Shown here piece by piece: positions 1-64,000 of a stretch of DNA of 64,000 nucleotides; positions within the stretch are counted from its first letter, which is position 1; every line of letters begins with the position of its first letter. Location: the NCBI GenBank assembly GCA_035235625.1, contig CP141149.1, positions 12,954,893 to 13,018,892 on the forward strand, in the 5' to 3' direction. A program made the position numbers and the translations under genes. The notes below the pieces were generated by a model. The model was not told the origin of the DNA, searched no databases, and worked only from the letters and a program-made list of their open reading frames with translations. The DNA comes from Saururus chinensis. Its lineage: Eukaryota; Streptophyta; Magnoliopsida; Piperales; Saururaceae.

Positions 1-246
1 GCCTCTCATTACTTGGCATTTTAAGCAGCTGCTGTTGCTATCAAATGAACCCACCGAAAATAGTCTACATTTATTGAACATCTGATAGGCTAGTCTTATT
101 TTAAACACTAGCATGGTACAAACTGATGTTTCATTGGTAGAGCAAAAGTTATTATGCTGGATTTCTTGTTTATTAACTTCATTTTGAGTTATCTGATAAA
201 AAAATGATGTAATTTCAAAGGGCATTAAAATGAATGTGCCATACAG

Positions 247-2025
247 GTTTTTGCCACTCCTGAAACTCTGATTGGTTTTCATCCTGATGCTGGAGCTTCA
301 TTTTACCTTTCACATCTACCTGGTTATCTAGGTAATTGTTTGCCCTTGTTACTGTTTCCAGAGCTTTTTGTTAAAAAATAAAAGAAAAATGGAAGGTTCT
401 CTTTTATGTTTTGTAAAGCAATTCATCATAAGTGTTAGTTGCATGGTGATGTGGACCTATGCATTATTTAGTGGGTCGTCTGGCTGCATTCTTGTAATTT
501 GTGTGCGCAAGTAAATTAAGAGATAGTTTGGGCACCTTGAATTTTGTGTATTAGTAGTTAAGAAAGCTTCGCATTTGCTACCTGCTCTGACAAGATATTT
601 TTAGCGTTGATATATTATTTTTTCTACTGACAAAGTTGTTTACTTTTATGCTTTATTTTAGGGGAATACTTGGCATTAACTGGCGAAAAACTTGATGGAT
701 CTGAGATGATTGCCTGCGGCCTGGCTACTCATTTTTGTCTTAATGCAGTTTGTTTATGTTTTTTCATTTCCTCTTAGAATTTTTTCCCTCATTTTTGTCT
801 TGCAGAAACTTACTTTGTTCTCTGTGGCAGAGACTCAATTGGCTTGAAGATCGACTAGGCAAATTGATTACAGATGACCCTTCAGTCATAGAAAGCAATC
901 TTGACCAATATGGTGATCTTGTCTATCCTGATAAGAGGAGTGTTGTCCGCAGGTTATCTTTATTCTGATTAGGATTTTTTGGTTTTTATATGAAGACTAA
1001 AATATATTGAAATTGCTTATTGGTTGTCATTGTTAGAAGGATTTTTTTAAGTATTTGGAAAATGCCCTCAAACTATGTGTTAATGTGTCTTAAATTGTGG
1101 TTTCTGGGCAGGATTGAGATTATTGATAAATGTTTTAGCCATGAAACAGTTGAGGAAATAATTGATGCACTGGTAATGTTTCTTGCTATCAGTTTGTATA
1201 ACATGTAGGCTGTGCTTCCTCAGTTCATGAATTATAAGCATCTGCTAATTACCTCTACTTAGGGAGATAAAAGTAATTATACATAAATGTGCCTTTTAAA
1301 ATGTTTCCCGACTATTAGTACATGACATCCTAAGTAACTTCTAAGTGTCATATTTCTTCTGGCCACTCATGCCTGTGCAGGAAAATGAATTAGCACGGTC
1401 ATATGATGAAAAGATTGATTCAGCACTCAAGAAATTAAAACAAGCTTCACCATTAAGCTTGAAAGTTTCTTTAAAATCAGTGAGTTTCTATGACATATAT
1501 TTCTAGTCTCTTGGCTATCTGTTCTTTTCGTGTTTGTGAGAGCAGTTTATTCTTTTCACTGGAAGCATGTCATAATGGATGGTGCGTGCAGATTCGTGAA
1601 GGAAGATTTCAGTCACTAGACCAATGCTTGGTCCGAGAGTATCGAATGTCCCTTCACGGGATTTCCAGAAAAATATCAAATGACTTTTGTGAGGTGTGTA
1701 GCTGTCGAAATCTTATGGTAAGCATTGATCATTGCGTTGTTTCCTTTTCTCTTGCTTAACTGAGTGATCTTCATCAGGGAGTCCGGGCGCAATTAATAGA
1801 CAAAGACTTTGCTCCAAAGGTATGTGAATCTACCATCATTCCTTCAGTGTGGACAAGTTAACTCTGCTTGTAGCTTTTTGATGTTTTGTTAATTTGAATT
1901 GGTAGTGGGACCCTCCTAGTCTTGAACAAGTATCAAAGGACATGATAGATAGTTATTTCTCTCCCCTTGGAGAATTTGAGCCCGAATTGAAGCTACCTAC
2001 GGCACAGAGAGAAGCATTTATCTGA
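247..2025 (+). CDS. 3-hydroxyisobutyryl-CoA hydrolase-like protein (mitochondrial type), last eight exons
   Basis: Crotonase-fold protein of the 3-hydroxyisobutyryl-CoA hydrolase family (valine breakdown). In plants one such paralogue is reported as mitoribosome subunit mS47, so the role here may be structural. Exons read by eye: 247-331, 662-747, 831-952, 1112-1172, 1381-1479, 1592-1693, 1778-1819, 1906-2025. All have GT-AG borders and compatible phases and encode 238 residues ending PTAQREAFI. The first exon holds FATPETLIGFHPDAGASF, keeping the Glu of PET and the Asp of PDxG that are catalytic in the family. Next come LALTGEKLDGSEMIACGLATHF, then the C-terminal helical part (RLGKLITDDPSVIESN, REGRFQSLDQCLVREYRMSL, ISNDFCEGVRAQLIDKDFAP). 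Family members are about 385-410 residues, so roughly the first 150 lie left of the window; bases 1-246 look intronic. No damage is visible. Family assignment is firm; enzyme versus ribosomal role is not settled. Confidence 0.9.
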
Positions 2026-2830
2026 TTGCAGATTCAGCAGGTCAGGACTCCTTGTTTTCTTGCTCTTGTATTTTTGATCGAATGTGGATAAGAAAAGGCT
2101 TTCTGATTATACTTCCATTGTCCTTTGCAGATGGTGTTTTTTACTTCCTAAAGCAAAAAGATGTCCAAACTACCAATGGGTGAGTCTCGTCCCTATGCCA
2201 TATTCAGAGTCCGAATGGACAGGAAGACTACACTCAGGGATTTTGCAGCAGCTTTGAATATCTTGGTCAAAACCCTGGGGCTGCCAGTTGTTTAACCTTG
2301 TAAAGGGCATCATCCTTTGAAGGAAGATTGCCCCCAAGGCTTATTTGATGCCTTTATTACAAGGAATTCATGTGATACCCTATCAGTCACTAACCGGTCA
2401 CACAGGTGTCATGATAAAATTTTTAGAACTATGATATCTGGAAGGCTGTACAAGCCACTAACTCTGTTATTTCTTTCTGAGGTCTTATACTTCAATGTCA
2501 CTTAATGAATTTTTAGCTGCATTGTACTTGGAGGCTATTATGAGCTTAGGTTGCTTTATTCTGTGGGTAATTTTGTACTGATTATGAGCTAGACTGTTTG
2601 GAGGTTCATGACTGAAGAATTTCATCTGGCTTTCCTTACTTATATCACAACGGAAGGGTTCTGGGACTAAATTAAATGGTTTCGTTGAGTGTTTGATATT
2701 TAGTGTCAATTGCAATTTTGCAGGGTGCTTTCAAATCCGGAAGCGAAACTTATGGAGTGGGCAACCTGGCCATGGGGAGTGGAATCTATCACAAGTGTAG
2801 CTGCATTTAGAAAACCATAAAAATGTGGAA
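2026..2830 (+). other. Transcribed 3' region of the hydrolase-like gene, with splice-like signals and small ORFs
   Basis: After the stop codon the sequence carries intron-like borders: a donor-like GTCAGG at 2041, a TTTGCAG acceptor near 2130, a GTGAGT donor near 2180 and a TTTGCAG acceptor near 2723. This suggests a spliced 3' untranslated region or an alternative 3' end. A 44-codon ORF (2161-2295) starts MSKLPMGESRPYAIFRV. An acceptor-led reading ending VESITSVAAFRKP stops at about 2820. I do not recognise either peptide. They could be an unrelated small gene, an alternative C-terminus or chance. Confidence 0.35.
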
Positions 2831-3861
2831 CCATTACTCAAATGAAGATGCATGCCACAACGAAAGTGGCAGAGCACCTGCATTTGAGCATGGTGCTTGC
2901 GCATAGGGCGTGTTGTAACATTTATCTTTTCTCGGAAAGACTACCCAAACCGAAGAACAAACTTAGGACTTAAAAGGGCTTGATTCATAGTTGGAATTCT
3001 TTGTCATTTTTGCTAAACATGTTATGATCCGAATAGAAAATCCTCCCACAAGGTAATTGTGAAGTATTTTCTGTCATTTTTGATATGCAGACTTCAAGGT
3101 AGCATTTGCGACCTGTCTATGCGACCCGTCTATTCTGAGCTTAGTCCATAAGATTTATATGTGGATATCACTTGTCAAAATTAGCACAAAATTCTACTCA
3201 GATTTTTGCAACCCCATGATTTGCAACGAATGCCTTCTAGGTAGTTATTTATTTTTATAGTGTACATGTCCAACAAATCCATCCAAAATGCTTTTAGACG
3301 TCAAGATGAAGGGTCTTAAGTCAAAATTATTTAGTGATCCAGGCATAAATTCTATATAGCATGCCCACTATATGGGAGCCATCGATCTTGGAAATCAACA
3401 GAACACATGGAACTAACAATTAGAGTGCACACTCCTGTGTACAACATTGATTTCCAAGCTCAACGGATTCTATAATGTCAATTTCGAGGATCAACGACTT
3501 TTATAAAGTGGGGGAAAATCCCACAAGGCACGCTGGGTGCACTCAATAGTTCCTTGGTTGGTAAGACTAAGGCCCATGTGCCCAAAGGGGCCCATTCACT
3601 CAAAACCCTCCAACACTCCGTATCAAATGAACTAAAATTAGTTCCCTTTTAAAAATTAAATAGGATGCTTAATATGAGATAGAGAGAGTATAATTAAAGT
3701 AGAATCAGCTATAATAGAATCAATTTTATGGTATGAGCTTCATATAACTATTAGTTTGTAGGGCCTTATTTTCAAAACAAATTTGCTACAATAAGTTGAA
3801 TGTATGGTATGAGATTCATATTACTGTTAGTTTGTGATCAATGTGTGTGACATACACAAGT
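2831..3861. other. Intergenic stretch, no gene seen
   Basis: AT-rich DNA without a coding pattern. Around 3520-3620 is a short moderately GC-rich patch (CCCACAAGGCACGCTGGG). A CTCCGTATCAAATGAACTA stretch near 3613 resembles the ends of small plant foldback elements, but I could not find a matching second end. Confidence 0.4.
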
Positions 3862-5067
3862 TGAGAAAAACTAAGTATCTCTAATTTGTAATTAGGTTAT
3901 AAGATTTATCTTATCATTTTAGACAAAATAAACTTAGATTTTATCTAATTTAACGTGGATAAATCCTATGTGTTTCAACAAAAAATTGCAATCAAATTAA
4001 CAAACAAATACACAATATTTTTTACATGGAAACCCAACTAGGGAAAAACTACGAGACACTCTGTCTAAATCAGCTATGCACTATATAAATTTGATATTAC
4101 AAAATTACTGATTATAAAAAACAAAAACCTTTTTTTTCTTCACATGACTAGTTCTTCACACCATTCTAAATCAACAACTCCTTGGTTGTTTACAAACGAT
4201 AGCTTGATCTTCTCCTATTCTTTACACTATTTGATGAATATTGATATTTCATCTTTTCCTTTGGAATGAATCTTTTTTCTCATTAATTTTTTCAATAATA
4301 ATCTTTATCAAACACCATGCCTCACATGTGTTTTTGTACATTCATTTAATTTCTAATCACTCTTTTGATTAAGGTAGAAAAAAACCACAACCTAAAAGAC
4401 TAATTAATTCTCAAAATTATTAGAGCAACTTCATACAAGTTCTGTAAGTTTTCTAAGCCTTCTTTTCTACCTTCCTCAAGTTCTTAGCCCTTTTTATAAA
4501 ATCCCTAAGTCTCAAAGGGAATATGTTTTTAATTAGGAATTTAAATCAAACTGAAAAAGCCTAATTTAGGCAATCCAGCATTTAATCGATTGATCATTTC
4601 ACATGGTGATCAATTGATCACTGTTTCAATTAGGGTAGGACCCTTCAATCGATCCATCTATCAACTCTGTAATTAATCGATAAACTCTTGACTTAATTTG
4701 GCAGTGGTTTCAAGTGCCAATTGATCGTTTATTGAAGCGATCGATTGATTAATCATATTCCAAATCGCCTTGCTATAGTTTAAGGTCGATCAATTGGTAC
4801 TATGTAGCAATCAATAGGTCTGAACAAAAAAAATAATTTTTTATTCAAAAAGCCTAAAACTCTCACCATTCTTTCACTTAAAGTCTTTTACCCTAAAATG
4901 TGTAAATGTGATGTACGTGCATATTTTTAACTTGTCAAAATAGGGATTTGAGTCTTCCTTTAGCTTCATCTTTGGACTTAAACTGACTTAAAATTACATA
5001 TCTTCATGACATTGTTTTGATCACAAAAATAAGCAATACATGACATAAGGACATTTATGGTCTTACA
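3862..5067 (-). mobile_element. Old LTR-retrotransposon LTR remnant (same broad family as 10046-11239)
   Basis: It starts TTGAGA and ends GGTCTTACA, echoing the TGAGAG...TTCTTACA borders of the copies at 10046 and 33415. It shares the internal marks ACATGGAAACCCAACTAGGG and repeated TCGATCAATTGATC-like words. No flanking coding part and no clear 5-bp target duplication were seen. It is treated as a much-diverged solo LTR; strand is inferred from the copy at 33415, which sits beside a minus-strand gag. Confidence 0.45.
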
Positions 5068-5640
5068 ATTACTATTAATTCGTACAATATATATTTACAA
5101 AGCAAAATTGTGACTAATAAGGCCTTAAACATAACTTGTAAGATTAGCATTTCAAACAATATTTGAGTTAATTTCAAAAACATTTGGGCTTTATCATTCC
5201 AACATGTTAATAATAATCCTAACATATCAAAATTAGTTATTATATAATTATAAAACATTTTTAGTAGAATCCTTCATTGTTTAGTGCTGTTATTTTTTTT
5301 TTTTTATAATGTTAGTGACAGTGGTGGAGCCACCTTAGGACAGTAGGGGGCCATGGCCCCCTCGGTATTATGGTGACCATAATAAGAGTCCTAGTTTGTT
5401 AAATCAAGATTTCTTCATTGGCCCCCCCTCATAATTAAGCTAACTATTCCTAAAATTAAAATATCTTGACTTTAACCATTGGACGATGGCACGCTCCTTC
5501 ATAACTACACCCTAATTTATTGGGAAACAACTCCCCTCTTTAACTATTGGATGCTAACATGTTGCCTAATAACCTATACCCAAATTTATTGGGATTCATG
5601 TGCATTTAATTCTAAGTACATTGATATTTCCTTTCCCAAT

Positions 5641-6160
5641 CCTCTCCCATTGTATCGCATGTTTGTCCACGGGATAAAACAAATTACTTCTACCATTCTT
5701 ATCATTCCTTTATGTACTACAAGCCAAAAAATCCTTTCCCTGATTCCCCTTTTTGTCCACAGGTTAAAAAAAACTTCTACCATTGTACATTCTTGTTATT
5801 ACTTTCGGTACTACAAGCCAAAAAGTTGAAAAAAGCCTTCCCTTCTCAATTGTCCCATTGTCTTCCTTCTGTACTACAAAGTACTTCCTTTCTATTTATT
5901 ATTTTTCATATTTTTCAATACAAGTCAAATAGAAAATTTGAAAGTTCATATCTCATCTTTGATTTGTGCATTGGTTTTTCTCTTCAAGTTAAAGCAAAGT
6001 TTGAGGCCAACTATTTTCTTTTAGTCAAAAGACTCAAAACGAAGTACATCTCTTTTAACCATTATATTTTAGATTTTTTCACTACAAGACAAATTCGAAT
6101 TCCATATCTCATCTTCATCTTTGATTTGTGTGTAGGTCCATTTCTTGAAAGTTCAAGCCA
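5641..6160 (+). repeat. Internal duplications in the hAT 5' leader
   Basis: Two diverged tandem copies of about 95 bp (roughly 5641-5735 and 5736-5825) share GTACTACAAGCCAAAAA and TTTGTCCAC. A second pair (about 5940-6000 and 6097-6165) shares CATATCTCATCTTTGATTTG and an AAGCAAAG/AAGCACAG end. Long open frames here (5479-6188) have no protein resemblance and are probably chance. The repeats could be subterminal transposase-binding clusters, which is inference. Confidence 0.5.
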
Positions 6161-6641
6161 AAGCACAGTTTGGACTGTGGGTTCATAGTTTAAATTATCA
6201 AGGTAAAGACAAAATTCACCCTTCACCTATTTTATTCTATGCAAAAGGACAAAGGTAAGTCTAACCAAATTTAAACAAAAATTTATCATTTTTATTCTAT
6301 TCCCAATGAATTTTATAATTTTCTTCTAGGTTATATCATGAAGAAATACAACTTCTATTTATAATTGACACACATACACATGCCTTTGCAAATCTACCAA
6401 CTCTATTGACAATCGGCATAAGTAATTTTTTAATTCCCTTCTCATGTTTAAACTCGTAATTACAATGATAATTGATTTAATTTGCAAATGCATTGGGTTG
6501 CACTCTTTACAAATTAAATTTACTTTTTTTCTATTTGTTTAATGTAATAGTGTCATCATAATGCTATATTATTTATTTTTGAATCAAACTATTAGATGTG
6601 TATGCAATAAATAATTGATATAATTTTTTTATTTGTAGAAT

Positions 6642-9066
6642 ATGAAAAAATCATCTACAATTGATCAATTTTTCAAAAGAAAGAATGAAAGTTCTTTTGA
6701 AGTCAACACTTGCAATGCATCATTGCAAGTTTTTGATATCCTATATTCTAGTAGTCCCCGCACAAAATCTAAAAAAATTGAAATTAAAGAAATTGATATT
6801 AGTTCATTGGAGCGGGATCCTGGATTGCGTCAACAAATTTGGGATTATAATGTTAATCAGCGTGATGAAATTCGACGAGCATATATTCAGCTTGGCCCTT
6901 ACCAACCTATATTTTCTAAGTATCTGAAGTCTGGATCAACTACTCATCTTCGTAGTTTTCAATCTTCATGGTTCAAGATATTTCCTTCATGGTTGGAATA
7001 TTCACCAGCAAAAGATGCAGTGTTTTGTTTACCATGTTTTCTCTTTAATAAGCCATATGGACCTAGTTTTTATGGGCAACAAGCATTCACTATTGATGGA
7101 TTTCGAAATTGAAAAAAAGTTAGGAATGGAAAAGATTGTGTTTTTCTGAATCATATAGGGAAATATATTAACTCTTTTCATAACATTACTGAGAGATCAC
7201 GAGAAGATTTGTTGAATCAAGATCAAAATATTCAAAAGGTGTTAGATAATTTCACTTTTGAGCAAATTGCAGATAACCGACTAAGATTAAGGGCATCAAT
7301 TGATTTAGTCTGGTGGCTTGCATTTCAAGGTTTTGCCTTTTGTGGTCATGATGAAAATCTAGATTCAATTAATCGTGGAAATTTTCTTCAAATGTTGAAG
7401 CTTTTAAGTGAATATAATGACAAGGTTGCTAAAGTGTTAAGCAATGCCCCAGGAAATGCCTCATACACATCACCAATGATTTAAAAAGAAATTTTACATA
7501 TTCTTTCAACCAAAGTGAGAAAGGTAATTCCTGATGAAGTGGGTGATGCAAAATTTTGCATAATTGTTGATGAAGCTCGTGATGAGTCAAAGATAGAACA
7601 AATGTCTATAGTCTTGAGATTTGTCGACAAAGAGGGTTTTGTTCGAGAGCGATTTTTTGGGCTTGTTCATGTCTCTAACACTACAACATTGACCCTAAAA
7701 AATGAAATATTCATTATTGTCTTATCATAATCTAGATATTCAGAATATTCGAGGGCAAGGATATGATGGTGCAAGTAATATGCGAGGTGAGTGGAATGGC
7801 TTGCAAACTTGGGTTTTGAATGATTGTCCTTATGCTTACTATGTTCATTGTTTTGCTCATCGCTTACAATTGGCATTAGTTGCAGCATCAAAAGATGTTA
7901 TCCCTATTCATCAATTTTTTACTAAATTGATTTTGATTGTCAATATTGTTGGTGTTTCTTGCAAACGTAGTGATGAATTAAAAGTTGCTCAAGCTACTCA
8001 AATTGCACATATGATTGCCATTGATGAATTGGAGACCGGAAACAGTCTTAATCAGATTGGCACTTTACAAAGGGCTAGAGATACACATTGGAGTTCCCAC
8101 TTGAGGTCAGTTTCTAGCTTGATAAAAATGTTTAGTCCAACATGTGAAGTTTTACTTAAGATCATCGACGAAGGGACTTCTTCTTCCCAATGAGGAGATG
8201 CAGATTCCGCTTGTGAGACTATGACTTCATTTGAATTTGTGTTCATTTTGCATCTCATGAAAGAATTGCTAGAGATTACTAATTCACTTTGTCAAGCTTT
8301 GCAATGTCAATCTCAAGATATTTTTAATGCCATAAATAGTCTCATCTACAAAGGCACTTATGCAAAAGTTCAGAGATGAAAAATGGGATGAGTTACTTGC
8401 CAATGTTAAATCATTTTGTGTGGCACACAATATAGATGTCCCGGAAATGAATGCTCATTATATTGGGAGACGAGGCTGAGCACGTCATCAACAAGATGAC
8501 ATTACAGTTGAGCGCCATTACTGAGTTGATATTTTTTATGCTACAATAGATTCACAACTACAAGAACTAAATGGTCACTTTAATGAGCATTCAATGGAGT
8601 TGCTTAGCCTTAGCTCAGCTTTCGATCCTTAGGATGTATCTAGAGCTTTTAGAATTGATGACATTTGTCAATTAGTGGACAAGTTCTATTTGTGAGACTT
8701 CACAGATCACGAGAAAGGACAATTGAGAATGCAACTTCTCCATTATGAGCATAATGTAGTTCAACATGCAGAGTATAAAAAAATTTCAACTATTTCTAAA
8801 TTGTGCCAATGGTTGGTGAGAACTAGAAGATTAACAATCTTTCATCTTGTTTATTGAGTAAAGGAACTTGTGCTTACCCTTCCAGTTTCTACTGCAACTA
8901 CAGAACAATCATTTTTAGCCATGCATATTATCAAAACAAGGCTTCAAAACAAAATGGAGGATGATTTTTTGACAGACTCTTTGCTTGTATACATTGAAAG
9001 GGAGATTGCTAAAAAAATTACTGTAGAGTTAATTATTGAAGACTTTAAAGATTTGAAGGATCGTTG
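6642..9066 (+). pseudogene. hAT transposase (TTF-type zinc finger / DUF4371 class), decayed
   Basis: It starts after an acceptor-like TTTGTAG with MKKSSTIDQFFKRK. A TTF-type zinc-finger region follows (KDAVFCLPCFLFNKPYG, about 6996-7060). The central RNase-H-like transposase core includes FCIIVDEARDESKIEQM (about 7554-7605), GQGYDGASNMRGEWNG (7756-7800) and YYVHCFAHRLQLAL (7837-7880). The C-terminal hAT dimerisation motif is LPVSTATTEQSFLAMHIIKT (8877-8940), ending at a stop near 9066. The reading is interrupted by several in-frame stops (for example near 7110, 7482 and 8192) and by at least one frame change near 7725, so no full-length product is expected. Domain order and length fit the family. 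Broken copies like this are common; the termini with an intact target duplication make the element notable. Confidence 0.88.
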
Positions 9067-9283
9067 AGTTCCATTTTGATAGATGATGATTCAATTCTTG
9101 TGTAACTTATTTTATCTATAAGTTTTTAAGATTGAATAATATTAATTTTTATATAATAATTTAATTTTAATTTTTATTTATATGTATATTTTTATTTCTT
9201 GGCCCCCCCGGACATAAAGTCCTGGTTCTGCCCCTGGTTAGTGATGCCATTATTAGTAACTTAAATGTGTAAGTTATTTACTT

Positions 9284-9749
9284 ATATTAGAATTTACGTC
9301 ATATCATACTATACCCTTTTTAGAGAGGTGTTATGATAAATTTTTTATTGATTATAATATTTTTTAATATGTAAAATCATTTCCCATTCATCTCAATGTG
9401 TTCCAGCATATCATTGACACGTTCCTATATCAATAACCATTAATACGTACATCTATACTCATATGACCTTTTGTGGATAAATTACCCCAATTCATCCATA
9501 GCTAAAAAATAAGCTTATATCATAATTTATGCCATTTCATACTATACCCTTTTTAGAGTGGTGTTATAATAATTTTTTTATTGATTATAATATTTTTAAA
9601 TATGTAAAATCCCATTTATCTCAATGTGTTCTAGCATATCATTGACACGTTCCAATATCAATAACCATCGATACAAACATCTATACTCATATGACCTTTT
9701 GTGGATAAATTACCCCAATTCATCTATAGCTAAAAAATAAAAGGCTATT
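9284..9749. repeat. Two-copy tandem duplication, unit about 233 bp
   Basis: Copy one (about 9284-9515) and copy two (about 9517-9749) share CATACTATACCCTTTTTAGAG, ATCATTGACACGTTCC and ATGACCTTTTGTGGATAAAT in the same order. The spacing is 233 bases between the CATACT words at 9305 and 9538. They differ by scattered substitutions and small gaps. No coding content. Confidence 0.85.
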
Positions 9750-10045
9750 TTTTTTTAGCTAAAAGATAAAGAGACTTACAAATATAGGTCACACTATCAA
9801 AATCTTACATTAGTAGTTTGGTCAAGCAAATTATAATCTTAGATAGAATCTAATCGAATAAATTATACCTACACCTCTTGACCTTGGGTAAAATGACATT
9901 TACATATCTTGATGTTTTAAAAAATTTTATAGACATTCCTTGTCATTAACAAAATATTTAGTTGTTTTTAAATAGCAAAAATACCCCTAATCACCGCTAA
10001 GGGGTCATAGGTATCTATAATCGATGGAAAGCGTGATGAATGAAT

Positions 10046-11239
10046 TGAGAGTTTAATATCAGTCTAATCGACCTAGCGGATCACTAGATTGCTCTCAAAA
10101 CTAGTACTTTCAACAGGTAAGAATTAAGAGTTCTAACCTTTTTGCACAGTTTTTTTATTAAACAAAAACGATTAAAATCTAATTATTCACTCAATCTCAC
10201 TATCGAATTATCAATCAATCAACCATCAATCAATCCACACACAGACACAAAAATTTACGTGGAAAACCCCAACTAGGGCAAAAAAAACACAGCGGTTCCA
10301 AAGGAACTAAATTAATTTACTAAAACTCAAACTTTACATGGACACAAGCAAACCACCAACTTTGTCTAACACAAGCTCCTCTTATTTGGATCATTGTTGC
10401 TGGCCTTCAAGTCTTCTCAAAGCACTTAACACTTTCTCCTTTTTGCCTTATCTCTATTTGCCTCTAGTCTTCAACAATCTCTTCTTGTTGACTTGACTTT
10501 CACATTGTGGAAATCTTCAATTTTCCATTGAAGACATGTTGCAACTCTTCTTTAAATACTCTATGTATTAGCTCCTTTAGTTGTAGATTGTCTTTTTCAA
10601 TTTACCATAGAACTTCAATACAAAGCTCAAGTGAATTCTCCATTGGAAAACAATAATCATAAGTGCAAACCCTCTTTTCTCTTTTCTCCTCTAGGTTTTC
10701 TTTTATCCAATTTCTTAATTTCATAACCCTTATATATCTCATTAAGTAGGTTTAGGAATTGTACTTAAATAAGGATCGATTGTACCTTATGTCCATGATT
10801 TTTCGATCAATTGATTGATTGCAAGAGCAATCTATTAACAACTCTTGGCATTGTTTTACATAGGGCTGAATCAACACGCGACCAATTAATTTGTCCACAT
10901 TTTGCAGCCATTGATCATTGTACCTATTTTTGACAATTTTACCTTTTTTAACCTAAATCCTTCTTAAACCTTTGAAATCACTTTTTAACCTTTTTGAAAT
11001 GATTTATGTATATCCATGTGATCTAAATAAGCTTTTAAACTCTTCACATTCTTCAGTCTTTCACCTTGATCAATAAGAACACGCCTACTCCTATTTTAAA
11101 GTTTTTAAATTCCAAATCTACTTGACCATAACAACCTTAAATCAGACTCTAAGACTCATTACATAAATATGGTTTCTTAATATAATTTTGATAAAGAAAT
11201 TAGCCAATAAACTAGACATATGACTCATATGTTCTTACA
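10046..11239 (-). mobile_element. Solo LTR of a Copia-type retroelement, about 1.2 kb
   Basis: It runs from TGAGAGTTTAATATC to ATATGTTCTTACA, the same borders as the LTR at 33415-34079, which adjoins a minus-strand Copia gag and a primer-binding-like site. The shared internal mark is TTTACGTGGAAAACCCCAAC. No coding part lies beside it, so it looks like a solo LTR or orphan end. I see no 5-bp target duplication, so the copy is old or was rearranged. Confidence 0.7.
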
Positions 11240-11267
11240 CATACCTCCTTATCTAAGGTTGCCAATG

Positions 11268-12687
11268 AGTCGAGCCAGCTCCATGAGCTAAATAGGTTCG
11301 ACTCAAATTTAGCTCGGTTCGATGGGGCCTTGATTTGAACTTGATTCGGACTTGAAAGTAAGCGAGCCGAGCTCAGACAAGGTCTAGATAGAATTGAATA
11401 GACTCGAATCCTAATTAGTTCGACTTGCGATTGAATTGAATCCTAATTGAATTGACTTGAGATTGATTCGAAGCTCGACTTGATTTGTTATACATCACTT
11501 CTTACATATTATACTCATATTATATGAATTTCTTGACTTTCACCTTTCACGTACCCATAATATTCTATGTTATTTTATAAAAATATGTATACTATATATA
11601 CATTAATACATAGTATATAATTAGGGGTGGAGCCAAGACTTTGGGTGAGGAGGGGCAAGCATGAATAAAAGACACATAAAGAACATATATAACACCTAGA
11701 GAGGAAAGTTAAAAGGGGGAGGGGCAAAGTTTTTTTTTTTTGGGTGGGGGCATAACTATTATTATACCTATAATTAAAAAAAATTGCAAAATATTTGGGT
11801 GGGGGTTGGCAATTGCCCCCCTAAACCAATATGTGGCTACGCCCCTGTATATAATATACTAATAGTATGCTATATAATAACCATATTATGCTATCGTATT
11901 TCAAACAAATATAAATCCCACTACTGATAAAATTTAGAATTTAGGTACAATAAATTTTTTATTCCTATTCTACCCTTATTCATCTATATAATATTAATTA
12001 ATTTTTAAATACTACATATAATCATCTTAATCATCCTAATCCTAATAAATATAAATATGTAATTCTACTTGCTTAATAAATATGCTTAAATCAACCAATC
12101 ATATTGGTTTAGAATTGGAGAACTAGTGAACCACATCTAGATTTTGCCTACAAATATATATCTAGTGAACCAAGTCTAGATTTTCCTGACATCATAAACT
12201 TTTTTGTGGTCACTAGAGTAATCAAATATGAAATATATGAATAGGAGTTGTCTTGGCTTTGGTGACTAGTTCTATTTTTGGTGGCTTACTATATGTCAAA
12301 TTTGAATAGCATTAGTTAAAATTTTGGTGACTAGTGAAAGTTTTTTGTGGGGTTGACAGATTGATCTTATTTTAACCTTAGTTATTGAAGTGATGTTTAC
12401 AACTTTATTAGCGTGGAATTATGGTTGTTATAATCGTTTTATTTTTGTAATGTTGATGTGATTTTCTAAATTAATATGTTTTTTACGAGGAAATGTAATT
12501 TGGCTTGTAAATGGGATTCAAACTCTTGTACTATATTTTTGAGCTTGAGCTTAAGTCGAGTTCCTTCGCCGAACTAAGCCCAAGCTAATAGTCTTGGTGT
12601 TTGATTGAGCTGAAGCCAAGTTTTTAGAAATAGAGCTCAAGTCAAAAAACCCTAAAATCGGTTCGACTCAGCTCGTTAGCACCCTTA
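11268..12687. mobile_element. Candidate non-autonomous hAT-like element rich in GAGTCGAGC words
   Basis: The left end reads GGTTGCCAATGAGTCGAGCC. The complement of the right end reads GGGTGCTAACGAGCTGAGTC. Both ends continue into TCGAG/AGCTC-rich subterminal sequence (11268-11480 and 12540-12687). The 8 bases outside match only in part (TTATCTAA versus TTACCTTC). The interior is AT-rich and non-coding apart from the nested element at 11622-11847. Class is inferred from end sequence only. Confidence 0.45.
11622..11847. mobile_element. Non-autonomous hAT miniature element, 226 bp
   Basis: Left end TAGGGGTGGAGCCAAGAC; complement of the right end CAGGGGCGTAGCCACATA. It is flanked by a perfect 8-bp target duplication TATATAAT (11614-11621 and 11848-11855). 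It holds G-rich and C-rich subterminal tracts and no coding sequence. The ends match those of the 3.9-kb hAT at 5319 and of the 120-bp element at 49776. Confidence 0.9.
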
Positions 12688-15238
12688 CCTTCATCCACCC
12701 ATTCCTTCACCACGCTCCCATTGTCCGTGAACCCCTTGAGGTTTAAGTAGATAAGATTACTTTTGTCATTTGAATGTAACTACTAATGGTTTTGTTAACA
12801 GCTAGAGGTGTATATGAAAATTTTAAAACATAAGCCTTGTAGGCAGCATTTTGCTAAAGGTTGGGGGTGTAAGTGCAATTTATCCAATTGAATCTAAGGA
12901 GAGGTCGTCTTCTAGTTCAACATTATTGCCTTTGTAGGGCAGATGAACATGCAAACGCTATCCCGGAAGAGTTTCTAACTCTAATGTTTACTATTTGAAC
13001 TCAAACTTTATAACAACTGAGTTGCAACTGGATACTTTGCACTTATAAGATGTTGTTACTAAGTGCAACATTCCCCAAATTCACTCTCCAAACTTCATAT
13101 AAGTGGTTGCAATTCAAAATTTAATTGATAGTAGAATCATTAAAACAAAATACTAGGAGCAAAAATGTAGGAAATAATTTTTTTTTAAAATACATCCATT
13201 GAGTCTTGTATGCTAATAACCATTGAGTTGACTAGAGTTAAGGGAATTAATGAATAAGTTTGAAATAAGATGATACAATATGTAATTTCAGAGTTGAGGG
13301 ATTTAATTAAAATAAGATGATACAATCAGTTATTTTAGCTAAAATAGTTGGTGTCTTGATGTTTTAGTAACTTCTCAAGGGGTGCTAACATGTTTGTTAA
13401 TTTAAAATTAAATATTTTAGTTTATCTTTGAAAAAAATAAGTTTTTTTATAATTTTGGTTTAGTATTCATTCATGTTTGAAAACTTTCAACATAGTGTCA
13501 AACAGTTATAGTAGTTATTGCTTGTTCCATTTCCAAATATATGCCGAATAAAAAGTTCAAATAGAAAAAAATGGGCTCTTGAAGTAAGCATTTATAATTA
13601 GTAAAACTAAATATGATTTTTTTGCATTCATATGATTGTCGGTTTCTAATTATGGGTTATTTACTTTTTGAACACAAACATCTTTTTTCTCAAAAGTTTG
13701 ACATTCACCAAATGTCTATAGTTGGATGCTTTATGCTTATAGGATGTTGTTTTCAAGTGTGACATTCACCAAATTCACTCTCGAAACTTAAGATAAATGG
13801 ATGACGTCGTTACTGAATGTAACATTCACGAAATCCACTCTCGAAACTTCATATAAATGGATGATGTCGTTACTAAATGTGACGTTCACCAAATCCACTC
13901 TTAAACTTCATATAAATGGCTACAATTTTGATGTTCATAGAATTAAAGTAAAATCTAGCTAGGCAGTCTAGATATTTATTGGAGGACTTGCCCAAAATTT
14001 GTAGCTCAGGTATAAAATAATTTTCTCTCAATTTGACTTCATAAACACTCCTTTCGCCCCCACATTAATAGCTATTATTAATGGGGAATGGAGGGAATAT
14101 ATGAAAATACTAGTTAGTGGGAAGTGTCAAATCAAATAATGACACAAGGCTAATACAAATAGCATATTTTATCTTTTTTTTTCATCATTTCATTGCCATC
14201 AATGAGTTTTTGCTTCCAATTGGCTTTTTCAAGTATATATATAATGCACACAATTAATATTATTACAACAAAGCTGAATTTGATGTTGCAAGTCAAACCA
14301 TGTCTCAACTATACAAGTATAACCCACAAAGTGGGATCACACATGCCTACAAAACTATACAAAAACTAGAAATCTTTGTTGAGGTATTGTTGTCCTCATA
14401 ACAAATCTCTCTAGAGTCCTACACTACTAATCTTCAAGAAGAAAAAGTTGCACCACTAGGATGCCTAAGTATATCTACTTTTCTAATAAAGTTAATTAAT
14501 CATACACCAATAAAGTTAATTAATGATACATAACACTACCTGAATAAACACATTTAACAAGTCTCATATAATTTGTGGCTCAAAATTTACATCATTATTT
14601 CTTCTTATTTTTTGAAATAAGTCACATATATTCTAATTCTGTTAGACATTCTCAATTTCAACACCCACAATCATACTTCCATAGCAAAAGTTACCCATAA
14701 TATGCTTCTCTACCCTTTAGAACATGCCATACACTAAACTTCACCTCTTGAAATTTTTTTGGTCCCCTTAGATTGGTTTGGCCAACTCCTTATGCTATAA
14801 AAAAAAGGTGCATATTGTACTACTCATGGATAGTAGTGGTTGCGTGCTCATACCACCATTGAGTCTTTAGACTCCACAAAACAATTGTGCCCAATGACCC
14901 TTTGAAAGTCAAAAGTCGTAGGCCAAGAGTTTCCTTATGAAGTATGACAAATGACATGTCAAAGACGTGAAATATGTGAAAACCATTTTCTAGTGTTAAG
15001 GTCTAACTTTTCTTCCAAGCATAAACTCTTACCTGCATGTCATCAAACTTGTGAAGACACCCATTGAAAATGTCCATCCATTGACATGTCAAATTTACAA
15101 TTTCTATAAAATGCTCTTAGCGCCACCAGTCAATTTCACTTTTTGGCATTGATTTCCTGCCAAAACTTGTGATTGGCAGCAGTAAGGTTTTTCCCCTTTT
15201 TTGGGTTTTCCCTTTTTCTCCAAATCTTGCACCACCTA
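12688..15238. other. Intergenic stretch, no gene seen
   Basis: AT-rich, without convincing coding or RNA genes. It contains the short tandem repeat at 13742-13919 and one isolated relative of that unit near 13031-13100. Otherwise nothing recognisable. Confidence 0.5.
13742..13919. repeat. Three-copy tandem repeat, unit about 60 bp
   Basis: Three units begin near 13742, 13800 and 13861. Each has the plan GATGxxGTxxTTxxxxAATG, ACATTCACCAAATCCACTCT, AACTTCATATAAATGG. A fourth diverged unit stands alone about 700 bases upstream (13041-13100), which suggests an older, longer array. Confidence 0.8.
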
Positions 15239-15637
15239 TGTAGGATCCCTAAACTTGAACAAGTTTATTTTTTTCCTTTTCAATTGCTATTGTGTGGTTT
15301 AATATTAATTCTGATCGGTTTTGACTTTTTTTGAAATTAAAGTGGTTACAAAAGGTTTTAACCAAAAATTTCTTCACATTTATGGTTTTTAAGTCATTTA
15401 ATTTTTTTTTGGAATTTTTACTAATTTTCTCTAAACGTTAGGGGGTGGGACCACCATGGGCCCCATGTGCAAAATTAGGATAATTAGTCCTAAATGACTC
15501 TAACATCATCCTAAGACAATAATAATTATTTTAAAATTTTTAGACTTCACTTTGGGTTTAAATAAGCAAGTTTATCTATTTTTAGTAGTAAATCTTATTT
15601 GTACCCTACTAATTAATTAAGTTTACCCCACCCTTTA

Positions 15638-15647
15638 CTATAAAAGG
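15638..15647 (+). promoter_or_regulatory. TATA box of the solo LTR
   Basis: ACTATAAAAGG lies about 400 bases inside the LTR. The same word occurs at the equivalent place in the inverted copy (46842-46853, minus strand), which supports it as the LTR promoter and sets the transcription direction. Confidence 0.6.
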
Positions 15648-17477
15648 AATTGCCCAACCACTTTCCCAATTAGGAAAGGGCTAAGACTAGGAGCTTAGGA
15701 GCCTAATCCCCATTTTTCTAAAAGAGAAAGGAGATTAAGGAATAAATTTGTTTAATATTTTATTAATCTCTTAGGGTTTTTCTTAAATCTTCCAAATCTT
15801 TTCTTTTGCTATGATTAATCTTGATTTCTACTAAAAAACTACTTATTTGAACTTCTATTTCAAATGCTAATGAAATGAATTTTGTTTTTGCGCTTCTTGA
15901 ACCCTAGATCTACTAGGTTTTGAAGGATTTAGGTGTTTTAAATTGGATTTATGGAGGTATTAATTAAAACCATACGTTGGGTAGGATTTGAAGGTGTTAG
16001 AGGAGCTATTTTGAATGAAGAAGCTTGTTGAAGGTAAGTGTTTTCATCCCAAACATGGCTATGATTTTGGATTTGAGTTTTGATAGAGTCTTGAAGTGAG
16101 TTCCATGGTTATGAGCTTTAATGACGATTTCAGAAAGGTTTAATCTTTGATGAGATTTCTTGGGGTTTTTGCTTAGAAAGGGCTAGATTTGATGTTCTTT
16201 AAGGATGGATTTAATTATTATCATGTTTGGTTTGGTAGTTCAAGATATGTATGTGAAGTTTCGATTTTGATTTCAAAGTGAGGAAGATGAACTAGAAAAG
16301 TGAGTTATAGAGATTGAATGGCCTGAAAGCCGATCAAACGGCCATATAAGCTAATCGAACGGCTAGGCATTTGAATGGCCCTATAGGGCGTTCGAATGCC
16401 AACACAACAGATTCTGTTGTTTTTGCTATTTTGTCCATTATCGAGTTTTTACTATTAAATGTCATTTCTTATGTTCATGTTGAGTAATTTATGCTAGAAT
16501 GAGCTGTTGGAATGACATGATATTGATGTTAGAAATTATGAAGAGTATTTAAGTATTATTTGAAATTGCATGTTGTTGGCTAAATATGTTAGGATTGCTT
16601 GTCTTGAATCTATAATTGAATGATTTCTTATATTTTAAGCATGATTCCAGCAAGATTCTAGCATGAGAATGGACTTATATATCTTCACATAATGTGATTA
16701 AATTATTTGTGAATGATGGTGCCATGTCTAGATTCAAGTGTGGTGTGTATATACTTATATAGGTCTAGCATGAGGTTGCACTTGACTTGATTGATGTTTT
16801 CCTATGGTTTTCACTTAGGATTTTAGTTTGGAGCCATGATTAGATGTTAAAGAGCATGTGTGTAGTGTCTTGTGGGTTATCTACAATGCATGGTTATATG
16901 CTTAGAAATGAATGTTTCTATCTTAAATACACACACAATAATCATGGTAACTGTTGATTTTTATGATTTGATATGATACATTTGGGACTGATGGGAGTAC
17001 GTTCCACGAACTAAAATTCTTGTAGTGACTGCTTATGTATGTATCACGTTGCATGGATCATGAAGCGGATTTATGAATGAGACTTTACCGAATTTAGCTG
17101 ATGTTAATTGATTGGATGCAATGAAGTGAGAATTGTTTACCAGATTAATCGATCAGACGCTTATCGATTCAATTTTACATTCGAAAGGACAGACTTTTAT
17201 GTCCAAAAGGACAAGGTTTTACATCCCTTGAGGATAGGTTTTCCTCCCCAGGTTGAGAAGAGCAGCAATGGTATAAGGAGATAAACTATTGAGACCATCT
17301 GGACCCTGAGAATCTGGCTAGTGTAGCCGAGTGCACCGGCTTACTAGAGGGTATTCTTCCCCGTTAAGGAAATTACCCAAACTACGGAATTCCTGTGAGG
17401 GATTGTTTGGAGTGAGCAGGGATTGCTTATGCTTCGACCGATTAAGCAAGGTTGTTTTTATCGACTTGCATGGTTAC

Positions 17478-17775
17478 GAATGTGTGCTAGAGACACTTTA
17501 TATGCAGGTTGATATATGTGATGTTTATACATGATCTGAATGTGTGTTAGAGAAACTTCTCATGCAGGTTATATGTGATGTTTATACATGATCTGAATTT
17601 GTGTTAGAGATACTTCTCATGCAGGTTATATGTGATGTTATGCATGATTTGAATGTGTGGTATCTAACTTCTCATGTAGATGATGTTTATGCATGATCTG
17701 AATGTGTGGTAGAGACACTTCTCATGTAGGTTATATGTGATGATTTTGCATGATATGATTGTGTGAGAATCACTT
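17478..17775 (+). repeat. Tandem repeat inside the solo LTR, unit about 57-60 bp, five to six copies
   Basis: Units begin near 17478, 17538, 17595, 17651, 17699 and 17757 with the plan GAATGTGTGTTAGAGA, CTTCTCATGCAGGTTATATG, GATGTTTATxCATGATCT. The inverted LTR at 43931 has a related array at 44565-44790. Confidence 0.85.
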
Positions 17776-18404
17776 ATTATGTAATAGGGGTTTGGGAAGG
17801 GAATTAATCAGAAATGGGAATATTATGTGAAATGTGGATTTGAATTACCATGTTGATGTGCCCTGATTGTTTTTTGATTTACATTACCATATTCCAAACC
17901 TTACTGAGTTTTACTCACCCCACTTTCTATGTTTTGTTTTGGGGCAACATGGTATGACATGTAGTTGACCATGATCCCTTGTATGGGGGATGATCGGGAT
18001 ATGCATAGGAGTAGGCGTGCATGCCTGTGGACACTGTTTTGTCTTCTGATTTATGTTATTATGATCCTAGAACATCTTTTATAGATGATTATATTTCAGA
18101 TTCGTGTATACTTGATGCTTTTAGACCCGCTTAGGATTTTTAGATTTAAGCCTTGTCTTTTGGCTCAAGATTTTAAGTATGTGGGTTAAGTTTGAGGATT
18201 TAATTCAGAGATGTTATCCTCTTTTATTTTTACCTTATCTCTTGCACAAAGGACTAAAGGTGCACGACTCCGTGTTTGTTATTCACCTGATTAAGGGATT
18301 AAGACTTTTGCAACATTTTAAACTAACAATCTTGTCGCCCCTGTGTGCTTCGACTGACCCTTGGACCGAGTTTGGCTCAAGACGGGTGGGTGCCAGAGAT
18401 GACA

Positions 18405-18988
18405 ACCTATCACTGGACTAACCAAAATCTTTACATCAATCATCCTCCTAAACCCTCTTTGTCAAATTGAGCTGCATCTAGCCCCTTCACACTATCTCAT
18501 GCTTTGCTTTCACTTGTTTCTAGCAATTGGGACATTTCCAATGTGTGTTCTTCTCCATCTAGAAGTTCTTCCCTTCTGAATAGTTCATTTTCAGCTCTCC
18601 ATCACCTCCTTCCTCATCCCGGAAGCTATGGCGTACTACAAGAGGGCTAGTGAGGGCTCCGACTCGGCTTCACTATTATTGTCGGAGTTGACATGTTTGC
18701 CACACTTTTCACTTCCACTTCACTATCATTGTCTCCATTTGGGGTGTTCTTGAATGAAGGCATATGTAGACTAAGGGGCATCCACATCTGTCTAGAACAA
18801 CATGACTCTTTGTCTGTGTCCAATACGAATGACTACAGTGTTGTCTCTGTGTCCATCTCTTGTTATTCATGTGGGACATGGGTGAACTTGGACACTCACA
18901 ATGTGCAACAATGGGAGAATCCAATATGCAATCTTTCTATAAGTTTGGAGCTCTTGATGGAATAAAACATAATATGATTAGGCTTACT
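18405..18988. other. Spacer between the solo LTR and the Copia fossil
   Basis: About 580 bases. Open frames on both strands at 18693-18965 overlap each other and match nothing I know. No element ends recognised. Confidence 0.4.
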
Positions 18989-19351
18989 TGTAGCCACTAG
19001 AGCCTAAACAAAGCTTGATCCCCTTGATGAAGCTTTTCCTATGCTAATCTTCTACAAATTCTCCCAATGTGTTTCTGGTTTAGAACTTGACTAAGAGTAA
19101 TTCTTGCTTAAGGCATTATATTGGGATGGCTAATGGTGTATTTATAACTAAACTAGGATAACATTGTTAAGAACCCTAGAATCTTGACCCTCCATCAAGA
19201 GGTCAACCAATGGTCTAGATTTGCTACTAAAACCATAACTTAATGGGTATTTTGACTCAGGCCCATTACCTAACAATTTTGAAAACCTAAAACCATTGTC
19301 AATTAAGACAGTTAGGCCGCCTAATGTTTTAATTAAAAAACAAGCCCAACA
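18989..19351 (-). repeat. 3' LTR of the Copia fossil
   Basis: 363 bp, TGTAGCC...CCCAACA on the + strand. It contains a minus-strand TATA-like TTATAAATAC near 19137-19150 that is also present in the other LTR. Confidence 0.92.
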
Positions 19352-19643
19352 TTCTCCCACTTGGCACAACTTCTCAATTGAGCTATAGAAATAAAATCTC
19401 CAACTTGGCTTAATTAAACTAAATTTGAGAAAAACATTTTAGTTATGAAATAATAACCAAGTGGATAATGGGAAAATTTAAAATAACTTTTGTATGCGCA
19501 TACGATTTTTGTTTTAAAAAATACCCTTTGAACTGTATGTGGTAACTTTATACTCTTGCAAAATGTTATAATTGTACGAACCAGGGAGGTTATGTTTTCA
19601 TAGGAGAACATTCCCTTCCATGTATTACAATGCAACTAATTCA

Positions 19644-21390
19644 TTATGTTTGAGTGCTATATGTGGCAAAATATATGTGAGTGAAGGCATGCTCCCACTC
19701 TTTTTCCAAACATTGTCTCATACTTAAGTACACAGAAAATGAGACAACATGAGAAAAGAAAATGTATCTGCTATGATAAATGAAAAGATCTAGAAGTATA
19801 TAAGAAAAATTAAATGCACGATGAGCTAATAAGACCCATATGATCCACATGACTTTTAAATAGAGAAGGGGTAAGCCCTTAGTCATTGGATCAACAACCA
19901 TAAGCTCGGTACCTATATGCTCAATAACAATTGTCCTTTCTTTAACATGATCCCGAACAACAATATACTTAATGTCGATGTGCTTACTCCGAATTCCACT
20001 CTTGTTGTTCTTCGTGAAGAACACATCAGCACTGTTATCACATAACATCTTTAACGGCCTAGATATGGAATCCATAATAGTAAACCATGTGATAAAGTTC
20101 ATCAGCCAAGTAGCATATGACATGCCCTCTTAACAAGCAACAAACTCTGCCTCCATAATCAACGATGCTATAAGGGTTTGCTTGATACTTTTTCAAGAGA
20201 CAACACCACCTGTGAAAAGGAAAATATAACCTCATGTTGACTTGTTTGAGTCAACACAACCAGCAAAGTTTGCATCTGTGTATCCAACTAGCTCCAAATG
20301 ATTAGAATGTCTATATGTAAGAATGTAATCCTTCATTCCTTGTAGATACATCATAACCTTCTTTGCAGCTCTCCAATGATCCAACACTGGATTTCTCTGG
20401 TACCTACCCAACATTTCTATAGTAAAGCAATATCTAGTCTTGTGCAGACCTCCAAGTACATCATACTACCAAACAGTTGATGCATAGGAATTTCCTTCAT
20501 GCTTTCCAACTCCAAAGAACTTTTCAGACAGTTGAACAAACCAAATTTTTCATCCTTTATAATAGGAGCTGCACTAGGCGAGCAATTTTCCATGTTAAAT
20601 TATTTCAAAACTTTATTAATGTAGGCATGTTGAGACAACCCAAAAATCCTTCCATAGATCTCGATCCCTATGACACAAGATGTCTCTCCTAAATCTTTCA
20701 TGTCAAACTTCTGAGAAAGAAATTACTTAGTCTAGTGCAACATTCCTAAGTCACTGCTTACAAGTAGAATGTCATCAACATACAGACCAAAAATGTGTAA
20801 CGACCCCTACTAGCCTTAAGGTATATGCATTGGTCAACATTGTACTTCTTAAAACCAAATGAAGTAATAACATTGTTGAACTTCAAATACCACTGCCAGG
20901 AGGCCTAGTTTAGTCTATATATTGACTTTTATTTAGTCTACAAACCAGATGAGTTCCCTTATTTAAGGTGAATCCTTCAGTTTGAGTCATATACACCTCC
21001 TCATCAAGATCCACATTCAAGAATGCCATCTACACATCCATTTGATGTAAATCTAAGTCAAAATTAGTTACAAGGGCCAAAACAACTCTTAATGAATCCT
21101 TCATAGAAATTGAAGAGAAGATTTCATTATAGTCAACACCATCTTTCTAAATAAAACATTGGCTACAAGTTGGCCTTATATCTGCTAATGCTACTAAATG
21201 GATCTAATTTAGTCTTATAGACCCATTTGTTGCCAAGAGTTCTGGCGCTTTGCGGTAACTCTACAAGATCCCAAACTTGATTATCAAGAATAGATTTCAT
21301 CTCATCATGCATGGCATCATATCACTTATTGAAGTTATCTCTAGTCATGGCATGTGAATACGTAATAGGATCTTGAATGAATCCAATATT
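19644..21390 (-). pseudogene. Copia reverse transcriptase / RNase H fossil
   Basis: Read on the minus strand. The RNase H part includes ELVGYTDANFAGCVDSNKST (20232-20300) and the downstream SKHIDIKYIVVRDHVKE (19920-19990), both standard Copia landmarks. The reverse transcriptase part lies at higher coordinates. Recognisable only in fragments; heavily decayed. Confidence 0.85.
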
Positions 21391-21399
21391 CTTATCAGA

Positions 21400-22683
21400 C
21401 TCCTAGAGGTATACAACATAGTTAGAAGGGATTGCAGGTTTCCTTACTCTTGAGGACTGTTGAAGTCCTATTTGATCCACAGGTGGAGGTGCATGTACAA
21501 TAGGTGCTTTAAGTAATTTGTTCCTAAGGGGATGGTGGAGGAATGATAGGCTGCTATGGAATCTCCATAGGTGATACAACATGTGATACTCCACCAAATG
21601 TGGGTATAAAAAGTGGAACATGTATTTCCTTAAACACAATGTCTTTGGGGGAAATACTCCCACTGAAGTTTCCATGCTCAAGAAAATGTGTATTCCATGC
21701 TTCGACTACTGTAGGGGTGTGCAAGGGACAATAAAAGCTACAACCCTTATACCTTTCTATATAGCCAATAAAAAAACCATTGATAGTTTTAAGGTTAAGC
21801 TTCTTCTCAAGTGGATTGTACACCCTAACCTCAACAGGACAACCCCAGATGTGTACATGATCTAAATTAGGTTTTCATCTATTCCATAGCTCAAAGGGTG
21901 TTTTAGGAATGACTTTAGATGAAATTAATTTAAAATGTACATGGATGTCTTTAAGGCTTCACTCCACATATTGAGAGGAAAAGAGGAGTTGCTGATCATG
22001 CTCGTTACCATATCCATCAAAGTGCGGTTCCTTCTTTCAGCCACACTATTTTGTTGTGGTGTGCCGAGTACTGTGTATTATGCAACAATACAATGTTTCT
22101 TCAGGAATTGCGTAAATGGTTTAAGTTTTTGTCCACTCTCTTTGTACCTACCATAGTGTTCCCCTCCCCTATCTGATCTAACAATTTTGATACTTATGCA
22201 AGATTGTTTCTCTACCTTTGCCTTATAAGTCTTGAAAGCATCAAATGCTTCAAACTTTTTATTTCAGAGATAAAGATACATGTATCGGGTATGATCATCT
22301 ATAAAGGTAATGAAATACCTTTGACCATTCAGATAGGGTGTACTAAATAGTCCACATATAACAGTGTGTATGATGCCTAACTTCTCATCATGCCTCTTAG
22401 CACCCTTAGAAGACTTGTTAGTCTGCATTCCCTGTATGCAGTCTATACATGTCTCAAGATCAGTAAAGTCTAGAGTTTTTAAAACTCCTTGTATTATTAA
22501 TCGCTTTAAGTGTTCAATGGACATATGCCCCAATTGCCTGTGCCATAACATAGAGGAATTCTTTTTAATGGCTTTGAACAGACAAAATAGATTGTTCAAA
22601 GAAGAGAGACAATATAATCCATCTATCAAGTAACCAAAACCAATGATAATTGAATATTTAATAATCATAAATGAGGAATTCAT
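21400..22683 (-). pseudogene. Copia GAG-pre-integrase and integrase fossil
   Basis: The minus strand shows WHRQLGHMSIEHLKRL (GAG-pre-integrase) and CIDCIQGMQTNKSS followed by FITFIDDHTRYMYLY (integrase core) within 22264-22683. The integrase C-terminal region (NGFFIGYIERYKGCSFY) lies within 21554-21823. Decayed. Confidence 0.88.
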
Positions 22684-22884
22684 AAACTAAAAATAAAGCC
22701 ATGAGGCACTAGTCTTGACATAGAAACTAAATTCTTTGAAAAACTTGTATATAAAAACTTTTCTCTAAATCTAAGGTGTATCCCATATGAAAAACAATGC
22801 GATATGTTCCCACAACTTCAACCTTTGAACACATCTTATTACCTTAATAAATTTTGTGCTTGCCATCATTTAGTTTCCTTAGTT

Positions 22885-23745
22885 TTAGAAACCCCTACAT
22901 GATAGTAGAAACATAGATTGTATAACCATAATCAATCCACATATGTTATTATGATGAAAATCAACATAATTAGATTCATAATACACAAAAGACATGAATT
23001 TATCTCCTTTTTTTTGCAAGTCACTTCTGATATTTAGGGCAATCTTTCTTGATATGTCCTTCTTTCTTACAGAAAAAGTATTTGGTTTCATTGGTGATGC
23101 TCGTAGACTTCATTGGCACACCTTTCTAGATTTCTTCTTTGGAGCACCATGATTTCCCTTCTTTTATCCTTTATGAGAAACTAGATGGGGTACTTTCTAG
23201 CTTCTCTTACTTAAGTCTTCCTTCTTCCTAGACACACAAACTCAGAAGGTCATGACTGATCATTGATTGTTATGTGTGTTGTAAAAAATCTTGAACGACC
23301 CATATTGTGTAGGCAGGGAGTTCAAAATAAAGTGGACCAAAAAGGTGTAATCAATCTTGATTTTTATGTTGTTTAACTGAGTAGCAATATCACACATCTG
23401 CATGATATGCTCTCGCACTCGTTTGTCATCTGTTAGCCGCATGGATGCCAACTTGGACATTAAGGTGCTGGCCAAGACTATATCATAACTCTTGAATTGA
23501 GCTTCAATAGCTTTCAAAAGTTCTTAAACTATAGCGCATTCTGGGATGGATCCCCTAATGTTTTTATTTTTGTGAGACTTCATGAGCATCATACTTAAGC
23601 AGTTAGACCGCTCCCACTTTTCAAATAATGCTACCTCACTTGGCGTACTTTTATCCATAGGGATGGTGAATACATCCATACGAAATGCCAAATCTAAGTC
23701 CATGCACCCTAATAGTAAAAGAATATTTTCCTTCCAATCCAACAA
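22885..23745 (-). pseudogene. Copia gag fossil
   Basis: The UBN2-type gag region is at 23260-23745 (LASMRLTDDKRVREHIMQM and nearby). A CCHC-knuckle-region remnant follows at 22885-23091. Decayed. Confidence 0.75.
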
Positions 23746-24797
23746 TTGTCCCCAGACAATAATGTAAGGTATTGATTAGGGTAAAAAATAAGAGACAGAT
23801 AACCTACACCCAACAATTATTTGTTTTAAAATTGATAAAACACAAGATTGCAATTTAATCCCCTGGCCGGCTAAAAACATTAATAAAGCCCTTAAAATAT
23901 AATTAAAATACATCTACATGTAAACACATATAAACAAATTCCAAATTTTTTTGGTTCAAAAATGGACAAAACCAGGTCTATTGACCAGGTTTGCAATCGG
24001 GTCAGAACTAACCCATGTCGTGGCTGACCCGTGATGTGGGTCAGTCATGACCTGCAGAAGATAACTCGCTTTTGTGGGTCATCTCAACCTCTCAACATAG
24101 AGGTTGAATCGCCGAGGCAAAGAAAATTACCCAGTATCATTTAGCGAGGCCCGCTGGTAGCCCAAAAGACTAGAGAACATTTCGCTTGATGGAGGTGATT
24201 CCAAATATCGCAAAAAATTCAGAGGGTGGTGCATTGTAAGAGCATTTCAAAAAATGAACAGTGCATAGCGACCTTTGTACGAAATAGTGGTGGCTATGTG
24301 CGATGCCCGTCGGCAACCTAGAATGCCGAAAAAGGTTCCACCTGATGGCAACGATTCCAAATTAGGCCCAAAAAGAGGATGACAACGTCCTATGATGGCT
24401 GATTCAAAAACCGAATAGAGGAACTAAAAACAGAGCTCAGCAACTGTGGTGCCAGCCAGCACCCAAACGCCATGAGGAGGCAGTGCTGGCCAGCACCGGA
24501 TAGGATCAAGGACAAAGGGCGACAATTGGAAGCCCGCAGTGGTTGCATACAAGTGATTGCACAGAATAGTTGAAAATAATTTTTGAGACATCGCCGGACT
24601 GTGCCTACACATCTAGAGGGCCAGTGGTGCAAGCCAGAGCCAGTGCCTGGTGGTAGCTTTGGCCGGAGTGTCTGCTTTGGCCAACAATTCGGTAGCTGCC
24701 TGGTGGACCAGTATCTACTTAGTTACAATGCAAGCGATCGGAATAAAAAATTGTAGCCGCTGCTGATTGTCGTCACAACCAAGTTAGCCTCGATACC

Positions 24798-25160
24798 TGT
24801 AGCCATTAGAGCCTGAACAAAGCTTAATCCCCTTGATGAATTTTTTCTTCTACTAATTTTCTGCAAATCCTCATAATGTGTTTCTTGTTTAGAATTTGAT
24901 TAAGAGTAATTCTCGCTTAAGGCATCATATTAGGATGGCTAATGGTGTATTTATAACTAAACTAGGACACAATTTTTAAGAACCCTAAAATCTTGACCCT
25001 CCATCCAAAGGTCAGCTAATGATCCAGATTTGCCACTAAAACCACAGCTTAATGGGTATTTGACTGGGGCCCATTACCCAGACAGTTTTGAAAATCCAAA
25101 ACGAGTGTTGATTGAGACAGTTGGGCCACCTAATGTTTTAATTCAAAAACATGCCCAACA
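24798..25160 (-). repeat. 5' LTR of the Copia fossil
   Basis: 363 bp partner of 18989-19351, followed on the minus strand by the primer-binding site. The internal leader between it and gag (about 23770-24797) is more GC-rich than its surroundings and shows no convincing gene. Confidence 0.92.
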
Positions 25161-25411
25161 TCTCCAACTCCACAAAGTGCCTCTAAAGAACATAGGATGA
25201 GCTTATAATTACTGGTGCAACTCAAAAAATTCAGCTGAAGCTACAGTTCTTGAGGGCTGCATTAGAGAATAAAGAAACTCCATAGTGAGATCCAATGGAA
25301 GCACAACATCAAAGAGTAAAAAGACTCCATAGCCAGATCCGATGGAAGCTTGCTATCTAGTTGGGTTCCTTCGGCTATAGAATAGGACTAGAGAGGTGAA
25401 GAGAGACATGT

Positions 25412-26699
25412 TGAGAGTTTTGTAACCAACAAAGCCCCTAAATGAGATTACCAAATTGCTCCTAAAACTAGTACTTTCAATTAAGTAAAAATTGAGAGTT
25501 ATAGCCTCTACATATCACAATAATTTATACAGCGGAAACTAATGTGAAATCCTAAGCAAAGCATATAATTAATCTATCAATCAAACCACACAATCATGCA
25601 TGCATTCACACAATGATTTTTTATGTGGAAAGCCCCAATTGGGATAAAAAACCATGGCAGCCTCTCTCGGCCAAAACAATACACTAGAAAGCAAGAAGTT
25701 ATAAGATTGAAAGAACAACCAACCAACCTCTAGCAACTTGACACAAGTTGAAACTCTTTTCTTTGTTTAGTCCTCCTTGTTGTTGGTCTTTTAGTTTCTT
25801 CCTCTATTGAATTCTTGAAGCTTTCGCTCTTCTTATTCCGTCTCTGTCTTCTTCTAGTTCCTCAATCAAAGATGCCTTCTTTGATCATTAATTCTCCTTG
25901 AGTTTCTTCAATCCTTCTTGATGAAGAATTTGTTGCACCTCCTCATGATGTGTGTATGAAGGGATTGTGCATTCACTCTTGGATCATACACCCACATGAA
26001 TTATTCTCACAAAATTATAGTGAATTTTGGAAAAGTCTTGACAAGATATCTCCCTTTAACTCTTGTCAAATAATGATTTTTCTCTGTTATTTTTTCCATA
26101 CCTAGGGCTTTTATATAATGTAAATTTGGTTAGGATTAAAGGAATCCAACTTAGAAATGACTGTATCCCATAATCCTAAACTAGGCATTTTTTACATAAT
26201 GATTGATCATTTCAATAGGTGATTGATCATTCACATGTTCAGTTTGAACAAAATTTCAACATGATCGATCCTTTACCCAGGCAATTGAACATGTGATCGT
26301 TCGGTAACAAAATCAGAAAGTTGTGCCACTAAGTGGTCAATCCTTTAGTTAGTGTGTTAAAAAATGATAGGTTGCTTACGAATAATTTTTTGATTTTGAA
26401 CCATAATTCTCCATAACTCCCAAAATCACTTCTAAGGATTATTTCTACTTAAATCTAAGTGTAATTTGTGTAGGTAAGTGTGTGTATCATACCTTTAAAC
26501 TCTGACATTAATGTAGTCTTCAACCTTGAACCTTCAAACGTGTCCACTTTTATTTTCCAAGTCCTTTAATTCCAAATCTTACTCAACTATAACACTAATC
26601 TAATTAGACTTTAAGACTAACATTGTACATGAAGTTTTGACATAGTTTTGTTGATAAAAATCAACTAATTACAATACATATGACATCATATGTTCTAAC
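25412..26699 (-). mobile_element. LTR remnant related to 10046-11239
   Basis: It starts TTGAGAGTTTTG and ends CATATGTTCTAAC. Shared marks: CTAAAACTAGTACTTTCAA near the start and ATGTGGAAAGCCCCAATTGGG in the middle. No coding part adjoins and no target duplication was found. Confidence 0.6.
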
Positions 26700-28410
26700 C
26701 GAAGTCACAGACTCATAGAATTTTGGAGGGACTAGACTGTAAATGGTAAGGGAAGTACGATGCAATGAATAAGCCCCAAGGGAGGGGCTCAAAGAAAAGG
26801 GTTGGGTAAGGCTTTACTTGCATCCATACCTGCTTCCTAAAATTTTAACCATACCATACCCATCAGGCATTTCCCCATTCATTACCCATATCCTACTCAT
26901 TACCCATGGGGCAAATGGGCGAGTAATGAATAAATAACCAATGTACACCTATATAAGCCCAATTTGAGAACAAGTTCAATCTACAAGTATAGTGATCTTA
27001 ACCACTTATTATTGCTCAACTATGCCAAAGCAACCAATTATAAATCTTATCCATTGAAAGCGCAAATTGTTCCATAACAAGATGTTCTCATTGAAGGTAG
27101 GGCAATATCTACAATTGCATACACAGGAGGTTTGCCCAAAAGTTTCTACCTATAAGCGGCAATGATGTCACTTTCATATAAAGGTACCTCTTTGAAAGGA
27201 TTGATGACAACATTATAGAATTGATTTTGGTCTACAACAAAGGAATTATGACACATAAATAAAAGAATTGTAAAAAACTAAAAGATTCATAGAAGTATGT
27301 CAAACCCTACTACCAACGATCAATAAGAATGAACATTTGATAGAAAATTCTTAGATAAACTTTATCACCACAATATTTTTTTCTAAGATGTGCAACATGG
27401 GCCAAATGAGAGTAGATGAGCTAAATGACACGTATGGGTAATTTCATATTGGGTTTGGGTAATGAGTATGCTATGTATATGCCCCAGGTAACTGGGTGGA
27501 CAAGGGGTTACCCATACCCTATCTACTTAATATATGGAGGCAGGTAAAATTACCCCCATAATTTACATGTTACCTGTTTATAAATTATGCACCTCTGAAT
27601 TTTGGATTGGGTGATTAGGCGAGTTGGGTAGATGGGTACCTGTTGACAACCTACTCGTTCATGTTTATGTTTGCCCAAACAAAAAAATGTCCTTTCTATA
27701 TTAATACAAACATAGACACATATGGACCAATAGACGATGGACATCCATGAACACCCCTAGTCTCCATCCCCAACAGAGTCTTCTGGGCCCTCTGATAAGC
27801 ATCTAGTTCCACCTCCATCATGTTCAAAGATTAGTCATCAACGGAAGTCTGCCAATCAAGGCCAATCCAACATCCCATCCTCCTCATGGACCCCACCTTG
27901 TCACCAAACAGCTCAAAGACTAGCACCACCCCTTCCTCTAGACTATACCACTGTCATCAAATCAAGGGTGATTTGTTCTCAGTCTGCTCACATACAACAT
28001 AGAGGCTTGCATGTATCCCTGCTCAGCCATCAATTCAGCACAGAGCCACCCAACTTGCACAGAGAGCAACAATGTGGGCTGTACTAGCTATAGCAACATG
28101 CTCGCACTTGGTCCGCTAGATGGGGATTGGGCAAATGACGACCTTTCTCTTTCTCACCTCCAACAATCAGTCAGCTTGGAAAAGCAAGTTAGTGTGAATC
28201 GCAAGCTTCTTTCCAAGGTTCATGACTCTTGTTTGTTCATTGTCTTACCACAAAAAATTTCATATTCATATTTTTTTTAAAATACAACATATACACATTT
28301 TTTATTCAAAACATCTATCAAGATATCTCAAGCTACGAACTACTTATTTTCAAACATATGAATATCAAATCATGAGTACAATAATGATTGTCATTGAACC
28401 ATTCACAAAC
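26700..28410. other. Intergenic stretch with GGGTA-rich patches, no gene seen
   Basis: Patches at 26850-26940 and 27420-27650 are rich in TACCCAT/ATGGGTA words and may be the two ends of an old non-autonomous DNA transposon (right end GGGTACCTGTTGACAACC near 27635). The match between ends is too weak to fix borders. No coding evidence. Confidence 0.35.
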
Positions 28411-28716
28411 CATATAAGACGTTTGAATATGATGCTGTACACCAATGTAAAACAAATTGGCACTCATGTGCCCATAGTTATCCACATATAAATATGTAAC
28501 ATTAGAAATATAAAGTGCTACAAGTTAAGTGTCTTGAAGTTGACATCCACACCACACATACAACATATAAGACGTTTGAATATGATGTTGTACACCAATG
28601 TAAAACAAATTGGCACTCATGTGCCCATAGTTATCCACATATAAATATGTAACATTAGAAATATAAAGTGCTACAAGTTAAGTGTCTTGAAGCTGACATC
28701 CACACCACACATACAA
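28411..28716. repeat. Nearly identical two-copy tandem duplication, unit 153 bp
   Basis: Copies at 28411-28563 and 28564-28716 begin CATATAAGACGTTTGAATAT and differ at only about two positions. This is a recent duplication. Part of the unit (AATTGGCACTCATGT) recurs near 49290. Confidence 0.93.
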
Positions 28717-31299
28717 TTCCCCAAAGCCTTACTCCTATAAAGTCCCTATGCCACAAGGATGCTATGAGTATTAAGTATGATGGCTAAATAAAAAATCACA
28801 TAAAGCAACAAATGTGTAGGTAATGAGACCTCAAGCTCTGGACCCTGTGGCAATCCAAGTAAAGTGGTAGATAGCTCACTATCCGGTGGAAAGGCATGTT
28901 CAATGAATGGAAATGTGAGCTCTCTTTTCTCGCATCTAATAACAACAACAACGACATCAGGTGCCACTCGCACTTGAACTTCTTCAGCAACTCCCAGTAT
29001 TGCACCATCCTCCTCCAAATGGAGTGATGCAAACCACTACTTAACTAGTCCAAGGTGGACTAACTATCTTGAGGTGGAAATGGTAGAAACATAATCCATC
29101 GAGTATGGTTTGATCTCAATCTAGTCAGCTGTAGTCTCTAAGGGAATGTGAACTAAACTCCACTCACACCTAATCAGTCTTACCAGATCTAAACCACTAC
29201 TAGAGGATCCTAGGTTTCAGAACTTGTCTCAACAGTCTTATGCTTCTTTGCTCTCCCCATCTAGATTAGTTGACAGATAACATTAACCTAGAATTAAACA
29301 CTAACTAGGAATAAAGATATTACATAAATAAATAGCTTAGAAGTTCAATTTGCATTAAAATGTGTGCCAAAAAAATTTTAATTTTGAATTTAAAATGAAA
29401 CCTAAAAATTTTCATGTCAGAATGACTTCAATATTGAACAATGTATATCACCATGAGTAGATCAACTTTGTCAACTACAACAATAGTCAATTTGACCCTA
29501 AACCCCCGATTTTGAAAAAAACCCAATTTGGTAAAAATTCATGAAATTGCATGAGATTTTTCATCTAATATTGCGTTTTGACGGATCAATGTGCATGAAA
29601 ATTTAACCAAACCTAGATCATCCTATTTCTAACATTCCTACTATTTCAAATTGCATGAAAATAATTTCAAATCAACTAAAAAGTCAAAATTCGGTTCAAA
29701 GCATACTTTTGGCTAAAATGAAATCTTTGATTTTGATGTGGAGAATCATTTGTTTTTTGCATAAAATTCATACAAATCCACTCTATTCTCTCCCATGAAT
29801 GTTTAGAAAAAGTTTGGAGAGGAAAGAAGGTGACATGAAATGAAACCATAATTTAAATCGAGTTCTGGCATTAAATTTTGACCCGTGATTGATTGTTTTA
29901 ACCAATAGTTTGGGGAGAAATCTATTTTTATTTTTTTAAAAAAATAACAAAAAATTGAGAAAATTCCAATAAATTTCTAAAATTATTTCAAGGAATTTCC
30001 TATGAAAATAAAATGTTTTTGACAACAAAAACTTAAAATTAAAATCAAATATTCAAAATCAAAGAAGTTGAGCTCTTTTTGATAATTTTTTAATCAATTT
30101 TCTTTTAATCTAAGTGAACCCACAAATTATATTCATTAATACCTTGCATTAGATCAGTTAACCCTAATGGTATGTGATTGTCAATTTTATTCTCTTATTT
30201 TTAAGACATGAATTTTCTTTTATTAGTGTTTGAAGAAAGTCACTAATGTAGTCAACTCTTATCTCTTATAATCTTGAATTTTGTAGGATCATTCTTGACC
30301 AAATTATGTCCAATTTGTTCAAACCAAGTAAAGACTAAGTTCACATTTTTTTACTGTCTTTAACTAGAATTTGTGCATAATTTTCCTACAAAGATAAAAA
30401 CATCCAATAGCTCATAATCAACATGGCCATGCCTTTTTCTAAGTTATGATATTTTTTCTCAAATCATTTTTCTAGGGTGTGGATTTTCTTAAATCATCTC
30501 TACTTATATCATAATTTTTTCATTCTATTTATTTATTTTTTATTACAAACGGATAGGTGCTTCACATTAGCTTTTTGATCATCTTTACAAGGACAATTTC
30601 ATTTTCTAAAGAAATATTAAAGTACACAAGATTCAAAAACATTGGAGTACATTACATATCATTTTTGTTTCTTTGAATTCTAAATAAAAATCTAGCCAAA
30701 GATCCTCTAATTTGATCACCTAGACTCCACTAAAATCCAAATGCCTCAATCAACTTATATTTAAAAATTCTCTGTTGATGTTCATATTTAAAAGTAACTT
30801 GAGCCTCAACATGATGTGTGGATGTTTTTAAAACAAAAAGATTACAACATCAAGTAAAAGAAAATCAAATTGGTGTTCACTCTCGTTGGTGTAACATTAT
30901 CTTAGTTAAGATATATTTGACCACAAATCATGTTGCTTTTGAGCTTAAAAGAAAATAAATCTCAAAGTATCTCAAGAGTTGAACCTTATAAAAAATAAAA
31001 ATAAAGGCTAATTGCAAAACAAAGCAAAAGCTACACTAATTTTTTGTGTGTTTTTGGTCATATTCTATTTTTTTCAATTCAGAACCTATAAATTAAAAAT
31101 CATAAAAAAATAGAGTAAAAATGAGATAAAACCAAAAACATGAATGTCCCAATGATAAAGAAAATTAACTCATCGACAAAATCAAAATCTCATACTCTCT
31201 AGATGTAGGACTCCTTAGCCTTACCTAGCCAACCGATCCTAAGGTAACCTAAGGTAGACTTCCTTATTTTCCCTAATTCATCCTTCAAAGCTTGAAAAT
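28717..31299. other. Intergenic stretch, no gene seen
   Basis: Strongly AT-rich. Overlapping minus-strand open frames at 28746-29032 have no recognisable content. A segment near 28730-28800 resembles one near 49400-49480, so this is probably old repeat DNA. Nothing else supported. Confidence 0.4.
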
Positions 31300-34079
31300 T
31301 AAATTTCTTCATGCACACTTTCTTCATCTACTTCTCATACACTTGGTGGTGCAACTTAGGGGTAGATGAGGTAGTGTTCATCTTTTTCTTATTCTTCCTT
31401 CATCTAAGCTTGAAGGAGTAGTTCTTTGGACATTCTCTTCTAACATGGGTCTCACTATGACAAATATCACACACCCCCACTATGTTAGAACCTATCATTC
31501 CTTCTTTTAGTCTAGACCTAGGTGGGTTGAACACTATCTTAGGCTGTTTTAAACTCTCTTTTGCCATCACAAAATTAGTGGGTTTTGCTAAGAGGGTAAC
31601 AAGTAATTCCTAAACCCTTAGCTCATCTTGTTTGTTTGACCAATGCTAAACATAGTCTCTTACTTCTTCTTCCCGTTCTTGAACCTATCTAATTTCGTTT
31701 TAAAGGACATGAGTTATCTATTAAGAGCACTAGATTTTTCTTTCTCACTCTCTAGGACTTTCTTAAGGTCATTCACTTCTCCTTCTAGTTTGTTATTTAA
31801 CTCCACTAACCTATTAGTCTCTTGAGAAGACATAACTAGTTCATCTTCTTTCTTCTTTAACTCTCTCACAAGACTTTTGGTTTTCTTAGTCAAAACTAAG
31901 AGTTGTTGGAGAAATCTCTTAAACTTATCAGAATTATTGAGTTCTCTTCAAGAGAAGTGGACTCATGAGAATCTTCTTTTGAACTATTATCCTTCACACT
32001 TGCATAGAAGACAATATAGTTGCACAAGTATTCTTCTTTAGAAGAGCTCTCATCAGAGTAAGTTACTTAAAATTCATTTCCCTTTTTGTTATAATCAAAC
32101 CCCTTTTGCTTTATGTGCTTGTCAATAGAAGAATTATCAAGATTCACGTTAGGACAATCAGCAGTAAAGTGACCTAACATACCATATTCAAAGCACTGCA
32201 AATTCTTCTTGTCTTGTTTCGTTGGCCTCTCATCTATCTTTTCCCCTTGTTTTTTTCTAGAATTTTGTCCCTTATTCCCAAATCTAAAGTTTTGAGTTTT
32301 CATAAATTTCTTGAAGTTCTTAGCTAGTAAAAATATTAGTTCTTTATCATTTTTAGATTGTTCAGATTCATCTAAGGTGTTTAACACTTTGTTTTTCCTT
32401 GAAGTTCTTCTACATGCTTTTTGGGCAATCTATTTTCCCTTGGACTTGTCAATCCTCTCCTTTTTATTCTCATAGGACTTTTCATCTCAGATATTTTAAT
32501 GTTCCCAACCAACTCCTCTATGTCTAAGGTGTTTATTTTCTTTGATTAATGAATAGAAACCACCTTAATTTTAAATTTTGAGGATAAAGATCTTAAAAGC
32601 TTTCTCACAACAAGGTATTAAGGAATAGGTTCTCCTAGTTGATCACATTTGTTGACTATGTCTAAAATTTTAGCATAATATTTAGAAATTATTTCTTCTT
32701 CACTCATTATTATGTTTTCAAACTTTAGAGTCAACATTTGACACCTAAACACCTTCACTGTCTCAGTTCCTGCATTATGTTTCCCAACTTTTGCCAAGTT
32801 ACTTTGGCAGACACAAAATTAAAGATCAACCTATATTGTGATTTTTCTACATTAATGAATAAAACACTGAGGGCTTTACTATTTTGATTAGCAAGTCTAT
32901 TATCATTCACATCCCAATCAATTTCATCTTTTGACATTGGAGCACTCCAACCTTTAACAACAATTTTCCAGACATTCCCATCAAGCACTTATATAAATGT
33001 TGTCATCCTATTCTTCCAATATGAAAATTTTTTCTCATCAAATAAAATAGTTCTTTTCATAGAATTTTCCAAGTCCCCATGCTCATTCATTGAATTACTC
33101 AATCCAACCATTAAATTAAATCAACAAAAATTACCACAAACACCACAAATTAAGCACTAAAGTCAAGGAAATTTATGAGAGAAACAACTACCAACCTAGG
33201 GCACACAATTCATCAAGTTTCAATTAATATTTCTAAAAGAAAAAAACAATCAAAACTTAAGCACAATTCAAAATTTAAACCCTTGCAGAAAAAATCTAGC
33301 ACAAGAATCAACTATGAAAATTTAAGCAAGGTTCTTAAGCAAAATCATGGCAATTTTGATTGATATTAAGTAGCCAGAATCAAAATTTTCATTGATTAAC
33401 CTCAACTACCAATTGAGAGTCTAATATCCATCTAATTGACCTAGTGGATCACTAAATTGCTCTCAAAACTAGTACTTTCAACAAGAAAGATTTAAGAGTT
33501 CTAGCCTCTTTGCGTATATTTTTTTGAATTAAGCGGAAATGATTAAAACTTAAATTTCTCTCAATCTCACTTTCAAATTATCAATGAATCAACCATCAAA
33601 CAATCCAAGCATAAACAAATCAATTTACGTGTACAACCGCAACTTGGGTAAAAAACCACAGACAATTCCAAAGGAACTCTCAGCTTCATTTTGCAGAGGA
33701 GTAAATCAACAAGCAATTGATCATTTTGTCCTTTGCATTTTGCAGCGATCGATCGTTCAACCTATTTTTTGATATTTTTGCCCTTTTTATCTTAAACCTT
33801 CTGAAACGTTTATAATCACTTTTTAATCTTTTTAAAGTGATTTATGCATGCCATTGTGATCTAGATAAGCTTCAAAACCCTTCACATTCTTCAGTCTTTC
33901 ATCGTAATAAAAAAGAACATGTTAGCTTCTATTTTTCATGTTTGTCTATTCCAAATTTTACTTTACCACAACAACCTCAAATCAGACTATAAGACTCATT
34001 ATATACATATGGTTTCTTCACATAATTTTGACAAAGAAATTAGTCAATAAACTAAACATATGACTCATATGTTCTTACA
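31300..34079 (-). mobile_element. Copia-type LTR-retrotransposon fossil, 5' LTR plus gag only
   Basis: The 5' LTR is 33415-34079 (TGAGAG...TTCTTACA on +, about 665 bp, shorter than the 1.2-kb relative at 10046). On the minus strand it is followed by a primer-binding-like TGGTAGTTGAGG and then gag from about 33110 down to 31400. Polymerase domains and the second LTR were not found. Broken and partial. Confidence 0.75.
31400..33110 (-). pseudogene. Copia gag fossil with two CCHC knuckles
   Basis: On the minus strand the N-terminal gag region includes NSKALSVLFINVEKSQYRLI (32755-32988). A first knuckle, CFEYGMLGHFTADCP, lies at 32140-32205, with Tyr where the second Cys is usual. An acidic/Lys-rich stretch and a second CX2CX4HX4C-like word (CDICHSETHVRREC) near 31430-31480 follow. 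Decayed. Confidence 0.75.
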
Positions 34080-34099
34080 CATTGCAGACATGTGGTTTT

Positions 34100-34620
34100 T
34101 GGTCATTAGCACTGTGAACAATGCGTTGATGAGGCATCAGTGAGAATGACACTAGTTTGTTCCACTATCGACAGGGTTTGATGTGTGAGTTAACTCACTT
34201 ATTGTTATCGGTGAGGGTGCCAACCCATCTGTAAAGTCATTGATAGATAACTATATCTCTACCAGTGATAGTTGACACATTAGTTACTCTATCGATGGTT
34301 ATCGATGACGGCATCAACTTGTCAATAAAGTCACTGATAGAGGTTGATTTCTCCATCAGTGATAGTCAAGGTATTTGTGCGCTCACCAATGGTTATTGGT
34401 GAGGGTCTAAATTTGATTGTAAGGTCACCTACAGATTTCCGTCAGTAAGGTTCGACATATTGGTGAACTCACAGATGGTTATTGACGAGGTCATCAACCC
34501 ATCAATGAGGTTGCCGATGGACCTCAAAGTCATTGTCGATAGGGTTCAACGTGTCGATGAGTTCATTGATGGTCATCGGTGGGGACATCTACATGTTGAC
34601 AAGGTTGTTGATAGAATATA
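34100..34620. repeat. Tandem repeat, unit about 94 bp, four to five diverged copies
   Basis: Units begin near 34193, 34287, 34381, 34467 and 34561. The plan is a (C/T)GATGGTTATCGGTGAGG start, a CATCAACxxxTCAATAAGGT middle and a GATAGxGTTxxACATxTTxGTGA end. One unit is about 8 bases shorter. Possibly part of a retroelement LTR or subterminal region. Confidence 0.8.
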
Positions 34621-36230
34621 TAATTTTGGATTTTATTAGGATTGTAGCTAATGTATGCTATAGTACTACTATTAATAATGCCTAGTTTTAGATGTGATTT
34701 GTGATGTGGATGAAAGGTAGATTATACATATATTTACTTAGGGGTTTGAAGCCCCAATGTATGTGTTTGAGCCTATTGATTGTGATGAATGGTACCCAAA
34801 AGACTATGCATATGACAACCAAGGTCATAGGAACCCTTGGTGCCTCTGTTCCAAAAGTGAGTCTTTAGCCACGTCGATGGAAGGGGGGGTTTGTGTGAAA
34901 AAGGACTGAAGTCTTCCGGCTCTCTAAAAATGGGAGTTATGTAAAACTGCTTCCCCGGGAGTCATGTTCGAATGGACTAGAGTATTAAAAGATGATTGGT
35001 CTTGTGCAATACAATACATGAGGTTTCGATGATCACAGAAAGTAGGAATCACAATATTAGGATCCATGAGTCCTAGTGAGCCTTTACCTCGTAATACGGA
35101 TGGGGAGAGGCAGACTTCAGAGCACTGAGGTCATTATGTGGTGGTCCTATATCTAGGAGTGTGAAACTCCTAGAGAGGTCATCATGTTTAGAGAACATTT
35201 GGTATGGTTTGCTTACAAATGGAATAAATCATGAAAGGTATGTTTTCTTTTTGGCGATAATCGACTAATTTCTAATGAAAATTCCACAGTATGTCAAATG
35301 AGTTTTTATGATTTCTTTAGATTGTTATCCTTTTGAGTATTCATGTATACTCATCATCCTTTGTTGTGCAGGTGCTCAGGTCGAGATTAGAAGGTATGTG
35401 AAGGCCATAACTATAGTGGAGATTTATTTCACCTCAATGGAAATATTTCAACTATTTCAACTAGGTTTGATTAGGCACGTAAGTGTGTCATTTATCTTTT
35501 ATTAGTTTTGATGTTATTAACAACCAAATTGCGAACTTGTGGTTCATGTGAATATTTTAATGTAACAATTATATAAACTTCTATTAGAGATATTAATATC
35601 ACATTCAAATGCTTGTTAAAACATATGATACTCATACCCCCAATTTTTTATTTTTTTTGTATGTTTTTACCACTGCAATAAATATGATGGGCAAATGGGA
35701 TTCAACATGTTTTCCATTCAACATGTTTTCTTTTGAAGAGAAGGAGAAATATGTATTTCAAGAAAAAAATTATACGTGAAAATTGGAGGTGTGACAACTT
35801 AGTATCAAAGAGATTCAACATAAATTCACAAATTGTCTCTTAAGATGTCTTAATTAATGGGAAAATTTTGGCTGGGGAAGACTAATTATTAAGTGCTAGA
35901 TTTTCCTTTATATGTTAGAATAGGATGGTTCGAGCTAGAAATCAAGTATAGCGAACAAATGCTAGATCTGTTGAAGATATGGCAAGAGTTAATCAGAGGA
36001 GGGAAGAGAACCTCCTGAGGGACAAACTACCCTCCGTAGCATATGTGGATCTCAATCGAGAAGAGGATCCAAAAGAGGGACTAGAGGAGGAAGATCGAGA
36101 AGAAAAAGACCCAAAAGAAGACTCAGAAGAAAATTAGGAGGATCCGGAAGAAGACCTAGAAGAGGAGATCCCTTTTGATTAACTTAGAGGGAGAAGATTT
36201 TAGTTATGCTTCTATGGTCACAACGGAGTC
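34621..36230 (+). mobile_element. Gypsy-type fossil: LTR end, primer-binding site and start of gag
   Basis: The LTR end GGAGGTGTGACA (to 35796) is followed by TTAGTATCAAAGAGATTC, a primer-binding-like site. A gag-like start at 35924 reads MVRARNQ, followed by an acidic Glu/Asp-rich stretch to about 36180. The LTR's own 5' end was not located (it could include the tandem repeat at 34100). The piece is cut off where the Athila-like LTR begins. Confidence 0.5.
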
Positions 36231-36233
36231 TGG

Positions 36234-39200
36234 TGTTACACCTAAACTATTGATTCATTAAATTGAGCCAAAGATTAGGGTTATATTACTTACAAGTGCA
36301 CAAGCGAATGTAGTGTTGCAAGGTCAAATCCAAAAGGATTGCCTTTGTGTGACTATAACAATGATTACAAAATAAGAGGAGTAAAGAAAAATTAAGAGAG
36401 AAAGAGTAGAAGAGTATTGATGCAATAAAAAGTTAAGAAATCAATAAGATAAAACACTAAGACATTGAAGGTCATTGTAACATCTAGTGATGTTCTTCAT
36501 GGGTCATGATATTTCAATTAGAATCAAATAAAGATTCTATCTAACTGGAAGATTTGAACATTATAAGCAAATATAAAAATAAGAAATACTTTTAATAGAT
36601 AAAGAATAAAAATAATTATTTCTTTAAGAATTCTATGTATCAAAACCATAAAAAGATAAATAAGGAGACCTTTCAAGCATCTTATGTATTATGATCACAA
36701 AGAAATAAGAAGAAGAATAATATTAAATAAATATCACTTCAAATATCCAATACTTACATAAAACCATTGATGAAACATGAATATAACTCTGTTAGATTGT
36801 TATAAATCACCTCTAGCCTCAGCTAGAATGCTTAGAAATCCATTACAATAAAAATAAAAATCAAAACTACGAAAAAAAAGAAAAATAGGAGAAGAGAGCT
36901 CCAAAGAGGAGGAGATTATGCCTCTCACACATCCACCACTCTTTTTATAAGAGTAGAAGGGGTTGCTTCAAAGGGGAAGGTCCAATCATATCCCTTGATT
37001 ACTTCCCGATTAATCACTTAATTTGTTACATTTTGGAAATGATTATATTCTAAATAAATTAAATAAATTAATAACTTATTTATCAAATAAGTATCATTTA
37101 GTCTTCCTTTAGTTATCCAATTAACCTCATTATTTTTTCTTATGTGTATCAACCACAACCAGTGAAAAGATCCTCCAAGTGTTGGTCTCAAGTTAATTGA
37201 CTAGTTATCCCATTGCATGTTAGAATTGACTGATATATCTTTGAAATTATGAATTTCTTTATGAAATAAGTATTATATCCAAGGAAGGCTTCTTTCTAAT
37301 GCCACCAGAATCATATCAATATGAATTATACATTGAAAAATATGACCGAAATACTAAGGCTATGTAAATATATCCAAATCAATTTCTTCCTGAATTTGGT
37401 TCTCTTGATGCAAATATGAAATCCAATGGCTTTACAAGGTTGTATTTGACCATTCTATGCATGTCTAGACTATTCCGAGCCCACTTTTGACCCTTGAATA
37501 GCTTTAGGTAGTTGGACTTTACTTCTTCTTCCACTTAGATCCTATCCAAGCCTATTCAGACATGTAAACACAACGGATATCCAACTCACCTATTTAAAAT
37601 ATAAATGACCCAAATAAGTAGTAAATTAACAGAAAATAAGATTGGAATTCATGATTTTAAATATTTAATTGAATATTATTTTAGTGCATCAAATACCCCC
37701 CAACCAGCATATTGCTAGTCTCTAACAATCCATATGTTCTTGAAGAAAAATAATTAAAAAAAAAACATGTCACTTTCGTAAGCCATCATGAATACATTTA
37801 GCACATGTAGCAAGCCCTTAAACCCCTAACTTGCACTAGTGGATGAGTTGTGTCTTGTGAGGGTTTCTTGTGAATATACCCACAAAATTCACAAAACTCA
37901 TGTGTTGCCTCACAAGTAGCGCTAAGTTTTATGTCTTCATCCAAACAAAACAAAGAAGAAAAGAAAAAAAACCTATAAGTGACAATGCTAACAAGTTGTG
38001 CTGAGGAAGTAAAGACTAAGATAATAATTGTAAAGCAACACTAAAGAACCCTTTCATCCCCACTTAGAAAATATCAAACATTGCAATTAACTCTAAGATA
38101 CGTAAGTACTAGTTTTCATAGATTAGGTATTAAAAAAAATCATGAAAGTCCAAACTATTAAATTCCTATGTCGGAACTTTTGAAACAATGTGTTAGTGAG
38201 TTATTGTAAATTTTTTATAAGATAATTAGAGGATTAGTCTCCTAAAGTAGTATGCTCTTCTACTCACCAAGAGATGTTTAGATAGCCAAAAGAACCAATT
38301 CAAAACTTCGCAACTTGTCCGAGATAACAAGAGGTTTGGATGTTCACTTTAATACCTCGTGGGATTTATTTGTGATATTCCAGTGGCTTGCATTGTTATG
38401 ACGATGACTTAGCCCTATCTTACAAAATGAAACATTATTTAGAAACTTTAATTTTTTTTTCAATGATGTCCATCACTTTTTTTACTTCCTTTCTTTTTTT
38501 ATTTATTTTTATTTTTTTACATAGGGAGCTCTTTTTGAAGTGTTTTGTCTAATTTATTGGTTACTTTCCATAATGATAATAATCCACTTACTTTTCTTCT
38601 TATTTCCCCTCCAATAGAGTTAACAAGGCAGTTAAAGTTCATTAGATTTGGTGTCTCTCTATATTCCGGGTGAGTATTAAAGCAACAACCACATAATTCA
38701 ATTTCAACTCTAAAAATTAGTCAAGTGAGTGAAAATTTGAAAACCAACATTAGTTTCTAAGATTCTATTCAAAGAATTAATTAAAAAGACTCATCATAAA
38801 AGGAAAGTTTTATTAAAAATATCCAAGTGCCATCATTATATAGGGATCAATATAAAGAGGAAGAATACCAAGAAAGGATGAAGGTTATCACAGTCAATAC
38901 TATTAAAAAAAAAAATCAAAACTCATCCCCCAACCCAAATGAAACATTGTCCTCAATGTTTGAAAAAAAATTGTTTTAAATTTTTTATTTTCTGAGAAAA
39001 AATCATTAAAAATCAACCCTCATAATTAGGATCTTGAAGAGATGTGGACTCAATTTCAGGGACAAAATGTTCTAAAGATGGTTTAAAAGCCTTATGAAGT
39101 ATGTTCTTATCATGAAATGCCTTCATTCTTTACTTGTACATTCTAGCACTCTCAAAAGCATCATGTCAGATCTCATCTAATTTATTTAGTTGTAGTGTTT

Positions 39201-41156
39201 TATGCAACTAGGTCTTATCAAGATTGAAGTTGACAGCCTTGATTGCCCAACAAGCCCTATGTTCTAACTCCATAGGCAAGTGACAAGCATTTCCAAAAAA
39301 TATTCGGTAAAGGGACATTCCAATCGGGGTTTTGAAAGTAGTACGATAAGCCCAAAGAGCATCGGTTAGTCTTAATGACTAATCCTTACCATTTGGATTT
39401 TCTGATTTGAAATTTCTACTTGTCCACTTGTTTGTGGGCGATAATGTGTAACAACTTTATGTGGGATTCCATATTTTTTCATTAAGGCCTCAAAGACCTA
39501 TTGCAAAAGTGTGTACCCTGATCACTTATAATGGCTTGAGGTGTTCCAAATCTTGACTAAATATTTTCTTTCAAAAATTTCACAACAATTGTGTGTTCAT
39601 TTGTTTTGCATGGAATAGCCTCAATCCATTTAGACACATTATCAAGAGCTACTAAAATATAAAGATAGCCAAAAGATGGGGGAAAAGATATATGAAATTA
39701 ATGCCCCAATAATAAAAGATTTCAACAACCAAAATTGGGTTAAGAGACATCATGTTCCTAAGGGATATGGTTCCTAACTTTTGACAACATTCACATGCTT
39801 TGCAAAATTCATGATTGTCTTTGAAGAGAGTTGGCCAATAAAAAACACATTGTAAAATCTTGGTAGTTGTCTTTTTAGCAAAAAAATGACCACCACATGC
39901 TTTAGAATGGCAGAAGGAGATAACATTCATATGCTCAGAATTAGACACACATCTCCTAATTATTTGGTCCGGACAATATTTAAACTAATAAGGAACATCC
40001 CAAAAGAAGTGTTTTACCTTTGTGAAGAATTTGTTTCTATCTTGTTGAGTCCAATGAGCGGGAATTTTACCTGTCACCAAATAGTTTGCAATGTCTGCAT
40101 ACCATGGAATATGAGTGGTGTTGAACAACTATTCATCAGAAAATGAGTCCTTGATTGGTAGTGGTTCCAAGGAATCAGCACTCTAATCTTGACAAGTGAT
40201 CAACAACCACATTCTCTGCTCCTTTCTTGTATTTGATACTGAGATCAAATTCTTTGAGTAGGAGGATCCACTTCAACAATCTAGGCTTTGCATCTTTCTT
40301 GCTTAGAAGATATTTGAGAGCTACATGGTCAGTAAAAGTAATAATTTGGGAACCAAACAAATATGATCTAAATTTGTCAAGTTCAAACACTACAACAAGA
40401 AGTTCCTTTTCAGTAGTTGAGTTGTTCACTTGATTGCTATTTAATGTTATACTTACATAATGAATGACACAAGGCTTTATCTTTTTTTTTCCCAAGAACA
40501 ACCCCAACATCATAATCACTAACATCACACATGATTTTAAAAGGCAAACTCCAGTTAAGTGGTTGCATAATAGGAGCATAAATGAGCATTTTCTTTAGTC
40601 AAAGTTGAGTTTCCTATTACATGCGCCAACTGGTAGTGACCCTAGTTGGGATCAACTCATTTTTTTTCATTTTTTACTATAGTTGCACCGGATTTCTTAG
40701 GCACCACTTGGGTAGGACTCACACATTGACTATCAAAAATAGGGTATATGATCTCTACATCTAGCAAATTTAAGATTTCTACTCTCACCACCTTTTTCAT
40801 GTTAGGGTTTAGCATACGTTGCATTTTCCTAGAGGGTTCAGTATTATCTTCCAAGAAGATCCTATGAGTGCAAACTAGGGAACTAATTTCCTTAATATCA
40901 GCTATGGTCCAACCAATTTCACTTATATGCTCTCTAAGGACATGGACCAACTTTTGCTCTTGTGTGTGGTCTAATTGTGAGGAAACAACTACAGGGTATG
41001 TCTCTCCTTCACCCAAAAATGCATATTTAAGCTCATTAGGAAGGATTTTAACTCAAGTTTGAGTATTTGGACACTTGAAGGAAGGGGAGTGCTATTAGGA
41101 GGAGGTAATTCCTCAAAGCATGCCTTCCAGTTTTTAGTATCCAACATGGGGGTTGA
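36234..41156 (-). mobile_element. Athila-like Gypsy fossil, 3' part with 3' LTR
   Basis: The LTR 36234-37691 (TGTTACACC...GTGCATCA on +, about 1.46 kb) abuts a purine tract (complement GGTTGGGGGG) at 37692-37710. Non-coding DNA follows (37711-39650, where related elements may carry an extra ORF; none visible). Minus-strand pol lies at 39652-41016. The 5' end is missing. Broken, old. Confidence 0.82.
39652..41016 (-). pseudogene. Athila-like pol fossil (RT, RNase H, integrase zinc finger)
   Basis: The minus strand carries CTHRIFLEDNTEPSRKMQR and VSPTQVVPKKSGAT (reverse transcriptase N-terminal part, 40657-41016). RNase H words are [20 protein letters not shown] and [17 protein letters not shown] (40175-40579). 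The HHCC integrase finger is HSKACGGHFFAKKT with CKACECCQKLG (39652-39948). These words are typical of Athila-type Gypsy elements. Decayed. Confidence 0.85.
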
Positions 41157-41567
41157 TGTTGGCGGTGAGCCCTAATTGTGGCTAAGTTATTAGGGGCAAT
41201 TTTGACCTTCTACTTTGTAAACCTAATATAAAAGGATTAGAGGGGGCAAAACATGATAGACTAATCAAGGAGAAGCAAGCCGCTATGCACAAGGGAGAAA
41301 CCAGGCTGCCACAACCAAGAGAAAAGCAGCCTTCTTTGGGGAAGAAGAGATAAGCTATTTCGTCTGAGTTGTGTGAGAGGTGCTGAGAGAAATCTTTTGA
41401 ATACTCCCTTGTATTTGATTCTCTATCTAGTGGAATTGTGCAATCCCGTGGATGTAGGCAGCAAGGCCGAACCACATAATTCCCCTGTGTTCTTTGCTCT
41501 CTTGTTAGCATTTCTACAATCCATTCTTCCACTGTAATTGAAGAGAAACTTTTGTTTTCCCTTGTCA
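41157..41567 (+). mobile_element. LTR-like block of another retroelement inserted between Gypsy pieces
   Basis: Plus-strand TATA-like CTAATATAAAAGG near 41224. A downstream word common in plant LTRs (GTGGATGTAGGCAGCAAGGC, near 41450) and a primer-binding-like TTGGTGTCACTGCCC at 41571 follow. Only this one end is present. The long minus-strand open frame over it (41182-41580) is chance. Confidence 0.5.
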
Positions 41568-41589
41568 AACTTGGTGTCACTGCCCTAGC

Positions 41590-43390
41590 CTCGATTCATT
41601 CCCTCCGCTAAAAATTCCTTATGGTCTTGTTCCAAACTAGATGCTAACTCCACTACTTTAGCACAGGTGGAGGGTTGGGAGCCTACAACTTTGCTTCGCA
41701 GACCATTATTCAACCCCCTTACGAATTTTTGCACCTTCTTCAGTTGGGTAGGACAAGTGTCAGGAGCAAAATGTTGAAGCTAGATGAACTTGTTCATATT
41801 GACCAACTGTCATCCCATCTTGCTGGAGATCTAGAAATTCTTTTCCTTTCTTTTCCTAGACATGAGGAGGAAAATATTTGTCATATAGAACTTCCTGAAA
41901 CTCTCCCTATTAGATTTCATCGCTATCTTGGAAGAAGTTCCTCTCAGTAGTAGGCCACCAAAAAATGGCTTCTCTTGTCATAGCAAAGGTAGCTATGCAC
42001 ACCTTTTGATATTTAGGTATCCTCATTACCTTGAAAATTCCTTCCACTTCGAATGTCCATTTTTTTACGACTTCGGGGACATCTTCGGTTGTGATGGATA
42101 GTGCAATCTTCTTAAATCGCTTTGGCAAGTTGTCCATTCCAGTCAATTTACTTTCTCCTACCCTCTTGGATGGACTCATTTGATAGCCTTGTGCATGGAG
42201 CTGCTCAATCATCTTTTGCATCATTACATCGAGAAAAATTGAAGTAGAATCCTCAATTGTTAACAAACTATGAGGTGTGGTATCAATCGGGGTGGACCTA
42301 TTGAATAGTAGTACATCTTCTCTACTAGTGGATGACATCTAAACATAATTTTAAAATAAAATATTTATACTTTCAAACTTCATCTAAAAAGTTAAAAATA
42401 AAAAGTTAGATTTTTAAAACAAAATATCACTAGTCACATATGCATATCTATTTAAACAGAAGATATCTACCAAAATTAGTAATAATAAAAAATATAATAA
42501 TCAACTCAAGTAATAAAAAAATATGTACGACAAATTTTCATTTTTTTAGCCTGAAACACTTAGTTACTCATTTGTAGATAGTGAAACCTCTGCATTGATA
42601 CAAATTGTAGAGCCCCGACTTTTTAAATTACTTTAAAGTTCGGAGTGACACTAATGCGTAATGATAAAATATGGACCACGATCAACCATGTACAAAAGAG
42701 TAACTTTTCATTAATTACAAAAAAATTACAAAACAAGGCTTATTATGCCTTAGCAAAATCAAAGTTGTGCACTTCCAAAATTAATACATAACAAAAGAAC
42801 GTGGTAAAGTAAATTAAACATGTAGATTTTTTGAAGTTCTACACGCAATCCTCATTGACATCAACTTCTTCATTCGAACCTGCAGTGTTTAGGGGTGATT
42901 TGAGTATAATTATACTCAATAGATTGAGTTAAATTCTCTTAGCATGCTAAAACATAAAACATAAAAAAAGATCCATAAAATATTCTCAAAAAAATAGACT
43001 CAAATAATATTATCGACTAACTGAATCCAATGCACTTTTTAGACAAAAAGTCAGATAAAATAGTTTTTCAAAGAATCCAGTAAACTTAGATAATTCATTC
43101 GTAGCCAAAATCCGATAAATAATTCAAAATTAGATAAACATCATTCACAGAATATCGCCGATACTGGAGCAATATACACCAATGTTCGTTGGGCAATGGG
43201 ATTAGAATGAAGAGAATCTTCCTACGATATCCAACTTTATGGAGGCACAATATGCCATAATAGGCAATACCTAAGAGTCATAACTCTCATTACTTTTGCT
43301 TCATTCGATCATCTTTTTCTAGTGGGTTTCTTTCATCGCAACACCTACAAAGGTACAAAAATAACACCTATAACATAATCATATTTCACA
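41590..43390 (-). mobile_element. Chromovirus-like Gypsy fossil: 5' LTR and gag
   Basis: Gag on the minus strand (41590-42338) includes VVKKWTFEVEGIFKVMRIP and ATFAMTREAIFWW, typical of chromovirus gag and unlike Athila gag. Upstream lies a primer-binding-like word (complement TTGTATCAATGCAGAGG), then an LTR starting at 42606 (TGTAGAGCCCCGAC on +). The right border of that LTR, about 43390, is a guess. Partial and broken. Confidence 0.6.
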
Positions 43391-43930
43391 AAAGCTTGAT
43401 CTATAAACGAAGGAAAATTTTATTTATCTATTTATTGAATATTATAACACTTCCCCATCACATGCAAGCGTTTAGTACTCAGGACCTCCCATAACATGAA
43501 GCTCTAATACTATGTAAGATAACCAAGTTTTATCAAAACTCGAGCCTTTAGGAAGGGATAATCTTATATATTTATTTTATATTCTAATACCCCCTCCACA
43601 ACAAGGGTGAAGCCAATAATTTTGTGTAGGTGGAGGCAAGTAGATTTTCAATGTACATGTGTGGTCCCCCATATCGGTTAACAAAACTTTTTTTATGATT
43701 ATTATTGAATATTTTTACCAAAATAGACATGAACTCCAAAGTAATACCAAATATGTGTGTAGGTCTGTTGTAATTCTCGAAGTAGACTTGTGTACATTTG
43801 AGGCTAGAGGCTCGTGTTGAAAAATGACCTTATCTACTGCTAGTGTTTTGCCTCTTCTTACTAGGATAGGCAGGCCAATCCAATAGAAATATGAAAATTG
43901 ATTGCTAGTGTCACCCTCACACATCATTGC
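43391..43930. other. Spacer with old repeat remnants
   Basis: CAAGGGTGAAGCCAATAATT near 43604 resembles a hAT end of the 11622 type. CCAAATATGTGTGTAGGTCTG near 43748 has an inverted, diverged counterpart near 47600-47640, across the large LTR. That fits one old element split by the LTR insertion. No gene. Confidence 0.35.
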
Positions 43931-44564
43931 TGTCACGCCCCGGCGATGCCCGACCCGAGCCGAACCCGGTCCAAGGGCCGGTCAAGCGCGCGGGGGCGAC
44001 GAAGTGCAATTGAGAAACGATTCTAGCGGAAGACTTAATCCCTAACCACGGGCGATTAACAGCAACACGGAGTGCGCACAATCCTTTGAGCAAGAGTAAA
44101 TAAAAGGGGAAGAAAAGGTGTTGCTTAACACAAAGTAAACAACAATCTCAAACCCACAAGCTTAGTTTTAAGTAAAGCCCACACCGGCTCAAAATAAGTC
44201 ATAAGCAAACATAACTGTAACATGTGACATAAATCCACAACAAAGAACCCTACACATAGGTTCTAACATAAAACATGAAACAAAATGAAGGAAAGTCACG
44301 CAACGATCTCCATCATCACACCCAAGCTACCTCTGACCTTTCCTCAAAAAGGCAATCCTGTCCGTCTGCGTGTCGCACCACGCAGCCCCAAATAAAAACA
44401 CAAAAGAGGGGTGAGTTTTAACACTCAGCAATGGTTTTAATATCACTGTCAACGTAGAAAATACGATAGCTTAGAAATGAGATCGTTTCAGATCAAAGAT
44501 TTACATGGTGCATCACTTTCTGATCACACATTCATATCACTTAACACTGCATAAAAATGCATAA

Positions 44565-44790
44565 TTCAACCTGCATGGATGTATCTCTAGCATACATATT
44601 CCCACATGCATTCACATCATAACCAATCCCGCATGGATGTATCTCTAACATACATATTCCACATGCATAACATCAAAATCAACATGCATGGATGTATCTC
44701 TAACATACATATTCCACATGCATAACATCAACATCAACATGCATGGATGTATCTCTAACATACATATTCCACATGCATAATGTTATCACA
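44565..44790 (-). repeat. Tandem repeat inside the large LTR, unit about 63 bp, four copies
   Basis: Four copies of GCATGGATGTATCTCTAACA, TACATATTCCACATGCATAA plus a short variable CATCA/AATCAAC joint. Copies two to four are almost identical. Homologous in place to 17478-17775 of the other LTR. Confidence 0.92.
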
Positions 44791-45203
44791 ATCAACCTCC
44801 ATCAAGGAGTAATCACACATTGACGTCACACAGACGGGAGCATAGACAAGGCCACGAAGGCGTGTCAGGGTACAAAATTCTACATAAGAATTCAAGAAAG
44901 ATCGGGGTTGTCAATCCCTAATACTGCTCGCCCTGGACGATCCTGGCCAAGGATGTCCCATTCTCACACAGAGAATCTAGAGCAGGGGTGTTCGCCCAGG
45001 GACATATCCTGCGGAGGGAAGAGCCCGAGTTCTCACACAGAGAACCCTAGAACACGTGGTAGCGGGGTGCACACGGCATACCACACTGGATTCTCAGGGT
45101 CCAGATGACACACATAATGATATTCTCACATATCCGCAAGACAAGTACACAACTCGTCCCCACATCATTCCAATAAACAAGACTCAACCCGGGGAGTGCA
45201 CTC

Positions 45204-45275
45204 GTTCCACACAGGAACTCCAAATCGTTCCACACAGGAACTTCAAATCGTTCCACACAGGAACTTCAAATCAAA
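45204..45275. repeat. Short tandem repeat, unit about 22 bp, three copies
   Basis: Three copies of CGTTCCACACAGGAACTTCA with AAT joints. Each unit holds the inverted word GTTCC/GGAAC, so it can fold back on itself. Confidence 0.9.
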
Positions 45276-46076
45276 ATATGTCCTTTCGGACCAATCAACT
45301 TGCGATTAATCCACGACCGATAAACCCGGCACGCAATTCCATCACATTGCATCCAATCGGTCAAATTCGATTAATCACGATGAAGCCTCAATTGGAAATC
45401 CATTTTCATGATGCGTGCAACATGGTACATGCGTGGGCAAAGCATACATGAACCCTAATCATGATAAGTGCTCTCACCAGCCCCTAATGCATCATTCATA
45501 ATCACGATATTAAGCTTCAACATCATCATTTAACCCCCACATGTGTGTGTGTGTAACTAGTAGAAGCCTTTCACATAATGCATATTAACATGCTTGAAAA
45601 TCAACTCACTACCACACTACACATGTGAATTTCTACCTAAACATGAATTCCAGCGGAAATCATAGTAGAAGAATCGTTGAAATCTTAGCTAGATTCAAAA
45701 CTCAACCACAAAGGCTAAACACCTATAACATCACTCATTCCATCATTGAGTCATGGTATTCACCAACATTCACACACCATTAATCACAATTTATCATGAC
45801 AAATCTGTCCAACAATGATTGTAGTCCCACTGAAATATGCTTAACCAAAGGGAAACAACTATTCATAATTTCAAAATAACGATTCCAACATCATGCCACA
45901 AAACATAAGTCATTCCACCATCACTAAGCATATATCTCAACTCCATAAACTCAATAGCATACATTTCCAGTAGCCTAACATAGCTTAAAATACTCCACAT
46001 TCGTATAAAATTGGCAAGCCAAAGTGAAATCATCAAAATAGGCATCATACACACAACATGCAAATTTCCTGTGTAG

Positions 46077-46180
46077 CCGATCGATCGCCCTTCAGGCCGT
46101 TCGATCGGTTACACGCAAAATTTTGAAATTTTCAGTTCAGCCGATCGATCGCCCTGCAAGGCCGATCGATCGCCAACATG
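46077..46180. repeat. Cluster of GCCGATCGATCGCC palindromic words in the large LTR
   Basis: Three copies of CCGATCGATCGCC and one GTTCGATCGGTT within about 100 bases. The equivalent place in the 15239 LTR (16328-16400) has decayed versions (GCCGATCAAACGGCC, GCGTTCGAATGCC). Confidence 0.8.
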
Positions 46181-46841
46181 GCAGAACAGTCATCTTCTTC
46201 CTTTCGCAAAATCAAACCGAGACACCACAAATAACACTTCAAATCCACATCTAGCACCCTAATCATCATCAAAAGTCCTCCTTGACTTCCAGAACATCAA
46301 ACCAAACCATAATAATGCAAAACCCTAAGAAATCGGGATTAAATAATTCCATTTTCTAATCTTACCATTAACACACTAAATCAAGCAAACCATTTCGAAA
46401 TAAGCCAAAAATGAAGAGTTTTACCATGGATAAACAGAGATTTTGAAGACCCATTACCTCAGCACTTGATTAAGCTCGGATTGAAGAGTCACCCTTCTTG
46501 AAATCCTTGAAAATACAATGAGTTTGAATTAAACACCAATGGAAATCGATTTACTTAAGAAATCCCTAATTAAATCTTAGATCTAGGGCTTGTTGGTAGT
46601 AAAAATCAAATTTTGAATGTTAGAGTTTGTAGTAAAACACAAATCAGTAGCTTTTGATGGTCAAAAACGAATTGAATCAAGGGGAAAATGGTAGATTTAG
46701 AAGAAATTAAGAGAAAAGCCATGGATTAGTGCTTAGTTAGAGCAAGCTTACCTTAATCGGCTTCTAATTCGGGCCTAAGTGGGGATTAGGCCAGACCTCC
46801 TTCCTTAGCCTATTCCCAAAAATGGAAATGGCTCAGGTTTG

Positions 46842-46853
46842 CCCTTTTATAGT
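46842..46853 (-). promoter_or_regulatory. TATA box of the inverted large LTR
   Basis: The minus strand reads ACTATAAAAGGGC, about 420 bases from the LTR start, matching position and sequence in the other copy. Confidence 0.55.
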
Positions 46854-47274
46854 AAGGGTTGGGGTAGGCATAGGTAAGTTTTGGGGTGTAAATATGAAAA
46901 GTAGGCTAAAAGTGTTTATTTTGCAAATTTAAGCACGAATTAAGCCTAATAAAATTCTGAAAATTTTTGTGTGACCTTAAGTATATGTCTAGGGTCATTT
47001 GACATAAAAATAAAATTTTCGACCTTGGGGCCCACAGGGGTCCCGCCAAAACCCTAATTTTTGGGAAAATAGTGAAAATTCCGAAAAATCTCAAAAATTC
47101 ACATTTGGTTTAAAATCACTTAAAACCACTAATATTGAAGTTAATTTTGGTTAAAACCATCACAAACTCTATTTATTTACGAAATCACCGAATAAGATCA
47201 GAAAACACGTAAATTGCACGATAACCCATAATTAAATAAAAATCAAAACCGGTTTAAAGATGAGGGTCCTTACA

Positions 47275-47655
47275 TCTGCAGCTCCAAAGAGAGAAACATT
47301 ATAGCCTTGTTGTTCTCTCCCTATGGCCGCATCTCCATCATTCTAAATGACCTCCTCGCTCCACATGGACTTGTCCCCCACATGTCCTCTTGATCATCCG
47401 CATTGTCCTCTCTGAGGTAGAAATGTTTCTCTCTTCAAAGCTCCAATGGTAGGCAAGGGTGTCACCAATTAACTATGGGTCTTCGTATTTCCACTAGACT
47501 AGGTTGTCTATCTGGCAAGAGGAGGAAAAGCACTAGGGGTAGACAAGGCTATTTTTCCACATGATTGCCAACCTCACTTATGAACATGTCTAATTTGGAA
47601 ACTAAAGTAGACCTGTGCACATATTTGGGATTCCTTTGGTAAAAAATAAAAATAA

Positions 47656-47661
<6 letters not shown>
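47275..47661. other. Spacer right of the large LTR
   Basis: No gene seen. The stretch 47590-47640 is an inverted, diverged counterpart of 43715-43765. See the spacer at 43391. Confidence 0.35.

Positions 47662-47743
<82 letters not shown>
47662..47743. repeat. (TA)n microsatellite, about 41 units
   Basis: An almost uninterrupted run of TA dinucleotides about 82 bases long. Likely length-variable and able to form cruciforms. Confidence 0.97.
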
Positions 47744-47746
<3 letters not shown>

Positions 47747-48281
47747 CTAAAATACATGAAGTATCATCACACATACTAATATGCTATTAGTATCAAATAT
47801 TAATAAATACATTTTAACAAGTATTACAACTACACCTTGAACATCTGACTATAGTCATTAGGAAAGAAGAAAACTATGACAAATAAATTTTAGTTACAAA
47901 TGCTCAAAAAATGCAGCATTACCATTTTCTTGTCTTCATATGCTTATAATATCACTAAAAAGGATACAGAAAATCAAAACTCACTTAGGCAACATTACAA
48001 TCTATTTCTTCGTGTCATCTTTTCTTTACTTGCTTATAAATCACTTATAAAATAACTATTTGTTAGCCTAGTATGCCTCTAAAAAATTTCTAAACACATG
48101 TAAAAAGAGAAACATTATGTAAGCTAAGCATGCATGGTCCCAATGTCATGCTTAAACTTCTAAAAGAATCTTCTATTTATTCTTTTGTAAATTAAGGTTG
48201 GTCCCCCTAGTGTCACGCTTCTTTTAGAAAAGTTTTTGGGTATATTAGTATAAAATCATGTTGACCCTCCAACATATATTT

Positions 48282-48346
48282 ATAGCTCTATTTGGTTTTT
48301 CAATTGAAGTAATTTTAGTTCGTCATAAAAAACCAAATAGAGCTAT
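48282..48346. repeat. Foldback miniature element, perfect 19-bp arms
   Basis: ATAGCTCTATTTGGTTTTT and its exact complement are separated by a 27-base loop. Followed by GAAGGAGTATAT, as in the relative at 48741. Confidence 0.8.
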
Positions 48347-48740
48347 TAATTAGGAATAGAAGGAGTATATTAATGTTTGTGTGTCTAATATTTTTATTTT
48401 AAAAAAATATATATTATACATAGAAATTATATATCCATTATAATTAAATGAGAATATATATTATAAAAAAATTTATATGAGTTTGGGCTCACACACACCA
48501 GCATGAGCTAAGGCATCTTGGGTTATTAGATTGAGATCTGAGGGTGCAAAGAGACATAAAATAATCTACCTCATGAGTTACGTACATTGTTGGATCGAAA
48601 TTTTGGGTGCATGACATTGGGGCTCATGCAGTCATGAGTGAGTTTTGGCTTATATAAATGGATCTTGTATATCATATATGATACATGATATTGATACATA
48701 TATATATGTGATTATATATTATTTTATATACTCTATCTAT

Positions 48741-48803
48741 CCTAGATTCATAACTCCATTTGATTTTTCAAAATGAAGTAATCAAATGGAACTACTAATC
48801 TAA
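48741..48803. repeat. Foldback miniature element, relative of 48282-48346
   Basis: Arms CCTAGATTCATAACTCC... and its near complement (about 23 bases, a few mismatches), loop with TGAAGTAA as in the first copy, then GGGAGTATAT. CTCC-ended small elements of this sort are common in plants. Confidence 0.7.
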
Positions 48804-49775
48804 GACAAAGGGAGTATATCATCAATATATATATTGAATTAATAATTATGTTTATATCAAATATACAAATATATGTATTATTTATTTTATACATTTATTA
48901 TTTATATATAATTTTAAATTTATATTTGAATTTGAGCTCAAGCTTGAGCTCAAACCAAGTAGAGTTGAGTTCAAGTTTTGTTCAAGCCGAGCCGAGTCGA
49001 GCAGGGGTATGCTCGAACTCAGCTTGAGACTATTCGAGCTAGATACAAGTTCGAGCCAAGCCCGATTTGAGTCGAGCCTAGTTTGAGCTGAGTTGAGTTG
49101 GGTTGCTTGACGAGCCAGCTCGGCTCATTGACAGCCCTAGTCAAGATACATCGAGGTTGAGCCACTTCCTTTTAAAATATACGATTATTAAATTAGAGTA
49201 TATATTAACCATCGTCAAACCATATTATCAAACAAAACAAGTCTTCCTAGAGTATATGTATGAGAACCATAATACACATTAACATAAATAAATTGGCACT
49301 CATGTATCTACAATTGTCCATAAAGGTCTAAGTGACATCATAAAAGATAAATAAATCCTACATATTTTATGGCCTGAATTAGATGTGTTTGCCATGTATA
49401 CCAAATCCTCCTAAAAACTTAGTCCTCTTGAGTACTTGCATCATAAGGATATCAAGTATACCCAGTAGGATAACTAAACAAGAACCACAACTACAAATAT
49501 TATAAAAATAATCAAACTAGTAAGACACTTTGAATCATCCCTTAACACAAAGTACAAAGGTTCACTAATGTCATCGAAATGTGTATCTCTATGAAGTGGC
49601 TTCATACTCTTATTAAAGATTGGATCCCGCTCCATTGATTTTATGAAGTTAAGGACCATAAGGGATAAATAATACCAAGATATGCACATTCTTTGTACTA
49701 TTGTATTTATATTGATATGCCTTATCAAACTAGACCTCACATAGATAGTTTATTTTGAACTTTTAAAGTGGGCCC

Positions 49776-49895
49776 CAGGGGCAGAACCAAGAAGTTTTTA
49801 AGGAGAGGCAGTGTGTGTAATTTTTAGAGAGGAAAGGGGGGAAGAGGGAGGGGCAATTGCCGCCACCCCTAAGCCACAACATGGCTCTGCCCTTG
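49776..49895. mobile_element. hAT miniature element, 120 bp, perfect 8-bp target duplication
   Basis: Left end CAGGGGCAGAACCAAG; complement of the right end CAAGGGCAGAGCCATG. Target duplication GTGGGCCC at 49768-49775 and 49896-49903. Non-coding, purine-rich centre. The inner GGCAATTGCC word is shared with the 11622 element. Confidence 0.92.
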
Positions 49896-50704
49896 GTGGG
49901 CCCCATCTATATGACATACTTCTTGAAGCTTAAATTAATATGAGAGAAAATAATTAAAAAATAACAAATATTTAATTCCAAAATGGGAAGCTAGGAGCTG
50001 GAATCACCTCATAAGGTGATTTGATGATTCTAGCAGAACATGCTAGAATCAGCCTTCATACATAATTTTTAATTCTTCCCAACTTCTACACCCAACCATA
50101 ATCTAGTTGATTCTTCACATAATTAAGATGGAATCAACTTAACATAATCAATAAAATATAAATTCAAAACCCAAATAGAAGCCCTCCACTAGAGTTGTCA
50201 GCAGTTTTTCCCATATTTATTTATTTATTTATTGTATAGAAGTTTCTTATTACTTGTGCTAATAAGAAAAGGGTGACAACGGACACATGCTCAATGATAG
50301 AAGAAATAGTGGGGCCCACAAGATCAATGTGTGAAAATTAAAGTGCTTAAAATTAAAGAGGGAAGATTGTTGGGCTACTCGGTTCAAATGTACTGTAGTA
50401 TTATCCAAAACTATATGTCGTAATGGGTGACCCATTGCCCACCTGCATGTGTGGCATATGCATCATATGCTTAGAGTTTTGTAGTAAGGAGGTCACATAT
50501 ATAAATTGACAAAGTAAAACACAAGTGAGGCAGAACACAAGGGAAGAGGCAGAACAAGGTTGAAAGTCTGGAGCCAATTATATACCTGGCCTTTTATTAT
50601 TTTATTATTTCTCAATCCAAGACATATGTATTAGTTGTATAAGTCAAGTGCCAAATACTAGCCCCCCTACACTCATAACATAGTTCTGCCCCAGGTTACA
50701 CAAT
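49896..50704. other. Intergenic stretch with a truncated hAT-like end
   Basis: No gene. GCCCCCCTACACTCATAACA followed by TAGTTCTGCCCCAG (about 50660-50695) looks like a right hAT end of the same group. A GAGGCAGAACAAGG word near 50545 could be the left end, but I find no matching target duplication. Confidence 0.4.
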
Positions 50705-51095
50705 GGAAGCAAGAATTCCTGAACAAAATGGGCTCGTAGAGCATAGACATATCGTTGAAACTAGGCTTACTTATCTCTTGCAGGTTTTGGAATTATGTTT
50801 CCTCTAAGAAATGGAGTATAAATATTAATTTTCTTTCTTGTAATAAATTGCTTTCCTTCGAAGTCTGTGTAGAGATGGGCACCATATAAACTTCTTATGG
50901 GTTTTCAGCTGTCTTACTCTTGTCTTTGTACGCCTGGATCTGCATTTTATCCCTACCTACAGCTGTTTGATCACGGCAAATTGGATTTCAAATTACTTCA
51001 ATGGTTGTTTATTGGCTAAAATTGTGGGCATAAAGTATAAATGTGTATAGATCCTATTAGTAGCAGAATCTATATAGTCATGTCTACTTTTTTAT
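50705..51095 (+). mobile_element. Copia integrase fossil fragment
   Basis: The plus strand contains RIPEQNGLVEHRHIVETRL (50717-50775), the conserved integrase PEQNG region. A decayed integrase C-terminal stretch follows (words like KCIDPISSRIYI near 51030-51075). No LTRs adjoin. Heavily decayed. Confidence 0.75.
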
Positions 51096-51536
51096 GAGCA
51101 ACATTTTATCTTCGCAAACCCACCTGCCAAGACCACTCCACCTATGACGCACCACTTCAAGCTCTCCAACTTTTCAGCCAGCATGCCATCTTCCCTCCAC
51201 CTATGGCATGGCACTAATCTGCCGTTGCAAGTCCTTCAGCTGGGTTCAACGTCCAATTTTACAAGAAATTAAGAAGAGGATGAATCGAAATATAGCTGCA
51301 ACACCAAAACAGGGTACAAAGTACCGAAAGCCTTTCTTTGAAGTTCCTCCCAGATACATGGCTTACATACCCGGCTTACAATTCTTGGAAAACAATGGAA
51401 TCGAGGCTTTTCAATGACTTGGCCATTCATACTATTTACTGAAATTCAACACTCCTATGAATTTATGTAAAACTACTTGAATGTAAAAGTATGAGATCCT
51501 CAGCTTTGCTACGTACGTAGTGACATTAAGCTGAAA

Positions 51537-52124
51537 TTAGGAAAGGTAGAAGTGGTCATGAATATCGTCCCAGTCAATGAAGTCCTCCTCATAATCTTCC
51601 CATTCATTAAAATATTCCCCGTAAGCAGCAGCATCTTCCCATTCTTTGTAATAATCCATGTAATCGGCATATCGACCGCCCATGTTTTCTTCAATTAAAT
51701 CAGTTTTCTTACCTGTATTTGTAAACAGAATTTTAATAAAATTACGAAAATAAAGAAGATGTCCCAACAGTAAGCTAGGCGGAAGCCATTTTCCCTACAA
51801 GATGGAGATTCACCCCCCTGATTATGGGTGTGATCTGCGGCAGGAAAGAGGGCAATGGCCTCCAAGGGCCGGTTACTCAAAAGAGAAGCATGCATTGGGA
51901 CCATCGCGATTCGTCTGTTTACCACGGGACTTGCTAGAGTTCTTGTCCGACATCATTCTCAGGAGCGATTCAGCGAGCTCCAACCTTGTCTTCCATCCGG
52001 GAAGTGGAGGTAGAACATCGCTCAGAGATCTGGCAGTCCATCTCTGGCCTTTTTGGAGGGTCCTCTGCAGCACCCAGACCAGCAAACGCTCTTCCTCCGT
52101 CAGATGCTTCCTTCGGCGGCCCAT
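51537..52124 (-). CDS. Two-exon host gene for an unrecognised 125-residue protein
   Basis: Exon 1 is 52124 down to 51923 and exon 2 is 51712 down to 51537, with a 210-base GT-AG intron (donor GTAAAC, acceptor AATACAG) joining in phase 1. The product has 125 residues. It starts MGRRRKHLTEEERLLVWVLQ, a basic then amphipathic segment. GQRWTARSLSDVLPPLPGW follows, with a Lys/Ser-rich middle (SDKNSSKSRGKK). The C-terminus is acidic and Tyr/Trp-rich, about 45 residues, including YADYMDYYKEWEDAAAYGEY and ending HDHFYLS. No membrane segment or signal peptide. The basic N-terminus and acidic tail suggest a nucleic-acid or chromatin partner, but that is inference. Clean splicing in frame, no stops and sharp composition argue for a real gene. 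I do not recognise the family. Confidence 0.65.
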
Positions 52125-52404
52125 GATTGACTGTCATGAACAATAGGAAAGCAACAGATCATCTCCACACCCTACTATCCTCAGCTCTAGAGGAACACAG
52201 GAAAGATCAAATTGCAGCTTACCTCCTCAATTCAAATTTCAAATCTTCGTGCGGAATGGGTGAAAACCGGATGTTCAGAGCAGGGAGTGACGAAGACGAG
52301 GCTGGTCGCTTCTTCTAGTGTCGTGGATACGAAGGCACTTCCCGCATATGCCGGCGAGGCAGTTGGAGCCAACTTGCTGCCCGTGGCAACAGACGAGGCG
52401 GCCC

Positions 52405-52625
52405 GCAAGAAATCGAATTGCGGGTTGCGGCGGCCGAGTCAGCTAATCAGCTTGTTGGCCGGGCTAACTGATTTCAACCCGATCCGGTTGCTGATGTCAA
52501 CGAATTATTCAGGCCGCCGACTCAAATCAAATTGCGGGTTCCGGTCGCCCAGCCAGCCGACCCAAATGGTTGGCGGGGCGAGGCCGGGCCGGGCTAACTG
52601 ATTTCAACCGGACCCCACTCCAGGA
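52405..52625. repeat. GC-rich two-copy duplication upstream of the 125-residue gene
   Basis: Two diverged copies (about 52408-52485 and 52527-52602) share AAATTGCGGGTT, then a CGGCCGAGTCAGC or CGCCCAGCCAGC stretch, GTTGGCCGGGC and GGGCTAACTGATTTCAACC. The patch is far more GC-rich than its surroundings and may be a promoter-proximal CpG-rich region. Open frames across it (52212-52601) are not convincing. Confidence 0.6.
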
Positions 52626-53040
52626 GCCCAGCCGTTCGTCCGTCTGTCCCACTTTAGATACGTCCACTCACTGGATACCTTCTTTAGGCCCGGGTGCAAT
52701 CATCAAAATGGACGGCGTGAAGTAACGTAATGATATTTGAATGTGTAGTTTATTCTTTTATTGGGTAGCGTCCAGGTCACTTACCCTAAGGTTTGTTTTA
52801 TGTGAGAAACTTATATGAATCTGATTTTACCGTGACCCCATGTATCATATGATACAATGGGTAAAAACTAATCTGCTAATTAAGTTATGTGCACCATTAA
52901 ACCAAAATTTAATAGCATACGATGCTAAGCTCAAGCAATAGCAACTAAGCCCAAGCTCATATACAATCTAATGGGGCACAATGCTGGGGCTCACGTAGCC
53001 ACGCATTACACATGCGCTAATATAAACAAGTTTCTTATTA

Positions 53041-53424
53041 GGAAAAATTATTAAAATAAAAAAAAGATTACTAAAATATATTACTTTGGAAAATATTTTT
53101 CAAAGTGGTGTTCCTTTTTGCCACGCAAGCACCAGCGAAGCAGTTGGCACCAACGTGGCTTTTTTTTAAAATTGATTTCGTCGTTTAGAACGACAAAATT
53201 GGTTTGAATACGATTTCGTCGTTCTAAATGACGAAACCGTTTATTACTTGACCCGATGTCGTCGTTCAGAACGACGAAATCAATTTAAGCTGATTTCGTC
53301 GTTCTGAATGACGAAACTGCCACACTTAACTAATTTCGGCTTTCAGTCTAGGAACAACACTGATTTTGTCGTTCAGAACGACGAAATCAAATTAAGTTGA
53401 TTTCGTCGTTCAGAACAACGAAAT
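53041..53424 (+). repeat. Left terminal inverted repeat of the MULE
   Basis: Contains a decayed terminal hairpin (CACTTTGAAAAATATTTTCC region, 53085-53110) and a second hairpin at 53120-53159 (GCCACGCAAG...ACGTGGC). Six copies of the near-palindrome TCGTCGTTCTGAACGACGA follow, near 53177, 53209, 53255, 53299, 53361 and 53396. Matches the complement of 59548-59948 along its length. Confidence 0.93.
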
Positions 53425-53434
53425 CATCGTTCTT

Positions 53435-53626
53435 ATATTTCCCGATCTGCTCTGCCTCCAGTCGCCTCAGTGCAGTGAAGAGAGTCGTTTTGCGATCCAC
53501 CGCCGCCTCTGCCAAGATCCGGCCCGTTGCCAACGTCCAGCCCGCCGTTGCCGCCGTCCAGCCCGCTGTCGCCGCCGTCCAACCGCCGCAGCCGCCGACG
53601 TCCAGCCCGCTCCCGTTCAAATTTTT
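53435..53626 (+). other. GC-rich block in the MULE leader, possibly acquired
   Basis: A roughly 190-base island of CCGCC/GTCCAGCCCG repeats (three to four copies of GTCCAGCCCGCCGTTGCCGC or variants) sits between the left terminal repeat and the AT-rich leader, ending at a donor-like GGTACGATCC. It may be a 5' untranslated exon or host-derived DNA, as Pack-MULEs acquire. The open frame through it (53397-53726) is Ala/Pro-rich and low in complexity. Confidence 0.5.
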
Positions 53627-54159
53627 TGGTACGATCCTTTACTTTTTTTTTACTTCTTTTTTAATCGTTGCAATGGATCTTTTGTATGCTACATTGAAGA
53701 AATTTATCTTTTATATGCTATATTGAATAAATTTGAAGTTTTGATTATCCCAACATTGAGCCCTAGTTTTAGAAGTATTGTTCTCAGTCGTTTTGTGTGT
53801 TTTTTTTGTTTAAGATTATTGAATTGAGATGGATTTTTAATTAATGAGTTTTTGTTTTTTAAGATGACAAGTCTCTCAAATTTTGGAAAATGAGGAGGAT
53901 TTGAGTTTTTGAGCATGCTTTTTTTACAGCTTATATGGTTTGTGGCATTGCATGCATTATTGCATCAATTGTGTAATTTTATTAATTAGAAAATTTACTC
54001 ATTAATATAAAGTATTCATGATATGCTTATATACTTGGTAAAGTTATTAGTTTCTATGCGTATATATTTTGAAAATATATTGGTTAAGGTAGATATTAGT
54101 ATTAGTTTGTTTAATTTAATATTAATTTAATTTATTATTTATGAATTAATTTAATAGAA

Positions 54160-57007
54160 ATGACAGAAAAAATGGTTAGTTTTTTCATTAACTACGACGG
54201 ACGCATAGAAGGATTATTAATGAAGAAACCGTCTACATTTGATGAATTTGAGATGCACGTAGCAAGTAAGGTTGGGTTGGATCGAAGAAGATGGAAAATT
54301 ACTATCAAATATAATCTTCTGTCCTATGGATCGAGAATGATACTAATGAACATAAATGATGATTCATCAATGGCTTTTATGTTTCACCACTCATGTGACA
54401 AAATTTCTTTCGAGTTATTTCTCGAAAAAGAGGCCCGAGTGACTAGTGAAAGGCAAAGTAGTTCACATAGGAGCTTTCACAGAAGCTCACACAGGAGCTC
54501 GGATAGAAATGTGAACAATGAAAGTCATATGCAAATGCCGGTGGACAACGAAGAAGAAGGAAATATATCTATGACAGTAGCTTCAAATGAACGTCATAGG
54601 TCGTCTGCCTCTATTTACGATGGAAGTAGACCTAATTGGAGGTAAGGTTAATTTAGTTGTGAATACATTTTCAATCTTATTGTCCTTTAATGAAAATACG
54701 TTTAGCTAAATTTTGAGATTTTGTGTGTAATATGGAAGGTCCACGATGCATGCACACGAGCCATTTAGCGTTCAAATGTCTCAAGGCGGTGCATGGTATG
54801 AAACTCAAAGTTCGATGAGCCTTCATTACCCCTACACGTATGTTGGTCATACCGATGCTAGACCATCTAATCAGAGGTGAAATATATATTTATAAATGAA
54901 TTCAACTTTTTTAGGCTTACGAAATTTAATACATATGCGATGTTTATATGTAGGGGGGGATATGTCTACGGTGAAGATATTGATGAAAATAAGGATAATG
55001 AAGGTGAAGATAATATTGACGAAGTAAGTGGAGAAGATTCTGACATGAATGTAGAAGGGGTTAGAGGTGAAGAAAGCACTCAACAGATGGTTGACGGCAA
55101 GGGGGATGATGCGGTAGACAATGCCATTGCTGGGAATGATATGAATGTAGATGATGAAGAGCCGCCGCACTGTGAAGTGGAGCCACTTTATGCACACATC
55201 ACAGATGAGGAGATAGATGCGGCAGTAAATTCTACAATGGATTTGGACCAACAAAATGAAGATGAGTTATATGTTGGCCGCATCTTTGAGAATAAAGAAG
55301 CATTTGTTACAGCCTTACAGGAGTTTTCCATTCAAAATCATGTCGAATACAAGGTTGTACGAACAAATCTGGCAAAGTATACAGTGAAGTGCATTGATAG
55401 CACTTGCCCTTGGAGAGTGCATGGCTCAATCAAAAGGGGTGGTGGGTCCTTTAAATTGAAGACGTACAAAGGTGACCACACATGTCGGAATGCCCAGCTT
55501 AGCACAGATCATAGGTAGTGCAGTGCCTCCTTTATTTCGAAGGTCATAATGCCCGCTATCCAAGCCGAATTAACTCTCACACCAGGGGATATTATTCAAA
55601 GAATGAAGGAGAAGTATCATGTGGACATATCTTATAAGAAAGCATGGGCAGTAAGGAATATGGCGATCAAGGCCATTTCTGGAGATTGGGTAGAATCGTA
55701 TAAATTGTTGCCAATGTACCTAAGGGTGGTGCAAGAAGCCAATCCTGACACCTACTACCGCTTAGAGGATGATGTAGTACCTCGTGCAGATGGTGGCACT
55801 TGTAGGAGATTTAGACGGTTGTTTTGGGCGTTTGGGCCGTCTATAGCAGGGTTTCGACATTGCATCCCTGTGATTGGCGTTGATGCCACTCATTTGTATG
55901 GCAGATATCCTGGTGCTCTTATGGCTGCAACAGCTACAGATGGAAATAATAGGTTATTTCCTCTTGCATTCGGGCTTGTCGGGAAGGAAGATGGAGACAA
56001 TTGGAAATGGTTTCTAATGGAATTGAGGGATCATGTACTGATGGGTATGACGAACATCGTCATTATTTCAGATCGACATAAGGGGCTTCAGAAGGCAGTG
56101 CCTGAGGTTCTTCCAGAGCTAGATTATCACCATCGTTATTGCATCGTCACATAAAAGCAAATTTTAAGGAGTTCAAAAATGATACACTAACGGACTTGAT
56201 TGGGGCAGCAGCTTGTGCACTCACAGTAGAAAAGTTTGATGCTAAAATGGACTTGATTGGTCAAGAGAGTCCTAGGGCAAAACATCTCCTCTTAGGAGGA
56301 GAATTGCATCCTGCACAGTGGTCCCTTGCACACGGTGGTTTTATGACATTTAGCATGACAACTACAAATATGGCTAAAAGTTTAAATAGCGTCTTGAAGG
56401 GGGCACGAGGTTTACCTATGCAACCTTTAGTGCCAGCTATCTTTTATTGGCTCATAAAATTTTTTGTTAAACGATCTTCTGCCGCCTCTGCCATGGCCGC
56501 CACCCCATATACTCCTAGAGTGGAAGCCATATTAAGAGAGCAAACAAGAAAAATTGGGGAGTATATAGTTAATAGGATCAACAGGAGTCAGTACGAAGTG
56601 ACATCAATTCGTGCCCGAAAGGTTATGGTAAATGCTGCGATACTACTTGTACATGCAACATCCCTCAGGTTTATGGTTATCCTTGCTCGCACCTTATCGT
56701 CGTGTGGGCAAAGCGGCGGGAGCCAATCCATGCATCACTATTTTACACATCTTCTACTTATAAAAATGTGTACTCCGCAGAATTTTATTCTCCTCGTGGT
56801 CGGGAGTATTGGGAGAGGGATATACCTTTTGTGTTATACCCACCGATAGCAACAAGGCAACCCAGTCGCCCACGGTCGGTTCGCATTAGGAATACTATGG
56901 ACCGCAAAACAATTGAAAGAGATGGTAGAGGAGGATATAAATGCGGGAGGTGTAAACAAAGTGGGCATAATAGTAAATCATGTAGAAACCCTCTTGTTGA
57001 TTGGTAA
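54160..57007 (+). pseudogene. MURA-type MULE transposase, interrupted
   Basis: Exons 54160-54641, 54739-54876 and 54954 onward join in frame. Order: a PB1-like N-terminal domain (from MTEKMVSFFINYDGRIEG); a Ser/Arg/His-rich linker; an acidic stretch; a MuDR-type zinc DNA-binding domain (CIDSTCPWRVHGS...YKGDHTC, 55391-55485); the transposase core with VIGVDATHLYG (first Asp, about 55870) and VIISDRHKGL (second Asp, about 56060); a SWIM finger (CTCNIPQVYGYPCSH, about 56649-56693); and a CCHC knuckle (CGRCKQSGHNSKSC, about 56942-56983). The position that is usually Glu in the NxAES motif reads Lys (NMAKSLNSVLKGARG, about 56370). There is one in-frame stop near 55516 and frame changes near 56143 and 56640. 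Non-functional as it stands, but domain content is complete. Confidence 0.92.
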
Positions 57008-57103
57008 ACATATAATCAACCTCTGTATTTATTATATTTTTTTAGTTACGTACGCATGTATTCCTTACGATTAATGATATGATCTTCATTTTTCACAGAT
57101 CAT

Positions 57104-59342
57104 ATGGATCATGCAGAGCCTTGTTACGGGCCAGGCCCGAGTGACGCTTCTTTACTCGTAGAGCAGGAGTCACATAGGTCTGCTGCTATTTGGAGAGGAG
57201 AGGTATGATAACTTTTTTTAAATTTTGTTTTATTTTTTTGGTTGATATAGTACAACATGTTATAATTTTAAAATTTATTATAGGACCCCGGGTGCCTTGA
57301 GTGCACCGAACATTTTAAATATCTCCGCCATTGGCCCATAGATGAGCGTATGTTACCTTATATCGAGCGAGCGGGATTCGGCCATTTCATTCATCTACAG
57401 TATGTCCGTCTTGATCGGCCTCTATTGACAGCTCTTGTTGAGAGATGGAGGAGGGAGACACAGACATTTCATTTGTCATATGGAGAGATGTCCATCATGC
57501 TCATGGATGTGGCAGTTCTATTAGGACTTCGTATTGATGGACGTCCGGTGACAGGCATGACAGGAGGAGCTCATATGGATATATTAGTTAGACTTCTTGG
57601 TAGAGCTCCTCCTACTACAGTGATGCATGGTAGCCGAGTGAGCCTACAATGGCTCTTACAGGAGTTTAGCGAGCTCCCAGCCGATGCTACAAAGATAGTT
57701 ATCGAGCAGCATGCACAAGCCTATATATTGCATTTACTTGGAGCCACCATATTTGCGGATACCACGAGCAGCCACGTGCATGTTTCGTATCTCTCTCTCC
57801 TTGCCGACTTTGACATGGCTGGCACTTATTCATGGGGCAGTGCTACTCTCGCATTCTTATACCGAGAGTTAGGAAAGGCATGCCAAGCCATGACCTCGGG
57901 GATTGCGGGCTATCTGACCCTTCTTCAGGTAATTAATTGTGTAACTTTACTTGGTGTTTTAGTCACGTATAATTTTTTAATTCTAATATTTGTTATCACT
58001 ATTTTATGACATAGTTATGGTCGTGGGAGCACTTACACATCGGCCGACCAACTGCTAAGATGGGTCGCTTGGTCTAGGGTGCTCCATTAGGGGCGAGGTA
58101 GGTTGTATTTATGTTTACCACATTACTTTTTTAGCAACGTTTTATGTACATATGTTGAACTCATTTCTTAAATTTAACTCCTTAAGGTGGAATGTTCGGA
58201 AGAAGAGAACCGAAAATCCACAAGGAGTCCTCCGTTTGTATAGAGGGGAGTTAGACCACCAGCGGCCATACCAGGTAATTTTATTACCATGTTGAACTTT
58301 TTTATGTAATGATTTTAAAAAATTTATCGTTATTTAAACTAAATTATCTTTATATATTGTATAGATTATTTGGCAGTCGTACTCGGAGGACTTGTTGGTT
58401 GTGATACCTCCACTCTGCACGGACGGTCGAGAGGTGTGGCTTTCTCGAACCCCTCTAATATGTTATGAGATTATAGAGATGTATGTGCCGGATCATGTAA
58501 TGCTCCAGTTTAACCTGGAGCAAGGGGTCCCACCTTCTATTGTCTAGTTTGTCCATCGCATCACTCGACATGGCAGCCATATTACCGACTGGGCTATATA
58601 TCATGCGTCATATATTGCTCGATGGGAGGATAGGAGAGCCACTATTATTAGAGGGGAGCTGGCTACGACATTGCGAGATGTTCGTAGTACTTATATGCGC
58701 TGGTATTTACCGATTACACAACGATATATTTTACCGCGCGATGATGTAGAGGAGATGACATATCAGCCTAGGGGAGCATCTGAGGCAGCTCTAGTAAGTA
58801 GAACTTTGTTAATTAAGGCATATATTATTTTCTTATTTCGTTTTAATTATTTATCTAATATTTATTTTATTTTTTTATAGCTTTGTCAGATTCGACATAC
58901 TAATGTGTATGTCAGTGATTAGAGCGTCTAATGATGTCCTTCGTAGCTTACCACTACTTCATTCGGTGATCACGGATGTTCATCGATATTATCCTGTCGA
59001 CAAGGCCGCTCAGACGCAGCCGATGCACTCTACATGCCCTGATATTCCATCATCATCAGCAGCATATAACTCTCCTCCAGGTTCATCATTTCCAGACACT
59101 ACACATGTCACTCAGCCAGATCCTATTTTATATTATAGACGACATCAGCTAGCTCGTATTGTTCCATCTATTACTTATGCTGAGCCAGAGCCCGAGCAGG
59201 AGCCTGACATGGTGTCGCAGCCGGAGCCCCAACCCTGGTTAGAGCCAGAGCCATAGCTGCAGCCAGAGCTAGAGGTAGATCATGAGGAGCTCGTACACCA
59301 CCGTCGAGGACAAGGTCGACGACGAGGACGTAGGAGATTATG
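57104..59342 (+). pseudogene. Plant mobile domain (PMD, MAIN/MAIL-like) gene inside the MULE, interrupted
   Basis: Exons by eye: 57104-57202, 57284-57928, 58015-58097, 58187-58274, 58365-58793, 58881 to about 59342; phases agree. It starts MDHAEPCYGPGPSDASLLVE. The PMD core includes MLPYIERAGFGHFIHLQYV, TFHLSYGEMSIMLMDVAVLL, GLRIDGRPVTG and SWEHLHIGRPT, then YHASYIARWEDRRA and RWYLPITQRYILP. The C-terminal part is Ser/Pro-rich, then has a PEPEQEPD-type proline/glutamate stretch, then an Arg-rich tail (HHRRGQGRRRGRRRL). PMD genes occur as host regulators (MAIN/MAIL, partners of PP7-like phosphatases) and inside transposons. In-frame stops (near 58076, 58546 and 59255) and a frame change near 58910 show decay. 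Its role in the element is unknown. Confidence 0.9.
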
Positions 59343-59547
59343 ATATTACTTGTAATCTATTATATTTGTTACTCGTATATGATGTACTTTACTTATATTT
59401 GTTATGGTGATATTCGTGATACTGATATTTGTTATGGTGATATTTGTTATGGGTGGAATGAATGAAGTTGTGCATGTACATCTGTGTTTTGAATGAATGA
59501 ACAGGGACAGGTGATAAAATTAGTTTTAAATAGTAATTTTAAAAAAA

Positions 59548-59948
59548 TTTAATTTGATTTCGCCGTTTAGAACGACGAAATTAGCATAATTTGATTTCGT
59601 CGTTCTGAACAACAAAATCAGTGTTGTTCCGAGACAGAAGGCCTAAATTAGCGAAGTGTGGCAGTTTCGTCGTTCAGAACGACGAAATCAGCTTAAGTTG
59701 ATTTTGTCGTTCTGAATGACGACACCGGGTCAAGTAATAGAAGGTTACATCATTTAGAATGACGAAATCGTATTCAAACCAATTTCGTCGTTCTAAACGA
59801 CGAAATCAACTTTAAAAAAAAGCCACGCTGGCGCCAGCTGCTTGGCTGGCGCTTGCGTGGCAAAAACGAGCACCACTTTGGGAAATATTTCCCAAAGTGG
59901 TATATTTCAGTAAATATTTTTTTTAATTATTATTTTAATAATTTTCCC
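59548..59948 (-). repeat. Right terminal inverted repeat of the MULE
   Basis: Complement of 53041-53424. It has six near-palindromes of the TCGTCGTTCTGAACGACGA type (near 59548, 59584, 59647, 59699, 59748 and 59781), a GC-rich hairpin at 59822-59861 (GCCACGCTGG...GCGTGGC) and a perfect 30-bp palindrome at 59872-59901 (half site ACCACTTTGGGAAAT). Confidence 0.94.
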
Positions 59949-61915
59949 TTCTTATTATATACCTTCATATTACATACATTAACAAATGTGTAAGCCTGAA
60001 CTTATATAAACGAGTCTCTTATAATATACTTCCACATCACATATGTTCACATGTAAGCAAAATTTGATTTTTATTGATGAATAGCACTCATCTGCTAACC
60101 ACATTAGCCAAGCAAAAGGACTAGCAGCTAGCTAGCTACCACGTGGACATTGGACTCTACATAGTATATACTTTCCTCTCTAAATGGGTAGAAGGCTCTA
60201 CCTCCTTTCTAACCCACGGTGACCTAACCACTTTGGGTAGGCCATTTGAGATGATACATCCAGCTGAGATCAAAATATCTAGGCTTAACACCCCCTTTCT
60301 CCATCATTTCCTCATTTTCCCTGAGAACCTTCATCAAGTCCTCTGAGATGATGATTGGAACTCGCGGCAAAGTCATCGAAGACTCCCCCCAGAGGACAGT
60401 TCCACCATTTTTTATCATCGGCCGCACATTGAGCACATCTGCTTCGCCCTCATTGTTCATCATTAACGTTTCATGGTATTCTCCATGCATAGTATGCTCG
60501 GTTACTCCTATGGTTCCTATTCACCATCAAGCAGTGAAAGCCATGACTTATAAGGAAATATATTTGGTACAAGTTTTGTTACACTCTATGTAGTTACTTA
60601 CCTATCAAATACCACCCATGTGGCTTGAAGGTTATGTAAAGTGGCTGGCTAGCAGAATCGCTGTGGTCCTAGGCCCTTGGGGATGGCACACTAATTAAAA
60701 GTTAAATCTTTATTCAATTCTCTACACAAAAGTGCATATTATTTCAAATCAATAAACAATATATTATCCAGCTTAGAGCATGCATAAGTCAAAACGAAAT
60801 TAAGGAGCAAGGATGTATTGACCTTAGGCCGATCAGCCCCTAGCCCGCCTTCATACTCTTCATACCATCAACCGGATGCAATAGATCTCAATGTAATCAA
60901 GAAGAGAAGGAGATTTTACCTTGTATGTGTTGATCTCTCTACCACCTTGTTCTTGAATGAAATCTCAACAAATATGACATCCCAAACAGTGAGGAGAGTG
61001 TTCTCCTTCAATTGACTCGCCCAAAGGAGTAGAAGAGAGGAGTAGAGAGGGGTGGCCAGCAGTTTGTCTTCCCAAAAACTCAGGCCACACCAAAAGGGAG
61101 AGAGGAGGGGCGGAGTGGGCTGAGAGAGGAAAGATGGGGGACGTCCCAAAAATTTGGTTTTTCCTCTCCTTCTTATCCCTTAAATACCCCTCACTAATCC
61201 CTATTTAAATGGGCTTAACTTAATGGACCTCTACTGAGTTTTCCGGCTTAATATTAGAGGGTCATACACAACGGGAGTGGGCTCTGTTTCTCAGAGCCCG
61301 TGGGGGCTTGGGCCCCCTACACTTGGGACAAGCCCGTGACAGGGTCGACCCCTCCTAAGTACGGGTCCAACCATCAACATATAATTCATGTATCGGGCCC
61401 CTCAACGTTTTAACGCACATCCTAGTCACATGCCTAGTGTGCATGTGTGACGAATGCGCATCCCAATTAAATTAGTATCACTTTGGCTCCTGTGAGGTCG
61501 GCGCGACCACCCCCATCACCCATGGACCCCGTGGCCCATACTGCTCACTCAGACTGCGAATACATCAGACCAAAATGGATGCAAGCCGATATAATGGTCC
61601 AACAGGTTAATGGTCCGCTCGAGAACTACAAGCCAAAAAGGGTGGCCAATTGCCGCCTTCATGAGTGGCACAACCTGCATAAGGTTTTGAAGTTAGTGAA
61701 AAGGACCTATACATGGTATACTCCCAATGTCCCACATAAATAGTATTGTTTAGTTTTCAAATTAGTTAAAATTAATTTAATTCAAAAAATTAAATAAAGT
61801 TATTAATCTGTGATGAAGGGTGATCGCATATAATAAATCGAGGAAGGAAGGCTTGGGAGAAATGATATGATGATGTCCAACTTCGAATGTGTTGGGGTCA
61901 TGCACAACATGAGGG
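59949..61915. other. Spacer right of the MULE, no gene seen
   Basis: No convincing coding region. Minus-strand open frames at 60224-60490 and 60916-61149 and a plus-strand one at 61483-61743 have no recognisable domains. The stretch 61250-61340 is GC-rich (GGGGGCTTGGGCCCCC). TGTCCCACATAAAT near 61727 resembles a common plant LTR word. Probably old repeat DNA. Confidence 0.4.
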
Positions 61916-62123
61916 AAGCATTTTTCATGCTCTGCTCTGACTAGGAGCCCAACGTAAGGAAAGCCTGGTAAGCATCCGATTTCAAGATCGACAGCGCACA
62001 TGCTAGCACTACTTACGCTAGCGTGCACTAGCGTGTGTACCATCGATCTCAAAATCGGACACTTCCTAGGCATTCCTTATGCTCCACTCACATTGAAGAG
62101 GGAGCATGAAAAACGCTTCCAAA
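61916..62123. repeat. Foldback element, arms about 95 bp
   Basis: The left arm starts GAAGCATTTTTCATGCTC and runs to CCGATTTCAAGATCGACAGC. The right arm is its diverged complement, from ATCGATCTCAAAATCGGAC to GAGCATGAAAAACGCTTCC. A short centre (GCTAGCACTACTTACGCTAGC) joins them. A transcript would form one long imperfect hairpin. No target duplication identified. Confidence 0.8.
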
Positions 62124-62631
62124 TACCAGAAGCAACTCAACTACAAGTCTTTTAAAACAAGGGTTTCGACCAAAAAACTTGCACAAATTTTAAAGAAATA
62201 AATACCCTGCCAGTTATACCACACCCACAAAAACCCTAACAAAAAAATCAATTTTCAATTCAAAATTTTAAACACATGTCATCCTCCAACTACCCAGTTT
62301 CCATTTCACTACATTTATGAGGTTATAGGCTTAGTCCACTTGGTGGTAGCGGCAACAAGCATAAAGCAAAATTAGCTTAGAATATGCAGTAAAAACTGTA
62401 TACTTCATCATAGTGAATTTGTAAAACATATGCCTCATTGTTAATCTCCTAGTTCCATATATTTCTGTCTTACATGAGACTAGGTTGTGAAGAGTATAAA
62501 TCATATAGTCGACATCGACAGTCGATAACTAGCATTTGATTGTTAGTTAGATATGGACATATGGAAAATCCTGTACATGTTCCCTAAGAAGACCAAAATA
62601 CCCCTGACGAAGGACAAGTGCCCTGTACACA
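62124..62631. other. Spacer, nothing recognised
   Basis: AT-rich, no coding or repeat structure that I can support. Confidence 0.4.
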
Positions 62632-62875
62632 TTATAAGATCTCTAAACTCAAACTAGTTAATTTTATTTGATTTAGTAATTATTGTGTGGTTTAATGTTA
62701 AGTTTGATCAGTTTAAACTTATTTTTTAATTTAAAGTGGTTAACAATGGATTTTAATCAAATTGTCTTCACTTTGATGGTTTTAATGTTAATATAAGTCA
62801 GTTGGGATTTTTTTAGAATTTTTATATTTTTGACTATTTTTCCCGAAAAATTAGGGGGATCATCCCCCTAATTTT
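62632..62875 (+). mobile_element. Fragment of the large LTR family (start region)
   Basis: ATAAGATCTCTAAACTC and TATTGTGTGGTTTAATGTTA match the first 200 bases of the solo LTR at 15239. The fragment ends with the 23-bp palindrome-like ATTAGGGGGATCATCCCCCT region (62850-62872), where the minisatellite begins. Confidence 0.7.
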
Positions 62876-63545
62876 GTCACTATGTGTGCAACATTGCTGG
62901 GAAATCATGCAACGTTGCAGGGGATTTCCCACAACGTTGCAGGGAAATGCCGCAACGTTGCTATGAAGTGCCGCAACATTGCAGGGAGATGCCGCAACAT
63001 TGCTGTGAAGTGCCGCAACGTTGCAAAGAAATGCCGCAATGTTGCAGGGAAATGTCGCAACGTTGCAGGAAAATGCCGCAACGTTGCAGGGAAATGCCGC
63101 AACGTTGCAAGGATTTCCCGCAACGTTGCTGGGAAATGCACATGTTGGGGTTAAAAATGTCACTATGTGTACAATGTTGTGGGAAAATCATGCAATGTTG
63201 CAGGGAAGTGCCGCAACGTTGCAGGGATTTCCCGCAACGTTGCAGGGATTTCCCGCAACGTTGCTGGGAAATGCACATGTTGGGGTTAAAAATGTCGCTA
63301 TGTGTGCAATGTTGCGGGGAAATCATGCAATGTTGCAGGGATTTTCTGCAACGTTGCAGGAAAATGCCGCAACGTTGCAAGGAAACGCCGCAACATTGGA
63401 GGGAAATGCCGCAAACATGCCAACAAGTGTGTGCAATGTTGCATGTTTATGCTGTAATGTGTGCATATGTTGTGGTTGGGTACGTCACCATGTGTGAGCA
63501 ACGTTGCCGAGAAATGCCGCAACATTGTAGGCAACTGCCACATCC
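62876..63545. repeat. Palindromic 21-bp minisatellite with higher-order repeats
   Basis: The basic unit is about 21 bases, GCAACGTTGCAGGGAAATGCC with variants, present about 25 times. The core GCAACGTTGC is a perfect palindrome. A longer module, GTCACTATGTGTGCAA...ATCATGCAATGTTGCAGG, begins near 62876, 63159, 63294 and (partial) 63484, and is preceded by ATGCACATGTTGGGGTTAAA in two cases. Long open frames on both strands (up to 227 codons) are by-products of the unit length and are not genes. Confidence 0.95.
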
Positions 63546-64000
63546 ACTAATGTTGTCTCCAACATAGAAGCTATTCATCAATTCAATCTTTTCTTGTGCT
63601 ACACAATCACTTACTTTTTAATTGTTAGTTTCATGTGAAAAAAATAAATAATTTTAATTTTTTGTAATTTTTATATATTTAAATATTATTAAATTATAAA
63701 TAAATATTTTATATAAAATAAATATGTAAAACTTTTATTCTTGGTTGTGTTTCATGTCCCTTTGTGTTAGAGAGTCGATTTGAAGTGTGACCATACTCAA
63801 CCCCCACACCATGCCCGTACAGCTAGTTTGGCTGCCACTCCAGCAAAATGCAAAAAATCTCTTATGCTATACAGGAGGGGGTGGGTGCTTGGATGGGCTG
63901 CTGGTGGGCTTGTCTGACTGTTGCACCAATGCATGCGGATGGTGATGCTGAAGCTGTAGCTGACCCCCGATGGGTGATTGTGGCCTTGTGCCATGCCCAC
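63546..64000. other. End of window, nothing recognised
   Basis: An AT-rich part (63600-63730), then a more GC-rich tail. The minus-strand open frame running off the end (63797-64000) has no recognisable content. Confidence 0.35.

Follow-up and report, generated by a model that had tools for sequence, protein, structure and literature searches.

Mutator-like elements (MULEs) that bear a plant mobile domain (PMD) gene are a described class of plant transposons. Table 1 of Dupeyron et al. 2019 (PMC6446971) gives PMD for the majority of MULE groups 47-49, where it is sometimes or often antisense, and in antisense for most members of group 50; half of VANDAL is listed with 'PMD and/or DUF'. The angiosperm groups with PMD are 47 MULE-Monocots, 48 MDR, 49 MUDRAVI2 and 50 MUDR. 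The PMD groups have 9-bp target duplications where these are given, and terminal inverted repeats (TIRs) of 14-421 bp. Fusions of a MULE transposase with PMD-C were reported in grasses and Amborella by Ikeda et al. 2017 (PMC5418596), who suggested, as speculation, that the transposon PMD is used against silencing. The counter-silencing idea is repeated in PMC8616336, which describes PMD as confined to angiosperms. Eudicots have mainly genic PMD-C (PMC7156037), and PMD has been named in both MULEs and Gypsy elements (PMC9289625). The part of a 2026 review that was available (PMC13317346) does not mention PMD.

The element described here occupies positions 53041-59948 of the 64-kb stretch of DNA that was analysed, hereafter the window. 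It is a structurally whole, genetically broken Mutator-type transposon with a PMD gene. Its MURA-PMD pair is a new example of the published class, not a new kind of thing. With groups 47-50 (PMC6446971) it shares a MURA-type transposase, a 9-bp duplication (where given for the groups), long TIRs (in part of the groups) and PMD, a likeness of description that places the element in none of them. The transposases of these groups have SWIM or CCHC; the SWIM and zinc knuckle matches of our element fall below cut-off. Like the grass and Amborella fusions (PMC5418596), it holds PMD and transposase within one MULE, but its PMD is separate in this copy and lies 96 bp downstream. Maize MuDR (mudrA and mudrB; PMC6446971) also has a transposase and a second gene between long TIRs; its genes are convergent (PMC3310237), while MURA and PMD here are on one strand. 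VANDAL elements with VANC (Hosaka et al. 2017, PMC5735166; Sasaki et al. 2023, PMC10398659) combine, as here, an accessory gene with repeated short noncoding motifs. However, the available parts of these two papers do not describe VANC as a PMD protein, and VANDAL ends are degenerate, whereas the motif in our element is a palindrome within long TIRs. A VANC-type anti-silencing system has an accessory protein which binds repeated motifs and removes methylation; of these features our element shows a repeated motif.

Boundaries and genes of the element

The element terminates in inverted repeats of some 390 bp (left, 53041-53426, + strand; right, 59555-59948, - strand), with 345 of 394 aligned columns identical when gap columns are counted as differences (BLAST E ~1e-130). 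A perfect target duplication of 9 bp, TTCTTATTA, adjoins them (53032-53040 and 59949-59957). Nine bases matching at both ends would be expected by chance with a probability of ~8e-6 at this composition, and the 9-mer has one further occurrence on the + strand of the 64 kb (50244). MULE target duplications range from 8 to 11 bp and are usually 9 bp (PMC6446971). The 9-bp duplication, the long TIRs and the MURA-type transposase domains are all features of MULEs. The initial annotation, which had described long terminal inverted repeats, a perfect 9-bp duplication and two co-oriented genes, MURA then PMD, was right to read them as a single MULE carrying PMD as its second gene: the ends and the duplication are confirmed by alignment, and Pfam puts both genes on the + strand. 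Its remark that PMD-bearing MULEs were already a known class also agrees with PMC5418596 and PMC6446971. It called the element complete, which holds for the structure (ends, duplication and both genes) but not for the coding content, both genes being pseudogenes in this copy. When the ends and the entire element were compared with the window (blastn, E 1e-3), all matches lay inside the element.

A leader (53431-54159, + strand) precedes the first gene. Its first part (53431-53640), directly inside the left repeat, has 63% GC and contains tandem CCG/GCC-rich units, and an AT-rich stretch follows. The GC-rich part is possibly a transcription start region. A GT at 53629 and an AG at 54156, read by eye, could be the borders of a 5' UTR intron.

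The MURA pseudogene (54160-57007, + strand) was modelled with three exons (54160-54641, 54739-54876 and 54954-57007), and the PMD pseudogene (57104-59343, + strand) with six, both from the DNA sequence. The MURA introns are in phase and the joined frame is open, with splice sites read by eye. Two Pfam domains were detected, the MuDR DNA-binding domain DBD_Tnp_Mut (PF03108; E 2.6e-12, 46.6 bits, cut-off 25) and the MULE transposase domain (PF10551; E 1.4e-17, 64.4 bits, cut-off 27.6). SWIM (15.2 bits, cut-off 19.6) and zinc knuckle (16.3 bits, cut-off 27) scored below their cut-offs. There is a premature in-frame TAG at 55516, and the overlap of open frames and Pfam matches locates two frame breaks, one at ~56140-56151 and the other between 56576 and ~56640. 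At 56369-56387 the reading seems to depart from what we take to be a conserved motif of MULE transposases, and this may mark an additional functional loss. With one stop and two frame breaks in its transposase, this copy is not an autonomous MULE, which has an intact transposase frame. A Pack-MULE, which carries a host gene fragment and has no transposase gene, was also ruled out, since the transposase gene is present, though broken.

The PMD gene (PF10536) starts with an ATG at 57104, 96 bp 3' of the MURA stop and on the same strand. Its exons are 57104-57202, 57284-57928, 58015-58097, 58187-58274, 58365-58793 and from 58881 to the TGA at 59341-59343. The five introns have 81-90 bp and GT-AG borders, and the first four are in phase. 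When exons 1-5 were joined, with two stops written as X, the match to PF10536 spanned positions 1-346 of 347 (E 7.7e-87, 292.1 bits, cut-off 34.9); single pieces match it with E values of 7.3e-48, 1.3e-11 and 0.0082, the last of them below cut-off. Premature in-frame TAG codons are found at 58075, 58545 and 59254, so that all four premature stops of MURA and PMD are TAG. Exon 6 is seemingly out of frame with exon 5 (apparent break at 58881-58903), a break that depends on the donor at 58794; by hand, a weaker donor 14 bp downstream keeps the frame. The proline/glutamate stretch and the arginine-rich tail that had been noted at the end of PMD are both present, in this order, with the TAG at 59254 between them.

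Among the ten gene pieces scanned with Pfam, four had no match, and a few unrelated families gave weak matches (E 0.03-0.07). For PMD exon 2, a structure prediction made without alignment had a mean pLDDT of 38.6, and the best match in the Protein Data Bank had an E value of 0.55. In viral contigs, PMD exon 2 gave 3 pattern matches and a piece of MURA gave 4, none confirmed; of 38 pattern matches to PMD exon 2 in prokaryote genome contigs, none was confirmed. Both results are uninformative about plants. A tblastn search of the window with the element masked found neither a second MURA or PMD copy nor a host PMD gene (best E 0.92).

The 96 bp between the genes bear on whether PMD was once part of a fused MURA-PMD protein, the gap being a former intron. 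Such fusions were reported by Ikeda et al. 2017 (PMC5418596), the gap is short for a promoter, and a GT at 57004 and an AG at 57097 are possible borders by eye. However, joining these borders by hand creates a stop at the junction and the PMD frame is lost, and PMD begins with an ATG of its own (57104). In this copy transposase and PMD do not form one frame, since 96 bp lie between the stop codon of the first and the start codon of the second, and we regard a former fusion as rather improbable.

PMD as part of the transposon and the probable history of this copy

We consider it likely that the element is an angiosperm TIR-type MULE that was formerly mobile, with PMD as its probable accessory gene and palindromes that are binding sites or a hairpin source, and that this copy was later silenced and decayed. 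This history is read from the sequence of one copy. An intact MURA, its own or from a sister copy, would have bound the long inverted repeats; the long TIRs of Mutator elements contain transposase sites and promoters (PMC3310237). MURA would then have inserted the element by cut-and-paste with a 9-bp staggered cut, by analogy with the Mutator superfamily. The PMD gene is full-length and has introns, and would therefore have been acquired at the DNA level. It would probably have been an accessory factor, perhaps one that counters host silencing of MAIN/MAIL type. Later the copy would have been silenced by cytosine methylation and would have decayed, as suggested by its broken genes and by the bias towards C-to-T and G-to-A changes in the palindromic units described below.

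The retained introns would also suit a passive host gene, transduplicated whole and now decaying, that never served the element. MULEs can take up gene sequences (Ikeda et al. 2017, PMC5418596), and three stops and an apparent frame break interrupt this PMD. However, the transposase gene is also broken, and the decay of PMD thus says nothing special about PMD. In addition, several MULE groups have PMD in the majority of their members (PMC6446971), which is not expected of random passengers. We think a passive passenger unlikely, with about one chance in a few, and keep PMD as a probable accessory gene. A putative anti-silencing role of this gene is a published speculation.

Palindromic arrays in the terminal inverted repeats

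The unusual feature of this element, absent from the initial annotation, is an array of palindromes in each end. The unit is a CG-rich palindrome of 23 nt, TTTCGTCGTTC(A/T)GAACGACGAAA, repeated with few changes six times per inverted repeat, 12 times in total. The left array (53176-53423) has units starting at 53176, 53214, 53257, 53294, 53364 and 53401, with start-to-start steps of 38, 43, 37, 70 and 37 bp. The right array (59558-59805) mirrors this order, with starts at 59558, 59595, 59665, 59702, 59745 and 59783. When up to 6 mismatches were allowed, all 12 matches in the 64 kb were inside the inverted repeats. With up to 5 mismatches, 50 simulated sequences with the length and dinucleotide make-up of the window contained no match; the window itself has 12. 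No match to the unit pattern was found in viral contigs. A limited literature search, covering titles and the starts of abstracts, found no such arrays in MULE ends, a weak negative. No word beginning with 'palindrom' occurs in the available parts of PMC3310237, PMC9168764 and PMC5735166, and the papers matching the string TTTCGTCGTTC included, by title, none on plant transposons.

The units are most likely either sites for a dimeric element protein or hairpin-prone DNA yielding silencing RNA. The ratio of observed to expected CpG is 2.18 and 1.78 in the two inverted repeats, against 0.49 in the window. The 12 units deviate from their majority sequence 21 times, in 17 cases by a C-to-T or G-to-A change, an excess expected of methylated DNA. 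Changes affect 17 of 120 C/G sites and 4 of 144 A/T sites (Fisher P 0.0009, a value that is too small because the units share their ancestry and both ends have several changes in common).

Binding of a protein receives no support from constraint in this copy, because identity between the two ends is not significantly higher in unit columns than in spacers (126/138 and 183/209, P 0.30). In a more specific form of the protein reading, the twelve palindromes would be the target of the PMD of the element, or of a MURA-PMD complex, and PMD would shield the ends from methylation. We give this proposal, built on the sequence, very little credence. If true, it would be the second sequence-specific system of anti-silencing in MULEs, evolved independently and using a protein related to host silencing factors.

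Folded as RNA, most of the left repeat (stretch 53150-53430; only this repeat was folded) reaches -120.7 kcal/mol (z -13.1), and none of 200 shuffles was as stable. The arrays may thus be a hairpin source of silencing RNA and not protein-binding sites, a liability that would have led to the death of this copy. Long TIRs of Mutator-like elements are described as a frequent source of siRNA (PMC10398659), and in tea phased siRNAs have been reported from PMD and transposase genes (PMC10673657). However, the pairing has not been preserved: among the 132 dyad pairs, 19 are broken, 1 is compensated and 112 are intact. Upkeep of pairing by compensatory change finds no support in this single pair. We hold the hairpin reading as a tentative one, somewhat short of an even chance, within the broader view that the units are either binding sites or hairpin-prone DNA.

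Taken alone, the element adds one decayed example to the published class. Its importance would grow if the host genome contains intact sister copies. Such a MULE, in which PMD is a separate gene and the ends bear a clear repeated palindrome, would be a suitable test case for the proposal that PMDs carried by transposons counter host silencing, because the candidate target DNA is visible in the ends.

The remainder of the window

Of the 57 stop-to-stop frames of at least 90 amino acids in the window, 11 belong to the element. Pfam was run on 20 of the 46 outside it and gave matches with E values of at most 0.01 for four: near 7.7 kb a fragment of DUF4371, which is below its curated cut-off; near 21.6 and 22.3 kb two pieces of Copia type; and near 39.7 kb an integrase zinc-binding piece. 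The Copia-type frames, on the - strand, are enclosed by a direct repeat of about 378 bp with 86% identity (18985-19361 and 24794-25169), the copies of which are probably the LTRs of an old Copia element. The window gave no tRNA and no Rfam family at gathering score. Two blocks at 10043-11242 are repeated in the same order about 23 kb away, at 33411-34082, with identities of 82.7 and 83.7%. A minisatellite is present at 62888-63414, with 21-bp units GCAACGTTGCAGGGAAATGCC and longer periods of 42, 63 and 135 bp.
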